DNA from: Moorella humiferrea
GTDB taxonomy: Bacteria; Bacillota; DSM-521; Neomoorellales; Neomoorellaceae
NCBI RefSeq assembly: GCF_039233145.1
Contig: NZ_CP136419.1
Coordinates: forward strand, 2,020,001-2,084,000
Direction: 5' to 3'
Length of the DNA: 64,000 bases
The notes under the pieces were generated by a model. The model ran no database searches and had not been told where the DNA came from. It saw only the letters and a program-made list of their open reading frames with translations. Shown piece by piece: positions 1 through 64,000 of this stretch. Positions within the stretch are counted from its first letter, which is position 1. Each line of letters starts with the position of its first letter. The position numbers and the translations under genes were made by a program.

Positions 1-530
1 TTAGAGGTATAATACCCTGGCGGGCGGTGGCCCACCAGACCGATACGCTTGCCCTTAAGCCATTTCATGGCACCGGCGGCCCTAATAAAGGCCAGGACTT
101 CCTGTTCTACTTTGGGTGAGCCCGGGTTACCATAAACTCCCTTGAACTTCTTCCCGGCAGCATTTAATGCATGGGCACCTAAATTCAGCCCGCAGAAAGA
201 GTTTAGACGCAAGCGCTCGCCGGTAGGTTCTTCTTTTACGGCCCAGATTAGTAAAGGTAAATCAACGTTTCCGGCCAGGTTAAGGATTAAGGAGGCATCG
301 GTAAAAGTTCCCTGAACGGCAATGATGGCCGTCAGGTCCATTTCCTTGAGTTTCCGAGCTGCAGCGATTGCTTCCTGGGGTATGGTTACCGGCGCCTCGA
401 TGGTTTCCGCAGCAATTCCTGCTTCCTGTAAAGTTTTTTTAACACCCACGAAAAATTCATTGGCCAGCGGCATGTCAAAAAACGGCCGGCCCAGCATTAC
501 CAAACCTACTTTTGGAGCTATTCTAACCAA
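1..530 (-). CDS. L-fucose/L-arabinose isomerase-family protein, N-terminal part
   Basis: The first 176 residues of a leftward gene that runs off the window. The frame has only one possible start, a TTG at 530, with AAAGGG upstream; a stop lies in frame behind it. The visible part has blocks typical of the fucose/arabinose isomerase family: RPFFDMPLANEFF near the start, a LIWAVKEEPTGERLRLNSF stretch with NSFCGLNLGAHAL following, and RPPGYYTS at the edge. Members interconvert aldoses and ketoses or are uncharacterised relatives; the metal-binding C-terminal half is not visible, so activity cannot be judged. It is the last visible gene of the leftward sugar-transport operon, 39 bases after the UroD-like gene, which suggests it isomerises the imported sugar. 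Confidence 0.75.
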   Translation of the reverse strand, partial: MVRIAPKVGLVMLGRPFFDMPLANEFFVGVKKTLQEAGIAAETIEAPVTIPQEAIAAARKLKEMDLTAIIAVQGTFTDASLILNLAGNVDLPLLIWAVKEEPTGERLRLNSFCGLNLGAHALNAAGKKFKGVYGNPGSPKVEQEVLAFIRAAGAMKWLKGKRIGLVGHRPPGYYTS

Positions 531-569
531 TGAGCAACACCCTTTCGCCTTAAACCTTTAATTTTAACT

Positions 570-1712
570 TTAATAAACTCCATATTCCTGTAGGGCTTCC
601 CACATAGCCATGATGTTTTCCGGCGGAACATCCGGTTGAATATTGTGTACCGTATTGAAGATAAAACCGCCACCCGGTGCAAGATCATCAATTCGCCGGC
701 GAACTTCATCTTTTATTTCTTCCGGTTTACCATGGGGAAGAATTGTTTGCGTTTCAATACCTCCACCCCAGAAGCAAACATCCTTACCAAATTCCCGTTT
801 TAGCTTAGCCGTATCATCCATCCCTGCTGCACTTAATTGAATAGGATTTAAAATATCGATCCCTACTTCAATAAAATCAGGTATCAATTCTCTTATTGCC
901 CCGCAGGAATGAAAGAATATCTTAACCGGCGCCAAGCTTTTTATAAAGCCATATAAATCTTTTTGCCTGGGCTTAACGTATTTTCGATACAGGTCTGGTG
1001 ATATAAGCAAGGAGTATTGGGTACCCAGGTCTTCACCTTGCTGGACAATATCAATATAGCCGCCGCATTTTGTTAACATGTTGTACCAGTACTGCTTTTT
1101 ATTTTCAATAATCTTATCCATCACCGCGCATACCATATCAGGATTAAGAATTAAACCCATTAAAAACTTTTCCATCCCAAGTAAACGGGCGGCAGTTTCC
1201 GTAAACCCAGGGCAAATGTCCTGGGCTACTATGGCACATCCCGTTTTTTCGGCTATAACCTTTAGTTCCTCAGCTAATCCTTGATACCGTTCCGGTTCAT
1301 TAAAATCGGGCCAAGGAAATTCTTCAACATCTTGCACTATCTCCACATGTTTTAAGGGGTTAGACATGGCATCATAATAAAAGCCATTTACTTTAGGCAT
1401 TTGCCATAAAACTTGCCACTCATCATTAAAACTAAAATAATTTCCGTCCTCGGTTATTGAGGTAGGCGGCAGGCGTCGCGTTATTGGACGTGTATCTATT
1501 CTTAAACAATTGACTACGTCGTCTTCTACCAACGCCAGTTGTTGAATTGGATCATATAACTTGCCAGAACCAACTTGCAAACCTAAATGCTGTCGTAAAC
1601 GCTGGTAAGCAAGGATATGAATACCCGTAACCCCTGATGAACCCAGATCAAAGGGTACCCGATCGGGTTCTTTATGATTAAGGGCCGTTAAGACCCTTTC
1701 TCTCCCTGTCAC
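570..1712 (-). CDS. Uroporphyrinogen-decarboxylase-fold protein, probable cobamide methyltransferase type
   Basis: A 380-residue protein of the UroD superfamily, starting MTGRERVLTALNHKEPDRVPFD, the usual N-terminus of the non-haem members. It carries HSCG at about residues 268-271 and a further Cys at about 313 (DVCFWGGG), the His-x-Cys plus Cys arrangement that binds zinc in MtaA/MtbA-type methyltransferases; true decarboxylases lack it. From that, a role in methyl transfer rather than haem synthesis is likely. It sits between a sugar ABC permease (22-base gap) and a fucose-isomerase-like gene, with no corrinoid protein gene next to it. Such UroD-like genes are often seen in clostridial sugar operons with no proven function. 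Removal of a methyl group from a methylated sugar is one guess. Confidence 0.8.
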   Translation of the reverse strand: MTGRERVLTALNHKEPDRVPFDLGSSGVTGIHILAYQRLRQHLGLQVGSGKLYDPIQQLALVEDDVVNCLRIDTRPITRRLPPTSITEDGNYFSFNDEWQVLWQMPKVNGFYYDAMSNPLKHVEIVQDVEEFPWPDFNEPERYQGLAEELKVIAEKTGCAIVAQDICPGFTETAARLLGMEKFLMGLILNPDMVCAVMDKIIENKKQYWYNMLTKCGGYIDIVQQGEDLGTQYSLLISPDLYRKYVKPRQKDLYGFIKSLAPVKIFFHSCGAIRELIPDFIEVGIDILNPIQLSAAGMDDTAKLKREFGKDVCFWGGGIETQTILPHGKPEEIKDEVRRRIDDLAPGGGFIFNTVHNIQPDVPPENIMAMWEALQEYGVY

Positions 1713-1734
1713 TCTTTATTTCCTCCTCTTTGCT

Positions 1735-2580
1735 TTACCCTTTGACGGCGCCGCCGGTAAGGCCTTCAACTAGATAACGTTGCAGTAAGACAAAGAGAAT
1801 AAGGACTGGTAGGGTGGTGATAAAAGAGGCAGCCATCATGCCACTCCAGTCATGCTTAAATTGCCCGGTAAAAGCTAAAACCATCCCTGCCGGTAGAGTT
1901 TTCATCATTATATCGTTGGTAAGGGTCAAAGGAAACAGCAGGTTATTCCAGGCGTCTAAAAAGGCAAAAATACCTGTCGCTACTATTCCGGGAATCGTCA
2001 AGGGAAGAACGACTGTCCACATGGCTTTTAGCCTACTGCAACCATCTACCATGGCAGCCTGTTCGATTTCTACCGGCACTGAATCGATAAAACCTTTAAT
2101 CATCCAGATTCCAAAGGGAAGGGCAAAGGATGTAAAGGCAATTACCATTCCCGTATACGTATTAAGAAGGTGCGCCTTGACATATAAGAGATATAAAGGA
2201 GCCAGCATAACGACCAGGGGAAACATTTGCGTTACCAAAACACTCACCAAAATCTGGTCCCGAAAACGAAATTTAAGCCTTGACAAGGCATAACCTGCTA
2301 AAGTTGCAAGGACAATGGTAATCAAAACGGTTAATAAAGCCGTTATCAGGCTGTTGAAGAAAAACCTTCCTATCGGCGATATGCCGGTAGTTAAGGCAGT
2401 ATAGTTCTCCAAGGTCGGTTTTAAAGGCCAGAAATCTGGTGGCACTTTAAAGACATCCATGTTGGTTTTTAATGACGTTACCAGCATCCAGTAAATCGGG
2501 AAAAGCGACCAACCTAAGATAACTATTACCGTTCCCCATACACTTAATGTCCAGCCTAAAGAAAAGCGACGCCGAAACAT
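1735..2580 (-). CDS. Carbohydrate ABC transporter permease, MalG/UgpE family
   Basis: A 281-residue inner-membrane protein with about six hydrophobic segments. The first lies at residues 10-35 and is followed by the MLVTSLK block common to MalG-type permeases. The EAA loop that contacts the ATPase reads EQAAMVDGCSRLKAMWTVVLP in the C-terminal third. It pairs with the MalF-type permease encoded 29 bases upstream. Together with the binding lipoprotein and the ATPase further upstream it forms a complete importer of the CUT1 class, which usually takes up oligosaccharides or glycosides. The substrate cannot be read from the sequence. Confidence 0.92.
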   Translation of the reverse strand: MFRRRFSLGWTLSVWGTVIVILGWSLFPIYWMLVTSLKTNMDVFKVPPDFWPLKPTLENYTALTTGISPIGRFFFNSLITALLTVLITIVLATLAGYALSRLKFRFRDQILVSVLVTQMFPLVVMLAPLYLLYVKAHLLNTYTGMVIAFTSFALPFGIWMIKGFIDSVPVEIEQAAMVDGCSRLKAMWTVVLPLTIPGIVATGIFAFLDAWNNLLFPLTLTNDIMMKTLPAGMVLAFTGQFKHDWSGMMAASFITTLPVLILFVLLQRYLVEGLTGGAVKG

Positions 2581-2609
2581 GAACTTATCCTCCCGCGTTA
2601 ACTTAATAT

Positions 2610-3536
2610 TTACCCATGTACTTGTTTATAAAGCATCTTTACATAAATCATAGATACAATCAATAAAACTGCACACCAAACGATACCTACCGCTGAGGCA
2701 TAACCAAGATTAAACTGTTCAAAAGCCAGACGATAAATATAGATAACTAAGGTAGTTGTTGAAAAAACGGGTCCTCCCCCTGTCATTGTGTAGATGATCG
2801 GGAAGTTGTTGAAATTGCGAATTACCATTAGCAGGCTTGTAATTACCAGGATCCCCCTTAAATAAGGCAAGGTTACATGAATAAATTCCTGCCAACGGCT
2901 CGCTCCTTCTACAATGGCGGCTTCTTTGACATCCATAGGAATTGCCTTCAAACCTGCTGTAAACATTAAGATATAAAAGGGTACTTGGTTCCAGATGTTG
3001 GCCACGATGACAGCGATCATCGCCAAATGTTCATCCATTAGCCAAGGGAGAAATTCCTTAATAATGCCGGCGTGTTTGAGAATAACATTGGCTATCCCGA
3101 CTTCAACATCAAAAATTAACATAAAGAGAAAACCAACTACAACTCCGGGAATAATCCATGGCACCAATACCACACCGCGAAGGCCGGCAAATCGCTCTGG
3201 CAGCTGATCAATGGCAATGGCTCCGATTAAACCGATCACTAAACTTACAACAACTGAAACCCCCGTAAAGATCAGTGTATTTTTAAAGGCTAACCAGAAG
3301 GTATCATCATGCAGCATATTTTTGTAATTTGTTAGTAGATTAAATTCTATTTCGTTCGGTTTAGTCAACTCATAATGAAAAAGGGAAAGAAAGGATGAAC
3401 TAATTAGTGGATAAAGGATGACTATACTTAAAACAAAAATAGCTGGAAATACTAAAAGGAAGGGGAGAGGCAAGCGGAGCCATCCCCGCTTGCCTTCTTC
3501 TTCGTTTAATTCTTTACCAATTTTCTTATTTACCAT
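2610..3536 (-). CDS. Carbohydrate ABC transporter permease, MalF/UgpA family
   Basis: A 308-residue membrane protein with a charged, lysine-rich cytoplasmic N-terminus of about 20 residues and then six hydrophobic segments. The EAA loop reads EAAIVEGASRWQEFIHVTLP at about residues 210-230, and the TMTGGGP block typical of MalF-like permeases follows. The ATG at 3536 lies inside the end of the binding-protein gene (11-base overlap) and has GGAGGG eight bases upstream, so the two are probably translationally coupled. It forms the membrane channel with the downstream MalG-type subunit. Confidence 0.92.
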   Translation of the reverse strand: MVNKKIGKELNEEEGKRGWLRLPLPFLLVFPAIFVLSIVILYPLISSSFLSLFHYELTKPNEIEFNLLTNYKNMLHDDTFWLAFKNTLIFTGVSVVVSLVIGLIGAIAIDQLPERFAGLRGVVLVPWIIPGVVVGFLFMLIFDVEVGIANVILKHAGIIKEFLPWLMDEHLAMIAVIVANIWNQVPFYILMFTAGLKAIPMDVKEAAIVEGASRWQEFIHVTLPYLRGILVITSLLMVIRNFNNFPIIYTMTGGGPVFSTTTLVIYIYRLAFEQFNLGYASAVGIVWCAVLLIVSMIYVKMLYKQVHG

Positions 3537-4833
3537 TAATGATACCCTCCAGCTTTGTTTGGACGTTATTTAATATCTCAGGAATTGGCTTATTAGTAGT
3601 AATTACCTCTTGCATACCTGCCATGACTACTGTTGCTATTTTAGAATAATTAGGTCCGTATGGTAACCTTACTTCCGCCGGAACAATTTTTTCGATAAAG
3701 GCTTTTCTGGCCGGGTCACTAAACTCTTTTGGGAATCTTTGTACCGCACTTTGAACGGTTGGTAAAAACCCTAACGGTATAACATAAGTTTTTATTGAAA
3801 AATCGCTTCGTGCCAAGAATTCGGCAAACTTAGCCGCGGCTTCCTTATGCTTGGAAGCTTTGAATATGGCCAAATTATGATCGTCAGGTGCAGAATAAGG
3901 CTTTTTGTCGGCACCTACAGGTAAGGTCGTTACTCCCCAGGTTTCATAGAATTTTTCATCGGTGATTGATTTATCAAAGCTCTGGACTATTCCTTTAAAG
4001 GATGGGCCATCAAAGCCAAATACTAAACGATTCTGGGCTGCCAGGGGCCGGAATTCACCAAATTTTTTACCCGGCAGGGTATAACCCTTCTGTACCAGCA
4101 TGCGTAACCACTCAGCATAGGGTCCCATTTTATTAGCCTGGACTTTATCACCATCAACGGGTACTGTGCCGAAGGCACTCATAAATGACCATTCGTGGGA
4201 TAGTCCCAATGTGCGAATTGTTGTATCGATTTGGAGCGGAACAACATCGTTAGGTAACTTTTGTTTTATTATTTCCATAGCTTTTGTAAGCTCATCTATT
4301 GTCTGCGGCGGATTATTTGGATCCAATCCAGCCTGCTGCAAAAGCTTCTTATTATACCAGAAGCCAAGGGGATGGCCTACCCAAGGTATAAGATAATGTT
4401 TTCCCTCATACATACCAAAATCATATAGTTTTTTATTTACATCATCTAAGAATTCCTTGGAAAGCAAATTGTCATTTGGCTCCAAAGCTCCCATTGCGGC
4501 AAGACTTATCCCTACGTCAAAGTGTACTTGGGCAATATCAGGTGCATTCCCACCAGTGGTCATAATAGTTAGCTGATTTAATTGTTCCCCCACAGGTATT
4601 GGTACATTCTTAACTTTAATTCCAGGATTTTGTTTTTCAAATTCTTTTATTACATCCAACATTTGTTGTTTAGTTGCTTCTTCCGCCGTAGCCCAATTAA
4701 CGAAGGTGATTTCTACCGTGCCTTGGGAATCACTACTTTTTTGCCCTGAACTCCCACCGCCGCATGCCGTAAGAATCATAGCAACTAATACCAGCACCAG
4801 CGTCAAAGGGACCCATTTCTTTTTTAGCATCAC
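3526..4833 (-). CDS. Sugar ABC transporter substrate-binding lipoprotein (CUT1 class)
   Basis: A 435-residue extracytoplasmic solute-binding protein of the MalE/UgpB type (SBP_bac_1 fold). The N-terminus has a lysine-rich start, a hydrophobic stretch and the lipobox LTAC (cleavage before Cys24), followed by a Gly/Ser-rich linker, so it should be lipid-anchored outside the membrane. Family landmarks include GGNAPDIAQVHFD near residue 90 and the GFWYNKKLLQQAGLDP block near 155. The start is taken as GTG at 4833, with AGGAGG about ten bases upstream; the adjacent ATG at 4830 is equally possible. It presents the sugar to the permeases that follow. Ligand unknown. Confidence 0.92.
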   Translation of the reverse strand: MMLKKKWVPLTLVLVLVAMILTACGGGSSGQKSSDSQGTVEITFVNWATAEEATKQQMLDVIKEFEKQNPGIKVKNVPIPVGEQLNQLTIMTTGGNAPDIAQVHFDVGISLAAMGALEPNDNLLSKEFLDDVNKKLYDFGMYEGKHYLIPWVGHPLGFWYNKKLLQQAGLDPNNPPQTIDELTKAMEIIKQKLPNDVVPLQIDTTIRTLGLSHEWSFMSAFGTVPVDGDKVQANKMGPYAEWLRMLVQKGYTLPGKKFGEFRPLAAQNRLVFGFDGPSFKGIVQSFDKSITDEKFYETWGVTTLPVGADKKPYSAPDDHNLAIFKASKHKEAAAKFAEFLARSDFSIKTYVIPLGFLPTVQSAVQRFPKEFSDPARKAFIEKIVPAEVRLPYGPNYSKIATVVMAGMQEVITTNKPIPEILNNVQTKLEGIINGK

Positions 4834-4869
4834 TTAATATTGACCTCCTAATTAATTCTTTCCTTAAAT

Positions 4870-5976
4870 TTACTGGCCAACGCTAAAATCAATAATACAT
4901 TTGCCACTCTGCGCGTCAAATAAATGTAAATTGCCTTGCCAAGCTTTAACTTTAATAGCCGCCCCCATTTGCGGAGCTTTCTCAAAGCCGCTCGTTTTAA
5001 TAACAACCTCCTCTTTACCTGACGTTCTAGCGTGAATTATTGTTTCTGATCCTATATTCTCCACCACCTCCACTTCGCAGGGGATGCAAGCCCCCTTATC
5101 ATCATTATTTACTATGGTCAAACTTTCGGGACGAATGCCTAAGATAACTTCTTGGCTTGCCATTATAGGCACCTTTGTAGTCGGTAGGTTCAGAGTAAAT
5201 CCCTGGGTCTTAAACAAAACTTTGCCGTTCTGTTGTTCAATCACACCCTTTAAAAAATTCATCGGCGGCGATCCTATAAACCCGGCTACAAAGATATTGC
5301 CCGGATTATTATAAATTTCCTTTGGCGTCCCGACTTGTTGGACAATCCCGTCCTTCATGACAACAATCCGCATGCCCATGGTCATGGCTTCGGTCTGATC
5401 ATGGGTTACATAAACAACTGTTGTTTTTAGCCGCTGGTGAAGCTTTATTAACTCGGCCCTCATCTGCACCCGCAGCTTGGCATCGAGGTTACTCAGCGGC
5501 TCATCCATAAGAAACACCTGGGGATGGCGGACGATGGCTCGACCAAGGGCTACCCGTTGCCGCTGGCCGCCGGAAAGCTGCTTGGGATATCTGTCTAAAA
5601 GGTGGGCTATACCTAAAATCTCAGCCGCTTCTTTGACGCGGACTTCGATTTCTTGTTTTGGTACTTTACGTAGCCGCAGGCCGAAGGCCATATTATCGAA
5701 AACTTTCATATGGGGATAAAGAGCGTAGTTCTGAAAAACCATAGCAATATCCCGATCTTTGGGTTCCAGATGGGTTACCTTACGTTCGCCGATGTAAATA
5801 TCTCCTTCTGTTGGTGTTTCCAGGCCGGCAATCATACGCAGGGTGGTACTTTTACCACATCCGGAAGGGCCTACGAGGACTAAAAATTCCCCGTCTTTAA
5901 TTTCTAAATCGGTTTTGGCGACCGCCGTGGTGTTGCCGAATACCTTAGTTACTCCTACAAGTCTGACTTCAGCCAA
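4870..5976 (-). CDS. Sugar ABC transporter ATP-binding protein, MsmX/UgpC family
   Basis: A 368-residue ATPase with Walker A GPSGCGKST, Q-loop FQNYALYPHM, signature LSGGQRQRVALGRA, Walker B VFLMDEPLSNLDA and the H-loop VTHDQTEAM. A C-terminal TOBE/MOP-like domain (from about residue 240) is typical of UgpC/MsmX and carries the regulatory or dimer contacts. I place the start at TTG 5976, because GGAGGGAGG sits seven to eight bases upstream; a longer frame begins at 6003 but has no such site. This TTG overlaps the stop of the phosphofructokinase gene (TTGGCTGA), suggesting coupled translation. It powers the CUT1 importer encoded just downstream. Confidence 0.92.
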   Translation of the reverse strand: MAEVRLVGVTKVFGNTTAVAKTDLEIKDGEFLVLVGPSGCGKSTTLRMIAGLETPTEGDIYIGERKVTHLEPKDRDIAMVFQNYALYPHMKVFDNMAFGLRLRKVPKQEIEVRVKEAAEILGIAHLLDRYPKQLSGGQRQRVALGRAIVRHPQVFLMDEPLSNLDAKLRVQMRAELIKLHQRLKTTVVYVTHDQTEAMTMGMRIVVMKDGIVQQVGTPKEIYNNPGNIFVAGFIGSPPMNFLKGVIEQQNGKVLFKTQGFTLNLPTTKVPIMASQEVILGIRPESLTIVNNDDKGACIPCEVEVVENIGSETIIHARTSGKEEVVIKTSGFEKAPQMGAAIKVKAWQGNLHLFDAQSGKCIIDFSVGQ

Positions 5977-7198
5977 GGTAAGTCCTCCCTCCACAGACAA
6001 CACACGAAGATTTATTGGTGGCTCTTAAATCAGCCGGCCATAAAACCGGTTCGATTTCTCCTACAAGTGGTTTTATCCATTCTACAAATTCCGGGGTTAC
6101 CCGTTTATTAACCCGGTCGTAGTAGTTCAAAGGTAATTGTTTTTCTATCCCGGCTACCCGTTCCAGGGGAGTAAAACCGGTTTCCGAGTAATCCCCTTGC
6201 CTGACGAGGGTTACCATTTGCCCTCCTCCTTCCGCAACGGCCAGCCGTACGGCCGCCCGACCCACGCGGTAGGCTTCCTCCTCATCAACCGGCGATACGC
6301 AGGCGGCAAAACTTCTCTGATTCATTCCCAGGATCTGTGCCCGAGCCCGCACTCCGAGCCTTTCGTTAACCAGCCGCGCCAAGTATTCGGCCGCCCCCGT
6401 CCGTACCGCATGACATCCCGAATCGCTCATGCCGGCAAAAGGTATGTCACCCATAGGTTCTCCCTTTTTATTTCGTAATCCCTCACCGATGACAGCCAAT
6501 ACATAACCTTGTTTTTTATATACCTTTTCAATATGAGCGATAAATTCGTCTTCATCAATAGGTACTTCCGGGATGAAGAGGGGATTAATGGTCGCGGTGG
6601 GGTCTGTGGCCAGAAATGAAGCGGCGGCAAGCCAACCAACCATACGGCCCATAGTTTCGATGATCCGCACTTGTTCAAAACGCCGCATGGCCTGCAGGTC
6701 CAAAACCTGGTCCCGCACCGACAGGGCGACATAACGAGCCGCACTGCCGTAACCGGGGGCATGGTCGGTTACCTCCAGGTCGTTATCAACGGTCTTTGGT
6801 ACACCCACCACTTCTATCGCCACATTTTCCTGGCGACACATATCTTGCATTCGCAGGCAAGTATCCATGGTGCCGTTACCGCCAATAAATAGAAAATAAT
6901 GGCAATCATTGGCTTTTAAAAATTTAATAACTTTAAGTATATCTTCATCTGTAAGAGGATATCGGCTTCCGCCCAGGATAGCCGCCGGTGTATGCCGCAG
7001 TTTATCCAGCTCATCCCTTCTTAGATTGCTAAGCTCGACGAATTCACCCCTTAAAGCACCTTCCAGGCCATGGAACAGCCCGTATACCCGCCCCACCTGC
7101 GGCTGGTACCCGGCCTCGGCGACGATCCCTGCCAAGGTGCTGTTAATTACCGACGTAGGGCCACCTGATTGGGCTACAAACAACGACTTCTGCTTCAT
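5969..7198 (-). CDS. 6-phosphofructokinase family kinase, PPi-type clade
   Basis: A 409-residue PfkA-superfamily protein starting MKQKSLFVAQSGGPTSVINST. It is longer than the bacterial ATP-dependent enzyme (about 320 residues) and matches the length of the pyrophosphate-dependent clade. At the donor site it has GGNGTMDT, where ATP enzymes have GGDGS and PPi enzymes usually GGDD. It has PKTVDNDL, with the Lys typical of PPi enzymes in place of the Gly of ATP enzymes. So the donor is not certain. TDHAPGYGSAARY and a GMNQRS block are also present. It follows the GntR gene and overlaps the transporter ATPase gene, so it probably phosphorylates a ketose phosphate, or a related sugar, derived from the imported substrate. 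Confidence 0.85.
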   Translation of the reverse strand: MKQKSLFVAQSGGPTSVINSTLAGIVAEAGYQPQVGRVYGLFHGLEGALRGEFVELSNLRRDELDKLRHTPAAILGGSRYPLTDEDILKVIKFLKANDCHYFLFIGGNGTMDTCLRMQDMCRQENVAIEVVGVPKTVDNDLEVTDHAPGYGSAARYVALSVRDQVLDLQAMRRFEQVRIIETMGRMVGWLAAASFLATDPTATINPLFIPEVPIDEDEFIAHIEKVYKKQGYVLAVIGEGLRNKKGEPMGDIPFAGMSDSGCHAVRTGAAEYLARLVNERLGVRARAQILGMNQRSFAACVSPVDEEEAYRVGRAAVRLAVAEGGGQMVTLVRQGDYSETGFTPLERVAGIEKQLPLNYYDRVNKRVTPEFVEWIKPLVGEIEPVLWPADLRATNKSSCVVCGGRTYLG

Positions 7199-7266
7199 AT
7201 TAAATTACCACTCACTCCGTCTATTTTAATAATGGGAAGCAATGAAAACGGTAAAGAGCTTAAATT

Positions 7267-8034
7267 TTACGGCAGCAAGACACCTTCGAAGTTATTATTG
7301 GACGGGTACAAAAAGACGCGGTACTTATAGCGGTCGGCCCGGTAAATGTTGATGGAAAGCTCAACAGGGCGGTCACCGGCATAGGCGAGGCGTTCCATGA
7401 CAAGTACAGGGAATCCTACCCTTACGTCCAGCAGTTGGGCTTCCTTTTTGCGGGCCACACTGGCGGCAATGGTCTGCTCGGCCCTGGTGAGGGTCAGGCC
7501 CAATTCCCTGGTTGCAATTTCATATAGCGCTTCTTTACCCAGGTCGAATTCGGCCATACGCCGGCCGTATTCATAGGGCCAGTAACTGCGCAAATAAACC
7601 ACGGGTTTACCGTTTAATTTCTGGAGCCTTTCCACCAGGAACATCTTCTGGTTGCCAAAAACACTAAGGCCCGGCGTCTTTTCCAGTTCTCGCGGGGTAA
7701 TTTCTACCGGACGGAGATCAAGAACGTCGGCGCTTGGAGTGAAACCGTGGCGGCGCATTTCTTCAAAAAATCCCGTCAGCCGGCCTAGGGTCTCTTCAAC
7801 GTGTTCCTTTTTTACGAAGGTACCCTTTCCAGGTTTGCGCTCCAGCCATCCTTCCTGCACCAGCTGGGCAACCGCCCGGCGGACGGTGGTGCTGCTCACG
7901 CCGTACTTCTCCATCAATTCTTTATCGGTGGGAAAAAGATCGCCTACGCTCCATCTGCCATTTTTAATGGCTTCGCGCAGGTCGTTGGTAATCTGATAAT
8001 GTAGCGGTAGGGGTTCGTTTTTATTGAAAACCAT
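7267..8034 (-). CDS. GntR-family transcriptional regulator (HutC/FarR subgroup)
   Basis: A 255-residue regulator. Residues 1-75 form the winged helix (PLHYQITNDLREAIKNG, then LMEKYGVSSTTVRRAVAQL and GKGTFV); the rest is a UTRA ligand-binding domain, with the LVMERLAYAGDRPVELS block near 210. It is the first gene of the leftward sugar operon and faces the aldolase operon across overlapping promoters, so it probably represses both until a sugar phosphate binds. It is closely related to the regulator at 13574-14347: the DNA-binding halves share the FPTDK-LMEKYGVSS, TVRRAVA, PGKGTFVK and VEETLGRLTGFFEEM blocks. Confidence 0.92.
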   Translation of the reverse strand: MVFNKNEPLPLHYQITNDLREAIKNGRWSVGDLFPTDKELMEKYGVSSTTVRRAVAQLVQEGWLERKPGKGTFVKKEHVEETLGRLTGFFEEMRRHGFTPSADVLDLRPVEITPRELEKTPGLSVFGNQKMFLVERLQKLNGKPVVYLRSYWPYEYGRRMAEFDLGKEALYEIATRELGLTLTRAEQTIAASVARKKEAQLLDVRVGFPVLVMERLAYAGDRPVELSINIYRADRYKYRVFLYPSNNNFEGVLLP

Positions 8035-8078
8035 TTAAGAGTTTCCCCAATCACTTTGTAATATTATATATTTGCGTC

Positions 8079-8107
8079 TTTACACTTTAATTATATTTTG
8101 TTAGTAT
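8079..8107 (+). promoter_or_regulatory. Promoter of the rightward aldolase-tim-larA operon
   Basis: TTTACA at 8079-8084 and TAGTAT at 8102-8107 with a 17-base spacer, giving a start about 8114 and a leader of about 30 bases that contains GGGAGG just before the aldolase ATG. It interlocks with the leftward promoter, so one bound repressor could silence both operons. Confidence 0.6.
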
Positions 8108-8118
8108 TATTTCGTCAA
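8090..8118 (-). promoter_or_regulatory. Promoter of the leftward gntR-pfk-ABC operon
   Basis: On the minus strand, TTGACG at 8118-8113, a 17-base spacer and a perfect TATAAT at 8095-8090. This is a near-consensus sigma-A promoter placing transcription start near 8083, about 50 bases before the GntR start. It overlaps the opposite-strand promoter at 8079-8107. Confidence 0.7.
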
Positions 8119-8145
8119 GTGAATTTTTAACGGGAGGTTAAAAAA

Positions 8146-8991
8146 ATGTTAACATCAGCCACTGAGTTATTAAACCGCGCCCAAAGGGGAAACTATGCCG
8201 TTGCCGCCTTTAATTTTCACAACCTGGAAATATTGCAGGCCATAATCGAAACCGCAGAAGCCGAAAAAGCCCCTGTTATCCTGCAAATTACACCTACTTA
8301 TTTAGAGAAAATCGGGGCCGTTGCTGCAGCCGCCATGGCCCGGGGAGCGGCGACCGCCGCTAAAGTACCAGTTGCCCTACACTTGGACCACAGCGACAGT
8401 ATTAAATGGGTTATCTGGGCACTGACCCACGGCTTTACCTCGGTTATGATTGATGCTTCTAAATTACCCCTGGCGGAAAATATCGAAATCTCGCGGCAGG
8501 TGGCCGAAGCCGCCCATGCCGTCGGCGCTACCGCCGAGGCTGAGCTGGGGCATATCGGCGGGGTGGAGGATTCCGTCGATCGAGGTAGCAAAAACGCCGG
8601 CCTCGCCGATCCTGATGAAGCGGTACGGTTGGTGCAGGAAAGCGGGATCGACGCCCTGGCCCCCGCTTTGGGAACGGCCCACGGTTTATATACTTCCGAG
8701 CCGAAAATCGATTTTGATCGCTTGAGAAAAATTCGGGAACGAGTTCCAATCCCCCTCGTCCTCCACGGCGGTTCAGGCATACCTGATAATATGATCCGGG
8801 AAGCCATCGCCGGTGGAATTAACAAAGTTAATATCGGTACGGAATTAAAAGTCGCTTGGGCAGTAGCTGTGGCAGAAGTGCTGACGGCTGGAGAAAAAGA
8901 GCCCTGGAAGATAGCGGTAAAGGTCCGTGAGGCCGTAGGGAAAGTGGTAAGGCAAAAAATATGGCTATGCGGGTGCGGTGGAAAAGGGTAA
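8146..8991 (+). CDS. Class II fructose-bisphosphate aldolase family (FbaA/GatY/KbaY-like)
   Basis: A 281-residue zinc aldolase of normal family length. Zinc and active-site blocks are visible: LHLDHS near residue 83, AEAELGHIGG near 130, a GTAHGLY segment with His near 180 and LHGGSGIP near 208, then NIGTELK. The family splits ketose bisphosphates (fructose-, tagatose- or related) into dihydroxyacetone phosphate and an aldehyde. Sequence alone does not fix the stereochemistry. The ATG at 8146 has GGGAGG eight bases upstream. It is the first gene of the rightward operon. With the kinase transcribed in the opposite direction it offers a phosphorylate-then-cleave route for the imported sugar. 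Confidence 0.9.
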   Translation: MLTSATELLNRAQRGNYAVAAFNFHNLEILQAIIETAEAEKAPVILQITPTYLEKIGAVAAAAMARGAATAAKVPVALHLDHSDSIKWVIWALTHGFTSVMIDASKLPLAENIEISRQVAEAAHAVGATAEAELGHIGGVEDSVDRGSKNAGLADPDEAVRLVQESGIDALAPALGTAHGLYTSEPKIDFDRLRKIRERVPIPLVLHGGSGIPDNMIREAIAGGINKVNIGTELKVAWAVAVAEVLTAGEKEPWKIAVKVREAVGKVVRQKIWLCGCGGKG

Positions 8992-9113
8992 AAAGTGGAA
9001 ATAAACACGGATTCACAGACGAGTGCGTAATAACTTAGCATAAAGTCTTGCCATATTTTTTATGGTGCATTATACTGGTACTAACCAGCATACCTGGAGG
9101 TGGAGGGTGGTCG

Positions 9114-10076
9114 ATGAAAAAAATCTTCGTTAACCTTAAGCGTTTTGAGGTACCACGACGTCTAGGAGGTATATGCTCTTTCGATAATCCTAAAAAATGG
9201 ATTGAATGGGTGTTAGAGAACATAGTAAAACACGGGTTAGGAAAACTACCCAATATAAGGGTTATCTGTCTTTTACCTGAAGCCCTTATTATCAGTGCTA
9301 TAGAAAAACTGGCTTCCTACCCAACAGATGAAGTGCGAAATCTGCAGGTCGGCTGCCAGGGAGTATTCCGCGAAGACATCACCCCTGGTGGTAACTTCGG
9401 CGCCTTTACTACTAATCTGCCCGCAACTGCCGCCAAAAATCTTGGTTGTACCTGGACCATCATCGGCCATTCCGAAGAACGTAAGGATAAACTAGGAATA
9501 ATAGAGCGTTACGATCCTTCCTGTTGCCATAATGAAAGGTCACAGGCAAAGGCAAGACAAATTGTAAGTGGAATTATAAACGAAGAGGTCTTGTGCGCCC
9601 TCAAGGCCGGACTTAATGTATTGCTCTGTGTAGGTGAAACCGAAGAAGAAAGAGGCTACGGACCCTTTGCTGAGCAAAAGCCGCGTATTGCAGCCGTCTT
9701 AAGGTCCCAGCTTGAAATGGGTTTACAAGGCATTGAAGGTGCAATCGGCCCCCAAGAGATTGTAATCGGCTACGAACCAGTCTGGGCTATAGGCCCGGGC
9801 AAGACACCGCCGGGGAAGGAGTATATAAGTTTTGTGTCGGCAACTATAAAATCCATAGTTAAAGAAAAGTTCAATTTCGAGCCGGCTGTTGTCTACGGCG
9901 GAGGTTTGAAAGAAGAAAACGCGAAAATGATCGCCGAAATTGACACGATAGATGGCGGGCTGGTGGCTTTAACCAGATTCACCGGTGACATCGCTTTTGA
10001 GCCGGAAGGGTTGAAAAATATCATTGCCAAATACGCTACAAAGAAAGGAGCTGTCCCCCTATGCAAGAAGTCCTGA
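9114..10076 (+). CDS. Triosephosphate-isomerase-like protein, extended form
   Basis: A 320-residue TIM-barrel protein, about 70 residues longer than ordinary TpiA. All three catalytic positions are visible: NLK near the N-terminus (the Lys), IIGHSEERK (the His) and IGYEPVWAIGPGKTP (the Glu and the phosphate loop 6). Additional length comes from an inserted segment right after HSEERK containing PSCCHNERSQ, and from the N-terminal half. The start is the ATG at 9114 with GGAGGGTGG upstream; an earlier in-frame start lacks a site. It overlaps the larA-like gene by 16 bases. TIM paralogues in sugar operons can act on tetrose phosphates (EryH and relatives), so a role on a non-triose phosphate is possible here. 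Confidence 0.82.
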   Translation: MKKIFVNLKRFEVPRRLGGICSFDNPKKWIEWVLENIVKHGLGKLPNIRVICLLPEALIISAIEKLASYPTDEVRNLQVGCQGVFREDITPGGNFGAFTTNLPATAAKNLGCTWTIIGHSEERKDKLGIIERYDPSCCHNERSQAKARQIVSGIINEEVLCALKAGLNVLLCVGETEEERGYGPFAEQKPRIAAVLRSQLEMGLQGIEGAIGPQEIVIGYEPVWAIGPGKTPPGKEYISFVSATIKSIVKEKFNFEPAVVYGGGLKEENAKMIAEIDTIDGGLVALTRFTGDIAFEPEGLKNIIAKYATKKGAVPLCKKS

Positions 10077-11482
10077 TAGAATACGGCGACGGCAAGATGC
10101 CCATTGAAGTGCCTGATACGGCAACCGTTTTCCAGGTCGGACGAGATAACGTGGACCCTCCGGAAGTGGACCCGTGGGAGGCCACTCGTAAAGCTCTGGC
10201 CAACCCCTTAGGAATGCCCCCCCTTCATCGCTTAGTTAAAAAAGGTAGCAAAGTAGTTATTGCTTTCCCCGATAGGGTCAAAGGAGGCGCCCACCCCAGG
10301 GCCCACCGGCGGGTATGTATCCCCATTATAGTTGAGGAACTGAAGAAGGCCGGCGTTGAAGATAAGGACATAAAGCTCATTTGCGCCATGGGTTTGCACC
10401 GGAAAAATACCAAAGAAGAACTCTACTGGTATCTCGGCCGGGAGATTGTCGATGCCTTCTGGCCGGACCGCCTGGTTATGCACGATGCCGAAGACCCAGA
10501 AGGTATCGTCGAATACGGCTACGACGAAATGGGTAACGTCGTCAATGTCAACCGTGAGGTGGCCGAAGCCGACCTGGCCATTATGATCGGGCACGTCCAG
10601 GGAAACCCCTACGGTGGCTACAGCGGCGGCTATAAGATGTGCGTCACCGGCATAACTACCTGGCGCTCCATCCGCTGCCACCACTGTCCGGACACCATGC
10701 ACCGGGATGACTTCATCCCTGTCAATACTGAAAAAAGTTTAATGCGCCGGCAGTTCGATTCCATCGGTCAGGCCATTGAAAAGGGCATGGGGAAAAAATT
10801 TTTCTGTGTCGACGCCGTCACCGGTACCAATTCCCAAGTCCTAGGGGTTTATGCCGGTGCGGCTAAAGAGGTTCAGGAAGCCAGCTGGCAGCTGGCCGAA
10901 CGTCGCACCAATGTTTACCTGGACATCAAAGACAAATTTGATATTATGGTGTTTGGTTTGCCCCGTACTTTTCACTATGGACCGGGTATGGGCACCAATC
11001 CGATACTTATGCTCCAAGCCATCGGCGCTAACTTAGCCCGTAATTATGACGTCTTTAATGATGGCGGGGTTATTATAGCGGCTTCCCTCTGCGACGGCTG
11101 GTTCAACGATGAGTGGTTCCCCTCTTATCGCAAGGTATTTCACAAACTCCAGGAAGTAGCCGATTTTGCCGAAGCAGTCCGTTTCGAGGATGAAATTGCC
11201 CATGATCCGGAGTATATATATAAATATCGTTACGCTTACGGCTATCATCCTTTCCATGCCCTTTCCATGGTTTCCATGGGAGGTGTAGCCTTAAAGCACA
11301 CCAGTGCCATTTTTATTCCCGGCGCCAGAAAACCGGGTTATGCCCGGGCCATGGGTTGTATCCCCACCAATACCTTTGCCGATGCTTTAAAGCAGGCGGA
11401 AAAATATGTCGGTAAAAACCCCCGCATCCTGGTACTCCCGGAAACCTTCCTGAAGGTTGCGGTACATTTAAAACGAAAATAA
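10061..11482 (+). CDS. LarA-family nickel-dependent racemase/epimerase
   Basis: A 473-residue member of the LarA (lactate racemase) superfamily. It keeps MGLHRKNT, matching the region of the catalytic His108 of Lactobacillus LarA. It also has GHVQGNPYGGYSGGYK, where the final Lys corresponds to the residue that anchors the nickel-pincer cofactor in LarA, with His residues following (RCHH). LarA homologues racemise or epimerise alpha-hydroxy acids such as lactate, malate or gluconate. Genes for cofactor synthesis (larB, larC, larE) are not in this window and must lie elsewhere. The ATG at 10061 has AAAGGAG ten bases upstream and lies inside the TIM-like gene. Likely role: inverting a hydroxy acid formed from the sugar. 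Confidence 0.85.
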   Translation: MQEVLIEYGDGKMPIEVPDTATVFQVGRDNVDPPEVDPWEATRKALANPLGMPPLHRLVKKGSKVVIAFPDRVKGGAHPRAHRRVCIPIIVEELKKAGVEDKDIKLICAMGLHRKNTKEELYWYLGREIVDAFWPDRLVMHDAEDPEGIVEYGYDEMGNVVNVNREVAEADLAIMIGHVQGNPYGGYSGGYKMCVTGITTWRSIRCHHCPDTMHRDDFIPVNTEKSLMRRQFDSIGQAIEKGMGKKFFCVDAVTGTNSQVLGVYAGAAKEVQEASWQLAERRTNVYLDIKDKFDIMVFGLPRTFHYGPGMGTNPILMLQAIGANLARNYDVFNDGGVIIAASLCDGWFNDEWFPSYRKVFHKLQEVADFAEAVRFEDEIAHDPEYIYKYRYAYGYHPFHALSMVSMGGVALKHTSAIFIPGARKPGYARAMGCIPTNTFADALKQAEKYVGKNPRILVLPETFLKVAVHLKRK

Positions 11483-11534
11483 ACCCAGAACGGCCGGTGC
11501 CGCAAAGCCCAGTAGGATGATTGGAGGCTTCCCC

Positions 11535-12269
11535 GTGCTTTACCCCGGCAGTGCCAAACCCTTATACGAACAGCTGAAGGCCATCCTCAAACAAAAAATT
11601 GCCAGCGGCGAATTAAAGCCCGGGGAAGCCTTGCCTGGCGAAAGACAATTAATGGATATTTATGGAGTCAGTCGGGTTACCGTTAGGCAGGCAATTGGCG
11701 AGTTGGTGAGGGAAGGATTATTATACCGCCATCATGGGAAAGGAACCTTTGTCGCCCCTAAAAGAATCGAGCGACCCCTGGCCAGGCTCCTGGGCGTGGC
11801 CGAAGAGCTGGCCCTAGAAGGCTTGGAGGTCGCAATTAAGGTTATTAAAAGAGGTATGGAAGAACCCACATCCGAGATACGCCACGAACTCCGGCTTGCC
11901 GAAAAAGAGCCGGCCTTTTGCGTCACCCGCTTAATCAACGTTGCTGGTCAGCCTTTATTGCTGGATCACAGTTATTTCCCGCAATCCATTGGTCAGCTCC
12001 TGCAAAATCTCGACCTCTCCAAAGATCTCATTTACACCCATCTGGAGCTCTACGGATATAAGATCAGCAACGGCAGGCAGAGGATTAGCGCCGGTAGGGC
12101 TTCACGGGAAGACGCCCTCCATCTCCAATACAGGCAGGGATATCCGGTATTAGTCGTCAAACGTACCACCTATGTTGAAGGGGGATTACCCATAGGTTTT
12201 TTCCATGCCGTCTACCGGGGGGATCGTTATGAATATACCGTTATCCTGCAAAGACACCCCCACAGTTAA
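11535..12269 (+). CDS. GntR-family transcriptional regulator with UTRA domain
   Basis: About 244 residues. The winged-helix half shows PLYEQLKAILKQKI, RQLMDIYGVSRVTVRQAIGEL and HHGKGTFV; the UTRA half ends in GFFHAVYRGDRYEY. I place the start at GTG 11535, with GGAGG seven bases upstream; an ATG at 11517 in the same frame has no ribosome-binding site. It follows larA by about 50 bases on the same strand and precedes the TauE/SafE gene, so it is likely part of the aldolase operon. It is clearly more distant from the two other GntR proteins of this region than they are from each other, so it may sense a different metabolite. Confidence 0.88.
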   Translation: MLYPGSAKPLYEQLKAILKQKIASGELKPGEALPGERQLMDIYGVSRVTVRQAIGELVREGLLYRHHGKGTFVAPKRIERPLARLLGVAEELALEGLEVAIKVIKRGMEEPTSEIRHELRLAEKEPAFCVTRLINVAGQPLLLDHSYFPQSIGQLLQNLDLSKDLIYTHLELYGYKISNGRQRISAGRASREDALHLQYRQGYPVLVVKRTTYVEGGLPIGFFHAVYRGDRYEYTVILQRHPHS

Positions 12270-12296
12270 AAAAGAATTTGTGGGGAGGTTTGAAGT

Positions 12297-13136
12297 TTGA
12301 TCAGTCTATCCCTCATTGTTTTAATTTTTATCAGTGCAGTTTTGGCAGGAATAGTAGGTGCTCTGCTGGGTTTGGGTGGTGGTATCGTCATTATTCCCAC
12401 CCTTACCCTACTCCTTAACATCGACATCCGCTATGCCATCGGCGCCAGCATCGTCTCCGTCATCGCCACATCCAGCGGCGCGGCGGCGGCCTATATCCGC
12501 GATCGTATTACCAACATCCGTATCGGAATGTTTCTAGAAATGGCGACTACCACCGGAGCCATTACCGGTGCTTATTTAGGAGGATTGATTAGTCCCCGTT
12601 ATCTTTATATTATTTTTGCCGTGGTCCTGGGATACTCCACCCTGGCCATGTTTAAACGGCGTAACCAGGAACTGCCGGAAGGAATTACGCCCCATCCCTT
12701 GGCCAAAAAGTTAAAATTAGAGGGGAGTTACTACGATCAGGTTCTAAAGCGCAAGGTTGAATACACATCAACGGGGGTATACGAAGGCTTCGGCATAATG
12801 TACGGCGCGGGGGTAATTTCCGGCCTGCTGGGTATCGGTAACGGCATCTTTAAAGTAATGGCCATGGATATGTTTATGAAACTGCCCATGAAGGTATCCA
12901 CAGCCACCAGCAACTTCATGATCGGTGTCACCGCCGCCGCCAGCGCCGGTATATATTTCGCCAGGGGTAATATCCACCCCGCCATTGCCGCCCCGGTAGC
13001 CCTGGGAGTAGTTATCGGTGCCACCCTGGGTACACGCCTCATGGTCCGCTTGCGCAATACTACCTTGAGGAAAATTTTTGTGCCGGTGTTGTTATACGTT
13101 TCTCTGGAAATGCTGTTAAAAGGGCTGAGGGGGTAA
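12297..13136 (+). CDS. TauE/SafE-family membrane permease (sulfite/sulfonate exporter family)
   Basis: A 279-residue multi-pass membrane protein with two related halves. Each half has the small-residue motif of the family: GLGGGIVIIPTL near residue 27 and LLGIGNGIFKV near residue 183. About seven to eight hydrophobic segments are visible. Known members export sulfite, sulfoacetate or other small anions. The start is TTG at 12297 with GGGGAGG about eight bases upstream. It is followed after nine bases by a DUF1634 gene, a common pairing. In this operon it could remove an anionic end product of the sugar pathway. Confidence 0.87.
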   Translation: MISLSLIVLIFISAVLAGIVGALLGLGGGIVIIPTLTLLLNIDIRYAIGASIVSVIATSSGAAAAYIRDRITNIRIGMFLEMATTTGAITGAYLGGLISPRYLYIIFAVVLGYSTLAMFKRRNQELPEGITPHPLAKKLKLEGSYYDQVLKRKVEYTSTGVYEGFGIMYGAGVISGLLGIGNGIFKVMAMDMFMKLPMKVSTATSNFMIGVTAAASAGIYFARGNIHPAIAAPVALGVVIGATLGTRLMVRLRNTTLRKIFVPVLLYVSLEMLLKGLRG

Positions 13137-13145
13137 GAATTAATT

Positions 13146-13532
13146 ATGGAAAAAAACGAGAGCAAAGGTTTAACGCAAGAATCCCACGCCCTCGTTGTCG
13201 AGGATGTCATTAGCCGATCTTTGCGCTGGGGAGTAGTTATTAGTGCCATAATAATAGCCGTGGGTTTGGTAATTTACTTGCTCACCGGCGACAGCGGCTA
13301 CCCCGCTGGCTTCTTCCCGACCAGCATACCGCAGGTACTAAAAGATGTGGTCTATTTTAAATCCTTTGCCATCATTGACCTGGGACTATTGCTGCTCATC
13401 GCCACTCCCATTTTCCGCGTCGCCGCTTCGATTATCGCCTTTCTCTTTGATGGTGACCGCCCCTATGTTTTAATTACTACTTATGTACTGGCTATGTTAA
13501 TTTTAAGCTTATTGCTGGGAAAAGCGGAATAA
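13146..13532 (+). CDS. DUF1634 family membrane protein
   Basis: A 128-residue protein with three hydrophobic segments (about residues 28-50, 75-100 and 108-126). It matches the DUF1634 family in layout: a first helix preceded by a SRSLRWGV-like segment, and a middle block SFAIIDLGLLLLIATPIFRVAAS. The family has no proven activity but is regularly encoded beside TauE/SafE permeases, which suggests an accessory subunit. Last gene of the rightward operon. Confidence 0.8.
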   Translation: MEKNESKGLTQESHALVVEDVISRSLRWGVVISAIIIAVGLVIYLLTGDSGYPAGFFPTSIPQVLKDVVYFKSFAIIDLGLLLLIATPIFRVAASIIAFLFDGDRPYVLITTYVLAMLILSLLLGKAE

Positions 13533-13535
13533 ACC

Positions 13536-13562
13536 CAAAAAGCGGGAGAACAACCCCGCTTC
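13536..13562. terminator. Hairpin between convergent genes
   Basis: AAGCGGG at 13540-13546 pairs with CCCGCTT at 13555-13561. Read leftward, the stem is followed by TTTTTGGGTTT, so it mainly ends the gntR transcript; rightward the T run is poor, but the hairpin may still slow transcripts from DUF1634. Confidence 0.6.
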
Positions 13563-13573
13563 TATTGTCCCTC

Positions 13574-14347
13574 TCACTCCACAATCACCCCGCTTCCCGG
13601 TCGTGGACGATTACGGTCCAGCACCACACGGTATTTATAGCGGTCTGGACGGTAGGCGTTGATGGAAAGCTCTATCGGTCTACCCCGATCGTCGTAAGCC
13701 GTCCGCTCCATTATCAATAAAGGCGTCCCCACTTTTACCTTAAGGTATTCGGCTTCCCTCTTCCCTGCTTTACCAGCGGTAATAGTTTGTTCCGCCCTGT
13801 CCAAAACCAGACCCAATTTTTCTTCCACCAATTCATACAAACCGCGATGTTCCAGGTCCTCTTCCGCCAGGCGGCTTCCATATTCATACGGCCAGTAGCT
13901 GCGCAGGTAAGTTATGGGCTGCCCGTTCATTTGCTGGATTTTTTCTATTATATAAAGGGTTTCGTCACCGAAAACGCGGAGTTCCGGTACCCTTTGCCTT
14001 TCTTTGGCAGGGTCCTTTACCGGTCCGGTAAAAATAATGCGAGCACTGGGCTCGTATCCCCTGGCTTTCATCTCTTCAAAAAAGCCGGTTAGCCTACCCA
14101 GGGTTTCTTCCACCGGTTCCCGCTTGACGAAGGTCCCCTTACCCGGCCTTCGCTCGAGCAGGCCTTCATTCACCAGGGCCGCCACGGCCCGGCGTACGGT
14201 AATGCTGCTGACACCGTACTTCTCCATGAGCTGCTTGTCGGTGGGAAAAAGATCCCCTACCCGGTACTCGCCTTCCTTGATGGCTCGGCGCAAATCGGCG
14301 CTAATCTGGTAATGTAAGGGGATCGGTTTTGTGCGATCAATGCTCAC
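13574..14347 (-). CDS. GntR-family regulator, paralogue of the gene at 7267-8034
   Basis: A 257-residue HutC/FarR-type regulator with winged helix (PLHYQISADLRRAIKEG, LMEKYGVSSITVRRAVAAL, RPGKGTFVKRE) and UTRA domain (LLIMERTAYDDRGRPIELS). I choose GTG at 14347 because AGGTGG lies about five bases upstream; a TTG at 14362 is in frame but less well placed. The close likeness to the other regulator suggests duplication and related effectors or operators. It faces rightwards onto no gene and is followed by a hairpin, so it is probably a one-gene transcript. Targets could be the aldolase operon next to it or the aldehyde dehydrogenase gene behind it. Confidence 0.9.
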   Translation of the reverse strand: MSIDRTKPIPLHYQISADLRRAIKEGEYRVGDLFPTDKQLMEKYGVSSITVRRAVAALVNEGLLERRPGKGTFVKREPVEETLGRLTGFFEEMKARGYEPSARIIFTGPVKDPAKERQRVPELRVFGDETLYIIEKIQQMNGQPITYLRSYWPYEYGSRLAEEDLEHRGLYELVEEKLGLVLDRAEQTITAGKAGKREAEYLKVKVGTPLLIMERTAYDDRGRPIELSINAYRPDRYKYRVVLDRNRPRPGSGVIVE

Positions 14348-14396
14348 AAAGCCCACCTGCAATTCCTGCGATTATTATAAAGTTATACATATAGAC

Positions 14397-14425
14397 ATTA
14401 TACCCGTATTTTTATAGCCTGGCAA
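14397..14425 (-). promoter_or_regulatory. Promoter of the gntR gene at 13574-14347
   Basis: Minus strand TTGCCA at 14425-14420, a 17-base spacer and TATAAT at 14402-14397. Just downstream, at about 14372-14395, lies an AT-rich stretch with partial symmetry (TTATACATATAGAC) that could serve as an autoregulatory operator. Confidence 0.6.
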
Positions 14426-14477
14426 CAGAAAAACTGCTTTCCGGCTACAAATGCTACTGCACTTTCGACAGGGGGCG

Positions 14478-15923
14478 CTACAGTAATGCCTGGCAGGGTA
14501 GGCGCAGCACTACCAACCTCTCCTCCGTCATTTCCCGGATAACGTAACGCGGACCTTCTTTGCCGGTGCCGCTTTCCTTGACGCCGCCGTAAGGCATGAG
14601 GTCGGCACGGAAGGCGGAAGAATCGTTAATGATCACGCTGCCATATTCCAGTTCCAGGACGCAGCGGGTGGCCACATCCAGAGAGTTGGTGAAGACCCCG
14701 GCCTGGAGGCCGTAACGGGAGTCGTTGGCCAGGGCGATGGCCTCATCAATGGTGTCGTAGGCGATAATACTAAAAACCGGGGCAAAGATCTCTTGCGCGC
14801 ACACCTTCATCGTCGGGGTTACATCAGTGAGAATAGTTGGCTCCAGCCAGGCGCCCCGGCGCCGGCCGCCCACCAGTACCCGGGCGCCGCCGGTAACGGC
14901 CTCTTCTATCCAGCTTTCCGCCCGCCGGGCTTCGGCCTCGCTGATCATGGGACCGATGTCGGTGGCCGGGTCCAGGGGATCGCCCAACTTTAAAGTGCGG
15001 GTTAGAGCAACGGCCCGCCGGCAGAATTCGTCGTAGACCCGGCGCTGGACATAGACCCGCTGGACGGAAATACAGAGCTGGCCGGCGTTGGCAAAGGCGG
15101 AACGGGTGCAGGCCTCAACCGCCAGGGAGAGGTCGGCGTCGTTGTGGACGATATTAGGTGAATTGGAGCCCAGTTCCAAGGCTACAGGCCGGAAGCCGAC
15201 GCTCTTCTTTAGCCGCAGGCCCACCGCCGGGCTGCCAGTAAAACTGTAGAAGGCGATACGCTCATCTTTAGCCAGGGCGTCGCCGACCACGGCCCCGGAA
15301 CCCAGGACCATATTCAGGTAACCTGCCGGCAAACCGGCGTCGGCCAGGGCCTGGCATAGTTTGGCGCCGATAATGGGAGTGGCGCTGGCCGGCTTGTAGA
15401 CGACAGCATTACCGGCAGCCAGGGCCGGGCCGATTTTATGACAGGAGAGGTTCAGGGGCGCGTTAAAGGGTGTAATGGCGCAGACCACACCCCTGGGCAC
15501 CCGTATTGTCCAGGCTCGGCGGTTGGCGTTACCGGGGGAACCTTCAATGGGTACAATCTCTCCCTGCAGGCGCTTGGCTTCCTCCGCCGATACCAGCAGG
15601 GTTTGGCTGGCACGCTCAACTTCTACCCGGGCCTCCTTTAAGGTTTTGCCCACTTCTTGGCTAATGGTGCGGGCTAGGTCTTCACGGCGTTCCAGCAAAA
15701 GTTCACTTGCCCTCTTTAGTATTTCATAACGGCGATAAGGTTCTATTTTCTCTCGCTGGAAGGCGTTATGGGCAGCGGTCACCGCAGCTTCTACTTCCGC
15801 TGGGCCGGCCAGGCAATACTCCGCCAGGGGTTCGCCGGTGGCCTTATTGATTACCATATCCTTTTGCTCCGTGGCCACCCACTCACCATTAATAAACAAA
15901 CGGTATTCAGGAAGCATATTCAT
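14478..15923 (-). CDS. NAD(P)-dependent aldehyde dehydrogenase
   Basis: A 481-residue ALDH-superfamily enzyme of normal length. Visible landmarks are the substrate/cofactor Asn region ITPFNAPLN, the cofactor loop FTGSPAVG, the catalytic Glu in ELGSNSPNIV (most relatives have ELGG), the catalytic Cys in NAGQLCISVQR and the EIFAPVFSI block. The overall pattern is closest to the lactaldehyde or non-phosphorylating glyceraldehyde-3-phosphate dehydrogenase group, but substrate cannot be fixed by eye. The start ATG at 15923 has AAGGAGG close by; the ATG two codons on is also possible. It could oxidise an aldehyde left after aldol cleavage, or act with the ferredoxin-dependent oxidoreductase encoded behind it. 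Confidence 0.9.
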   Translation of the reverse strand: MNMLPEYRLFINGEWVATEQKDMVINKATGEPLAEYCLAGPAEVEAAVTAAHNAFQREKIEPYRRYEILKRASELLLERREDLARTISQEVGKTLKEARVEVERASQTLLVSAEEAKRLQGEIVPIEGSPGNANRRAWTIRVPRGVVCAITPFNAPLNLSCHKIGPALAAGNAVVYKPASATPIIGAKLCQALADAGLPAGYLNMVLGSGAVVGDALAKDERIAFYSFTGSPAVGLRLKKSVGFRPVALELGSNSPNIVHNDADLSLAVEACTRSAFANAGQLCISVQRVYVQRRVYDEFCRRAVALTRTLKLGDPLDPATDIGPMISEAEARRAESWIEEAVTGGARVLVGGRRRGAWLEPTILTDVTPTMKVCAQEIFAPVFSIIAYDTIDEAIALANDSRYGLQAGVFTNSLDVATRCVLELEYGSVIINDSSAFRADLMPYGGVKESGTGKEGPRYVIREMTEERLVVLRLPCQALL

Positions 15924-16033
15924 GAATCCTCCTTGTGGTTATGTTTATAAAAACATAACGTATTTTAAAGAATTTGGGGAAGGTATCTGCCCTTCCCCAT
16001 TTACATTATATTTATTTTAGGGGAGGAATTGGC

Positions 16034-17863
16034 TTACTTAACTTCCTGCCATAGTTCAGCCAAACCGAGCTCGGCCAGCTTGGCCGCCGTAGGCCGGCCC
16101 TGGCGGTCCCAGCCCATGAGGTCGTAGTATTCGTCCAACATAGGATCTAACTCTACCAGGTGACCCTGACTGGGACCGGTGGGCATCTTTTCTTTGAGCA
16201 TCCGCGATGGTAGATAGTCGTCCTTGCGGTCGAAACCTTCCCGCAGATTAAATAGGCGCTCTAAATTTGTTATTTTTTCCCCTAGACTTAAAGCACCGGT
16301 CTCGTCCAAAGATAGTCCCGTAACAGCGCGATAGAGCTCAACCTGTTCCTTCAATCCCAGGGCGAAACGCATGGAGGAACACAGGGAAAGGGAGTCGACA
16401 ACCGCCATAAGAAACTGGGTTTCCCGCACCAGGGCGGCCTTGCCTTTGTATTCAAAGCGCTTACTACCGTCGCCGGCTGTCTCTGGCCCCATAGTGGGCG
16501 CGATCATATGGTGGGCTCCTTTAGGTGAAATGGCGTAACCCAAGCCCATGCCCTTGCAGCCCCGCGGTTCATAAGTGGCGAATTCCTGCCCCTTGACCTG
16601 CATGGCCAGTTCAGGTACGCCCAGCTTCTCCGCCGCCCGTTTCGCCCCTTCAGCAAAGAGGTCGCCGATACCCTCTCTGCGGGCGATCTTTTCCATTAAG
16701 GCTACCAAGGCTTCACCGTTGCCAAAATTAAGCTCCAGCCCGCCGGTGTCTTCTTTGGTAATTATTCCTTTTTCATAACACTCCATGGCTAAAGAGGCTA
16801 CCGCCCCGGCGGACATGGTATCCAGACCGTAGATATCACAGATCTCCACTACCTTCACCAGGGCCTCCAGGTCGGAGACGCCGCAGTTGGCTCCCAGAAG
16901 CCCAGTCGATTCAAACTCGGGCCCTTCAATCATGGTGCCGGCGTAGGGACCGCTTCTTATTAAACTTACTTTGCCGCAGGCGATGGGACAGGCATAACAG
17001 GACATACTGCCGACGAATATTTTTTCTTTCATATTTGCCGCATTTATATTATGTCCCTCTTCAAAATATCCGGTGCTGAAGTTGCGGGTGCCCCAGTAGC
17101 CCAGGCCGTTTGTCCCGTCTACCATCTCCGGTGTGCCGTAATAACGCCGAGCCCTGGCTTTAAGATTTGCGGCCAGGATGCCGTAGACCTTTTCCGTCAG
17201 GGCTTCCAGGGCTTCCGGGTCGGCTACCTCAACGCTTCCTGTGCCGCGTACGGCTATGGCCTTTAAGTTTTTGGCACCCATCACGGCCCCGGCGCCGCCG
17301 CGGCCGAATTCCCGGTGGTAATCGCTCTGTATACATGCAAAGCGGCTTAGTTTTTCCCCGGCAGGGCCGATGCAGGCTACGCGGATGGCGTCGTCCTTTA
17401 ATTCCGCCCGGATGGCGTCCTCGGTGGCATGGGTCAGTTTTCCCCACAGGTGGGAGGCATCCTTTAAAGACACCCTGTCGTCGTCAATCCACAGGTAAAC
17501 CGGGCGGTCGGCCCGACCTTCAATGATAATGCCGTCATAACCAGCAAACTTCACTTCCGGCGCCAGGTGACCGCCGCACAGGGAAAAGGAATAGGTCCCG
17601 GTCAGGGGCGAACGGAAAGTCACGGTAATCTTATTGGCCCCCGGCGCCAGGGTGCCTTCCACGGGTCCAGTGAGGAAAATCAGTTTGTTGTCGGGCCCCA
17701 AAGGGTCAGTATGGGCCTTGAGTTCTTTAAGTAACAGGTAAGCTCCTACGCCGCGGGCGCCGATATAACCGGCAAATACATCATCAGGCGTCGGCTCTTT
17801 GGTAATGCTGCCACTGGTCAAATTTACCCTTAAGATCTTTCCGGCCAGCCCTTTTAAGGCCAT
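16034..17863 (-). CDS. Tungsten-dependent aldehyde:ferredoxin oxidoreductase
   Basis: A 609-residue AOR-family enzyme, normal length. It oxidises aldehydes to carboxylates, or reduces acids, with ferredoxin. The N-terminal pterin-binding domain begins KILRVNLTSGSITKE; GRGGAGAVMGAKNLKAIAVRG follows near residue 200. The [4Fe-4S] ligands are visible as CYACPIACGK near residue 295 and a C-terminal Cys in SLSLCSSMRF. The ATG at 17863 shares one base with the stop of the upstream Fe-S gene (TAATG); an in-frame extension further upstream lies wholly within that gene and is not coding. In acetogens this enzyme links aldehyde and acid pools to ferredoxin. Confidence 0.93.
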   Translation of the reverse strand: MALKGLAGKILRVNLTSGSITKEPTPDDVFAGYIGARGVGAYLLLKELKAHTDPLGPDNKLIFLTGPVEGTLAPGANKITVTFRSPLTGTYSFSLCGGHLAPEVKFAGYDGIIIEGRADRPVYLWIDDDRVSLKDASHLWGKLTHATEDAIRAELKDDAIRVACIGPAGEKLSRFACIQSDYHREFGRGGAGAVMGAKNLKAIAVRGTGSVEVADPEALEALTEKVYGILAANLKARARRYYGTPEMVDGTNGLGYWGTRNFSTGYFEEGHNINAANMKEKIFVGSMSCYACPIACGKVSLIRSGPYAGTMIEGPEFESTGLLGANCGVSDLEALVKVVEICDIYGLDTMSAGAVASLAMECYEKGIITKEDTGGLELNFGNGEALVALMEKIARREGIGDLFAEGAKRAAEKLGVPELAMQVKGQEFATYEPRGCKGMGLGYAISPKGAHHMIAPTMGPETAGDGSKRFEYKGKAALVRETQFLMAVVDSLSLCSSMRFALGLKEQVELYRAVTGLSLDETGALSLGEKITNLERLFNLREGFDRKDDYLPSRMLKEKMPTGPSQGHLVELDPMLDEYYDLMGWDRQGRPTAAKLAELGLAELWQEVK

Positions 17864-18378
17864 TACTGGCAACCCCCTTCCCCTGTAGCTTTTATACCGT
17901 CCTTTGTTTCTGCCGCCATGGTGGCGACAACCGTTTCCACATAGGCGGCCCTGTGGCCCCGATCGGCTACGGCCAGGGACACGTATTCGATGGCTCCCTC
18001 GCGGCAATGGGCCACGCACTGCGGTTCACCGCCACAAAGATCGCATATGAGAACGATCCTTTTATCCTTATCGATGGCCACGGCGCCATAAGGGCAGGCG
18101 CGGACGCAGCGACGACAGCCGATGCATTTTTCTTCGTCCACTATAACGGCCCCTGTAGCAGAATCTTTTCTCAGGGCCCCCTCCCGGCAGGCGGCAATAC
18201 ACGGGCTTTTGGCGCACTGCATACAGGTAACCGGGATATTTAGATACTTGCTGTGCACCCTGTGGACCCGTATCCGGGATTTGGTGGGATTAACCTGTCC
18301 TTCATGCTTCCAGGAGCACCACTGCTCGCATATGCGGCATCCTACACAGCGTTCGGGATAAGTTACCAGGACGTTCAT
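17863..18378 (-). CDS. Four-cluster ferredoxin-like electron transfer subunit (AOR partner)
   Basis: A 171-residue polyferredoxin with four Cys groups: CVGCRICEQWC, CMQCAKSPCIAAC, CIGCRRCVRAC and CDLCGGEPQCVAHC, the pattern of DmsB/HycB-type subunits carrying four [4Fe-4S] clusters. No signal peptide or membrane segment, so it should be cytoplasmic. It directly overlaps the AOR gene (TAATG), so it almost certainly passes electrons between AOR and ferredoxin or another partner. Confidence 0.92.
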   Translation of the reverse strand: MNVLVTYPERCVGCRICEQWCSWKHEGQVNPTKSRIRVHRVHSKYLNIPVTCMQCAKSPCIAACREGALRKDSATGAVIVDEEKCIGCRRCVRACPYGAVAIDKDKRIVLICDLCGGEPQCVAHCREGAIEYVSLAVADRGHRAAYVETVVATMAAETKDGIKATGEGGCQ

Positions 18379-18477
18379 AAAACAACTCCCCTCAACTTAA
18401 TTATCCAGGGGTTAAATTATATAAATTTATATTTTTATTCATTATAATATTAAACCCCGCTAATCGCAAGTAGATAT

Positions 18478-18508
18478 TAAAATAAAAACCCGACTCTCTA
18501 GAGTCGGG
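18478..18508 (-). terminator. Rho-independent terminator after the 2-oxoacid oxidoreductase operon
   Basis: On the minus strand CCCGACTC (18508-18501), a four-base loop and GAGTCGGG (18496-18489) are followed by TTTTTATTTT. It lies 16 bases after the beta-subunit stop. Confidence 0.85.
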
Positions 18509-18524
18509 TAACGGATGTACGATA

Positions 18525-19337
18525 TTAAAGCATATGGGCAAAGCGCGCCTGGGGCGCCAGGTATTCGTTCAAGGGCCTGGGATTGCGAATCTCTTTTACC
18601 GTAAGCTCTCCATTTACGTATTCGGCCAGGGGCCACTGCCCCGTCTGGACGGCCAGGCGGGCGAGTTTTACCGTCAGGTCGCTGCGATAGCCCCAGCCCG
18701 GCGGGCAGGGGGATAATACCTGGATGTAGGCAGGTCCCTCCACTTCCATGGCCTTCTTTACCTTGGTCAGATAATCCTGGGGATAGCCGATGCTGGCCGT
18801 GGCCGCGTAGGGGATGTTATGGGCAGCGACGATGCGCAGCATATCCTTTTTGGGCCGCTCTTCGCCCCGGCCGACGCTGCCCACCGGCGTCGTCGAAGTC
18901 CTGGCTCCCAAAGGGGTTGCCCCGCTTCTCTGCACGCCGGTGTTCATATAAGCCTCATTGTCGTAGCAAATAAAGATAAAGTTGTCGCCCCGCTCCAGGG
19001 CCCCGGATAAGGCTTGAAGGCCGATATCCACGGTGCCGCCGTCACCGGCCAGGCCCACGACTTTAACTCCCTTTTTCCCCCGGCGCCTTAATCCTGCCGC
19101 CACCCCGGAAACCGCGGCCGCCGTGCTGGGAAAGGTGACGTTGACACAGGGGACTTTGAAGGCCAATTGGGGATAGAAGGTGGTCACCCCCAGCAGGCAG
19201 CTCGGCGTGGTGACGATGACCGTTTCCGGCCCCAGGACTTTTAAAGCCAGGCGGACGGCCAGAATCCCGCCGCAGCCGGCGCAGGCGTAGGAACCCTGTA
19301 CCAATTCTTCTTCCGGTAATTCTCTTATTTTAATCAA
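18525..19337 (-). CDS. porB: 2-oxoacid:ferredoxin oxidoreductase, beta (TPP-binding) subunit
   Basis: A 270-residue thiamine-diphosphate subunit. It has ACAGCGG near residue 18 and TPSCLLG near 45, plus a later SPCPPGW, giving the Cys ligands of the proximal [4Fe-4S] cluster. The TPP-magnesium motif is GDGGTVDIGLQAL, followed by CYDNEAYMNTGVQRSG, a block characteristic of pyruvate- and isovalerate-type PorB/VorB. It starts with TTG at 19337, GGAGG about nine bases upstream. It is the last gene of a gamma-delta-alpha-beta operon. The por symbol marks the family; pyruvate as the substrate is likely but not proven, since acetogens often have several such enzymes. Confidence 0.88.
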   Translation of the reverse strand: MIKIRELPEEELVQGSYACAGCGGILAVRLALKVLGPETVIVTTPSCLLGVTTFYPQLAFKVPCVNVTFPSTAAAVSGVAAGLRRRGKKGVKVVGLAGDGGTVDIGLQALSGALERGDNFIFICYDNEAYMNTGVQRSGATPLGARTSTTPVGSVGRGEERPKKDMLRIVAAHNIPYAATASIGYPQDYLTKVKKAMEVEGPAYIQVLSPCPPGWGYRSDLTVKLARLAVQTGQWPLAEYVNGELTVKEIRNPRPLNEYLAPQARFAHML

Positions 19338-19355
19338 TATTACCTACCTCCACCT

Positions 19356-20531
19356 CTACTTCTGCCAGCCGCCGCCTATAATAATCGCCTCACCCTTATC
19401 CAGGCGGCGTACACCTGCCAAACATTGGCGAAAAATGCCGGCCAGGTCCTCCGGGGTGAGGTCGCGGCCACCCAGGCCGCCGATGAAGCCGGCAACCTGC
19501 GGCCTTGCCGGAAGTTCCGCCAGGGCCGCCTTTACTTCCGTGGCCAGCACCCCTTCATAACCAAAGGAACAATCCCGGTCCAGGACGGCCACCGCCTTTG
19601 CCCCCCTTAAAAGTTCTTTCAGGTCTTCGACGGGAAAAGGCCGGAAGCTCCGCAGGCGCAGGAGCCCCACCCTTTCGCCCTGCCGGCGCATAAAATCCAC
19701 CACTTCCCGGGCCGTTCCCGCGGTGGCGCCCATGACCACCAGGATTACCTCGGCGTCGCTGCAGCAATAAGGATCCACCAGACCGCCGTAACTGCGCCGG
19801 AAAAGGTTGGCAAACTCCCGGTCGATTTCTTTGATAACTTCTTTAGCCTTCATCATGGACTGCTGCTGATAAAATTTAAAGGCGGGATAGACGTCGGGCC
19901 CGGCGCCGACGCCAAAGACATAGGGTCGCCCGGTATCCACCTTATATTCCGGCCGGTAGGGGGGCAGGAAGCGGTCCACGGCCTCCTGGTCCGGTACGTC
20001 CACAATTTCTTCCGTGTGGGACAGGACATAGCCGTCCAGGCAGACCATGATCGGCGTTAGCACTTCCGGATGGGCCGCGATTTTATAGGCCTGCAGGCAG
20101 GTGTCCAGGGCTTCCTGGGCCGTCTCCACATAAAGCTGGATCCAGCCCGTATCGCGGCAGGCAACGGCGTCCTGGTGATCGGCCCAGATAGTCCAGGGAG
20201 CCGCCAGGCCGCGATTGGCCACGGCCATAACCATGGGGATGCGGCATCCGCTTACATAGTGGAGCATTTCAAACATGTAGGCCAACCCCTGGGAAGAGGT
20301 GGCCGTAAAAACCCGCGTCCCCGTTACCGCCGCCCCGTAACAGGCCGCCAGGGCGGCATGTTCGGATTCCACCCTTATGTAGTCCGCCGCCATAGAACCC
20401 TCGGCTATGTATTCCGCTATTTTTTCGACAATGGTCGATTGGGGGGTGATAGGGTAGGCGGCCACCACCTCGGCGCGGGCGAGCTTCACGGCCGCCGCCA
20501 CCGCCTCGTTACCGTTCAGATAGGCGCGCAT
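19356..20531 (-). CDS. porA: 2-oxoacid:ferredoxin oxidoreductase, alpha subunit
   Basis: A 391-residue catalytic subunit. The start ATG at 20531 is chosen because the protein begins MRAYLNGNEAVAAAVKLA, the usual PorA N-terminus; the longer frame runs into the ferredoxin subunit gene. YPITPQSTIVEKI near residue 25, ESEHAALAACYGAAVTG near 58 and TSSQGLAYM near 80 are conserved contacts to the TPP and beta subunit. The start overlaps the delta gene by 23 bases. It decarboxylates a 2-oxoacid to an acyl-CoA together with the beta subunit. Confidence 0.9.
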   Translation of the reverse strand: MRAYLNGNEAVAAAVKLARAEVVAAYPITPQSTIVEKIAEYIAEGSMAADYIRVESEHAALAACYGAAVTGTRVFTATSSQGLAYMFEMLHYVSGCRIPMVMAVANRGLAAPWTIWADHQDAVACRDTGWIQLYVETAQEALDTCLQAYKIAAHPEVLTPIMVCLDGYVLSHTEEIVDVPDQEAVDRFLPPYRPEYKVDTGRPYVFGVGAGPDVYPAFKFYQQQSMMKAKEVIKEIDREFANLFRRSYGGLVDPYCCSDAEVILVVMGATAGTAREVVDFMRRQGERVGLLRLRSFRPFPVEDLKELLRGAKAVAVLDRDCSFGYEGVLATEVKAALAELPARPQVAGFIGGLGGRDLTPEDLAGIFRQCLAGVRRLDKGEAIIIGGGWQK

Positions 20532-20799
20532 CGCCGCTCCCCTCTTCCACCAGGGCCAGGGCCCCCCGCGGGCACTCCGCCACACAGATGCCGCAGCCCT
20601 TGCAAAAATCGAGATGCAGCTCCACCGTCCCTGTGCCCCTTTCAAAGCAGCCTTCCGGACAAAAGAGCCAGCAGACCAGGCAATTATTGCAGCGTTCGGG
20701 ATGTAAAACCGGCCGCATCAGCCGCCAGGAAGCGGTAGTCGTGGTAAGTAAAGGTGTTGCCAGGTTGGGGCCTCTCTTTAAATCCCTTTCCTCCAGCAT
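20509..20799 (-). CDS. porD: 2-oxoacid:ferredoxin oxidoreductase, delta (ferredoxin) subunit
   Basis: A 96-residue protein with two [4Fe-4S] motifs, CNNCLVCWLFCPEGC and CKGCGICVAEC, preceded by about 35 residues as in PorD. It carries electrons from the TPP centre to soluble ferredoxin. The second Cys motif is followed by a short tail that overlaps the start of the alpha-subunit gene. The gamma gene ends up 19 bases before its start. Confidence 0.9.
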   Translation of the reverse strand: MLEERDLKRGPNLATPLLTTTTASWRLMRPVLHPERCNNCLVCWLFCPEGCFERGTGTVELHLDFCKGCGICVAECPRGALALVEEGSGDARLSER

Positions 20800-20817
20800 A
20801 AAACAAAGCCTCCCTTT

Positions 20818-21411
20818 TTACCCCTCGGGAAAGTCGTCCTTCCCCGAGGAGGCCGTCGCCTCCTTACCTTTGCCTTCCTTTGCCAAATCATAGGCCCGCC
20901 GGGCCAGAGCGATATTTTTGGCCGCCAGTTCCCGGGGTAGGACGTCGGCAATGGCTTTCTCCACTGCCTCCAGGGAAAGGAGGTCCGTGGCCCCAGCCAG
21001 AGCCGCCACCATGGCCGTATTTACCAGGGGAACCCCCAGCACCTCACGGGCCAGGCGGGTGGCGTCCAGGAAAAAGACCCGGGCTCCCGGCGGCAGGCTG
21101 AGTTCCAACTCCCGGCCGCTGTTGATGAGAACCGCGCCTGCAGACGTCAGCCCGGCGAAAATATCTACGCTGTCCAGCAGGGTGGCGTCCAATACCACCA
21201 CGTAATCAGGGTTGTAAATCTGGCTGCGGCCGCGGATGGGTCGATCATCCAGGCGGGTAAATGCCGTTACCGGGGCGCCCCGCCTTTCCGTGCCGAAGGA
21301 TGGGAAAGACTGGGCGTACCACTTGCCGTAAACGGCCGCCGCCAGGCCGAAGATACGCGCCGCGGTGACGGCGCCCTGGCCGCCGCGGCCATGCCAGCGA
21401 ACCTGCAACAT
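20818..21411 (-). CDS. porG: 2-oxoacid:ferredoxin oxidoreductase, gamma subunit
   Basis: A 197-residue subunit with the family signature HGRGGQGAVTAARI at the N-terminus and SFPSFGTERRGAPVTAFTR near residue 40. The start is ATG 21411, since GGAGG lies eight bases upstream; the frame extends ten codons further but without a site. The last 20 residues (EGKGKEATASSGKDD) are a charged tail beyond the usual fold. It is the first gene of the operon. Confidence 0.9.
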   Translation of the reverse strand: MLQVRWHGRGGQGAVTAARIFGLAAAVYGKWYAQSFPSFGTERRGAPVTAFTRLDDRPIRGRSQIYNPDYVVVLDATLLDSVDIFAGLTSAGAVLINSGRELELSLPPGARVFFLDATRLAREVLGVPLVNTAMVAALAGATDLLSLEAVEKAIADVLPRELAAKNIALARRAYDLAKEGKGKEATASSGKDDFPEG

Positions 21412-21473
21412 TTTATTACCTCCCACTTCATATTTTACCACCAGGTAATATCAGTAGCAAGTAATATTTGTCA

Positions 21474-21500
21474 ATAAAAAAGGCCACTGCTCCAGTGGCC
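21474..21500 (-). terminator. Rho-independent terminator of the nucleotidyltransferase gene
   Basis: On the minus strand GGCCACTG (21500-21493) pairs with CAGTGGCC (21489-21482) and is followed by TTTTTTATTG. It sits eight bases after the stop of the gene at 21508. Confidence 0.85.
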
Positions 21501-21507
21501 CTCGATT

Positions 21508-23964
21508 CTATTCCTTCTCCCGACCGATTAATTCCTTGAGACGCTGCTCATAAAAGGCAGCCAGTTCTTCGGCCGTTTCCTGGGAAAAGGCCTCGCTGTA
21601 TATCCGGTAGCGGGGCTCCTCCCCGTCGGGGAATACCAAAGACCAACCGTCTTTATGGTAGATCTGGACGCCGTCCAGGAGTTGCACCTTTTCGGCCGGT
21701 ATTTCGCCGATCAAGGTACGCATCACCCGGCCCTTGGCCTCCCAGGGGCAGGGCACACTGCGGCTCACGGTGTGCACAACCGGCAGGGCCGCGACTGCTT
21801 CTGCCAGGCTTTCATCCCGCCGGGCCAGCCAGTCCAGCGTATAGAGGAGGGCCGCCAGGGCGTCCAGTTGCAGGTGCTCCTGGGTCGGGTATCCGTCGCC
21901 GTCCACCCGGGCCATGGCTTCGTGGTGGATACCGGGGTGGCTTTTCACCCGCTCGACCTTACCCCCAAAGCGTTCGGCCACCAGTTCCACCGCATGGGAA
22001 GCCGTCACCGGCAGGACCAGCCGTGCCTCCCGGTTGGCTTCTAAATAAATCCGAGCCAGGAGGGCCTGCTGCTGGGAAGTTGTCAAGGGACGTCCTTCAC
22101 CGGTAAAAAGGATTAAGACTTCGCCGTTTTGATCCAGGGCCGCCCCCATTTCCGCGCCATAGCGCCCCATTTCGGCGGCAAAAAAGGGCAGGTCATCCTG
22201 AATGGCCCTCCAGTCCTTGGCCGGATCGAAATCCAACCGGATCACTTCGGCCCCGGCCCGCTGTAAAACCGTGGCGGCCAGGGCGGCTATATCTCCCTGG
22301 CATCCCAAGGCCAGCCGCAGCGGCCTTTTTTTGATACCGTCTTCTCCCAGGGTGGTCAGCAGCCATTCACAGTAACTCTCCTGGAGGGCGGGGAAATAAG
22401 TGCTGGCCTGAATGTCTTTCACCTGGCGGCCATCTTCCCGCCAGTAGAGGTTTTCGATTTTACGTACCGCTCCCGGCGCCAAATCATGGCCGCGCTCATT
22501 GACGAGGTGCAACCAGATTTTATCCCTGGCGGCGGCGTCTTGTTTAATGTGACAGCCGCCGGCCAGCCTCAAACTGCGCACGGCATAGCGATGGATCGGT
22601 GTCGGTAACCGACCCAGATCGGCAACCCTGACCCCGGCCGCCATCAAGCCGGCGGCCATGGCTTTAAAGAGCATCTCCCCAACCCCGCCGGCAAAGGTGC
22701 TCAAGCCTACCATGGCCCCCGGTTTAAAGGTAGCCCCGTAGGCCAACCCCATGCGGGTGACCTGAAAGGGTGTTAACCCCCCCTGCAGGTAGCCGGGAGA
22801 CCGGCTGCCGACAAAGAGGGGCCGTCCGGTCCCCTGCCCCCAGATCAAGCTTTCATGCACCACCGTGTCCCGGCTTAAAACTTTTTCCGGCCAGATCTTT
22901 ACCTCCGGCCGTACCTCGACGCCGGTGTCCAGCCGGCTGCCGTCGCCGATTACCGCGCCTTCATAAATCCGTACCTGCCGCTGCAGACTAGTTCGACTGC
23001 AGACAACCGCTCCCCGCAGATTGGCCTCTTTCCCGATATAGACACTATCCCAAATGATGGAGCGTTTGATACTGGCTCCGGCTTCCACCCGAGTATATGG
23101 CCCCAGTACGGTATAGGGGCCGACCGCGGCCCCGGGCCCGATACGGCAATAGCTGCCCAGGAGAACCGGGCCTTCGATCCTGGCTCTGGGATCGATCTCC
23201 ACCCCTTCGCCGGTTACCACGCCCCCGCCCCGGTCTTCCCCGACGACCCTAACTTTAACTTTACCCCTCAAGATATCCTCCTGGGCCTGCCGGTACTGGA
23301 TCAGGTTACCGATATCGCACCAGTAGCCAGCCAGGGTTACGCTAAAGAGGGGCTTTCTATCTTTTAACAAGCGTGGGAAAAGGTCTTTACTGAAATCAAA
23401 GGGTTCCCCTTCCGGCACCAGTTCCAGGACTTCCGGCTCTAGGATATAGATGCCGGTGTTGACCTGGTCGCTGAAAACCTCGCCCCAGCTCGGTTTTTCC
23501 AGGAAGGAACGAATGCTGCCGTCGGGGTTGGTAATCACCACCCCGTACTCCAGGGGGTTGTCGACGGTCGTCAGCACAAGGGTAGCCAGGGCTCCGCTTT
23601 CCTTGTGCCGGGCGATGGCCGGCCTGAGATCAAAATCCGTAAGGGCATCGCCGCTTACCACCACGAAGGTTTCATCTAAAAAGGAAGCCGCGTTCTTGAC
23701 GCTGCCGGCGGTACCCAGGGGCTTATCTTCTATAAAATAATGGAGGTTCAGGCCGAAATCGCTGCCGTCACCGAAATATTCCTGAATCAATTCCGGCAGG
23801 TACTGCAGGGTAACCCCTACTTCCTTGATGCCCAGACCGTGTAACAGGTCGACGCAGTACTCCATTATAGGACGGTTAGCCACCGGCACCAGGGGTTTGG
23901 GCCGCTTACAGGTCAGGGGCCTGAGCCGCGACCCTTCCCCACCGGCCATGATAATTGCTTTCAT
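21508..23964 (-). CDS. Sugar-phosphate nucleotidyltransferase / phosphomannomutase-like fusion
   Basis: An 818-residue three-part protein. Residues 1-235 are a Rossmann nucleotidyltransferase (AIIMAGGEGSRLRPLT, KPLVPVANRPI, DKPLGTAGSV, VVSGDAL). Residues 250-370 form a left-handed beta-helix of hexapeptide repeats. Residues 380-818 have the order of a phosphohexomutase. The mutase part looks inactive: the phosphoserine loop (TASHNP in active enzymes) is replaced by GGCHIKQDAAARDK, and the metal loop (DGDADR) by DQNGEV. The nucleotidyltransferase half looks intact, so it probably makes GDP-mannose or another NDP-sugar, with the mutase part structural or regulatory. This fusion architecture is known in cyanobacteria and Firmicutes. 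It is transcribed alone. Confidence 0.88.
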   Translation of the reverse strand: MKAIIMAGGEGSRLRPLTCKRPKPLVPVANRPIMEYCVDLLHGLGIKEVGVTLQYLPELIQEYFGDGSDFGLNLHYFIEDKPLGTAGSVKNAASFLDETFVVVSGDALTDFDLRPAIARHKESGALATLVLTTVDNPLEYGVVITNPDGSIRSFLEKPSWGEVFSDQVNTGIYILEPEVLELVPEGEPFDFSKDLFPRLLKDRKPLFSVTLAGYWCDIGNLIQYRQAQEDILRGKVKVRVVGEDRGGGVVTGEGVEIDPRARIEGPVLLGSYCRIGPGAAVGPYTVLGPYTRVEAGASIKRSIIWDSVYIGKEANLRGAVVCSRTSLQRQVRIYEGAVIGDGSRLDTGVEVRPEVKIWPEKVLSRDTVVHESLIWGQGTGRPLFVGSRSPGYLQGGLTPFQVTRMGLAYGATFKPGAMVGLSTFAGGVGEMLFKAMAAGLMAAGVRVADLGRLPTPIHRYAVRSLRLAGGCHIKQDAAARDKIWLHLVNERGHDLAPGAVRKIENLYWREDGRQVKDIQASTYFPALQESYCEWLLTTLGEDGIKKRPLRLALGCQGDIAALAATVLQRAGAEVIRLDFDPAKDWRAIQDDLPFFAAEMGRYGAEMGAALDQNGEVLILFTGEGRPLTTSQQQALLARIYLEANREARLVLPVTASHAVELVAERFGGKVERVKSHPGIHHEAMARVDGDGYPTQEHLQLDALAALLYTLDWLARRDESLAEAVAALPVVHTVSRSVPCPWEAKGRVMRTLIGEIPAEKVQLLDGVQIYHKDGWSLVFPDGEEPRYRIYSEAFSQETAEELAAFYEQRLKELIGREKE

Positions 23965-24026
23965 ATCTAACCTCCTGCAAGATCCAGATTAGCACTTTTT
24001 AGCATTTTGCCCTTTCTCCCCACAAA

Positions 24027-24070
24027 AAATTCCCGGCGGGCCTTTAATCCTGAAGACCCGCCGGGAATTT
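24027..24070 (-). terminator. Strong hairpin with leftward T run
   Basis: AAATTCCCGGCGGG (24027-24040) pairs over 14 bases with CCCGCCGGGAATTT (24057-24070). Read leftward, a T6 run follows. It lies upstream of the nucleotidyltransferase gene and about 370 bases after the deoC stop, so it stops read-through from the deoC operon. Confidence 0.75.
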
Positions 24071-24440
24071 CCATAATGCCACGTAAGTGTCAAATACAAC
24101 CCACCTTGGCACCATCCTTAAGTATAGGGGATAATCCTTCTCAGAATACGAACTGAGGTAGTTCTTGGGGGCTCTGCCCCCAAACCCCCGAGGTTTATCG
24201 CTTTAATTCTCCAAGGGATAATTAGTATGAATACCTGGGAATGGGGAGAGGAGGTGGAAGGTTACTACCCAACCCTCCCCATTCTCCGGCAGAATACCGG
24301 TAGGTGCTCGGGTTGCTCCTCAGCATTGCCCTATTCTCCTGCCGGCTAAGAGCCAGTTATAGTATCCCCATTTTTTATGAAGTGCTCTGCCATTTACACA
24401 AAATGATTTACACTCCCAATGCTTATCTTATTTTGCTTCC
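24071..24440. other. Gene-free, hairpin-rich stretch
   Basis: No convincing gene. It holds several inverted repeats: TTGGGGGC/GCCCCCAA at 24165-24183; GAATGGGGAG (24239-24248) with CTCCCCATTC (24275-24284); and CCGGCAG near 24287 with CTGCCGG near 24345. A short leftward frame without a start lies around 24100. It marks the left edge of the AT-rich polyol block and may be decayed mobile DNA or a structured transcript end. Confidence 0.4.
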
Positions 24441-25115
24441 TTATGAATTCCTAATTGCCTCTGTTATTGCTACCCCCGAGCTTGTACCAATTCTGTTTGC
24501 ACCTGCTTCAAGCATGGCAATCGCTGTTTGATAATCCCTTATTCCACCAGACGCTTTAATTTTTATTTTATCGCCTACAGTTTCCCGCATCAAAATTATA
24601 TCGCTTACCGCTGCTCCAGGTCCATTAAAGCCTGTACTTGTTTTTACAAAAGCTGCTCCATTTTCTATAGCTAATTTACAAGCAGCTATCTTCTCTTCTT
24701 TGTCTAATAAACATGTTTCTATAATTACCTTAACAATGGCTTGTTCTTTAGTAGCGACGTCAACAATATCTTTAATTTCTTTACCTACATAACTGAATTC
24801 TTTACTTTTTAACATGCCTATATTAATTACCATATCAATTTCAGAGGCACCTTGTTCAATTGCCTTTTGTGCTTCTTTTATCTTTATACTAGTTTCATTT
24901 GCACCTAAAGGAAATCCTATCACCGTACATGTTTTTACACCAGTTCCCCTTAATACTCTAGAGGCTAAAGATACATAACACGGATTAATACAAACACTGG
25001 CAAAACGGTAATTAATTGCCTCTTCACATAAGCGCACTATATCTTCCGGCGTAGCTTGAGGTTTTAATAAAGTATGATCAATTACGGCCGCTAGAGCTTT
25101 TTTATCCCAAAACAT
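24441..25115 (-). CDS. deoC: Deoxyribose-phosphate aldolase family protein
   Basis: A 224-residue class I aldolase of DeoC type, normal length. The Schiff-base Lys is visible in FVKTSTGF near residue 150 and the proton-relay Lys in KIKASGGIR near 180. CTVIGFPLG and EIDMVINIG are conserved. DeoC splits 2-deoxyribose 5-phosphate into acetaldehyde and glyceraldehyde 3-phosphate, but paralogues in sugar operons can use other substrates. A GGAGG lies upstream; the start may be ATG 25115 or the TTG directly before it. It is the last gene of the ribose-type transporter operon, so it is likely the cleavage step for the sugar that the kinase phosphorylates. Confidence 0.88.
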   Translation of the reverse strand: MFWDKKALAAVIDHTLLKPQATPEDIVRLCEEAINYRFASVCINPCYVSLASRVLRGTGVKTCTVIGFPLGANETSIKIKEAQKAIEQGASEIDMVINIGMLKSKEFSYVGKEIKDIVDVATKEQAIVKVIIETCLLDKEEKIAACKLAIENGAAFVKTSTGFNGPGAAVSDIILMRETVGDKIKIKASGGIRDYQTAIAMLEAGANRIGTSSGVAITEAIRNS

Positions 25116-25143
25116 CAACAGAATTTCCTCCTACAATATTTTT

Positions 25144-25185
25144 GTGCTAGGCAGACCCAAATCTCCTCATCAGTCTGCCTAGCAC
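25144..25185 (-). other. 13-bp perfect hairpin between binding-protein gene and deoC
   Basis: GTGCTAGGCAGAC (25144-25156) and GTCTGCCTAGCAC (25173-25185) form a perfect stem with a 16-base loop. Neither side has a good T run. Such hairpins behind solute-binding-protein genes usually protect the upstream message and reduce expression of the next gene, which fits the need for excess binding protein. Confidence 0.65.
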
Positions 25186-25211
25186 TACCTATTAAATCTA
25201 CTACAACGTCA

Positions 25212-26222
25212 TTACTTTTTACTCGGAGCGAAAGTTAAACTGGTATTTAAATACTGGTCAACATTCTGCTTGTCTACTAACCCGGTGCCAGCATCTATAA
25301 ACTCAGGATATTTTTCACCATTTAGTACCCCTAAAGCTGTATCGACGGCTAATTTACCTAGATACTGGGGATCATTAAGGACTGTTGCATCATATTTACC
25401 GGCTTTTATAGCTACTAAAGCTTCCATTAAGCCGTCAACACCTACAACTTTAACCCCAGTAATCTTGTTCTGTTCTAATACCTGTACAGCACCTAAAGCC
25501 ATATCGTCATTGTGGGCGTATACCAAATCTATTTTGGGATTTGCCTGGAGTATATCCTGGAAAGCCTTGACCGCTTTGGAACGGGTATAATCACAATACG
25601 GGCTCTGAATTACCTTAATGCCGGGCTCCTTATCAACTATTTCATGGAACCCATCCCGTCTGGCCATCATAACCTTATCACCAGCGGCACCTTGAATTTC
25701 AACTATTACGCCTTTAGCTTGACCAGCTCCACCTAACAATTCAACTGCCTTTTTACCAGCAAGCCTACCCATTTCTTTATTGTCACGTCCAACAAAGGTA
25801 GCTACTTTAGCAGTAGTTGGTCTATCTACTGTTACTACAGGAATATTAGCCTTTTCAGCCGCTGCAAGGGCTGGCGCAACACCATCCGGATTTACAGGGT
25901 TTAGCAAGAGCACATTAATTCCTTTAGTAATTAAATCTTGAACGTCATTATTCTGTTTTTGAATATTCTCTTGAGCATCTACATAAATTAATTGTGCTCC
26001 TTTAGCCTTTGCTTCATTTTCCGCCGCCTTCATTAATTCAACATAAAAAGGGGACTGTAAAGTAACCTGGGAAAAGCCAATGATAACCTTTTTCTGCTCA
26101 CTGGTCGAAGAAGGAGATGAGGAGCTTGAGGTTTGCTTCTGACTCTGACCACATCCCACAGCAAGCATAAATACAAATACCGCTGCTAATAGTAGAGAAG
26201 CTTTTTTCATAAATTTTTTCAT
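25212..26222 (-). CDS. Ribose-type ABC transporter substrate-binding lipoprotein
   Basis: A 336-residue periplasmic-binding-protein type 1 (RbsB-like) lipoprotein. Signal peptide with lipobox LAVGC (Cys24), then a Ser-rich linker. The mature part begins KKVIIGFSQVTLQSPFY, and DLITKGINVLLLNPVN, VVTVDRP, GDKVMMARRDGF and YAHNDDMALGAV are the usual sugar-contact blocks. Binds a monosaccharide, polyol or similar small ligand for the RbsC/RbsA pair encoded upstream in the same transcript. The ligand is not readable from sequence. Confidence 0.92.
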   Translation of the reverse strand: MKKFMKKASLLLAAVFVFMLAVGCGQSQKQTSSSSSPSSTSEQKKVIIGFSQVTLQSPFYVELMKAAENEAKAKGAQLIYVDAQENIQKQNNDVQDLITKGINVLLLNPVNPDGVAPALAAAEKANIPVVTVDRPTTAKVATFVGRDNKEMGRLAGKKAVELLGGAGQAKGVIVEIQGAAGDKVMMARRDGFHEIVDKEPGIKVIQSPYCDYTRSKAVKAFQDILQANPKIDLVYAHNDDMALGAVQVLEQNKITGVKVVGVDGLMEALVAIKAGKYDATVLNDPQYLGKLAVDTALGVLNGEKYPEFIDAGTGLVDKQNVDQYLNTSLTFAPSKK

Positions 26223-26300
26223 TTGCCCTTTACCTCCATTAAATTAAATTCAAATAGGCTCTTTAAGTAATTGCAGAAACTTTTCTTGCTTACTCTCTTG

Positions 26301-27257
26301 CTACTTTTCACTCCCTCCAACTACAAATTCATTCAATACCAAAGCTAATACAATGATCACCCCCATAAAAATAGACTGATAATAAGATGATAAACCTATC
26401 AAATTAAATATATTAGTAATGATACTCATTAGTAGAACTCCAATAAAGGTTCCCATTACACCTCCAGTACCGCCAGAAAGGCTGGCCCCGCCGAGAACCA
26501 CAGCCGCAATTGCATTTAGCTCTGCACCATTCCCAGCCGTAGGCTGAGATACCGTGAGCCAGGAGGCCAACACAATACCTGCAAAAGCTGATAATAAACC
26601 AGAAATTATATATGTTGTTGCAATAACCTTATTAATGTTTATGCCCGATAAATAAGCAGCTTCAGGGTTGCCGCCAACTGCATAAAGACGTCTTCCAAAG
26701 ACCGAGTATTTTAATATAAAAGCGGTAATAAGGGTTAATAATATCCATATAATTCCACTAATAGGTATTCCCCACAAAAAGCCTGCGCCTAAAACATTAA
26801 ATTTTGAGGGCAATCCAAATACAGGTTGTCCATCGGTGGTTAGCAATGCCATACCACGCGCAGCCACCATCATAGCCAAAGTAGCAAGGAAAGCCGGTAC
26901 CCTTGCTTTAGTAGTTATAAAACCGTTTATTCCACCGAGTAACGCTCCCACAACTAAAGTGATAAAAATGGCTAAGGAGATTGCCATCCCATTTTTTAGC
27001 AATATACCCACTATCATCCCGGCTAGTGCCAAAATTGAGCCGACAGAAAGATCAATCCCCCCCGTTATAATCACAAACGTCATACCAATGGATACAATGC
27101 CAATAACAGAAGACTGTTGGAGCAGGTTCAAGAAATTACCTACCGTGAAAAAGCGCGGAGAAAGCATGGAGGCAACAATGACTAAAATTAACAGCAAGAA
27201 TAAAATGCTATAGCGCCTTAAAATCATACTAGATTTTCTTATTATATCAGCTCCCAT
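26301..27257 (-). CDS. Ribose-type ABC transporter permease
   Basis: A 318-residue RbsC-family membrane protein with about eight to nine hydrophobic segments. Conserved blocks are FVIITGGIDLSVGSILALAGM near residue 62, RRLYAVGGNPEAAYLSGIN near 188 and the C-terminal AVVLGGASLSGGTGGVMGTFIG. It begins two bases after the ATPase gene, showing tight operon structure. It forms the channel, presumably as a homodimer, because only one permease gene is present. Confidence 0.93.
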   Translation of the reverse strand: MGADIIRKSSMILRRYSILFLLLILVIVASMLSPRFFTVGNFLNLLQQSSVIGIVSIGMTFVIITGGIDLSVGSILALAGMIVGILLKNGMAISLAIFITLVVGALLGGINGFITTKARVPAFLATLAMMVAARGMALLTTDGQPVFGLPSKFNVLGAGFLWGIPISGIIWILLTLITAFILKYSVFGRRLYAVGGNPEAAYLSGININKVIATTYIISGLLSAFAGIVLASWLTVSQPTAGNGAELNAIAAVVLGGASLSGGTGGVMGTFIGVLLMSIITNIFNLIGLSSYYQSIFMGVIIVLALVLNEFVVGGSEK

Positions 27258-27258
27258 T

Positions 27259-28764
27259 TTAATTAACCCTCACTTTCCTTCCAGCAACTGCACATTGTAA
27301 AATTTTTTCCTCGGATGTGGAGACAGGATAAAATTCATCCACCAAACACCCGTCATACATAACAATAATCCTATTGCACAACCTGGTCAGCTCGCTCAAT
27401 TCTGATGAGGCGATAATAATGCTTTTGCCTAAAGAAGCTAAATGATTAATAATGTTATAAATTTCTTCTTTAGCTCCAACATCAATTCCCTGTGTTGGTT
27501 CATCAAAAAGAAACAACCTCGATTCGCTTAAAAGCCACTTGGCAATAACGACTTTTTGTTGATTGCCGCCACTAAGTTTTGATACGAAAAATTGATGGGA
27601 AGGTGTCTTTATCCGCAAGTTCTTTATTTGTTCGGCTACACTAGTGTTGATTTGGCGATTTTTTATTATGCCGTATTTAGTAAACCTTTTTAACGCCGGG
27701 AGGATTGAATTCTCCCACACGGTTAAACTTAATACAAGTCCTTCCCTTTTACGATTTTCTGGTACTAAAGCACATCCCATTTGACAGGCTTTAGTAGGGG
27801 AATAAGTTTTGGGATTAATTGTCTGGCCGAAAAGCTCGATCTCACCGCTATATATTTTATCGGCGCCAAAAATAACCCTTAATACTTCCGTTCTCCCTGA
27901 ACCGACAAGTCCAAAGAGCCCGACAACCTCCCCTGCCCTTACGCTTAAATTTATTTCTTTAAGCTTATGGTTAGAAACATTTTTTAACGCAAGGACAATG
28001 TCTTTGCCCGTACTAAGGCCCCGATTGGGGGTACTATTAGTAATAGAATGACCGACGATAAGCTCGACAAGCTTATCATGATCCAAATCTTCGATATTAA
28101 ATGTTCCAACCAGAGAACCATCACGCAAGACTGTTACGCGATCCCCTAATTCTAATAGTTCTTCCAACCGATGCGAGATATAAATAATGGTAATGCCTTT
28201 CTTTTTTAAATCATTAATAACACTTTTAAGGACATTAAATTCTTCCGCTGATAATGTCGCCGAAGGTTCGTCCATTATAATAATTTTTGCCTTCTGCGCC
28301 AAGACCTTAACCAGTTCAACAAGCTGCTGGTGCCCAATGGTCAACGTTTCGACGGGCTTATCTACATCGATATTTTTTATGCCTATCTCGGCGAACATAT
28401 CTCGGGATAATTGTGAAATTTTTCTCCAATCAACAATCGGCCCTTTTACTGGATAATTGTTCAAAAAGATGTTTTCCGCTGCCGTAAGTTTCGGGACCAC
28501 TGATAACTCCTGGTAAATGGTGCCTATACCTGCCTTTAAAGCATCAATGGGATTCCGCAAATTTACTTTTTTACCTTCAATCCAAATTTCGCCGCTGTCA
28601 GCCTGATAAGCGCCGCTCAATATTTTCATGAGGGTGGATTTCCCGGCCCCATTAGCACCGGCCAGACAGTGCACTTCACCCTTCTTGACAATAAAATCTA
28701 CCTCTTTTAAAGCTTTAACTCCGGGAAAAGACTTGTTTATACCTTTCATTTCCAGGATATTCAT
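27259..28764 (-). CDS. Ribose-type ABC transporter ATP-binding protein (two ATPase domains)
   Basis: A 501-residue RbsA-family protein with two nucleotide-binding domains. The first has Walker A GANGAGKST and Walker B IIIMDEPSATLS. The second has the divergent Walker A GLVGSGRTE, signature LSGGNQQKV and Walker B LFDEPTQGIDVG, normal for the family. The ATG at 28764 shares bases with the kinase stop (TAATG). It energises uptake of the RbsB-bound ligand. Confidence 0.94.
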   Translation of the reverse strand: MNILEMKGINKSFPGVKALKEVDFIVKKGEVHCLAGANGAGKSTLMKILSGAYQADSGEIWIEGKKVNLRNPIDALKAGIGTIYQELSVVPKLTAAENIFLNNYPVKGPIVDWRKISQLSRDMFAEIGIKNIDVDKPVETLTIGHQQLVELVKVLAQKAKIIIMDEPSATLSAEEFNVLKSVINDLKKKGITIIYISHRLEELLELGDRVTVLRDGSLVGTFNIEDLDHDKLVELIVGHSITNSTPNRGLSTGKDIVLALKNVSNHKLKEINLSVRAGEVVGLFGLVGSGRTEVLRVIFGADKIYSGEIELFGQTINPKTYSPTKACQMGCALVPENRKREGLVLSLTVWENSILPALKRFTKYGIIKNRQINTSVAEQIKNLRIKTPSHQFFVSKLSGGNQQKVVIAKWLLSESRLFLFDEPTQGIDVGAKEEIYNIINHLASLGKSIIIASSELSELTRLCNRIIVMYDGCLVDEFYPVSTSEEKILQCAVAGRKVRVN

Positions 28765-30302
28765 TAAGATAACCTCCTGGAGTTTGCCCTATAATTGTAG
28801 ATGCGATGAAGGATAGGTTTAATAGACTTATAAAGGTCCAAATAACACTGGTAATAAAAACTGTACTCCGCGGTAACATCCTTATTGGGATATACAGTAT
28901 ATCCTGCTTTAACAAAATTTTTGGCGCTTTCCTCAATCGAATGAAACCATCCTGCACCGACGCTCGCTAATATAGCTCCTCCCAAAATACCGGCCTCGGT
29001 AAATTTATTTATCGTGATGGGTATTTGTAATACATCTGCTATAATTTGTAACCATAAACTGTTTTTCGTTGGGCCCCCGCATGCAACTACGCCATTAATC
29101 TGATAGCCATTACTTTTAAAAATATCTATAATTGCCCTTGTACCAAAGGCAACGCTTTCCATTAATGATCTATATATTGCAGCGCGATTAGTATTTAAAG
29201 TCAACCCGGCAATAACACCTGTAATCAGCGAATCACGAAAAGGTGTTCGATTTCCCTGCCACATATCAAGGGAAATTAGCCCATTTGCTCCAGGACCTAA
29301 TTCACTGGCTTCATTTATTAATTTCTGGTGGGCCTTAATACTATCATCGCCATATTCCCGCGCCATTTCATCTACTACCCAATTAACTATAGAGGCGCAT
29401 GAAGCCTGCCCACCTTCCAATACCCACATATCCTTAAAAACAGCATCCGGATAAGGCCCCCATAAGCCCTTATGAAAGTAAGGTTTATTTGATAAAACTA
29501 AATGTACAAAGCTTGTCCCCATTATTACTGCCATCTGTCCTTCATTGACGACACCAAGACCAATCATTGCCGCATAAGCGTCAATTCCACCTTGAAATAC
29601 CGGAATATCCGCGTCGAGATTTAAATCTTCGCCTGCCTGTTTGGTCAGCGGCCCTATGAGCTCACCCATGGGTATTACTTCAGTGGGCCACTTTTCATAA
29701 AAATCCCTGAGACCAGCAGCAGTATAAAATTCGCTTTTCCAACCGCCGTCTTTACTTGAATAACCCCATTTACATGTTGTATTACATTGCGATGCCACCC
29801 ATTTACCTGTCAAGAGATAATTAATCCAATCTAACTGTTCTACAATTTTATAGCTTTGCTTGTATAACTCCGGCCTATTTCTCTTTAGCCAAAGAGTTTT
29901 AGGTAGCATCCATTCCGCTGATACTTCTCCACCACTGTAGCGAAGAATTGGGTCATCAATATTGGAGATTTCCCTGGCTTCTTGCGAAGCTCGCATATCC
30001 ATCCACATTATCGCCGGCGCCAGCGGCGCACCTTCCCGGTCGACACAGAGCACCGTTGAAGAAGTTGCGCTGACACATATCCCCTTAACGGCTGTGTTTG
30101 GTGCGGACGATACACATTCCCTCACGGCCTCTTTAATTGCTTTCCACCAATCTTGGGGGTTTTGTTCGGCCCAGCCGGGATGGGGAAAATGTGTATTGTA
30201 TCTTTTGTATGAAAGCGTATGAAGCCCATTCAAAGTAAAAAGGCCGACTTTAACTCCTTGAGTACCGACATCGATTCCCATTACTGCAGGTATTTTTTCC
30301 AT
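28764..30302 (-). CDS. FGGY-family carbohydrate kinase
   Basis: A 512-residue sugar kinase of the FGGY family (xylulo-, ribulo-, glycerol and AI-2 kinases). The N-terminal phosphate loop is GIDVGTQGVKVGLF; MWMDMRASQEAREI and a GGIDAYAAMIGLG block near residue 245 belong to the sugar and ATP sites. VVACGGPTKNSLWLQIIADVL is the C-terminal ATP-binding motif. The ATG at 30302 has AGGTGA five bases upstream; a GTG three codons earlier overlaps that site. Context with a SorC regulator, two polyol-type dehydrogenases and DeoC suggests it phosphorylates a ketose made by oxidising a polyol. Confidence 0.9.
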   Translation of the reverse strand: MEKIPAVMGIDVGTQGVKVGLFTLNGLHTLSYKRYNTHFPHPGWAEQNPQDWWKAIKEAVRECVSSAPNTAVKGICVSATSSTVLCVDREGAPLAPAIMWMDMRASQEAREISNIDDPILRYSGGEVSAEWMLPKTLWLKRNRPELYKQSYKIVEQLDWINYLLTGKWVASQCNTTCKWGYSSKDGGWKSEFYTAAGLRDFYEKWPTEVIPMGELIGPLTKQAGEDLNLDADIPVFQGGIDAYAAMIGLGVVNEGQMAVIMGTSFVHLVLSNKPYFHKGLWGPYPDAVFKDMWVLEGGQASCASIVNWVVDEMAREYGDDSIKAHQKLINEASELGPGANGLISLDMWQGNRTPFRDSLITGVIAGLTLNTNRAAIYRSLMESVAFGTRAIIDIFKSNGYQINGVVACGGPTKNSLWLQIIADVLQIPITINKFTEAGILGGAILASVGAGWFHSIEESAKNFVKAGYTVYPNKDVTAEYSFYYQCYLDLYKSIKPILHRIYNYRANSRRLS

Positions 30303-30319
30303 TCTGCTCACCTTTGCTG

Positions 30320-31357
30320 TTAAGGCAAAAACATTATTTTATTGTATTCAATGGATCCTTCTTTAATTTTCCTAAACACTTCAGGTGCCTCATCGAGGGA
30401 TAAACGATGGGTAATAATCGGTTCAGCAACCATTTTCCCTTCCGCAAAAAGTTCGATTGATGTAGTCCATTCTTTTCCCGGGAAAGGTTTGGAGAAGGAA
30501 TTCCAGGAACCTAAAATAATTAACTCATAACGTAAAATCCTATCTACATGTTCTTCCAACAAATTTAAACCTTTATGGCTAATACCCAAAAAGACGACAC
30601 GTCCATGACGTCCTACTGTCTTAATAGCTTCTGCTTGTACTGAAGGCACTCCTGTAAAATCTATTGCAACTTCTGGTTCTTTTCCTAAGATTTCCAGTAT
30701 TGTATTAGATACATCTTTTTCGCTTGAATTGATTATATAAGTAGCGCCCAAACTCTCGGCTATTTTCAACTTGCTTGAAATAATATCAACAGCAATAATG
30801 TTCTTTGCTCCTTGAATTCTTGCGGCCTGTAGTGCCAGCATTCCTATTGGGCCAACACCGAAAATAACAACATTTTCACCCTTCTTTACCCCTGACCGCC
30901 ATATTGCATGCCATGCATTGGCAGCAGGGTCAGTCATTGCCCCCACTTCGAAACTTACATTTTCAGGTAACCTAAGTAAATTACCCTCTGGTACCACTAC
31001 ATATTCGGCCATTGCCCCGTCACGTCTTGAACCGAAATAATCATAATTCATGCATAAGGAATAATCTCCTTTTAGACATGAAGGGCATTGGTAACACGGG
31101 ATCAGCGGCGCTACTACTACCCTATCGCCAACATGCCACGATTTAACATCTTTACCTACTGCCACAATTTCTCCTGAAAACTCATGGCCAACAGTAATCT
31201 TCTCTTTATGAGCACCGACGTAAAGTATACGAGGTATATCAGAACCACATACACCTACAGCCTTTACTTTTACTAACACTTCTTTGTTTTTAGGTTCAGG
31301 CACTGGAATATCTTCTACTCGTAAATCCCCCGCCTTATATAGCCTAACTGCTTTCAT
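30320..31357 (-). CDS. Zinc-dependent alcohol dehydrogenase, GatD/sorbitol dehydrogenase-like
   Basis: A 345-residue medium-chain dehydrogenase. The catalytic zinc Cys is in GVCGSDIPRI, with the His-Glu pair GHEFSGEI. The structural zinc site is the four-Cys group CYQCPSCLKGDYSLC. The NAD-binding loop is VIFGVGPIGMLALQAA. The overall layout resembles galactitol-1-phosphate 5-dehydrogenase and polyol dehydrogenases. I place the start at ATG 31357, with AAAGGGGAC eight bases upstream; that start lies 14 bases inside the regulator gene. It probably oxidises an imported polyol or its phosphate. Confidence 0.9.
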   Translation of the reverse strand: MKAVRLYKAGDLRVEDIPVPEPKNKEVLVKVKAVGVCGSDIPRILYVGAHKEKITVGHEFSGEIVAVGKDVKSWHVGDRVVVAPLIPCYQCPSCLKGDYSLCMNYDYFGSRRDGAMAEYVVVPEGNLLRLPENVSFEVGAMTDPAANAWHAIWRSGVKKGENVVIFGVGPIGMLALQAARIQGAKNIIAVDIISSKLKIAESLGATYIINSSEKDVSNTILEILGKEPEVAIDFTGVPSVQAEAIKTVGRHGRVVFLGISHKGLNLLEEHVDRILRYELIILGSWNSFSKPFPGKEWTTSIELFAEGKMVAEPIITHRLSLDEAPEVFRKIKEGSIEYNKIMFLP

Positions 31358-32306
31358 TAATACGTCCCCTTTCTTGATAATTGAGTATAGCATTTGCAGT
31401 TATTTCATCTGTAAATAAACAATTTAAATATCCTCCTTGTAGTGCACCTATAATGGATTTTACTTTGTCTTCCCCAACCGCAACGGCAATAGCATACTCC
31501 TTTCCTTTTAACAAATTTAAAGGTATCCCTATAGTCCGCGAATCTAAATATTTATCACATATTTCGCCTTGAATATTAAAATATCTGGAACATATATCAC
31601 CAACTGCGCCCTTATTAAGTAATTCTTCATATTCTTCTGGTGTAAAGTATCCCGTCTTGAAAAGTATAGAATCTGTTGAGGCCTTTCCTATACCATATAT
31701 TGCGATTCTACTATTACTAGCAAGCTCTAATGTATCTCTTATCCTCGAATCGCTGCAAATGACATTTACTATCTCTGGCGAATCTACTATAGTTGGTACG
31801 GGCAATGAATATGGGACTGCGGAAAAAGCATTAGTAAAAGCCTCCAAAATTGTGCTTGCATTAGTAGCAAAATAACTCTTCCCCACGCCGCCATTAAGCT
31901 GCACTATTTTCACACCAGTCCTTTCTACTCTTTCCAATTGCTCCGCCACAGCAGCCATAGTCATGCCCCAGGAAATCCCTATAATATCGTTATCCTTTAC
32001 TATTTGCTTCAAAAATCGAAATAGAGCACGCCCGACATCTTTTTTTATAATTTCAGGGTAAGACACAATTACAGGGACTACGAAAACCTTTTTCAGGGCA
32101 TACTTTTTGCTTAGTTTTTCTTCAAGATATTCAACCGAATTTAAAGGATATCTAATCTTAATTTCGACAATACCTTGTTTTATAGCGGCATCTAAAGCCC
32201 TGCTAATAGTTGCCCGCGATACTTTTTCTTGTTGGGCTATCTGTTCCTGGGTTAAACCCATTTCGTAATAAAGGCGGGCTATCTTTAATAATTTCTTAAT
32301 ATCCAT
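31344..32306 (-). CDS. SorC/DeoR-type sugar-binding transcriptional regulator
   Basis: A 320-residue SorC-family regulator. The N-terminal helix-turn-helix reads MGLTQEQIAQQEKVSRATISR; the C-terminal sugar-phosphate-binding domain shows GISWGMTMAAVAEQL and VQLNGGVG, plus the GDICSRYFN block near residue 240. Relatives (SorC, DeoR of Bacillus, LsrR) bind phosphorylated sugars made by the kinase they control. It is the first gene of the operon that continues with the dehydrogenase, kinase, transporter and deoC. An inverted repeat about 40 bases upstream is a candidate operator. Confidence 0.92.
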   Translation of the reverse strand: MDIKKLLKIARLYYEMGLTQEQIAQQEKVSRATISRALDAAIKQGIVEIKIRYPLNSVEYLEEKLSKKYALKKVFVVPVIVSYPEIIKKDVGRALFRFLKQIVKDNDIIGISWGMTMAAVAEQLERVERTGVKIVQLNGGVGKSYFATNASTILEAFTNAFSAVPYSLPVPTIVDSPEIVNVICSDSRIRDTLELASNSRIAIYGIGKASTDSILFKTGYFTPEEYEELLNKGAVGDICSRYFNIQGEICDKYLDSRTIGIPLNLLKGKEYAIAVAVGEDKVKSIIGALQGGYLNCLFTDEITANAILNYQERGRINESS

Positions 32307-32343
32307 CTATGAAATTTTTTTCACCCTTAATGTTCATTTTTTC

Positions 32344-32363
32344 AATGTATATTATTCTACATT
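32344..32363. promoter_or_regulatory. Candidate SorC-type operator
   Basis: AATGTA (32344-32349) and TACATT (32358-32363) form a 6-bp inverted repeat with an 8-base spacer, in the leader of the regulator gene. A related half site (TTAATGTTCA) lies nearer the gene. Likely for autoregulation, not proven. Confidence 0.45.
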
Positions 32364-32387
32364 AGAATTTAAAATCCTGCTATGCTA

Positions 32388-32418
32388 ATAAAAAAATTCC
32401 CCTTATTTATTGGGGAAT
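32388..32418 (-). terminator. Terminator overlapping the end of the upstream dehydrogenase gene
   Basis: On the minus strand ATTCCCC (32418-32412) pairs with GGGGAAT (32402-32396), followed by TTTTTTATT. It overlaps the last codons of the dehydrogenase at 32403 and separates it from the sorC operon. Confidence 0.75.
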
Positions 32419-33449
32419 ATTATTACCCGGCCGGGTTTATCGTTTGAAAAATTCGGCTGCCTAAATATCGCAATGGCTTCTTCCAAGGTAACTTCCTTTT
32501 TTATTAAGTCTTTTAAACTCAATTTGCCCTCCAGAACAATCCTAAGCGCCTCTTTATACTGTTCAGGAGTTGAGCCATGAGTTCCTACTACAGTTAATTC
32601 ATTATAATGAATCTGGTTACAACTTATTATTTGTCGTTCTTCTTCGCCTGGCAGACCTGCAAATAGAACAATTTTACCTCGTTTTGCCACATATTTAAAC
32701 GCATCTTCAAGAGCGCTTTTAGTACCAGCAGCTACGATAACCAGATCAGCGCCCCTTTCATTGAGCCTTTGTTTTAATTCACTATTAATGCAAGCATTTT
32801 CTATGCCTAGAGCCTTAGCATTTCTAATTCTTTCTGGCACCTTATCACAGATAATTATTTCTTGGGCCCCATAGAAACTAGCTAATTTATAATGCAACAA
32901 TCCCATAACCCCAGCACCGATAATTAAAATTGTATCGCTTGAATTTACACCTACAAATTGTTGGGCATTTAAAACACAAGCAAGGGGTTCAATTAGCGTT
33001 GCTTCACTCGTTGATAATACTTCTGGAACCGGAATTATACATCTATTCTCAATTGCAACAGCGGGAATGTGCAAAAACTGAGAAAAACCGCCCCAAAATT
33101 CATAGCCGAAGATTTTTAGATTATCACATACATTTTGGGATTTATTTTTACACCAATAACATCTTCCACATGGGACGGCTGGGGATATTCCCACCCTCTG
33201 TCCCTCATAATAAAGACCTTCATATCTACTTTTAATATTTTCACCAAGAACTTCAATGGTACCGACTATTTCATGCCCCAAAATAGTAGGTTGTTGTATC
33301 CTGGGACTTCCATGGTTAAAAATCCTTAAATCACTACCACAAATAGAGCATGCTTCAACTTTTATAAGCATTTCATCGCTTTTAGTACTAGGAATCGGGA
33401 TATCGACTAACTCCAGCTTTTTAATACCGTAAAACATTATTGCTTTCAT
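32403..33449 (-). CDS. Zinc-dependent alcohol dehydrogenase, second polyol-type enzyme
   Basis: A 348-residue medium-chain dehydrogenase. The catalytic zinc region is ACSICGSDLRIFNHG with GHEIVGTI; the structural zinc site is CGRCYWCKNKSQNVC; the NAD loop is LIIGAGVMGLLHYKLA. It is clearly related in layout to the enzyme at 30320-31357 but not a recent duplicate. The ATG at 33449 has GAGG about nine bases upstream. It is separated from the sorC operon by a terminator, so it has its own promoter. It may oxidise a second position or a stereoisomer of the polyol. Base composition is AT-rich like the rest of this block. Confidence 0.88.
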   Translation of the reverse strand: MKAIMFYGIKKLELVDIPIPSTKSDEMLIKVEACSICGSDLRIFNHGSPRIQQPTILGHEIVGTIEVLGENIKSRYEGLYYEGQRVGISPAVPCGRCYWCKNKSQNVCDNLKIFGYEFWGGFSQFLHIPAVAIENRCIIPVPEVLSTSEATLIEPLACVLNAQQFVGVNSSDTILIIGAGVMGLLHYKLASFYGAQEIIICDKVPERIRNAKALGIENACINSELKQRLNERGADLVIVAAGTKSALEDAFKYVAKRGKIVLFAGLPGEEERQIISCNQIHYNELTVVGTHGSTPEQYKEALRIVLEGKLSLKDLIKKEVTLEEAIAIFRQPNFSNDKPGRVIIFPNK

Positions 33450-33512
33450 TACCCAAATCCTCACTTTCTTTCTATGATATGAACATAACCTAGCGGCCTA
33501 TATTAAGTTTTT

Positions 33513-33882
33513 TCTTCGGCGCTAGGTATTCAGGATGCGCCTGCAAGCCCTACCCTGCGTCAACGCCTGGATATGATAGCTCATAGCGTATCTTACCAGG
33601 AGATTATCCTCGAGGAAACGGCCAGATTCCTTAAGAAACTTAACGCACCGGTCACTCTTGTTACCCTGGTTTCAGGGGAACAAAAGCGCCAATATGTCCC
33701 TTTGGATATTGATGTTTCACCCTTTGATAATTCTAGTTCCAAGAAAGAGGGGGTTTTCCAGAACCTATAAAGGCTTTGCCGGTTTGCGCCTATTTTCGCC
33801 TACCTCGGTAGGTAAGTAAGGCTACTGTGTAAATACCGAACTGCGGACCGGGAAACAGCATCGCCAAAAAGGTACTCTTTAA
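33513..33882 (+). pseudogene. Decayed IS1380-family transposase fragment
   Basis: Three frames must be joined to read a transposase. The first frame has SPTLRQRLDMIAHSV and then DVSPFDNSSSKKEGV; the second continues SRTYKGFAG after a one-base shift in a T run near 33757; a further shift gives APIFAYLGR, and another GYCVNTELRTGKQHRQKGT. These blocks, in this order, match the catalytic core of IS1380-type transposases (DNS-KKEGVSRTYKG, AYLG, ELREGKQH-QKGT). Both ends are missing. I could not locate terminal inverted repeats. It lies at the right edge of the AT-rich polyol block. Confidence 0.75.
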
Positions 33883-33995
33883 ACTGCTTAAGCTGTTTAG
33901 AGGAGCCTTCTTGGTACTGAAATATGGCTGGCAGGAATTTTACTATTAACCACGAAGAATAATTTAAAAAGGCATTAAAAAAGTGGGGCATATTT

Positions 33996-35237
33996 ATGTT
34001 TAGGGGTAAATTAAAACTAATTGCTTTGCTATTGGCTTTCAGCCTTTTGGGCAGTGGGACGATTATTGCCAGGCAATTTTTCCGGTTTCAAGAACCGGAA
34101 AACCAGGAAATAAAGACTGGCGATGATACCCCCAGCGAAACTGGCGGGTCTTTCAATATTCTACTTCTGGGTACCGATGCCCGGCCGGGTGAAAAAATCG
34201 GTAATACCGATACCATTATCGTTGCCCATTTCGAGGGAAACAGGCTGGCCTTGCTTTCCATACCTCGCGATAGCCGTGTATTTATTCCGAATCATGGCAT
34301 GGATAAGATAAACGCCGCTTACAGCTATGGTGGACCTATGCTAACGGCCAGGCTCGTGTCAGATCTAATTGGAACTTCCGTGACTGAATACGCTTTGATA
34401 CGGTGGAACGGCTTCATCAATATTATCGATATGCTGGGGGGCGTAACTGTAAACATAAAGCAGGATATGTATTATTACGATCCTGTCGATGGACCGGAAT
34501 ACAAAATTGCTTTGCATAAAGGTATTCAGCACTTAAATGGCCATCAAGCCCTGGCTTTTGCACGCTTCAGGGAGGAAGCGCTGGGTGATATTGACCGTAC
34601 CGGGCAGCAGCAGGAACTCCTTAAAGCATTGGTACAACAGGTTATGCAGCCGGCAACTTTGCTGAAATTACCTCGACTCCTACCGGAAATTTATAGAGAT
34701 GTCGAAACGAATATGAGCCTTGATGAGTTAATTGCCATAGCCAAAACAGCAGCCAACCTTAAAAATATAACTGTTGTTAGCCAAACTTTGCCGGGCTATT
34801 TTTTGAACTTAAACGGCATAAGTTACTGGGGGGTTAATCCGGACCAGGCGCGGCAGGTTGCTCAGGAATTATTTTTCTATGGTAAAACAACAAATGAAAT
34901 TGTCCTGAATACACCTATCCAGCCTAACATAGCAGGCCGCCGTTCCGCAACCTCTAGTAACAAAAGTGTTTCTGCCGAAAGCCAGGTAACTCCAAAGGCA
35001 TCCTTAAAGGAGGTTAAGCCGGCGGTACCAAAAACTGGTCAAGAAGCAGCCAATAACCAACAGGTTAAGACCACCGCACAACATTCCCCCAACATCTGGC
35101 AGCAAACAACTGGCGATGCACAGGCTTCTGCAAAAGCAACTGCTGCAGGAGCTAAAAGCAACAATCGTACCACCCAGGATAGCAACCAAACTACGCCGGC
35201 AGGTACTCAGGTAAGCAAAGCGGCCCGCTCTAATTAG
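33996..35237 (+). CDS. LytR-CpsA-Psr (LCP) family cell-wall ligase
   Basis: A 413-residue membrane-anchored protein. One N-terminal membrane helix (about residues 8-27) is followed by the LCP domain at 50-250: ILLLGTDARPGE, TDTIIVAHF, LLSIPRDSRVFIP, NAAYSYGGP and the Arg-rich ALAFARFREEALGDIDRTGQQQ. The Arg and Asp residues of these blocks bind the pyrophosphate of polyprenyl-linked sugars. LCP enzymes transfer such glycans (teichoic acids, capsule) to peptidoglycan outside the cell. From about residue 310 the tail is rich in Thr, Ala, Gln, Ser and Lys, apparently disordered and perhaps wall-spanning. Transcribed alone. Confidence 0.9.
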   Translation: MFRGKLKLIALLLAFSLLGSGTIIARQFFRFQEPENQEIKTGDDTPSETGGSFNILLLGTDARPGEKIGNTDTIIVAHFEGNRLALLSIPRDSRVFIPNHGMDKINAAYSYGGPMLTARLVSDLIGTSVTEYALIRWNGFINIIDMLGGVTVNIKQDMYYYDPVDGPEYKIALHKGIQHLNGHQALAFARFREEALGDIDRTGQQQELLKALVQQVMQPATLLKLPRLLPEIYRDVETNMSLDELIAIAKTAANLKNITVVSQTLPGYFLNLNGISYWGVNPDQARQVAQELFFYGKTTNEIVLNTPIQPNIAGRRSATSSNKSVSAESQVTPKASLKEVKPAVPKTGQEAANNQQVKTTAQHSPNIWQQTTGDAQASAKATAAGAKSNNRTTQDSNQTTPAGTQVSKAARSN

Positions 35238-35307
35238 CATTGTTGATGTGTCTGGGGTAAAACTTTTTTTGCGCCCCCTGCAGGCAAAATGGCATTATCT
35301 GCTCGTA

Positions 35308-35697
35308 TCACGATGGTATGAGAAACATCCGCCAGGGCTGTTCGCTGAAAGGTATTTTTCGGCCCTCCGGTTTGCCGTTCCATACGTAAACTTGCGCCCT
35401 GACCGTCCCGCCTCCAGCCATCTCTACATCCGCTTCCTCCCGGCAGTAGAAGTCGGGGACGCCCTCATAGCGGTCCAGGCTTGCAAACGCTTGTTGGGGA
35501 ATATAAAACACTTCACCCATTACTTTCCCTCCGGGTTCAGGGACGATTCCCGGAAAATCGGGCGCCACCTGGTACATGGCGTACCCGTACAGAACGCCGA
35601 AATACGGCCCGTAGCCGCCGAGGCGTTGCAGACGATTGCTGTGGATGCTCATCAGGGTGCCGTAAACAAAGATTGGCGTTTTTTCTTGCTTGGGCAT
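35308..35697 (-). CDS. Gamma-glutamylcyclotransferase-family (AIG2-like) protein
   Basis: A 129-residue AIG2/GGCT-fold protein. It has the FVYGTLM motif at the N-terminus, GYAMYQVAPDFPGIV and the LDRYEGVPDFYCREEADV segment with the catalytic-type Glu, then QVYVWNG. Members cyclise gamma-glutamyl groups or amines. The start is uncertain: ATG 35697 fits the fold but has a weak ribosome-binding site; the frame is open up to 35769 and an upstream GTG behind GGGGG is possible. No operon partner. Confidence 0.75.
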   Translation of the reverse strand: MPKQEKTPIFVYGTLMSIHSNRLQRLGGYGPYFGVLYGYAMYQVAPDFPGIVPEPGGKVMGEVFYIPQQAFASLDRYEGVPDFYCREEADVEMAGGGTVRAQVYVWNGKPEGRKIPFSEQPWRMFLIPS

Positions 35698-35930
35698 ATA
35701 TAGGCGAGACCGATTACGCGCCGCCCACACGTAATACCCCCGGCCCCGATGGAAACAGATTTCATTCACAGTTACCGAGTTTCTCCCTTCGTTTTGAAAT
35801 TTTATTGATAGTTTGCCGCTTATATTTTAAGCCAGTTGCCCGTAATTCTTAACCAGTTTTAAGGTAAATATTTTATGAAGATCGTATAATTAGCTTGCAA
35901 ACAAAAATCATCGTTGAAGGGGGTTTCAAA

Positions 35931-36599
35931 ATGCTCAAATTGAGAGGCAAAAGATGGCTCATTGGAGTGACAGCTCTTGTGCTGGTGATGGCCGTAGGAG
36001 CCGGAGTGGCTGCTGCAGCTAATACTGCGCCCGGTCAGCAAGCTGCCGAATTGAAACAGTTTTTTGTCTCCCGTCTGGCTGCCAACCTCGGCATCGACAC
36101 AGCTCAATTAGAGCAGGCCTTCAAGCAATCGGCTCTTGAAACTGTGGATCAAGCTGTAGCCCAGGGCATAATCAATCAGGAAAGGGCAAACCAGATTAAA
36201 CAAGCTGTTGAAAACGGCAACTGGAACGGGCTGGGGCTTTTCCTGGGGCCGCAATTCGGCAGAAAGCCCGCCGGCAAGATGCCCTTTGGTGGCCAGGCCT
36301 CAATAGCCTCCATTCTGGGTATGAGCCCGGCCGATCTTGCTAGCGAACTTAAGAGCGGCAAGACCCTGGCGGACATAGCGCAGGAAAAGGGCATGACACT
36401 CGATCAGATCAAAGAGAAGCTGGTGGCCCAGGAAAAACAAGCATTAGACCAAAAAGTAGCCGAGGGCAAAATGACCCAGGATAACGAAAATAAAATTCTT
36501 TCGCGCCTTCAGCAAATGGATCTAAACAAACTCGGAAGATTTGGCGGACATGCAGGAAAGGTCCGCCAAGCGGAGCCTACGCCTTCCGTCCAGCAGTAA
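35931..36599 (+). CDS. Secreted Ala/Gln-rich hypothetical protein
   Basis: A 222-residue exported protein. Signal peptide with KLRGKRWLIG, a hydrophobic core and a VAAAA cleavage region near residue 30. The mature part is mainly helical, with motifs such as LAANLGIDTAQLEQAFKQSA and QAVAQGIINQERANQIKQAV, and a second, similar unit (LKSGKTLADIAQEKGMTLDQ, KVAEGKMTQDNENKI), so it seems built from short repeated helix pairs. The start ATG at 35931 has AAGGGGG eight bases upstream. A TATAAT at 35885-35890 could be its -10 box. A strong terminator follows. No known function; similar small helical proteins are common in clostridial secretomes. Confidence 0.7.
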   Translation: MLKLRGKRWLIGVTALVLVMAVGAGVAAAANTAPGQQAAELKQFFVSRLAANLGIDTAQLEQAFKQSALETVDQAVAQGIINQERANQIKQAVENGNWNGLGLFLGPQFGRKPAGKMPFGGQASIASILGMSPADLASELKSGKTLADIAQEKGMTLDQIKEKLVAQEKQALDQKVAEGKMTQDNENKILSRLQQMDLNKLGRFGGHAGKVRQAEPTPSVQQ

Positions 36600-36661
36600 T
36601 ATGAGTAATATGTTGGAAAAGTGAACCCTGGGCAACAGCCAGGGTAAAAAGACTCACGCCG

Positions 36662-36697
36662 GCAGACACCGTTCCTCCCACGGTGTCTGCTTTTTTT
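36662..36697 (+). terminator. Rho-independent terminator
   Basis: GCAGACACCG (36662-36671) and CGGTGTCTGC (36681-36690) form a 10-bp stem followed by T7. It ends the transcript of the secreted protein gene. Confidence 0.92.
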
Positions 36698-36708
36698 AAA
36701 GTCTGAGC

Positions 36709-37295
36709 ATGGGAAAAACGCTTCACAGTTGGAACAAAGGTGCGGAGGAGTTCTTCGGTTATACGGCCGAAGAAATCATCGGGCGTCCGCTCACCCTTTT
36801 TTTCCCGCCTGAAGGCAAGGATGAAGCAGATGCTTTACTTACCAGGATAGCTGCCGGTGAAGAACCCGGAAATTATGATGCTTTACGATTAGCTAAAGAC
36901 GGGCGGAAGGTCTTTGTATCCATCACAGTCTCGTCGGTAAAAAATGAAAACAGGAAGATTCTGGGAGCTTCGGTTATCGCCCGGGATATAAGCGATTTGC
37001 GAGGCAGTGCGTCAAACGACCGCCAGGCACAGCTATCGTGGTGGATTTGATCTTAAAGCACCATGAATGGTGGGACGGTCGGGGTTATCCCCTGCAGATT
37101 AAAGCTGAGGATATACCGCTGAAGTGCCGCCTCCTGGCCATCGCCGATGCATACGATGCAATGACCAGCGAAAGACCCTATCGCCGGGCCATGAGTCACG
37201 TCCAAGCCGTTGCCGAGCTACGCCACCATGCCGGAACCCAATTTGATCCCTATCTGGTAGAAAAATTTTTACAGGTAATTTCTAATTCAACTTAG
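36709..37295 (+). pseudogene. Remnant of a PAS/HD-GYP signalling protein
   Basis: Two fragments in different frames. The first (to about 37020) is most of a PAS domain: HSWNKGAEEFFGYTAEEIIG, DALRLAKDGRKVFVSI, SVIARDISDLR; its N-terminus is missing because the terminator lies right before it. The second (37038-37295) is the C-terminal third of an HD-GYP domain with HHEWWDGRGYP and LLAIADAYDAMTSERPYRRAMS. The metal-binding HD part is gone, so a deletion and frameshift fused the pieces. HD-GYP proteins degrade cyclic di-GMP; this copy cannot. Confidence 0.75.
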
Positions 37296-37357
37296 TACCT
37301 GCGTTTATCAAGCGGGACGGCTATTGATTTACAAAGCCGTATTTTTTCTGGGGCCAC

Positions 37358-38074
37358 CTATAATGTATGCCGCCCTTCCGTCGGTCCGGCGGAAGGTGTC
37401 TTTTCTTTCAGGTGATTCCGGTAGACTTCCCAGCGATCGCGCAGTAAATCCCGCAGATAAGGTTCTAAATTTCGTACCTGCAGCAATCGTGCCAGCCACT
37501 GGGTGGCGGTTAGATAATTTCCCAAACGTCCCTCTAATTCTCCGATTAAATAAATAATCAGGTTGGCGTTTCCTCCTCCGGGGCTCTCCTTCTGGTAGGC
37601 TTCCTGATAAAGGTCGCAGGCATAACGGAGGTACTTTTTCTCCTCCTCTTCGTTCCCTTCATAGCGGTAAAACCAGGCAATGTGCAAACACAAACCGGCC
37701 AGTACCGATCGCTTTTCTTGATTCAAGTTGCCGCAAAGTAAACCCAGCTTATGTACGTTTAAGGCCTCATGCAAATTACGCCTACCGGTATAATCCTTGT
37801 GGGTGATCTTTTGGATATATTCCTTCAAAATCAATTCCCGGCGTTCTTTTTTGACAGGACCGAAGTTGGTGGTAAAAGCATAACCGCAATGGGGGCAAAC
37901 GGCCACTTCGTAAAAATAGGGGTTTTCGCCTTCAAAATAGGTACACAAATCGCTATCGCGTTTCACCTGGCGTATCTGGCTCAAGCGCAGCTTTTTATTG
38001 GTGAATTCCCGACCGCAGAAAAGGCATTGGTAGCGTTTATCGTATAGAGGTTCAACGGCAGTTGCCACTTCCAT
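37358..38074 (-). CDS. DUF2225 family protein with zinc-ribbon Cys pairs
   Basis: A 238-residue cytoplasmic protein. Residues 15-65 hold two Cys pairs, CLFCGREF and CPHCGYAF, a likely zinc ribbon. The rest is helical and TPR-like (AWFYRYEGNEEEEKKYLRYA, then ELEGRLGNYLTATQWLARLL). This is the layout of the DUF2225 family, widespread in Firmicutes, function unknown. The annotated ATG has a poorly spaced site; a GTG two codons later (38068) has AAGGGATGG in better position. Transcribed alone. Confidence 0.8.
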   Translation of the reverse strand: MEVATAVEPLYDKRYQCLFCGREFTNKKLRLSQIRQVKRDSDLCTYFEGENPYFYEVAVCPHCGYAFTTNFGPVKKERRELILKEYIQKITHKDYTGRRNLHEALNVHKLGLLCGNLNQEKRSVLAGLCLHIAWFYRYEGNEEEEKKYLRYACDLYQEAYQKESPGGGNANLIIYLIGELEGRLGNYLTATQWLARLLQVRNLEPYLRDLLRDRWEVYRNHLKEKTPSAGPTEGRHTL

Positions 38075-38191
38075 CCCTTCTCGTGTTTTCTCTGATGGTG
38101 CGTTTATTTTACTTAATTCTCCATCCGGGTTTAAGTTCCTACCTAAAACATTAAAAAATCCCCCGTGGCCGGCAAAGCAGACGGCGTAAAC

Positions 38192-40366
38192 TTACTGTTT
38201 CACCTGTAAGGTCCGGACCAGAGCGGCGGCCGCTTCGGCGCGGGTGATGTCGTGGGCCGGGTCAAAGGTAAAGCCGTCGCCCTTTATGATCCCCAAACCC
38301 CACGCCAGGGCCGCATAACCTAAAGTTTCTGGGTTTAAAGAAGATGAATCGCGGTAAGGTACCCTGTAGATGCCTTCTATGCGGGCGACCCGTTCCAGGT
38401 TCAGGTAGCGGATCAGGAATTTGGCCAGGAGTTCCCGGCTGACGGCGGCCCCGGGCTCGAGGTTTTCCTTGAGCCACTTCTCTTCCCGGGCCCGCTGCAG
38501 AATCTCCCCATCCTTCAGGTCATGATAACCCCAGACGCCGTATCGGGACATAAGCATGGCCCGCAGCAGGGAAACAACGGTCACCTTCTCGTCGGGGTGA
38601 AAGGCATCTTTGTACTCGCCGAAGATCCCGGCCTGGCCCAGGAGGCTGATTTCCTTTTCGGCAAAATTGCCGGCGATGTCGTTAAAGCGATAGGGCCGGG
38701 GTTGCCGGCCGATGGGTTTGCCTTCCCAGTCCAGGAACTGGCCGGTCCTGGCGTCGATCATGTTCGAGGTAATAAAGGGAGAATTGCCCAGGGGCTGGTA
38801 GACCAGGCGTATCTCGCCCCCATCAGTGCTGCCCGGTCGGTAAATGCGGGTATAGCTCAGGGTCAAGGGACGGTTTTGCAAGAAGGTTTCTACGGCCTGC
38901 CGGGCATCAAGGATACCCGTAGCCGCCGGGAAATCGAAATTGCCCCAGTTAAGGTTGTAGCTGGTGATGCGGCCTGCCACCGCATCAACGGTAATGTTAA
39001 TACCGTTGCCTGAAAAGGGGATGCCGTTGACCAGACGGCGGTAGTTAAAATACTGAACCGTAGGTGCACCGCCGGAAGGGTTGTTTTCGTCCAGCCGGAC
39101 TTCTTTAAAACGCTGCGGTTGCACCTTTTGTAGGAATTCCTCAGCCAAGCGCCGGGCCGCCTGCCGGTCAAGTTTAACTTCCTTATCGTTCCCAGAAGAA
39201 GTTATGGGCAGGTCGAAGCCCATTAGTTCTCCGTTAATGGCATTGACCCTGGCGCTCATAAAACCGGGTTTACCATTTTCGGGACTATCGCTGCTCCAGG
39301 TCAAGTTCCAGGTACGTATTTCCGGGTCCTGCCAGTCGGCATAAAGGTTGGCGCTGCGCAAGGTTAGCCCGGTCGGGATATCCACCCATTTCTTAACGGC
39401 GGCAACGGCTTCTTCCCGGCTGATTAATTTGGCCGTTTTTTCGATTTCCTTCAATTCTTCGGGACTTAAAAGTTTAGCGGGGACGCCGTCCTGGAGTGCC
39501 GCGGCCTTGCGGGCCATTTCCAGATTTACTTCGCTCCTGCCCCCGCTGTCAAACCATGCCCCGTTGCCCAGATTTAGGGGTTGGCCGCTCAATGCATCAA
39601 TCAGACCCTGGGAAGGGTGGCTCAGCCGGTACACCAGCAGTACCGGACGTTTCTCGCCGGCTGCCAGGGGTTTCACAGGCGCCGGCAGGAAATACTGAAG
39701 CTCCAGCATGCCGGCCTCGGCAAACACCTGCCGCGCCTTTTCCGGGGTGATACCACCCATAGCCGCGGGAAAATCGGCCTCCGTCCAGTTGAGGCTGTAA
39801 TTCGTCACCCGGCCGTCATCGCCGCGGACGGTTACAGTTGCGCCGTCGGCGGGGAAGGAGATGCCGTTGACCAGCCGCTGCCAGCGGAAGGTGTAGGTCG
39901 GCGGGCCGGAATTATTTAAAGGAATGAGCTGATCATCAATGGGCAACAATTGCAGTTCCCGGACGTGCCGGGCCGCCAGGCGGTTTAACAGCTCTTCGGC
40001 CGTCTGTCGGGCCGCCTCCAAGGACACAGAGGGAGACCCTGCACTACTTCCCGGCTCCGGTGCCGGCCTCCAGGTGTTCATGTTGATTATTTCGCCGGTA
40101 CGTGCGTCGACGTCGGCATGGAAGCTACCGCCGTCACTGGGGGCGCTCCAGTGCAGGGACCAGGTTTGACGGCCGTCATAACTGTCATAATTAGAGGTAA
40201 AATTGGTGTATTCTTGGGGAATATCGAAGTTGGCCTTAACGAGACGAATGGCCTGCTCCAATGAAAATGCGCCAGCTTCTTCAGCCGTAGCTGAAGGTGG
40301 GTAAACAAACGCCAGCAACAAAAACGCCAGCACCAGTACTGGAAAAACCCGCCACTGCTTTAACAT
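38192..40366 (-). CDS. YcdB/YcdC (PepSY-like) repeat protein with C-terminal SLH domains
   Basis: A 724-residue exported protein. Signal peptide at residues 1-28, ending SATAEE. Residues 30-560 contain a tandem duplication. One type of unit ends in VDARTGEIINM or VNAINGELMGF; the longer unit repeats RLVNGISFPADG and RLVNGIPFSGNG, followed by YSLNWTEADFPAA and YNLNWGNFDFPAA. These match the YcdB/YcdC PepSY-related family. The last 150 residues look like S-layer homology repeats, including FTFDPAHDITRAEAAAALVR, which anchor the protein to the wall polymer. Role unknown; PepSY units often inhibit or chaperone proteases. Confidence 0.82.
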   Translation of the reverse strand: MLKQWRVFPVLVLAFLLLAFVYPPSATAEEAGAFSLEQAIRLVKANFDIPQEYTNFTSNYDSYDGRQTWSLHWSAPSDGGSFHADVDARTGEIINMNTWRPAPEPGSSAGSPSVSLEAARQTAEELLNRLAARHVRELQLLPIDDQLIPLNNSGPPTYTFRWQRLVNGISFPADGATVTVRGDDGRVTNYSLNWTEADFPAAMGGITPEKARQVFAEAGMLELQYFLPAPVKPLAAGEKRPVLLVYRLSHPSQGLIDALSGQPLNLGNGAWFDSGGRSEVNLEMARKAAALQDGVPAKLLSPEELKEIEKTAKLISREEAVAAVKKWVDIPTGLTLRSANLYADWQDPEIRTWNLTWSSDSPENGKPGFMSARVNAINGELMGFDLPITSSGNDKEVKLDRQAARRLAEEFLQKVQPQRFKEVRLDENNPSGGAPTVQYFNYRRLVNGIPFSGNGINITVDAVAGRITSYNLNWGNFDFPAATGILDARQAVETFLQNRPLTLSYTRIYRPGSTDGGEIRLVYQPLGNSPFITSNMIDARTGQFLDWEGKPIGRQPRPYRFNDIAGNFAEKEISLLGQAGIFGEYKDAFHPDEKVTVVSLLRAMLMSRYGVWGYHDLKDGEILQRAREEKWLKENLEPGAAVSRELLAKFLIRYLNLERVARIEGIYRVPYRDSSSLNPETLGYAALAWGLGIIKGDGFTFDPAHDITRAEAAAALVRTLQVKQ

Positions 40367-40498
40367 TTGCCCTTCCTCCTTCTGTTAGTTTGGTCCTCTT
40401 CCCTTACTCCCTTGCTTAAAAACTGCACGTCCCATATTGTTTCGTTTCTGATTCTTATAGACGCCATTATGGAGGAAAAGTTCCCATAAAAATCAAGG

Positions 40499-41842
40499 TT
40501 AAACTTCTCCCCTGCCCCGGCTCCGGTTTACTAGGGCGGCCCGACGCAGGGGCAGATCGTAGCGCCCCCATAGGGGCAGCGGCTGCTCTCCGGACGTTTC
40601 AGAACTTGCCGTCGGCGTAAAACGCCAGAGGCGGGCGACGACGGAAGGCCGTTCCGGCCAGGAGGTGCGCCGGTACTGATTGTAAACCTCCTGGTAAACA
40701 TCAAGGGTCCGACGGGCAATATTTTCCCAATCATAAACTTCCCGCACCAGACGGAGCCCGCCGACCTTAAGGCTTTCCGCCAGGGCTTCATCGTTTAAAA
40801 CGGCAAGGACATTGTCGGCCAGGGAAGGGGCATTGCCGGGGAAGGCGAGCATCCCGTCAACACGGTGGGTGATAATTTCCGCCAAGCCTCCCGTGGAGCT
40901 GGCCACCACCGGGGTTCCCGCCGCCATGGCCTCCAGGGCCACGATGCCGAAGGGCTCGTATAAACTGGGGAACACCGCCACCCTAGCGGCGCGGTAGAGC
41001 TGATTGCGGGTAGAATCGTCGATGTAACCCGCAAAGGTGACCTTGTAGCCGATGCCCAGTTCCCGGGCCCGGCTCTGGAGCTGCTCTTCCATAGGGCCCT
41101 TGCCGGCCACCACCAATTTGGCTTCCGGGCAGGATGCCAGTATCCGCGGCATGGCCTCCAGCAGAACCTGCACGCCTTTTTCCACAACCAACCGGCCGAC
41201 AAAAAAAATGATCTTTTCGTGGGGGGCGGCATAACGCTGCCGCACGGCCGGATCTACCTTTATGTCGGCAAACTTCTGGCTGTAGACGCCGTTGGGGATG
41301 ATGGTGATTTTGTCGGCCGGCAACTGAAATAAACCCTGCACTTCCTGGCGCATGTGGCGGCTACAGACGATGACCCGCCAGGCTTCATAGGTCAGCCACC
41401 ATTCTACGCTGTTGATGTAACGCTGCATATCATTATATAATCCGCGGTTGCGGCCGGCCTCGGTGGCGTGGATGGTGGCGATGAGGGGCAAACGATGGGC
41501 GTGTTTTAAGGCCCGGCCAGCGAAAGCCACCAACCAGTCGTGGGCGTGGATGAGCTGAAAAGGTCCATACTTGCGGGTGATAATCATGGCTTCTTCCAGA
41601 AAACGGGCGTTTAGCTGCAACACCCAGGTGAGAAAATCCGGAGCCTGGACCGGGTAGGGGTCGACGCGATGGACCATTACTCCGTCTTCGCGCCTTTCAA
41701 AGGCCTGTCCCGGCCGGCCTAAAGTCAAGACGTGGACGGTGTGGCGCAAACGCGCCAGGGAAACGGCCAGGTCTTCGACATGCCGGGCCAGGCCGCCGAC
41801 GCTCTGGGGGGGATACTCCCAGGAAAGCATCAGGATACGCAC
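40499..41842 (-). CDS. GT4-family glycosyltransferase (glycogen-synthase-like)
   Basis: A 447-residue GT-B glycosyltransferase. The N-terminal domain has LSWEYPPQSVGGLARHV and IHAHDWLV; the C-terminal domain has FVGRLVVEKGVQVLLEA and the donor-binding motif PSLYEPFGIVALEAMAAGTPVVAS with the two Glu residues of GT4. Relatives use ADP- or UDP-glucose, often for glycogen or maltosyl transfer. It is divergent to galT-glgA, which fits alpha-glucan synthesis. The tail after residue 415 is extended and basic (RRAALVNRSRGRGE). Substrate not certain. Confidence 0.87.
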   Translation of the reverse strand: MRILMLSWEYPPQSVGGLARHVEDLAVSLARLRHTVHVLTLGRPGQAFERREDGVMVHRVDPYPVQAPDFLTWVLQLNARFLEEAMIITRKYGPFQLIHAHDWLVAFAGRALKHAHRLPLIATIHATEAGRNRGLYNDMQRYINSVEWWLTYEAWRVIVCSRHMRQEVQGLFQLPADKITIIPNGVYSQKFADIKVDPAVRQRYAAPHEKIIFFVGRLVVEKGVQVLLEAMPRILASCPEAKLVVAGKGPMEEQLQSRARELGIGYKVTFAGYIDDSTRNQLYRAARVAVFPSLYEPFGIVALEAMAAGTPVVASSTGGLAEIITHRVDGMLAFPGNAPSLADNVLAVLNDEALAESLKVGGLRLVREVYDWENIARRTLDVYQEVYNQYRRTSWPERPSVVARLWRFTPTASSETSGEQPLPLWGRYDLPLRRAALVNRSRGRGEV

Positions 41843-41968
41843 CTAATAATCACCTGCACCAAATTTTTACCTTAATTTATTATTACAATCACCGCCGAAC
41901 TTATACCGCATAATTTATCCTTTCCCGATAAAACCTAGTAGCAAGTTGCTGAATTTGGAGGTTAAGGT

Positions 41969-42973
41969 ATGCCCGAAATACGCCAGGATCCAGTTAGCCA
42001 GCGCTGGGTGATTATAGCCACCGAACGGGCCAAAAGGCCCTCGGACTTTAAACCTCCCCATAAGGAAAAGAAGGGTAACGTCGGCTGCCCTTTCTGTCCC
42101 GGCCACGAAAAGGAAACGCCGCCAGAAGTGCTGGCCTTCCGTGACGTCGGCACTGAGCCTGACACCCCCGGCTGGCAGGTGCGGGTGGTGCCCAACAAGT
42201 TTGCTGCCCTGACGGCGGGCGGGGAAGTAGCCGGTGAACGAAACGGCATCTACCAGACCCTTTCCGGCACCGGCGTTCATGAGGTCATCATCGAAGGGCC
42301 GGACCACGACACCTATTTTGCCGATCTGGCCCCCGAACATGCGGTCCTGGTACTTAAAGCGTGGCGCCAGCGCTATCTGCAACTTGAACGGGACGAACGG
42401 ATGCACTACGTACAGCTTTTTAAAAACCACGGCCCTACCGCCGGGGCTTCCCTGGAACACCCCCACAGCCAGCTCATCGCCACCCCCCTTGTACCGGCAG
42501 CAGTTACGGCGGAAATGACCAGGATCAGGGCTTACTGGAAAGAAAAGGATAAATGCCTTTTCTGCGATATTGTAGACGCCGAACTGAAGACCGGCACCAG
42601 AGTCATCGCCTTTAACGACGAATTCCTGGCTTTTTGCCCCTTCGCCTCGCGTTTTCCCATGGAGATGTGGATTATATCCCGGCGCCACCAGGCCAGTTTC
42701 GGTGCCTGCGAAGACGATCAGCTGGTACAGCTGGCCGCCATTCTCCAGGAAACCTTAAGCCGCTTAAAGCAGGCAGCCAATGACCCGCCCTTTAACCTCG
42801 TCCTGCATACGGCTCCTTTGCGTCAGGGAGAAGTTATCTACCACTGGCATTTTGAAATCCTGCCGCGGCTGACGATTGTCGCCGGCTTCGAATGGGGAAC
42901 TGATATGTACATCAACCCTACGCCGCCGGAAATAGCGGCCCAATCCCTCAATGAAATAAGCCTAAAGCCCTGA
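41969..42973 (+). CDS. galT: Galactose-1-phosphate uridylyltransferase family protein
   Basis: A 334-residue HIT-superfamily nucleotidyltransferase. Zinc ligands: CPFCPGHE near residue 32. The catalytic His-Pro-His is in EHPHSQLIA near residue 165, and HWHFEILPR near residue 290 belongs to the second domain; a second CLFCD pair is also present. A GGAGG lies upstream of the ATG. It directly precedes glgA by 12 bases, and no galK or galE is present. This pairing suggests a hexose-1-phosphate nucleotidyltransferase or ADP-glucose phosphorylase role in glycogen turnover rather than galactose use. Confidence 0.85.
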   Translation: MPEIRQDPVSQRWVIIATERAKRPSDFKPPHKEKKGNVGCPFCPGHEKETPPEVLAFRDVGTEPDTPGWQVRVVPNKFAALTAGGEVAGERNGIYQTLSGTGVHEVIIEGPDHDTYFADLAPEHAVLVLKAWRQRYLQLERDERMHYVQLFKNHGPTAGASLEHPHSQLIATPLVPAAVTAEMTRIRAYWKEKDKCLFCDIVDAELKTGTRVIAFNDEFLAFCPFASRFPMEMWIISRRHQASFGACEDDQLVQLAAILQETLSRLKQAANDPPFNLVLHTAPLRQGEVIYHWHFEILPRLTIVAGFEWGTDMYINPTPPEIAAQSLNEISLKP

Positions 42974-42985
42974 GGAGGAAGGTTA

Positions 42986-44455
42986 ATGACTGAACCCTTG
43001 AAAATCCTGTTCGTATCCCCCGAAGTGGCCCCCTTAGCCAAAACCGGAGGGCTGGCCGATGTCGCCGGGAGCCTTCCCAAGGCCCTGGCCGCCCGGGGAC
43101 ATGAGGTGCGGGTGGTCATGCCCCGCTACCGCCAGATCAAGGACGTCGATTACCTGACTGATCTGCCGGTGGAGATGGACGGCAGCCTGGAAACGGCCAT
43201 CATTCGCCGGGGAAGCCTCCCCGGTGAGGGCTCCATACCCGTCTATCTCATCGATAACTATAAGTTTTTCTGGCGCGATGAAATGTACTGCTATGCCGAC
43301 GACGCCGCCCGGTTCAATTTTTTTTGCAAGGCCGTCCTCTCCATGCTGCCGTGGCTGAATTTCCGTCCGGACATTATCCACTGCAACGACTGGCAGACGG
43401 GCCCCATCCCCCTGTTCCTGAAGGTCAAACATGAAGACAACCCCTTTTACCGGGATACGGCAACCGTTTATACCATCCACAACCTCCAGTACCAGGGCAC
43501 CTTCCCCCGCCAAACTTTGAGAATCATGGCCCTGGGCGAAGAATTTTTCACTCCCGAACGCCTCGAGTTTTACGGCCAGGTCAGTTTCATGAAGGCCGGC
43601 ATTTTATACGCCGATTTAATCAACACCGTGAGTAAAAAATACGCCCTGGAAATCCAGACCCCCGAATACGGCGAGCGCCTGGACGGTCTGCTGAGGAAAC
43701 GTGCCGCCGATCTGCGGGGAATTTTAAACGGGATTGACTACGAGGAATTCAATCCGGCCACCGACAGGCGTCTGGCCGTCAATTACGACGCCGACCATTT
43801 GGATAAGAAAAAAGAGAACAAGGCGGCCCTACAGAGGGAAATGGAACTGCCGGTGAAGGACGTTCCCCTCCTGGGCCTTATTTCCCGCCTGGTAAACCAA
43901 AAAGGCCTGGATCTCCTGGCGGCCATCCTCGATCCCCTGCTCCAGCAGGACCTGCAGTTCGTCCTCCTGGGCAGCGGCGAAGATTATTACCAGCAGCTTT
44001 TCTCCCGCTACAAAGTCAAATACCGCGACAAAATGGCCGTCAAAATCGGCTTTGACCCGGTACTCGCCCAGCGGATTTATGCCGGCTGCGACATCTTCCT
44101 CATGCCCTCCCGCTTTGAACCCTGCGGCCTCGGGCAAATGATTAGCCTCCGCTACGGCACCGTCCCGGTGGTGCGGGCCACCGGAGGTCTGGAAGACACC
44201 ATTAAGGATTTCCACCAGCATCCGGGCAATGGCAACGGTTTTTCCTTCCACGACTATCAACCCCAGGCCCTCCTGGATGCCATTAACCGCGCCCTCCACG
44301 TATACCGCAACGAGCCAGAAGCATGGCACAATCTGGTACGACGGGGCATGGCGGCCGACCTTTCCTGGAACGCTTCGGCAGGTCAATATGAGGATATGTA
44401 CCGGGAGGCCCTTCATAAAAGGACGGCCGCGCGGATGAAGGCCGTCAATGAATAA
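42986..44455 (+). CDS. glgA: Glycogen synthase
   Basis: A 489-residue GT5 enzyme. The ADP-glucose loop is SPEVAPLAKTGGLADV, with the KTGGL Lys. HCNDWQTG and YTIHNLQYQG are in the N-terminal domain; the C-terminal domain has ISRLVNQKGLDLL and MPSRFEPCGLGQMISLRYGTVPVVRATGGL. Normal length. It adds glucose from ADP-glucose to the growing alpha-1,4-glucan. It follows galT closely behind a GGAGG and converges on treT across a shared terminator. Confidence 0.95.
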   Translation: MTEPLKILFVSPEVAPLAKTGGLADVAGSLPKALAARGHEVRVVMPRYRQIKDVDYLTDLPVEMDGSLETAIIRRGSLPGEGSIPVYLIDNYKFFWRDEMYCYADDAARFNFFCKAVLSMLPWLNFRPDIIHCNDWQTGPIPLFLKVKHEDNPFYRDTATVYTIHNLQYQGTFPRQTLRIMALGEEFFTPERLEFYGQVSFMKAGILYADLINTVSKKYALEIQTPEYGERLDGLLRKRAADLRGILNGIDYEEFNPATDRRLAVNYDADHLDKKKENKAALQREMELPVKDVPLLGLISRLVNQKGLDLLAAILDPLLQQDLQFVLLGSGEDYYQQLFSRYKVKYRDKMAVKIGFDPVLAQRIYAGCDIFLMPSRFEPCGLGQMISLRYGTVPVVRATGGLEDTIKDFHQHPGNGNGFSFHDYQPQALLDAINRALHVYRNEPEAWHNLVRRGMAADLSWNASAGQYEDMYREALHKRTAARMKAVNE

Positions 44456-44465
44456 CCGGGTTTAA

Positions 44466-44513
44466 AAAAGCCCTAGATCGGCCTCGCTTTCCGGCCTGTC
44501 CAGGGCCTTTTTC
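44466..44513. terminator. Bidirectional terminator between glgA and treT
   Basis: GCCCTAGATCGGCC starting at 44470 pairs imperfectly with GGCCTGTCCAGGGC ending at about 44507. TTTTTC follows on the right and an A run (T run leftward) lies on the left, so it can stop both convergent transcripts. Confidence 0.8.
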
Positions 44514-44518
44514 TATCC

Positions 44519-45745
44519 CTACCATCCGTCGCGCCGTCCCTCGAGGAGGTTTATCAGCCGGAGCCAGTTGTACAGGTACACCGGTAAAATGTAGCGCTGG
44601 CGTACGTGCTCGCGCCCCGCCGCCCCCAGGCGTTTGCCCAGGTCGGGGTTGGTCAGAAGGCGCTCAATCTGAGCGGCCATCTCTTCCGTCGTATCGGCAG
44701 TCAACCCGGTTTCGCCGTCCAGCACCTGATGAGCCAGGCCGCCGGTGGCAGTCGCCACCAGAGGTTTCCCCTTCCAGAGGGCCTCGGTGGCCGTCAGACC
44801 GAAACCCTCCCGCAAGGATTTCTGCACAATTACGTCGGCACGCCTTTGCAATACATTTATTTCCAGGTTGGCGTCGGGCCTTAAGGCCAGGATGGTGATG
44901 TCGGGATCCCCTGCCGCCATCATCCGCACTTCTTCCAGGACGGTGGCTCCTTCCGGATCGTCGTTGGCGCCACCCCCCGCCAATATCAAACGGCAGGAAA
45001 CGTTCCTCCTCACCAGTCTGAAGGCCTCGATGACGCCGAAGGGGTCCTTGAGGCGGTCGAAACGCGACACCTGAAGGATTACCGGTGGGCCTTCCGGATC
45101 GACGTCCAGCCTTTCCAACACCCCTCTGTATTCTTCGGGAGTAACCTCCCTGTTTTTGTCGGATAGGGGGTCAATGGCCGGCGGCATAAAATACTGCAGG
45201 ATTGGCAAGTCCCGGGCATACTCCGGCAGGTGAAAAACGGCCGCGTCGCAGGTGGCTATCATAGGAGCCAGGAAATACCACACCGCCGGCACGGCGTAGC
45301 GCGGGTCTACATGACAGTACCAGAGCCAACGGCCCTTGTGCCCACTGCGAAAGGCCGTCAACCCCAGGGGCTGCTGGTCGTGAATAACTACCAGATCGGC
45401 ATACCCTTCTAAAAGTCGGCGGTTTTTTTGGGCTGTAGCCAGATAACTTTCCAACATCTCCCCAGTTATATTGACCGGCTGGCCGTGCATGCCGTTATGA
45501 AATTGTTTGGTGGTATTAAAGAATTCCGGGGTGCCGCTTAAAACCTTCCATTCGACCTGCAAACCCACTTCTTCCATCAAGGGCACCAGGGAGCTCAAAA
45601 TCTCCGCTACCCCACCACCGATGATGGTAGAGTTTACATGCCAAACCTTGTAGTCCTTCAATACCTCGCCTAAAGATTTAATTTCCTCAATAAGGGACCT
45701 GCCGCATACTCCTTCATAATCCTTAAGGCTTACCTTTCGTAGCAT
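44519..45745 (-). CDS. treT: Trehalose synthase, glycosyltransferring (TreT-like, GT4)
   Basis: A 408-residue GT4 enzyme. The HVNSTIIGGGVAEILSSLVP segment near residue 37 is diagnostic for the TreT/trehalose phosphorylase group; QVSRFDRLKDPFGVIEA and QKSLREGFGLTATEALWKGKPLVA form the donor site. TreT makes trehalose reversibly from NDP-glucose and glucose. It is the last gene of the treZ-GH57-treY-treT transcript, 14 bases after treY. Confidence 0.87.
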   Translation of the reverse strand: MLRKVSLKDYEGVCGRSLIEEIKSLGEVLKDYKVWHVNSTIIGGGVAEILSSLVPLMEEVGLQVEWKVLSGTPEFFNTTKQFHNGMHGQPVNITGEMLESYLATAQKNRRLLEGYADLVVIHDQQPLGLTAFRSGHKGRWLWYCHVDPRYAVPAVWYFLAPMIATCDAAVFHLPEYARDLPILQYFMPPAIDPLSDKNREVTPEEYRGVLERLDVDPEGPPVILQVSRFDRLKDPFGVIEAFRLVRRNVSCRLILAGGGANDDPEGATVLEEVRMMAAGDPDITILALRPDANLEINVLQRRADVIVQKSLREGFGLTATEALWKGKPLVATATGGLAHQVLDGETGLTADTTEEMAAQIERLLTNPDLGKRLGAAGREHVRQRYILPVYLYNWLRLINLLEGRRDGW

Positions 45746-45759
45746 AGGTTCTCCCTTCC

Positions 45760-48543
45760 TTATTTTAACATTCCAGCCAGGAGGGCAAGGGGAAAACTGG
45801 ATAATGTCGCAGCAAGGGATAGATGTTTTTCTTGCGACGTCGATTTGACTTCCACTACCTCGCCCGTCAAAATATTATGCCATATCTTCGGAGCAGGTTC
45901 AGGTAGAACAAGAAACGTGTCCCGCCAGACGGCTTCGCCCCAGAGAACGGCACCGACCGGAGGCAACCCGCCCCTTGACGCCCCACCCCTTGCCGTCAGC
46001 CGCGCCGGCAAACGCGGGGCGATTACCAGGACCCATTCTTTGCCGCGGTGGCGGGCGAAGGCGCAGACGTGCCCGGCGACAGTACCGGCCGCCGCCACGG
46101 GAACATAATCTCCGAAGGTGAACAACTCCCGGTGCTCGCGTCTGAATTGCAATACCTTATAGGTAAGATATAGTTTGATGCGGCCGTCCCACCAGCTGTT
46201 GATGAGGTTCTTTATTAAAGCTTTCCTGTCTTCCCCTTCTTCCGCGATAAGGCCGGTTAAAAGTTCGGCCCGCCGTTTAAAGTCGACCGGCCGACGGTTG
46301 TCGGGATCGACCAGGCTGAAGTTCCACAACTCAGTTCCCTGGTAAAAATCGGGCACGCCCGGGCTGGCGCCTTTAAGGAGCACCTGGGCCAGGGAGTTCC
46401 AGGCCCCAAAATAGGCCACCGTCCTTTGAAAAAGAAGAAAGTCGGCAAAAAAACGGTTCTCCTGCGCAGGGTTTAACAAGGAAAGGGCAAAATTTAATAT
46501 CGCCTCTTCATAAACGGTGTCCGGTTCGAGCCAATCGGTCCACGTCTTGGCTTCCCGGGCCGCCTTTATTAAATAAGCCTTAAGGCGTTCAATAAATTCG
46601 GGAACCTCGTCTTCCTGAAGGGGCCAGGCGCCGACGAGGGTCTGGTAGATAAAGAGTTCCATGTTGTTATCCGGTACCGGCCTGCCTTTATGATCTATTT
46701 TTTTCTCCGCGTTCCACCTGTGCCAGCGCTTGATCCCCTCCAACCAGGGACCGCTAATTTCCGTCAGGACGTTGAGCCTGGCCCGCACATCTTCGCTGCG
46801 CTTGGTATCGTGGGTAGAGGTGGCGTTAAGGGTATGGGGCCAGGCCTCCACTCGCCGTTGGTTAAAACGGTGAAACTCTTCCACGGACAGATACCGGGAC
46901 CGGCTGCTGCTGCCTACTTCATTGAGGGAAACCAGGGGATTATAGACATAAAGGGCGGTGTCCTCATAACCCTTGGCCATGACCGGTCCGGTAAACTGTT
47001 GCCAGCGCATGACAAAACCAAGCCATGTTTGTCTCTGTTCCTCGAGCAACAGCACCCGGCGTAAGAAGTTTAAAGCCCGCGCAGCAGTCGTGCACCGCCG
47101 GGCGGCTGCGGCGACGGCACCTTCGATATAGCTCCGATCCCGCTGGCTGACGTTAAAATTGCGAATATAAGTCCGGTAAATTTCCAAACCGGCCGTAACA
47201 TGTACCAGGGCTTCTTTCAATTCCGACAAGGTAAGGTCCCAGCCCTGGCGGTGTTCGGCAGCCAGCCGTTCCAGATCCCTTGCCAGGCTGCGGATTTCGG
47301 CCGCGAAAAGCTTTTCCATTACCCTCAACTTGCAATCATAGACTACGCCCGGCAGATCAAAAATATCACAATGCTCATTATAAAACTCTTCCAGGTCGGC
47401 CAGGCCCTTGGGATCAACGAAGATGCCGTTTAAGGCATTCAAAAAATCATAACCCGTAGTCCCATATACCTTCCAGGCTTCCGGCGGCTCCTCTTCATCG
47501 CCCAGGATTTTCTCCACAACCACATAAAAGCCGGGAGAAGCCGCCTGTTTGCCAAGGACGTGGTGTAACCTGATGAGATAGCCCTGGGGATCGTAAAGGC
47601 CGTCTATATGGTCAATGCGCACCCCAGTTACCTGCCCCCTGCGCACCAATTCCCAAACCTTGAAATGGAGCGCTTCAAACACCCTTTCGTCTTCCACCCG
47701 GACGGCAACCAGATCGCTGACGTCAAAAAAGCGTCGGTAGTTTATCTCTTCGTTGGCCGTACGCCAGTAGGCTAAACGGTAAAACTGTTCCGCCAGGATC
47801 TCCTCCAGCACATTGCAACTCCCCCGGTCATTCTCGCCGCCGTTCATCTGTTGCAGTTTGTCATCGATATATTCCCTGACCGCCGGGTTATTTTGATATA
47901 GCTGCCAGAGCTTCCGCCAAAAAAGGGGGTCGGAACCCTCCTCAGGAATCAAAGGAAGTAGCGGCGCCGGCACCGGTGCGGCAGCCGTACATGCAAGGAT
48001 GCGGAGGGAGGAAGAGGGGTTTAAGGGCAGGCGTCGCCCAAAGTAACATAGCACCAGACCATCCTCCGCCAGTTGCAGTTTCAACCGGCGGTTTTCCAGC
48101 ACCTTAGCGAAGGGTTCCCCCAGGATGGGCAAGAGCACTTTACCCGCCAGGCCCGGCCTTGCAGACTCCCAATCAATATCAAAGTAGGTCGCGTAGGCCG
48201 AAGCACGCCCAAAGCGAAGAACGTCCCACCACCAGGGATTCTCCTCGCTGGCGGCCATATGGTTGGGCACCACGTCCAGCAACAGCCCCATACCGTACCC
48301 TTTGAGGGCGGCCGTCAGGGCGGCAAAGTCCTCCTCGCTTCCCAGCTCAGGATTTAAGCGTCCCGGGTCGGTTACATCGTACCCATGGAGGCTTCCTTTT
48401 CTGGCCTGCAACAGGGGGGAAGCGTAGACATCGGTAACGCCCAGGGCATGAAGGTAAGGTACCACCCGACGCGCCGCATTAAAGTCAAAGTCCCGGTTGA
48501 ACTGTAACCTGTAGGTGGCAACGGGAATACGTAGATTTTCCAT
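45760..48543 (-). CDS. treY: Malto-oligosyltrehalose synthase
   Basis: A 927-residue GH13 enzyme. N-terminal YRLQFNRDFDFNAARRVVPYL and YASPLLQARKGSLHGYDVTDP are typical TreY blocks. The active-site region shows LLDVVPNHMA, VRIDHIDGLYDP (nucleophile Asp), VVEKILGDEE (acid Glu) and NATSTHDTKRSEDVRARL. It turns the reducing-end glucose of maltodextrin into a trehalose unit. It starts within a few bases of the GH57 stop. Somewhat longer than many TreY proteins. Confidence 0.94.
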   Translation of the reverse strand: MENLRIPVATYRLQFNRDFDFNAARRVVPYLHALGVTDVYASPLLQARKGSLHGYDVTDPGRLNPELGSEEDFAALTAALKGYGMGLLLDVVPNHMAASEENPWWWDVLRFGRASAYATYFDIDWESARPGLAGKVLLPILGEPFAKVLENRRLKLQLAEDGLVLCYFGRRLPLNPSSSLRILACTAAAPVPAPLLPLIPEEGSDPLFWRKLWQLYQNNPAVREYIDDKLQQMNGGENDRGSCNVLEEILAEQFYRLAYWRTANEEINYRRFFDVSDLVAVRVEDERVFEALHFKVWELVRRGQVTGVRIDHIDGLYDPQGYLIRLHHVLGKQAASPGFYVVVEKILGDEEEPPEAWKVYGTTGYDFLNALNGIFVDPKGLADLEEFYNEHCDIFDLPGVVYDCKLRVMEKLFAAEIRSLARDLERLAAEHRQGWDLTLSELKEALVHVTAGLEIYRTYIRNFNVSQRDRSYIEGAVAAAARRCTTAARALNFLRRVLLLEEQRQTWLGFVMRWQQFTGPVMAKGYEDTALYVYNPLVSLNEVGSSSRSRYLSVEEFHRFNQRRVEAWPHTLNATSTHDTKRSEDVRARLNVLTEISGPWLEGIKRWHRWNAEKKIDHKGRPVPDNNMELFIYQTLVGAWPLQEDEVPEFIERLKAYLIKAAREAKTWTDWLEPDTVYEEAILNFALSLLNPAQENRFFADFLLFQRTVAYFGAWNSLAQVLLKGASPGVPDFYQGTELWNFSLVDPDNRRPVDFKRRAELLTGLIAEEGEDRKALIKNLINSWWDGRIKLYLTYKVLQFRREHRELFTFGDYVPVAAAGTVAGHVCAFARHRGKEWVLVIAPRLPARLTARGGASRGGLPPVGAVLWGEAVWRDTFLVLPEPAPKIWHNILTGEVVEVKSTSQEKHLSLAATLSSFPLALLAGMLK

Positions 48544-48545
48544 CC

Positions 48546-50969
48546 TTACCTACGCACCTTAAGTTTATCACCCAAAGAGTTAAACAGGTCGAGCCAGGTA
48601 TTGGCTTCTTCATTACCCCGACGCCCTTTTTCCTGGTAGGCGGGATAGACAGACTGGACCAGACGGTAATAGGCATTTTGCACCTGCCAGAGGTTGACTT
48701 CAAAGGGCAGGGAACTTACCAGGCCGATGACTCCGTTCAGATGTTCGATAAAGGTTCGGTCGTCGGGGTGGGCTAACAGCTTTTCCGCCATTTCCTTTAG
48801 ATTCCGTTCTAGAACATATCCCAAAACTTCACCGTCCAGGGAAACCCCGGACATCTCGGCTTCGTTCAAAAGGGCTTTAATATGGTCCAAGTCTAGTTCG
48901 TCCCGGGCAAAGGCTTGGCGCAGGCTGGTGTTTAAAACAAACTCCGCAGCGGCCTGGAGGGCCCGGGGCTGGGGGATATTTAGATCCTTAAGGAAACGCA
49001 TCAGTGGGGCATGGACGTCGTAGATGCGACGATAATCTTCGGCCACTTCCGCCAGGGTGGATTCCAGGATGATGTCCAACACTACCCGCTGCTTGTCGCG
49101 GAAAAGCTGCCTGAGGGTATAAGTGGTTCCCTCAAAATGCTGATCTATAAGCCTTATGACTTCGTTAAAGTCGGCCCGGTCGAAGGCCGCGGTTAATTCC
49201 CGCACCATTTGCTCGTAGCCTTCTTCATTCCGGTAAACCCGCACGCCGCCGCTGACGTTGTGATTGCCTAGGGTAAAGGCGCCGTAGTCGATGAGCATTT
49301 CTTCTTGGGTTATCTGTGAGGTGATGCGGGCCTTCCCTACTTCCAGCCGCGCCGTTCCCGCCCGCCGGTTGTGGCAGTCTTCCCGGTAAACGTCGTAACA
49401 ATATATGCGGGAGTGTTGATCGTAGGTTTCGTATAGAGAGCACAGGGCATAGTGGCCCCCGACCTTCAAGAGGTCGACCATCGCCGGCTTGACGAATTTT
49501 TCATAGATATGGGCCCCGTCGCGGTGCTCGGGAATGTTGCTTTTGGCCTGGGCCAGTCGTTCCAGAAATTGCCCCTCGGGGGAGAAGCCAAATAACTCCT
49601 CGGCCAGCTGGATGACGCGGCCGGCGTATTTAATAACCTGCACCGTTTCGATCCCGGAAATTTCATCGAAAAACCAGCCGCAACTGGTGAACATCAACAT
49701 GGCGTGCCGCTGCAGTTCCAGGAGCTTTAAAACCGTAACCTTATCTTTTTGATCTAAGGGACGGAGGGCGTGTTTTGCAAAAAAGCGGTCCACATTTTCC
49801 GGTGAACGGTCGAGGATAACGGTAATGTAATCGTTACGGGCGGCCCAGGGATCCTTCAAAAACTGCCGTCCCTTTTCCTCAAACTTTGGTGCCAACGTGT
49901 TGCGCAACCAATTGAGGGCATCGCGCAGTGGGGCCCGCCAGGCCTGACTCCAGCCGGGATGCATGCCCGTATTGCAACCGCAGTTGGTCCGCCATCTTTC
50001 CACTCCATGGGCACAGCTCCATGAGGTGTTGTTATTTATTTCTACCTCGTGGGTAGGCGGATGTTTTTCCAGGAATTCGCCGTAATTGGTCAGACGTGCC
50101 AGCTTATTGCTTTCTATAAAATCCAGGGCATAGGCTAGAGCCATGTCCCCGTGCCGGTGATGGTGACCGTAGGTTTCGCCGTCGGTGGCGATGTTGACCA
50201 ACTGAGGTGCGTTGCGACCTTCATCAAAAATACTTAAAAGACGCCTGGCAAAACGTTCGCCGTTGTTTAAAAGCCTTTCAAAGGCTACGGCCCGGGCCAC
50301 TTCGCCGTGGTAAAAAAAGACGTTAATGGTCCGGTCGGTTTCGGGGAGGCGCACCTGGTAGGGCATGGTGGTATCGATGCCGCCGTGGACTTCCTGCCAG
50401 TGTTCGTCGCCCAGAGGGCGTACGCGGCGCGCCTGCCAGGGTGCCAGAATGGTAAAACGGATGCCGTGCTCGGCCAAGATAGTCAGGGTTTCCATATCAA
50501 CGGCCGTTTCCGGCAGCCACATGCCTTCCGGCCGCCTGCCGAAGCGCAGTTCAAAATCTTTAATTCCCCAGACAACCTGGGTTATTTTATCCCGGGTATT
50601 GGCCAGAGGCATAATCATATGATTATAGGCCTGGGCCAGGGCGGATCCATGACCGGAGAAGCGCCGGCGGCTCTCTTCATCGGCGGCTATTATTGCCCGG
50701 TAAACCTCCGGGGCATTGGTTTCCATCCAGGAAAGGAGCGTGGGACCCAAATTAAAGCTGATTTTGCTGTAGTTGTTGACGATCTTTTTGATCCAGCCCT
50801 CGCCGTCGAGGATGCGCGAGGCGGTATTGGGCTCGTAACATTCGGCATTAATGCGTTCATCCCAGTCGTGATAGGGACTGGCTGAATCCTGGAGTTCGAT
50901 ATCCTCCAGCCAGGGATTTTCCCGCGGCGGCTGATAAAAGTGGCCGTGGATGCAAATGTATTTATCCAT
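48546..50969 (-). CDS. GH57 family glycoside hydrolase with DUF3536
   Basis: An 807-residue GH57 protein. It begins YICIHGHFYQPPRENPWLEDI, a hallmark of the group. GMWLPETAVDMETLTILAEHGI near residue 160 lies in the catalytic barrel, and IATDGETYGHHHRHGDMALAYA near 265 carries further catalytic-region residues. SCAHGVERWRTNCGCNTG near 335 is shared by DUF3536 members, which occupies the C-terminal half. GH57 enzymes hydrolyse or transfer alpha-glucans. The ATG overlaps the treZ stop (TGATG). Likely a debranching, amylase or branching activity feeding maltodextrin to TreY; which one is not resolvable. Confidence 0.85.
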   Translation of the reverse strand: MDKYICIHGHFYQPPRENPWLEDIELQDSASPYHDWDERINAECYEPNTASRILDGEGWIKKIVNNYSKISFNLGPTLLSWMETNAPEVYRAIIAADEESRRRFSGHGSALAQAYNHMIMPLANTRDKITQVVWGIKDFELRFGRRPEGMWLPETAVDMETLTILAEHGIRFTILAPWQARRVRPLGDEHWQEVHGGIDTTMPYQVRLPETDRTINVFFYHGEVARAVAFERLLNNGERFARRLLSIFDEGRNAPQLVNIATDGETYGHHHRHGDMALAYALDFIESNKLARLTNYGEFLEKHPPTHEVEINNNTSWSCAHGVERWRTNCGCNTGMHPGWSQAWRAPLRDALNWLRNTLAPKFEEKGRQFLKDPWAARNDYITVILDRSPENVDRFFAKHALRPLDQKDKVTVLKLLELQRHAMLMFTSCGWFFDEISGIETVQVIKYAGRVIQLAEELFGFSPEGQFLERLAQAKSNIPEHRDGAHIYEKFVKPAMVDLLKVGGHYALCSLYETYDQHSRIYCYDVYREDCHNRRAGTARLEVGKARITSQITQEEMLIDYGAFTLGNHNVSGGVRVYRNEEGYEQMVRELTAAFDRADFNEVIRLIDQHFEGTTYTLRQLFRDKQRVVLDIILESTLAEVAEDYRRIYDVHAPLMRFLKDLNIPQPRALQAAAEFVLNTSLRQAFARDELDLDHIKALLNEAEMSGVSLDGEVLGYVLERNLKEMAEKLLAHPDDRTFIEHLNGVIGLVSSLPFEVNLWQVQNAYYRLVQSVYPAYQEKGRRGNEEANTWLDLFNSLGDKLKVRR

Positions 50970-52825
50970 CAGTTAGCACAGGCCTCCTTCAGGCGTTCAT
51001 AGAGCAGACAGGACCACGGGCTTACGGCAATCTGCACCTCACCCGGCGACACGACCATGGCAGGTGCGGGGCTGCCGTCACCCAGCCAGCGTTCCTCAGC
51101 GGCATCCAATCTTTTTTGCCAGCGTCCCGGCGGGAGCGGCAGGGTAAGGTCCCTGCTGCTGTCGTTAAAGGAGAAAATGAGGCTTACCTCGCTGTCGTCG
51201 CTCCAGCGGCGCACAAACAGGACCCGTTCCTGTTCATAGGCGATGACTTCCATATTTTCCAGATTCAATGCCGCCAGGGGCGAAAGCTGCCGACGCAACT
51301 GAATTAACTGCCGGTAAAATTCCCAGAGAACGCCGTGCCGCCCCTGCCTCCGCAGGTTGAAATTGAGGCGAGAATCCAGAAAGGTGGCTTCCTCCTGGGG
51401 ATCGGGGACCTCGCCTTCCCAATTGTGGTCGGCGAATTCCTGCCGCCGCCCTTCGCGTACCGCCGCCGCCAGTTGCGGGTCGGAATGGCTGGTGAAATAT
51501 AAAAAGGGCGCCGTCTCGGCATACTCTTCACCCATAAACAAAAGGGGGATAAAGGGGGAAAGGAGCACTACGGCAGCCGCCAGTTTGAGCCTGGCAAAAG
51601 GAACCAGCACACTCAACCTTTCCCCCCGGGCACGGTTGCCGACCTGATCGTGATTCTGGACGAAAACTACCAGCCTGTCCCCCCTCGTGAGATGGGGATG
51701 TCGACCATGTCGCCGCTGCCTGTAGGCGGAGTACTGGCCGGTGTAAACATAACCTGTCTTTAAAGCCCGGGCCATGCTGCCCAGGCTACCAAAGTCACGG
51801 TAATAACCATTCCTTTCCCCGGTAAGCAAGGCATGCAGGGCGTGGTGAAAATCGTCACACCACTGGGCGTCCAGATCATACCCCCCAAAACTGGAGGGAC
51901 GGATGAGCCGGGGATCGTTCAGGTCGCTTTCGGCAATGAGGTACACCCGGCGTCCCAACCTTTCTCCCGCATCCTTCACGGCTGATGCCAGTTCCTCTAA
52001 AAAAGGCATGGCGGAATTGTCCATAATGGCATGGACGGCGTCCAAGCGCAGTCCGTCTATATGAAACTCGATCAACCAGTAAAGGGCATTTTCGATAAAA
52101 AAGCGCCGCACCTCGTCGCTGCCCGGACCGTCAAAGTTAAGGGCCGGCCCCCATGGTGTCCGATAACGTTCGGTAAAATAAGGCCCGAAACGGGCCAGGT
52201 AGTTACCTTCCGGGCCCAGATGGTTGTAAACGACGTCGAGAAAAACGGCCAGGCCATGTCCGTGACAGGCGTTTACCAAACGCCGCAGCCCATCCGGCCC
52301 ACCGTAAGAAGCCTGGACAGCAAAGGGAAAAACGCCGTCGTATCCCCAGTTGCGGCTCCCCGGAAACTGGGCCACCGGCATTAATTCAACGGCCGTAACC
52401 CCCAACGCCGTCAAGGTGCCCAGATGGGGAATGACGGCCTCAAAGGTACCTTCAGGAGTAAAAGTGCCTACATGCAGCTCATAAAAAATCAGTTCTTCCA
52501 TGATGGGGCCGCGCCAGCCGGTATCGGACCAGAGAAAGTCTTCTTTAGCCATCACCTGGGACGGTCCGTGGACGCCCTGGGGTTGAAAGCGCGAGGCCGG
52601 GTCCGGCAATTTCTGTCCGTCTAAGATATAGTAGTAAAGGCTACCGGGTTCCACTCCCTCCATCTCGCCCTCATAATAACCCCGTTCCCCAGGGTTTAAA
52701 AACTCCACGCGCTCAGTAGGCGCCACTATCCGTACCGCTACTTCCCTGGCCAGCGGTGCCCAGAGGCGAAAACGGCAGCGTCCCTGGCCCAGGTACGTAG
52801 CCCCCAGGGTAACTCCGTAGGCCAT
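50969..52825 (-). CDS. treZ: Malto-oligosyltrehalose trehalohydrolase
   Basis: A 618-residue GH13 enzyme. The start is ATG 52825, with GAGG upstream and the family N-terminus GATYLGQGRCRFRLWAPLA; a longer frame to 53038 crosses an upstream terminator. FYELHVGTFTPEGTFEAV, VFLDVVYNHLGPEGNY, GLRLDAVHAIMD (nucleophile), LIAESDLNDPRL (acid) and VQNHDQVGNRARGE are all in place. It releases trehalose from maltooligosyltrehalose made by TreY. First gene of the operon. Confidence 0.94.
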   Translation of the reverse strand: MAYGVTLGATYLGQGRCRFRLWAPLAREVAVRIVAPTERVEFLNPGERGYYEGEMEGVEPGSLYYYILDGQKLPDPASRFQPQGVHGPSQVMAKEDFLWSDTGWRGPIMEELIFYELHVGTFTPEGTFEAVIPHLGTLTALGVTAVELMPVAQFPGSRNWGYDGVFPFAVQASYGGPDGLRRLVNACHGHGLAVFLDVVYNHLGPEGNYLARFGPYFTERYRTPWGPALNFDGPGSDEVRRFFIENALYWLIEFHIDGLRLDAVHAIMDNSAMPFLEELASAVKDAGERLGRRVYLIAESDLNDPRLIRPSSFGGYDLDAQWCDDFHHALHALLTGERNGYYRDFGSLGSMARALKTGYVYTGQYSAYRQRRHGRHPHLTRGDRLVVFVQNHDQVGNRARGERLSVLVPFARLKLAAAVVLLSPFIPLLFMGEEYAETAPFLYFTSHSDPQLAAAVREGRRQEFADHNWEGEVPDPQEEATFLDSRLNFNLRRQGRHGVLWEFYRQLIQLRRQLSPLAALNLENMEVIAYEQERVLFVRRWSDDSEVSLIFSFNDSSRDLTLPLPPGRWQKRLDAAEERWLGDGSPAPAMVVSPGEVQIAVSPWSCLLYERLKEACAN

Positions 52826-52907
52826 AAAGCCACCTCGAACGAGCCAGAATAATACACAAAGTAGTATTGCCATGGCTACATTGAGATATGAATCCCGGGT
52901 GCCTCCA

Positions 52908-52950
52908 AAAATATTAAAGCCCCCTCCTTCCCCTTGGGAAGAGAGGGGGC
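52908..52950 (-). terminator. Terminator after the corrinoid methyltransferase locus
   Basis: On the minus strand GCCCCCTC at 52950-52943 and GAGGGGGC at 52926-52919 form a stem with a further paired TTCCC/GGGAA-like core; TTTAATATTTTT follows. It is 15 bases past the corrinoid gene stop and just upstream of treZ. Confidence 0.82.
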
Positions 52951-52964
52951 AAAACTTTAGCCAA

Positions 52965-53588
52965 TTAAGCGCCAAAGACCTCGGCGGCCACCCGGAGGCC
53001 GTCGCCGGCGGTAGTGGCAAAGTAATCGGCGCCAGCATACTTTTTCACGGCCTCATCAACGTAGTTGCCACCAATGACCACTTTGGGATACAACCCCGCG
53101 TCGTGAATGGCCTCGACAGTTTCCTTTAGCGCTGCCTGGCAGCTTGTAAGGAGAACGCTCATGCCCACCAATGGCGCTCCCGTCTCCTTTACCGCTTCTA
53201 CAAATTTTTCTTTAGGTACATCCACGCCCAGGTCTACCACATTGTACCCGGCACCTTTAAGGAGCATAATCACGATGTTTTTCCCTAAATCGTGGATGTC
53301 GCCCTTAACCGTGCCGATAACGATAGTCCCCTTATGGCCGGTTCCTTCGCCCTTTAAATAGGGTTCCAAAATATCCATGGCGTTTTTCATGATTTCGCCC
53401 GCCATGACCAGCTCGCTCAAGAAATAGTCACCGCTTTCAAACCGGCTGCCTACCTCGACCATTCCCTCCTGCAGGGCCTTCACGATCTCCAGCGGCGCCG
53501 CCCCGGCGTCCAGAAATTCTTTGACCAGGGCGTCTACCTGGGCTTCTTCTAATTCGGCCATGGCCCGGGCCAATGCATCTTTTTGCAT
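52965..53588 (-). CDS. Corrinoid (B12-binding) methyl-carrier protein
   Basis: A 207-residue protein of the MtaC/MtvC/MttC type. The N-terminal helical cap (ALARAMAELEEAQVDALVKEF and EGMVEVGSRFESGDYFLSELVMAGEIM) is followed by the Rossmann B12 domain with VKGDIHDLGKNIVIMLLKG, whose His ligates cobalt, then VDLGVDVP, SVLLTSC and VIGGNYVDEA. It carries the methyl group between a substrate methyltransferase and tetrahydrofolate. The start is ATG 53588; a GTG four codons earlier is possible, and a frame to 53672 overlaps a small ORF. Second corrinoid protein of this locus. Confidence 0.9.
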   Translation of the reverse strand: MQKDALARAMAELEEAQVDALVKEFLDAGAAPLEIVKALQEGMVEVGSRFESGDYFLSELVMAGEIMKNAMDILEPYLKGEGTGHKGTIVIGTVKGDIHDLGKNIVIMLLKGAGYNVVDLGVDVPKEKFVEAVKETGAPLVGMSVLLTSCQAALKETVEAIHDAGLYPKVVIGGNYVDEAVKKYAGADYFATTAGDGLRVAAEVFGA

Positions 53589-53625
53589 ATTTTGCCACAC
53601 CCTTTCCTTAAATCGATCATCTATT

Positions 53626-53778
53626 CTAACGCTGCACCCAGAACCATATAAAGGCGTAAGCCAAAGCATCAAGACCTGTCCATTCTTTTTTCACGAGCTC
53701 TTCATTGCCTGCTATCGTGCCAAACTCCTTTTTCTTTATGTCCCAGGGTACGCATGTGCCGGCTTCTGGTACGAACAT
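53626..53778 (-). CDS. Hypothetical 50-residue protein in the methyltransferase locus
   Basis: A small ORF found by eye between the UroD-type gene and the corrinoid gene. ATG at 53778 stands behind GGAGGGGATAAG, an excellent ribosome-binding site, and the frame runs to a TAG at 53626. The product begins MFVPEAGTCVPWDIKKKEFG and ends with an aromatic stretch AYAFIWFWVQR. Codon use looks like its neighbours. I do not recognise a family. It could be a small accessory protein of the methyltransferase system. The chance that it is spurious is real, because it is short. Confidence 0.5.
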   Translation of the reverse strand: MFVPEAGTCVPWDIKKKEFGTIAGNEELVKKEWTGLDALAYAFIWFWVQR

Positions 53779-53802
53779 CTTATCCCCTCCATTCCTGTTA
53801 TC

Positions 53803-54975
53803 TTAATACACGCCGTATTCCCGCGCCGCTTCAAGCATGGCCATTATATTTTCCCGTTTGGCATCGCTCATCACCACGCCGCCCGCAGCGAGGATAAAGC
53901 CGCCGTCCCCGGCCAGTTCATCGATGGCTTTCTTTACGCAGTCCTTTACTTCCTGGGGCGTACCGTAGGTTAAAAGGGTGGTGGGAACGCCGCCGTACAG
54001 GCAGAAACGCCCGCCCAAAACTGCCTTCGCCTTCTTGGCGTCGGTTAAATCGATGCAGAAAACAATGCTCTTATCCGGCAGTTCGGCTATCTTTTCCAGA
54101 TAAGGCGTCCAGTCTCCTTCGGCAAAGAAGAATGTCCTCTTCCTCATGGACCAAAGGCCTTCAATCACTGCCTTCCAGGTGGGCCAATAATACTTCTCCC
54201 AGAAGGCGGGGCTCAAGAAAGGATAAGCACCTTTATGCAGAGGGGCAAAGCAGGGAAACGTTGTGTCTCCGGCGGCGGTAATCATGGCGTAGGCAATATT
54301 GTGGGGGACGATAGCCTCACAGGCGGCCACTACCTTATCCGGCCGCCGCCTGAGATCTACCAGTATTCCCTTCGTACCCCGGAGGGCATCGCCCAGCGTA
54401 TCGAAGGGGGCTTTGGTCATGCCTGAAGTGGCAGGCACTACAGCGTATTCCTTTGCCCATTTTTCCGAGGCTCTGGCCATCTTGTCGTTGTGCATGGCAA
54501 AGGCGGCGGCGCCTTTTACCAGGGCCACGCTGGCACGGTAGGAGCCCGGTTCGCTGAATTCCCCGCATATCCGCGGCAGGTATTTAGTTGCCAGCCAGTA
54601 AGTCGGATTGGCGATAAACTCATCGTAATCTTCAGCTTTCATATACTCTTCTTCTATATATTGAAAACCAGAATTTTCCTCAAAATAGATGCCCGGGAAT
54701 TTATACAGCTTGCAGCCGATGGCGTCGAACATGGGCGGCCACCACAAGTTGGGGGAACCGAACATAGTGTCAAAATCCAAATCCTTTATCAGGTCGCTGA
54801 TTATGGCCGTGGATTTATCTACGTCGTAGTATATTTCCTGCATGTTGGTGTCGGTGTATTTGACGAACCATTCACCGATGGGAAACACGACGGGAACTTT
54901 GTCCGGCTTGCCGCAGTCCAGGGCCGTCGTGTAACGTGCAAACCTTTCTTGATAAAGCTTTTCCTTATCGCTCAT
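53803..54975 (-). CDS. UroD-fold substrate methyltransferase (MtvB-like)
   Basis: A 390-residue protein of the UroD superfamily, ending ENIMAMLEAAREYGVY as these proteins do. It differs from MtaA-type members: where they have HxCG, it has AEGDW (about residues 285-289). A Cys follows at about 325 in GGRFCLYGG. So any metal site would use Glu/Asp plus Cys. Related proteins in Moorella and other acetogens act as methyltransferase I on methoxylated aromatics or similar substrates (MtvB). Upstream GGAGGG precedes the ATG. Flanked by a methyl-THF methyltransferase and two corrinoid proteins, it is the best candidate for the substrate-demethylating enzyme. Confidence 0.85.
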   Translation of the reverse strand: MSDKEKLYQERFARYTTALDCGKPDKVPVVFPIGEWFVKYTDTNMQEIYYDVDKSTAIISDLIKDLDFDTMFGSPNLWWPPMFDAIGCKLYKFPGIYFEENSGFQYIEEEYMKAEDYDEFIANPTYWLATKYLPRICGEFSEPGSYRASVALVKGAAAFAMHNDKMARASEKWAKEYAVVPATSGMTKAPFDTLGDALRGTKGILVDLRRRPDKVVAACEAIVPHNIAYAMITAAGDTTFPCFAPLHKGAYPFLSPAFWEKYYWPTWKAVIEGLWSMRKRTFFFAEGDWTPYLEKIAELPDKSIVFCIDLTDAKKAKAVLGGRFCLYGGVPTTLLTYGTPQEVKDCVKKAIDELAGDGGFILAAGGVVMSDAKRENIMAMLEAAREYGVY

Positions 54976-55073
54976 TTTCTAATTCCCTCCCTGGTCTAGA
55001 ATAAAAAGCCCGGTTCGAACCCTGTCTTCTTCTATTGCCTTACCCGTCACCTCCTTATAACCCCAATATCATG

Positions 55074-55871
55074 TTAATCCTCAAGGGCGCCGGCCCGGTA
55101 GGCTTTTAAAAATCTTTTACCGAAGGGATCGTTACCCATTAATAAATCTACCGTCGTCAGCAAAGTCATGATTTTGGCATCCAGGGGATCGAGGATGGCG
55201 GCGTCCATGCCGTGGGCCATGCATATGGCCAGAAAATAACGATTGATTAGCCTTCTCTTGGGCATGTTGAAAGAAATGTTACTCAAACCCGATACCGTTT
55301 TTACCTTAAATTGACGCTTAATTTCCGTAAGGCACTGGAAAAACATTAAAGCATTGGTATGATTGACGGCCAGGGGCAGCACCAGGGGATCGATGTACAG
55401 CTTCTCCAGATCATAACCATGGCGGGAAAGGATTTCTATCAACTTCTCGGCGATTTTGAGCCTGTCCGCCACTGTCTTGGGAATGCCGTTGTCATCTACC
55501 GTTAGTCCGATTACCGGACAGCCGTGCTCCAATACGAGGGGCAATATACCCTCCAGGCGACTCTTTTCCATAGATATGGAATTGATTATAATTGCGCTTT
55601 TATCGCCCTTTAAGACCGCCAGGGCTTTTTTAACGGCGGCCGGTGAGGTACTGTCAATGCACAGGGGTACCTCCGTCGCCTCCTGAACCGCTTGAACCAG
55701 CCACTCCATATCGGCTTCTTCGTTGCAGTGGGCCGTATTGACATCCAAATAAGCAGCTCCCGCCGCCGCCTGCCTGCGGGCGAGTTCCTGTACAGCGGCT
55801 TTGTCCTTATCGTTGATGATTTGGCGGATTGCCGGTATGGCGCTGTTCAATTTTTCTCCGATGATAAGCAC
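55074..55871 (-). CDS. Methyltetrahydrofolate:corrinoid methyltransferase (MtvA/AcsE-like)
   Basis: A 265-residue pterin-binding TIM-barrel protein (DHPS-like). IIGEKLNSAIPAIRQI at the N-terminus, AYLDVNTAHCNEEADMEWLV with the Asn-Thr pterin contacts, LCIDSTSPAAVKKAL and KTVSGLSNISFNMPKR are conserved in AcsE/MtvA/MtgA. It moves the methyl group from the corrinoid protein to tetrahydrofolate, feeding the Wood-Ljungdahl pathway. Start GTG at 55871 with GGAGG nine bases upstream. Gap of 143 bases to the upstream corrinoid gene holds an operator-like palindrome, so it may be a separate transcript start. Confidence 0.9.
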   Translation of the reverse strand: MLIIGEKLNSAIPAIRQIINDKDKAAVQELARRQAAAGAAYLDVNTAHCNEEADMEWLVQAVQEATEVPLCIDSTSPAAVKKALAVLKGDKSAIIINSISMEKSRLEGILPLVLEHGCPVIGLTVDDNGIPKTVADRLKIAEKLIEILSRHGYDLEKLYIDPLVLPLAVNHTNALMFFQCLTEIKRQFKVKTVSGLSNISFNMPKRRLINRYFLAICMAHGMDAAILDPLDAKIMTLLTTVDLLMGNDPFGKRFLKAYRAGALED

Positions 55872-55947
55872 TGGTTTACGCCTCCAATCTATTTACCATG
55901 TTAAAAACCCATCCAATATTGTGGTAGTTCCGGTATACTTATCTACC

Positions 55948-55957
55948 TGTATATACA
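55948..55957. promoter_or_regulatory. Candidate GntR operator TGTATATACA
   Basis: A perfect 10-bp palindrome upstream of the methyl-THF methyltransferase gene. A related TTGTATAAAA lies in the leader of the GntR gene at about 57466 (minus strand). Both could be bound by the GntR protein encoded upstream. Confidence 0.4.
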
Positions 55958-55995
55958 AATATATTCTATGCATTTCCGAGAATTCCTTCTTATTC

Positions 55996-56012
55996 AGGTG
56001 AAAAAATCACCT
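55996..56012. other. Short hairpin after the first corrinoid gene
   Basis: AGGTGA (55996-56001) pairs with TCACCT (56007-56012) around a five-base A/T loop, directly after the stop at 56015. No good T run, so it is weak as a terminator. Confidence 0.35.
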
Positions 56013-56014
56013 CT

Positions 56015-56659
56015 TTAGGTTAAAAGGCGCATCCCCAGCCAGCGCCGGCAGACGGCCACCCCTTCCACGGCCTCCCGTACCCAAGCATCGGCACCCACAT
56101 AGCGGCAGACGCGTTCGTCCACCAGGCCCCCGATAACCACCTTGACCTCCTGCCCTACCGCCGCCGTACGTACCTTTTGGACGGTGCGGCGCATGGCTTC
56201 AAAAGAAGTAGAGAGGAGGGCCGACAACCCTAAAACCCTGGCTCCCGTCTGTTTAACGATGTTTAAAAACTCCTCTGGCGGGATATCCACTCCGGCATCA
56301 AAAACGCGAAAGCCTTCACATCTCAAGAGGGATATGGTGATGTTTTTACCGATGTCGTGGATGTCCCCTTCCACCGTACCAAAAACAATATCGGCCCGTT
56401 CCGGCTGTCCGGAAGAAATGGGGGGAGATGCCAGAAAGGGATCAAGGATTCCCAGCACTTCCTGAAAGATTTCCGCCGACATCACCAGGTCACATAAAAA
56501 ATATTCTCCTGCCGCGTAACGATCGCCGACCATTTTCATTCCCTGCCGGCACTCTTCTATTATCGTTAGGGGCGCTACCTGTTCGTTAAGGGCCTTCCTC
56601 ACCAGTTCCAGGACTCTCTTTTCCTCTAATTCCGCCATCGCCAGGGTTAAGGGACCCAA
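56015..56659 (-). CDS. Corrinoid (B12-binding) methyl-carrier protein, first copy
   Basis: A 214-residue protein with the same layout as the corrinoid protein at 52965. Helical cap AMAELEEKRVLELVRKAL and GDRYAAGEYFLCDLVMSAEIF; B12 site VEGDIHDIGKNITISLLRC; then FDAGVDIPPEEF, SALLSTSF and VIGGLVDERVC. The start appears to be TTG 56659 behind GGGAGGGGG; an ATG seven codons in is the alternative. It follows the GntR gene by 35 bases on the same strand. Two carriers in one locus suggest either two substrates or two partner methyltransferases. Confidence 0.88.
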   Translation of the reverse strand: MGPLTLAMAELEEKRVLELVRKALNEQVAPLTIIEECRQGMKMVGDRYAAGEYFLCDLVMSAEIFQEVLGILDPFLASPPISSGQPERADIVFGTVEGDIHDIGKNITISLLRCEGFRVFDAGVDIPPEEFLNIVKQTGARVLGLSALLSTSFEAMRRTVQKVRTAAVGQEVKVVIGGLVDERVCRYVGADAWVREAVEGVAVCRRWLGMRLLT

Positions 56660-56694
56660 AAAAACACCCCCTCCCTTTTACGATTCGCAGCCGG

Positions 56695-57426
56695 CTAAAT
56701 CGTAGCTGTGACCGAGGTCAATTGATACCGGTCCCCACGGTAAAGGCACCATCCCCAACCTACCGGCCGATTGTCGGCCGCCAGCAAAAACTGTTCCACC
56801 AAAAAAGCCGGGGAACCGGGAGAAGTGCGTAAGGCACGGGCCTCTTCTTCATTGAGATTTGTCACTTTTAAAATCATTTTGCTGCTCATTGGCAGGGCGG
56901 CGGCGTGCTTTTCCAGTATATCGGGAAAAGCCTGATACTGGAGTTCGTTTTCCAGAATCGGCCTTCCTTGGTCGTAACGCAGATATTTACGGTCATATGC
57001 CAGGGGCTCGCCGTCGGTCAGGAGGGTGCGGCGAACAAATAGGACTTTTGTTCCCTGGCGTACTTGAAGCATGGCTGCCGCCTTTTCCGGGGCGGGTACC
57101 AGCCGGGCCTCCAGGAGCCGGGAGCTTGCGGCCATGCCCCGGGCAGCCGCATCCTTGTGGAACTCCTCCATGACAAAAACCGCCCGGTCTAACTCGGGTC
57201 GGGAGACAAAGGTGCCCTTTCCCCGTTCGGCACGGATGAGACCGGCTCTGATCAGGTGACTCAAGCTGCGGCGGACGGTCATGCGGCTTAATCCGTATTT
57301 TTCACTCAATTCCGCCTCGGAGGGTAACGCTTCACCCGGTCGGTAGGCGCCAGTCTTTATTTGGTGTTCCAGGATCTGGGCTAGTTGGTAATAAGGAGGC
57401 ACAAAGGAATTTTTGTCTATGGCCAT
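56695..57426 (-). CDS. GntR-family regulator of the methyltransferase locus
   Basis: A 243-residue HutC-type regulator. Winged helix: PPYYQLAQILEHQIKTG, ELSEKYGLSRMTVRRSLSHL, AERGKGTFVSRPE. UTRA domain: VLFVRRTLLTDGEPLAYDRKYLRY and GWGWCLYRGDRYQL. The ATG at 57426 has GAGGTGG seven bases upstream. It is the first gene of the locus and so likely senses the methylated substrate or a product. More distant from the three GntR proteins in the first 14 kb. Confidence 0.9.
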   Translation of the reverse strand: MAIDKNSFVPPYYQLAQILEHQIKTGAYRPGEALPSEAELSEKYGLSRMTVRRSLSHLIRAGLIRAERGKGTFVSRPELDRAVFVMEEFHKDAAARGMAASSRLLEARLVPAPEKAAAMLQVRQGTKVLFVRRTLLTDGEPLAYDRKYLRYDQGRPILENELQYQAFPDILEKHAAALPMSSKMILKVTNLNEEEARALRTSPGSPAFLVEQFLLAADNRPVGWGWCLYRGDRYQLTSVTATI

Positions 57427-57514
57427 GAAGCAACCACCTCGCCCGGGTCGTACAGGAGCTTAACGGTTTTTATACAATAATTCTATATTCAGCCAATAAA
57501 TCCTGCCGGCAAAT

Positions 57515-57539
57515 TAAAGGGCCCCCCTCATGGGGGACC
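57515..57539 (-). terminator. Terminator of the CBM25-like gene
   Basis: On the minus strand GGTCCCCC, a short ATGA loop and GGGGGGCC, followed by CTTTAATTT. It lies just past the stop at 57546. Confidence 0.7.
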
Positions 57540-57545
57540 GGCGTA

Positions 57546-57920
57546 TTATTTGCCGTTGTGGATTTCAAAGCTCCAGTTGAGGCCGTTATTGTTGTCCCAG
57601 TTGTTGGCGCTGTCCTTGAAGCAGATGTTCAGGCGGCTGCCGTCTTCCACCCGGATGTTTTTCACCCAGCCGTAGCCGGTACGCTCCATGCGGTAATCAT
57701 AGATATTCTGCCAGTTATTGGCGTCCCCGTAACCAGTATGCATCCATACCTGGTCGGCGCCGCAGGCATCAAGGAGGCCGTGGTAAAGGATGGTCACTTC
57801 ATCGCCGGCGGTAATGGGTACCGGGTCCACCACCACCCCGCCGGGATATTCGGCCGCCCGCATCTGCTGCAGGCGCGTTCGTTTATCGCTTATAAAGCGG
57901 CTGCGGTTTTTATCGCCCAA
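57546..57920 (-). CDS. Small CBM25-like carbohydrate-binding protein
   Basis: A 124-residue protein. After about 25 basic residues the rest resembles a starch-binding CBM25/CBM53 domain: PITAGDEVTILYHGLLDACG, QVWMHTGYGD, RTGYGWVKNIRVEDG and FKDSANNWDNNNGLNWSFEI with the aromatic and Asn residues of the sugar site. No signal peptide and no catalytic domain, so it is apparently cytoplasmic and stands alone. It may bind intracellular glycogen made by the glgA cluster. Start TTG 57920 behind GGGGAGG, eight-base spacing. Confidence 0.8.
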   Translation of the reverse strand: MGDKNRSRFISDKRTRLQQMRAAEYPGGVVVDPVPITAGDEVTILYHGLLDACGADQVWMHTGYGDANNWQNIYDYRMERTGYGWVKNIRVEDGSRLNICFKDSANNWDNNNGLNWSFEIHNGK

Positions 57921-58080
57921 ATCTATAACCTCCCCAGGGAAAGTTTCTAAAATTAGTTTCCCTGGAGCCAGGCCGGGCTATGCAAAAACTGCTACTTTCT
58001 CGCCGGTCCGGTAATAGCGCTGTTCTCAGACACCAGGCGCGAAAAATGAGTTTAGAGATGCAGGTCGGTTCTTTAGGAAC

Positions 58081-58902
58081 TTACCGTCTTTCCAACCAGT
58101 CTTTACTGGCATATTTCGCCCTTAGCTCCTCCAATCGCCCTTTTTCCCCATCTGTCAGCTCTCCCCGTATAAATTCTAAACCGTAGAGTCTGGTAAAGGC
58201 TCGGGCTATACCGGCCTTTATTTCCTCTCCTTCGACCCGGCGGCCTAAAATGTCCTCCAGGCCGCAGGCCTGGTGGTAAAATTTATCCTTGAGGCGCTGG
58301 CGTACGGCTTCCGAAGGCATTTTTAGGACGGCAAAAAGGTCGTCAACATTTAAGGCGATGACTATCGACCCGTGCTGGAGGACCACGCCCCCCTTACGTG
58401 TCTGGGCGCTGCCTACCAGCTTGCGGCCGCCACAGGTTATCTCATACCAGGAGGGGGCATCAAAACAGGCGGCCGAAGTATGCTCATCCTGGCCTCCTTT
58501 GCGGCCTGAGGCAATCTCCACCGGCGCTCCCAGCTCCCTCAATCCCAAAGCCAAGGCCTCTGCAAGACGCAGATAAGATGGGCGAATCCCGCCGGTCATA
58601 AGGGGATGGTCTTCCCGGGCCACTACGCTGTAGGTTACTTCTTTATCGTGAAGGACGGCCCGGCCGCCGGTTAAGCGGCGCACCAGCCCCAGCCCCCGCT
58701 CCCTGACAGCCACCACGTCGATTTCTTTCTCCAGTTGCTGGAAATAACCCAAGGAGATGGTTGGCGGCTGCCAGGCATAAAAACGTAAGGTTGGCGGCGT
58801 TTTGCCTTCCCGGTGCTCCAGCAGGATGGCCTCGTCCACGGCCATGTTGGTGTAAGGATCGGCCACACCGGTATCTAATAGCCGCCAGGTTTCAGCCGGC
58901 AT
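58081..58902 (-). CDS. Octanoyl/lipoate-protein transferase (LipM/LplA family)
   Basis: A 273-residue BPL/LplA-fold enzyme of about the length of LipM. NMAVDEAIL near residue 19, RLTGGRAVLHDKEVTYS near 75 (lipoyl loop), CFDAPSWYEITCGGRKLVGSAQTRK with the Cys used by LipM and the catalytic Lys. It attaches octanoate or lipoate to carrier domains; the GcvH protein encoded at 63.3 kb is an obvious acceptor. LipM versus LplA is not certain from sequence, but the Cys favours LipM. ATG 58902 behind GGGGG. Confidence 0.85.
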   Translation of the reverse strand: MPAETWRLLDTGVADPYTNMAVDEAILLEHREGKTPPTLRFYAWQPPTISLGYFQQLEKEIDVVAVRERGLGLVRRLTGGRAVLHDKEVTYSVVAREDHPLMTGGIRPSYLRLAEALALGLRELGAPVEIASGRKGGQDEHTSAACFDAPSWYEITCGGRKLVGSAQTRKGGVVLQHGSIVIALNVDDLFAVLKMPSEAVRQRLKDKFYHQACGLEDILGRRVEGEEIKAGIARAFTRLYGLEFIRGELTDGEKGRLEELRAKYASKDWLERR

Positions 58903-58929
58903 AGATTTACCCCCCTGGTCCTGAACTGA

Positions 58930-59103
58930 TTAGATCGCATAGGCTTCCCAAAAGGGTGTTCCTTTAATACGGTGTACCTTGAGGGAAGGATGGCACGGGT
59001 TTTGCGCCAGGAAGCGTATGGTTTTCAACACGTGCTTTTGAGCTTCTTTGCTTTACTCTTGAAACTGTTCCAGGAAACTATCAGTCCTTATTATCTGAGG
59101 CAT
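58930..59103 (-). pseudogene. Fossil RelE/ParE-type toxin gene
   Basis: The frame starts at ATG 59103 inside the antitoxin gene and reads MPQIIRTDSFLEQFQE before an in-frame TAA at 59055-59053. After it the same frame continues SKEAQKHVLKTIRFLAQNP, CHPSLKVHRIKG and TPFWEAYAI and then a stop at 58932-58930. This is the body of a RelE-type mRNA interferase, where FWEAYVNRDWRVIFE-like residues are expected next, so the catalytic end is missing as well. Arrangement (overlapping antitoxin upstream) is typical of type II toxin-antitoxin operons. Confidence 0.65.
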
Positions 59104-59281
59104 TCTCTAGTTCTCCTATTAATTCTTCAACATTGCCGTAAGCCTTAACTCGCCCTTCCGCCAGATGCTGCAAGCTCCGTTGCATCCTTTCCTGCCATTC
59201 CTCGCTCCAGAAATATTCCTGTTGCCTGGGGTGCCAGTCAACCGGGACAAGGCGAAGGCTGGTACCGTGTCCCCGCTCCAT
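59081..59281 (-). CDS. Small antitoxin-like protein, partner of a dead toxin
   Basis: A 66-residue acidic protein, MERGHGTSLRLVPVDWHP at the start, then YFWSEEWQERMQRSLQHLAEGRVKAYGNVEEL. The EEWQ and AEGR-x-YGNVEEL ending resembles the toxin-binding tail of AbrB/RelB-type antitoxins. A DNA-binding beta domain, usual for that group, is absent. ATG 59281 has AGAGGTG eight bases upstream. Directly overlaps the fossil toxin frame, so it is now an orphan antitoxin. Confidence 0.6.
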   Translation of the reverse strand: MERGHGTSLRLVPVDWHPRQQEYFWSEEWQERMQRSLQHLAEGRVKAYGNVEELIGELENASDNKD

Positions 59282-59392
59282 ACCTGATACACCTCTTTTT
59301 ATTTCCGTTTTTCTGTATTATAACAGATCCGGGAAATATAATCCCCATTAAAAACTGCACCCGGGGACTAATCTTAAATATTTACCCTGATA

Positions 59393-59421
59393 TTGACATA
59401 CTTCTCGCCTAATGCTATCCT
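59393..59421 (+). promoter_or_regulatory. Near-consensus promoter of the HEPN-MNT pair
   Basis: TTGACA at 59393-59398 and TATCCT at 59416-59421 with a 17-base spacer, about 40 bases before the HEPN start. Confidence 0.7.
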
Positions 59422-59465
59422 GTAAATAGATGGGAAAATATGTAATAATATTGCAGGTGTTGAAA

Positions 59466-59855
59466 ATGCCTGAAAGAAGCAGCGACTGGCTGCGGCAAGC
59501 AGAAGCAGACTTAAGGCATGCCATTAATTCGTTTAACGCCGGGGATTTTGAATGGTCCTGTTTTGCCGCTCAGCAGGCGGCGGAAAAAGCAGTAAAAGCA
59601 TTATTTCAAAAGTTGCACCTTGATGCCTGGGGTCATACCGTTTCCATTTTACTAGCAAATCTTCCTGCGGAAATTGCCGTGCCCGGAAAATTGATTGAGC
59701 AAGCCAAAGTTATCGACAAGCATTATATCCCGGCCCGCTATCCGAATGGTTTTGAAATCGGAGCGCCCACCGATTTTTACACTGCGGGGGAGGCTGACAC
59801 CGCCATCAAGATTGCAGGTGAAATCATTGAATTCTGTAAGAGTCATCTCAGTTGA
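59466..59855 (+). CDS. HEPN-domain protein
   Basis: A 129-residue helical protein of the HEPN family. RSSDWLRQAEADLRHA at the start, FEWSCFAAQQAAEKAVKALF in the core helix and KHYIPARYPNGFE near residue 90, a conserved block in this HEPN subgroup. The RX4HXY motif of the HepT RNase toxin is not evident, so nuclease activity is unproven. I chose the ATG at 59466 with AGGTG seven bases upstream; the frame opens earlier at 59430. Overlaps the nucleotidyltransferase gene by 29 bases, the standard HEPN-MNT arrangement. Confidence 0.85.
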   Translation: MPERSSDWLRQAEADLRHAINSFNAGDFEWSCFAAQQAAEKAVKALFQKLHLDAWGHTVSILLANLPAEIAVPGKLIEQAKVIDKHYIPARYPNGFEIGAPTDFYTAGEADTAIKIAGEIIEFCKSHLS

Positions 59856-60201
59856 CGAAAATACTGTCAGAAATGCCCTGGAAGACCTGGCGGCAAGGTT
59901 GAAGTCAAGGCCGGAGGTGCTGGCTGTTTACCTCTGCGGTTCCTGGGCCAGGGGGAACTACACCCCTTATAGCGACATCGACCTTTTGATCCTGGTTACA
60001 AATGACGATAGAAAACCCTGGGATAGAGTACCGGATTATTTGCCCGGCAAATTTCCCGTGGGGCTGGACCTTTTTGTGTATACTCCCGACGAACTTAAAA
60101 AAAGCCGTTTCGCCAGGGAGCTTTTAAAAAATGCCATTCAACTCTACCATGCTGTCTACTCTCACCAGCTTGACCCGGCTAACTTATTGGGAATGGAATG
60201 A
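59827..60201 (+). CDS. MNT-type nucleotidyltransferase
   Basis: A 124-residue minimal nucleotidyltransferase. The catalytic motif is GSWARGNYTPYSDIDLLIL, with the Gly-Ser and the two Asp residues for metal binding. Start taken at TTG 59827 with AGGTGA five bases upstream; a GTG at 59818 is also in frame. In characterised pairs the MNT protein adds AMP to the HEPN toxin and neutralises it. That could apply here but the partner is of a different HEPN subgroup. Confidence 0.82.
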   Translation: MNSVRVISVDENTVRNALEDLAARLKSRPEVLAVYLCGSWARGNYTPYSDIDLLILVTNDDRKPWDRVPDYLPGKFPVGLDLFVYTPDELKKSRFARELLKNAIQLYHAVYSHQLDPANLLGME

Positions 60202-60207
60202 TGGTCT

Positions 60208-60231
60208 GAACTAAATAGATTTAGTTCTTTA
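60208..60231 (+). terminator. Hairpin after the HEPN-MNT pair
   Basis: GAACTAAA (60208-60215), loop TAGA, TTTAGTTC (60220-60227), then TTTA. A short T run; a weak terminator. The rest of the gap to 60423 shows no gene. Confidence 0.55.
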
Positions 60232-60414
60232 CGCGACCCTTGGTTAGTTATGTAAACTATCGAAGGGCCTTATAGGGTACTGTCTATATGGGCCTTTCTG
60301 GAAAATATTTTCAAAAGCTGGATTTCCAGGAAAGCTTAGCTTACTTATGATTATCCCTATATTTAACATAATTATGCTTTACTATTTAGCTTTCGCAGAA
60401 TGGCCATGCCGAAA

Positions 60415-60455
60415 ATAGATGAACAAAGCCGGCAAGTCTTGAGCTGCCGGCTTTG
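60415..60455 (-). terminator. Terminator of the glycine cleavage operon
   Basis: CAAAGCCGGCA (60424-60434) pairs with TGCCGGCTTTG (60445-60455). Read leftward, the stem is followed by TTCATCTATTTT. It is 24 bases past the gcvPB stop. Confidence 0.75.
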
Positions 60456-60479
60456 ATAGTATCTATTCGCCAGGGACGA

Positions 60480-61937
60480 CTATTTTCCCTGCCAGCGTAA
60501 AACCGGGTTCCTGGCCGCACCCACCTCATCCAGGCGCCGCACTGGGGTGTTATGGGGCGCACTGTGGAGGAGGTCCGGGTTCGCGACGGCTTCTTTACTG
60601 ATGGCAATCAAAGCGTCGCAGAAGGCATCCAGGGTTTCCTTCGGTTCTGTTTCCGTAGGTTCAATCATCATGGCTTCCGGAACGATGAGGGGGAAATAAA
60701 TGGTCGGTGCGTGGAAACCATAATCCAGGAGGCGCTTGGCGATGTCCAGGGTATGCACCCCGGCATCGTTTACCTCCTTTGGCGGGGCGATGACAAACTC
60801 ATGTTTGCACAACCGATCGAAGGGGACCTTGAAGTGGGGCCGCAGGCGCGCCAGCATGTAGTTGGCGTTCAGGACCGCCTGCAGGCTGGCCTCCTTCAAT
60901 CCGGAGGCGCCCAGGGTCCGGATATAGGCGTAGGCCTTGACCATGACGCCGAAATTGCCGTAGAAGGAACGTATCCTGCCGATGGTCTGAGGCCGGTCAT
61001 AGTCCAGATAGTAACTGCCGTCAACGCTTTGGGCCACCACCGGCACCGGTAAAAAAGGTTCCAGGTGTTTCTTTACCCCCACCGGCCCGCTGCCGGGCCC
61101 GCCGCCGCCGTGGGGGGTGGAGAAGGTCTTGTGGAGGTTCAGGTGCACCACATCAAAGCCCATATCCCCCGGCCGCGTTATGCCCATAATGGCGTTCAGA
61201 TTGGCGCCGTCATAATAGAGAAGGCCGCCGGCCCCGTGAACCAGTTCGGCCATGGCTTCAATATCGCTTTCAAAAAGACCTAGGGTGTTGGGGTTGGTGA
61301 GCATCATTGCCGCCGTCCTGGGACCGACGGCTGCTTTCAAGGCCTTGAGATCTACCAGACCCCGTTCGTCGGAAGGTATCTGGACTACCTCCAGTCCGGC
61401 CATGGCGGCGCTGGCAGGATTGGTTCCGTGGGCAGAATCCGGTACCAGCACCTGACGGCGTTCCAGGTCACCGCGGCTCCGGTGATAGGCAGCGATGACG
61501 GCCAGCCCGGTATACTCGCCATGGGCCCCGGCGGCCGGCTGCAGGGTGACGGCGTCCATACCGGTTATTTCCGCAAGGTACTCCTGCAGGTTGTACATAA
61601 GTTCCAGGGCGCCCTGGGCCGCTTCCGCCGGCACCAGGGGGTGCAGATTGGTAAATCCGGGGAGGGCCGCAGCTGTTTCATTGACCTTGGGGTTGTATTT
61701 CATGGTACAGGAGCCCAGGGGATAAAAGCCGGTATCCACACCGTAATTCATATTCGCCAGGTGGGTAAAATGGCGGACGACTTCTACTTCCGCCAGTTCC
61801 GGCAGGGCAAATTCTGAACGGCGGCGCGCCTCTTCCGGGAGGTAGTCTTCTACCTTGCCCGGTACATCGCAATCCGGCAGTCTATAGCCCCGCCGACCCG
61901 GTGCACCAAGTTCAAAAAGAAGCGGTTCCGTCCTCAT
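60480..61937 (-). CDS. gcvPB: Glycine dehydrogenase (decarboxylating) subunit 2
   Basis: A 485-residue PLP subunit of P protein. The Schiff-base Lys is in [21 protein letters not shown] near residue 270. [13 protein letters not shown] near 75 and [13 protein letters not shown] near 135 are other cofactor contacts. With GcvPA it decarboxylates glycine and loads the aminomethyl group on lipoyl-GcvH. The ATG overlaps the end of gcvPA by four bases. In acetogens the system may run in the glycine-forming direction. Last gene of the operon. Confidence 0.95.
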
Positions 61938-63268
61938 GCCAATATCCCTCCCATGGCCGCCGCCAAGGCGTCGATCTCTTCCCTGGTGCGCACTTCCGTG
62001 ACGGCAAAGAGCATGGCTCCAGCAAATTCCGGGTAAAAGGGGCTTAAATCGAATCCGGCGGCAAAACCCTTTGCCATAAGTTTCTTCGCCACTTCTTGGG
62101 GACTTTGCTTCGTCTTTATGGCAAATTCACAGAAGAAAGGCCCGTTGAAGATAGGCGTCACCCCGGGGAGGGAAGTCAGTTTAGCAAAGGCATAGTGGGC
62201 CTTGAGAAGGCATTGGCGCGCTACTTCTTTAAGACCTTCCCTGCCTAAGGAGGCGAGATACACGGTTGCCGCCAGGGCGCACAGGGCTTCATTGGAGCAA
62301 ATATTGGAGGTGGCCTTTTCCCTCCGGATATGCTGCTCCCGGGCCTGGAGGGTCAGGACAAAGGCCCGCCTGCCTTCCACATCGGTGGTCTGGCCGACGA
62401 TGCGGCCCGGCAGGCGCCGTACCAGTTTCTCCCGGGCGGCGATAAAGCCGAGGTACGGGCCACCGAAGTTCAGGGGGTTACCCAGACCCTGGCCTTCGCC
62501 CACGGCCAGGTCGGCACCGTATTCCCCCGGTGCCGCCAGCAACCCCAGGGAAATGGGCTCGACGACGGCGATGCTTAAAGCTCCGCCTTTGTGGGCCAGT
62601 TCCGTAGCCGCGGCCATGGGCTCAATCTGGCCGAAGAAATTGGGGTTCTGGAGAATGACCCCGGCCACTTCTTTCCCGGCCATCCTTTCCAGAGCGGCCA
62701 AATCAGTACAGCCTTCGGCCAGGGGAATCTCCAAAAGCTCTACTCCCTGGCCCCGAGTGTAGGTGGCCAGGACGTCCCGGTACTGGGGATTGACGGCCCG
62801 GGAAACCAAAATCTTCCCGCGCCGGGTGGCGTTGCAGGCCACCAGAGCCGCTTCGGCCGTGGCCGTAGCACCGTCATAATGGGAAGCCGTAGCCACTTCC
62901 ATTCCCGTCAGAAGGCAGATTAAAGATTGAAATTCAAAAATGGCCTGTAAAGTCCCCTGGCTGATTTCGGGTTGGTAAGGCGTATAGGCGGTATAAAACT
63001 CTGGGCGGCTTATAAGATGTTTGACAACGCTGGGAATAAAATGCTCATAGGCCCCGGCTCCCAGGAAAGAAACCAGCCTTTTATTCTTTCCAGCCAGTTC
63101 TTCCATGTGGCGCAGGACCTCGCCTTCCGCCATGGGCCGGGGGAGGTTGAGTTCCCGGCCCAGACGGACGGCTGATGGTATGTCGTTAAAAAGCTCTTCC
63201 ATCCGGTCGGCGCCGCAGGCCGCCAGCATTTGCCGGCGTTCCGCTGCCGTGGTGGGAATGTATGTCAT
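61934..63268 (-). CDS. gcvPA: Glycine dehydrogenase (decarboxylating) subunit 1
   Basis: A 444-residue subunit. [14 protein letters not shown] at the N-terminus, [19 protein letters not shown] near 70, [22 protein letters not shown] near 97 and the C-terminal [18 protein letters not shown] block are characteristic. It lacks the catalytic Lys, as expected for the split P protein, and works as a heterotetramer with GcvPB. The stop overlaps the gcvPB start by four bases. It follows gcvH by three bases. Confidence 0.95.
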
Positions 63269-63271
63269 CCC

Positions 63272-63664
63272 CTACTCCCCCTTTTCCTCCTTGACCAACT
63301 GCTGATATGCGCCGGAATCCATCAGGTTTTCTATTTCTGCCGGATCGCTCATTTCCACTTCGATCATCCAGCCCTTGCCGTACGGGTCGGCGTTGATGTC
63401 CTGGGGCGAATCCAGGAGGGCTTCATTGACGGCGACAACCTTGCCGCCCACCGGAGCATAGACGTCGGAAGCCGACTTGACGGACTCGACGACGCCGAAG
63501 CTGTCGCCGGCAGCCAGTTCGTCGCCCACCTGGGGCAGCTCGACAAAGACGATGTCCCCCAGGGATTCCTGGGCATAGTCGGTAATGCCGATGCGGGCGC
63601 GGTTGCCCTCTACTTCTACCCATTCATGATCTTTGCTGTAATACAAATTAGCGGGAAATTCCAT
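63272..63664 (-). CDS. gcvH: Glycine cleavage system H protein
   Basis: A 130-residue lipoyl carrier of normal length. The lipoylated Lys is in VVESVKSASDVYAP near residue 64. YYSKDHEWVEVEGN, DIVFVELPQVGD and NADPYGKGWMIEVEMSDP are conserved. I take the start as the ATG at 63664, with GGAGG seven bases upstream; an ATG two codons earlier is too close to that site. It shuttles the aminomethyl intermediate between P and T proteins. Confidence 0.95.
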   Translation of the reverse strand: MEFPANLYYSKDHEWVEVEGNRARIGITDYAQESLGDIVFVELPQVGDELAAGDSFGVVESVKSASDVYAPVGGKVVAVNEALLDSPQDINADPYGKGWMIEVEMSDPAEIENLMDSGAYQQLVKEEKGE

Positions 63665-63679
63665 TCCCATTCCTCCTTC

Positions 63680-64000
63680 TTATTTTTTAGACCGGCGGTA
63701 AAAGGGGAGGTTCACCACCACGGCACGATTTAAGCGGCCGCGGATGCTTACCTCTACTTCGGCGCCGGTGCTGATAGTTCCTGCCGCTACCAGGGCCAGG
63801 GCAATGTTTTTTTCTAAACTTGGGGCATAAGAGCCGGAGGTAATGCGCCCGATTTCCCGTCCCCCGGCCGTGATGGGATAACCCTGCCGGGGAACGCCCC
63901 TGTCAACCATAATCAACCCCACCAGGCGGCGTTTGACGCCTTCTTCCTGCTGCGCCGCCAGGGCCGCCCGGCCGTTGAAATCGCCTTTATCCAGGCAGAC
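63680..64000 (-). CDS. gcvT: Aminomethyltransferase (T protein), C-terminal part
   Basis: The last 106 residues of GcvT; the start lies beyond the right edge. LDKGDFNGRAAL, VKRRLVGLIMVDRGVPRQGYPI and GRITSGSYAPSLEKNIALALV are hallmark C-terminal blocks. It releases ammonia and passes the methylene group to tetrahydrofolate. It precedes gcvH by 15 bases, so the operon is gcvT-gcvH-gcvPA-gcvPB. Confidence 0.93.
   Translation of the reverse strand, partial: VCLDKGDFNGRAALAAQQEEGVKRRLVGLIMVDRGVPRQGYPITAGGREIGRITSGSYAPSLEKNIALALVAAGTISTGAEVEVSIRGRLNRAVVVNLPFYRRSKK

Follow-up and report, generated by a model that had tools for sequence, protein, structure and literature searches.

The locus at positions 52965-57426 of the analyzed window is probably an O-demethylase operon of the MtvABC type, in which the substrate methyltransferase has a small second subunit, a GntR-family regulator represses transcription, and one of two corrinoid proteins takes part in sensing or regulation. 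The operon is of a known kind, yet it contains two conserved parts for which no description was found: a piece of 50 amino acids (aa) and a corrinoid protein linked to the GntR regulator. Through O-demethylase systems, methyl groups derived from lignin enter acetogenesis, and in the gut such systems attack plant compounds and drugs. In Acetobacterium dehalogenans alone, 26 systems for methylated compounds have been described, and their regulation is largely unexplored (PMC13222342).

Gene Content of the Locus

The window comprises 64,000 nucleotides (positions 2020001-2084000) of a single-contig genome of 2,671,946 bases. All genes of the locus lie on the minus strand, in the order GntR, C2, A, B, small gene, C1. 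The regulator (56695-57426), a probable repressor of the operon, contains both the GntR (Pfam: PF00392, 74.9 bits) and UTRA (PF07702, 103.4 bits) domains and belongs to the HutC-like UTRA regulators. The product of A (55074-55871) is a predicted methyl-corrinoid:tetrahydrofolate methyltransferase (MtvA-like, MTII), with matches to PF00809 and to NF005719 (324 bits, cut-off 259). The product of B (53803-54975; PF01208, 74 bits) is a predicted UroD-fold substrate:corrinoid methyltransferase and would be the large subunit of an MtvB-type MTI. The small gene (53626-53778) encodes a conserved protein of 50 aa.

Two corrinoid proteins are encoded, C2 (56015-56659) and C1 (52965-53588), each matching PF02607 and PF02310 and each retaining the cobalamin-binding motif DxHxxG. 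C1 adjoins B and the small gene in the relatives, falls in the clade of carriers, and is the predicted MtvC-like methyl carrier. Its open frame extends to 53672; the orthologues begin at 53588, and this start, giving a length of 207 aa, is the more likely one. A neighboring GH13 frame overlaps C1 only if its first start codon is used, and a start near 52825 would abolish the overlap.

The Mtv-type set, i.e., adjoining genes for an MTII, a UroD-fold MTI, and a corrinoid carrier, is therefore present as A-B-(small)-C1 at 52965-55871. Domain matches bear out the five genes of the initial annotation (GntR, two corrinoid proteins, methyl-tetrahydrofolate methyltransferase, and UroD-fold protein), and the protein families support its view of a methyl-transfer operon that is based on corrinoid proteins, has a GntR of its own, and would pass methyl groups to tetrahydrofolate and into the Wood-Ljungdahl pathway. 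The small gene and the putative operator at 55944-55957 were absent from that annotation.

In the proposed pathway, B and the 50-aa small subunit would bind a methoxylated aromatic compound, for example vanillate or syringate, and B would transfer its methyl group to Co(I) of the carrier C1. From methyl-C1, the group would be shifted by A to tetrahydrofolate and would thus enter the Wood-Ljungdahl pathway. The cobalt would be kept reduced by a corrinoid activase whose gene lies elsewhere in the genome. The UTRA-type GntR would repress the operon from a GTATATAC operator located just downstream of a -10-like box before A, and C2 would act together with GntR in sensing or regulation of the pathway.

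Relationship to the mtv Genes

MtvABC of Moorella thermoacetica consists of the same three enzyme types encoded in the same order, A-B-C1. The window locus differs from it in that the set is placed directly behind GntR-C2 and B', a second MTI found in relatives, is absent. Among the Moorella genomes with the operon, B is about 71-86% identical (77-86% in most of them), and A is 73-79% identical to its Moorella relatives. The genome G005, which we take to be M. thermoacetica DSM 521, contains one A-B-C1 set at 303-308 kb and a second at 1255-1258 kb. A-B-C1 of the window is 73-80% identical to these sets, and the small gene is present in both of them.

By gene order and by the positions of AcsE, the activase, and mtaA1C1, the two sets map onto Mothe_c03140-03190 and c13000-13030. 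Genes at these loci have been named mtvA, mtvB, and mtvC, with the labels distributed unevenly and jumbled (PMC13391211). The link to vanillate rests on the locus numbers of that study, mapped by position. One mtvABC set was reported for each new Moorella isolate, including M. humiferrea, whose strain OCP was isolated from a vanillate enrichment (PMC11328732). The initial annotation had named near identity to Moorella mtvABC, with vanillate as the inducer, as the sign of an already known system; the kinship part of this is largely borne out by the 73-80% identity and by the mapping.

A further system, MtoABCD of Methermicoccus shengliensis, demethylates methoxybenzoates by an Mtv-related MT1 and a corrinoid protein (PMC8630106). 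It is likened here by its description and is, unlike the window locus, archaeal.

The arrangement of the genes varies among the relatives. The order GntR-C2-B'-A-B-small-C1 was found in two genomes (G014 and G016), and a short M. stamsii contig contains C2-B'-A-B. In two others (G001 and G004), GntR-C2-B' stands at the corresponding chromosomal site, next to CBM-LplA, and A-B-small-C1 is located elsewhere; in G001, a GH13 gene lies on the other side of GntR-C2-B'. No B' was found in the genome carrying the window, and the 143 nt separating A from C2 showed no recognizable remnants of it among the matches listed. The simplest history appears to be that a cluster of six genes lost B'. Plasmid records of the named relatives gave only two weak matches.

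The GntR-Linked Corrinoid Protein

Homologues of the GntR subfamily, 35-84% identical, were found in 49 of the 399 Bacillota genomes surveyed. A corrinoid gene directly follows GntR in all 61 homologue loci of these genomes, with a spacing of -108 to +198 nt. The three other GntR genes of the window, 27-29% identical, have no corrinoid gene after them. For about ten of the 61 pairs, no same-strand UroD enzyme lies within reach, and one pair is located in a molybdenum-cofactor gene neighborhood with an MTII as its sole companion. DxHxxG is kept in each of the 61 GntR-linked corrinoid proteins.

In the tree, a single branch divides these 61 proteins from the 59 further corrinoid proteins encoded at these loci (SH-aLRT 78; none of 500 label shuffles as low), and a more careful tree of 56 requires one or two changes. 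This linkage, together with the separation in the tree, indicates that GntR-C2 is a conserved module distinct from the methyl carriers. As judged from gene linkage, C2 is an obligate genetic partner of GntR. The domains of the regulator are shared with the HutC subfamily; the obligate linkage to a corrinoid gene is a difference, and we know of no described UTRA GntR member with such a linkage. Nothing relevant to the pair was found in the literature searched, and absence there is no proof that it is undescribed.

The most serious alternative is that C2 is a second methyl carrier orphaned by deletion of B' and is now redundant or shared with B. We regard this as a real possibility, though somewhat doubtful. 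C2 adjoins B' in the genomes with GntR-C2-B'-A-B-C1, B' is missing here, the retained DxHxxG would permit a carrier role, and SH-aLRT support for the separation of the GntR-linked proteins is only 78%. However, GntR-C2 pairs that lack B' are common beyond Moorella, some pairs lack a same-strand UroD enzyme within reach, the pair is kept without exception, and its corrinoid proteins form their own lineage. Participation of C2 in sensing or regulation of the pathway is more likely than a role as a second bulk carrier. To read the two B12 carriers of the initial annotation as equivalent is probably wrong, C1 pairing with the substrate enzyme and C2 with the regulator. That C2 is a mere leftover of the loss of B' is made less likely by the GntR-C2 pairs lacking B' in the phylum survey.

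A scheme in which GntR and C2 form a signalling unit, with the methyl or redox state of C2 reporting methyl-group availability to the repressor, and in which the two-subunit MTI arose by a single gene fission, is offered only tentatively. The pairing in 61 of 61 loci provides a direct, testable proposal for substrate sensing by such systems.

Predicted Operator and Promoter

A conserved predicted operator, TGTATATACA, is located before A or B. Palindromic 8-mers were counted in 350-nt windows upstream of the genes. GTATATAC ranked first before A, where it occurred in 6 of 22 windows and 0.11 were expected. It shared the first rank before GntR (5 of 61, 0.19 expected) and was also over-represented before B (4 windows, 0.12 expected). 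It persists before A even when GntR is encoded elsewhere, and it fits the GT-N-TA-N-AC operator type of the HutC subfamily.

In the window, the predicted operator of the GTNTANAC type is present at the target promoter as TGTATATACAGGTA (55944-55957, minus strand), is conserved before A in the relatives, and is the single site in the genome when up to one mismatch is allowed. Upstream of it, 5' of A, lies a promoter-like block with conserved sequence, AGAAGGAATT-N12-TAGAAT (55963-55990, minus strand), tentatively assigned as sigma-H-like. The same block with identical spacing was found before A in the loci L008, L009, L041, L046, L047, and L050, and in Moorella GTATATAC follows a AGNAGGAATT-N12-TAGAAT block. 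With the operator located immediately 3' of the -10-like box, the arrangement points to repression, which we infer to be exerted by GntR from the GTATATAC site.

The Substrate Methyltransferase and Its Substrate

B carries AEGDW at the HxCG position, confirming the initial annotation. In a motif search of B, neither HxCG nor two other zinc spacings, E-X14-E-X20-H and D-X27-C-X39-C, were found. The NCBIfam models for MtaA and MtbA score B far below their cut-offs, and with AEGDW in place of HxCG it does not belong to the zinc-dependent MtaA/MtbA type. When more than 40 UroD-fold relatives were aligned, close orthologues of B read AEG(D/N)W and proteins of the B' type AEGGY or similar, and two further UroD proteins encoded in this genome had HSCG. 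The motif is therefore ordinary for the B group, and its proposal as a novelty was dropped.

Zinc-free relatives with the UroD fold have also been published, namely CdmB and the M. thermoacetica O-demethylase; the latter, like B, has no HxCG site, and no zinc was reported for it (PMC13222342). The enzyme is thus not the unusual one that the initial annotation took it for. The AlphaFold2 model of B (pLDDT 86.8, pTM 0.88) has the UroD fold, and its best Foldseek matches are UroD enzymes. CdmB was not among the matches listed, probably because the library ends in April 2026. H247 and E286 are invariant across B and B' and are also found in the forms with an in-frame extension (see The 50-aa Protein).

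Demethylation of methoxylated aromatics is the best reading of the function, as suggested by the kinship to Mtv. An unlikely alternative is a non-aromatic methoxylated compound, or a methylated amine or sulfide. It would agree with the surroundings of the locus, which is flanked by trehalose/glycogen-type genes on one side and a carbohydrate-binding module gene on the other, with no aromatic genes recognized next to it. Most relatives, however, have a different neighborhood, so the sugar genes appear to be neighbors by site and not partners. To our knowledge, the known amine and betaine MTIs all belong to other families than B.

Less probable still are small methyl donors, e.g., haloalkanes such as chloromethane. 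CdmBCA of A. dehalogenans (PDB 9rui) consists of a zinc-less UroD-fold MTI, a separate corrinoid protein, and an MTII, as here, and CdmB, which takes haloalkanes, is the only solved relative found by sequence (E 1e-32); HxCG is missing from B and CdmB alike, and the latter is zinc-free (PMC13222342). On the other hand, B and CdmB share about 28% identity in the aligned region, and B falls in a different clade, the placement of CdmB on its long branch being unsure. At the positions of E286 and H247, CdmB has Gln and Trp/Tyr, and the polar pocket of B argues for an ether rather than a haloalkane. CdmB has no C-terminal module, and no regulatory system was identified for Cdm. By its low identity and by the two differing residues, B does not belong to the Cdm chloromethane dehalogenases, and the closest described systems are those of the Mtv type.

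The 50-aa Protein

The frame at 53626-53778 is located between B and C1 and is preceded by a sequence similar to a ribosome-binding site. A profile of the small protein built from 13 sequences, as well as B itself, was searched in the 399 Bacillota genomes. Each of the 29 B genes that reach 50% identity or more is followed by the small gene, 16-107 nt to its 3' side. In 14 of the 20 remoter relatives, counting two with one stop inside, the small sequence forms a C-terminal extension directly after B in the same open frame. The profile search gave no match away from B in these genomes. Based on this adjacency, the in-frame extension, and the absence elsewhere, the substrate enzyme looks split, and the 50-aa protein is its probable second subunit, presumably in contact with B. 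Such an overlooked MTI subunit, if true, matters for expressing or solving any MtvB-type enzyme.

Comparison of the window with its relatives gave pN/pS values of 0.12-0.22 at near-saturated synonymous sites, by which measure the protein is evolving under purifying selection. No family match was found in Pfam, NCBIfam, or PDB. The literature searched contains no description of a small subunit, and such absence does not prove that it is undescribed. A tree with 58 rows places the extended forms as basal branches and the free form in one clade (31 rows, one truncated by a contig end), a pattern consistent with a single gene fission.

In the AlphaFold model of one extended relative (pTM 0.89), the module consists of two helices, 416-423 and 430-450, with a pLDDT of about 80. 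The loop 93-108, disordered when B is modeled by itself, is ordered in the model of the extended relative; this is suggestive only, as the sequences and alignments of the two models differ. That the frame arose by chance or is an independent gene unrelated to B is highly improbable: its shortness and the lack of matches in the libraries searched would agree with this, but the 29 of 29 adjacency, the extension of B in the 14 remoter relatives, the low pN/pS, and the ribosome-binding-site-like sequence all speak against it. Published work refers to the M. thermoacetica system as three-component, and the small protein may be dispensable in vitro.

Variants of the locus and related genes

A promoter-like block, AGAAGGAATT-N12-TAGAAT, lies upstream of the gene for the MtvA-like methyltransferase (55963-55990, minus strand) and is kept ahead of this gene among the Moorella relatives. 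The block resembles a sporulation-type sigma-H promoter.

In the two loci (L041 and L040) of G005, a genome taken as M. thermoacetica DSM 521, the small genes show no difference in the 49 codons that were compared. The adjoining C1 corrinoid carrier genes are almost identical, whereas the genes for the UroD-fold protein B differ. The likeness of the small gene and C1 may reflect either recent duplication or gene conversion. Among other relatives, one locus (L197:4107-4766) has its GntR-linked corrinoid gene joined in frame to the UroD gene, and an internal deletion appears to be the cause. In L171 and L181, the GntR-corrinoid pairs adjoin a protein that appears DUF1638-like, with no same-strand UroD enzyme in that place.

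A match to a RACo-type corrinoid activase in M. humiferrea (G000:C1:2268962-2269711) contains an in-frame TAA, and its G005 counterpart has TGA and TAA inside; these matches may represent either a decayed gene or a frame break. A further UroD-fold protein, having HSCG, is encoded at 570-1712 of the window, at the end of a cluster with sugar ABC-transporter and GntR genes, and this cluster is likely a system apart from the demethylase locus.
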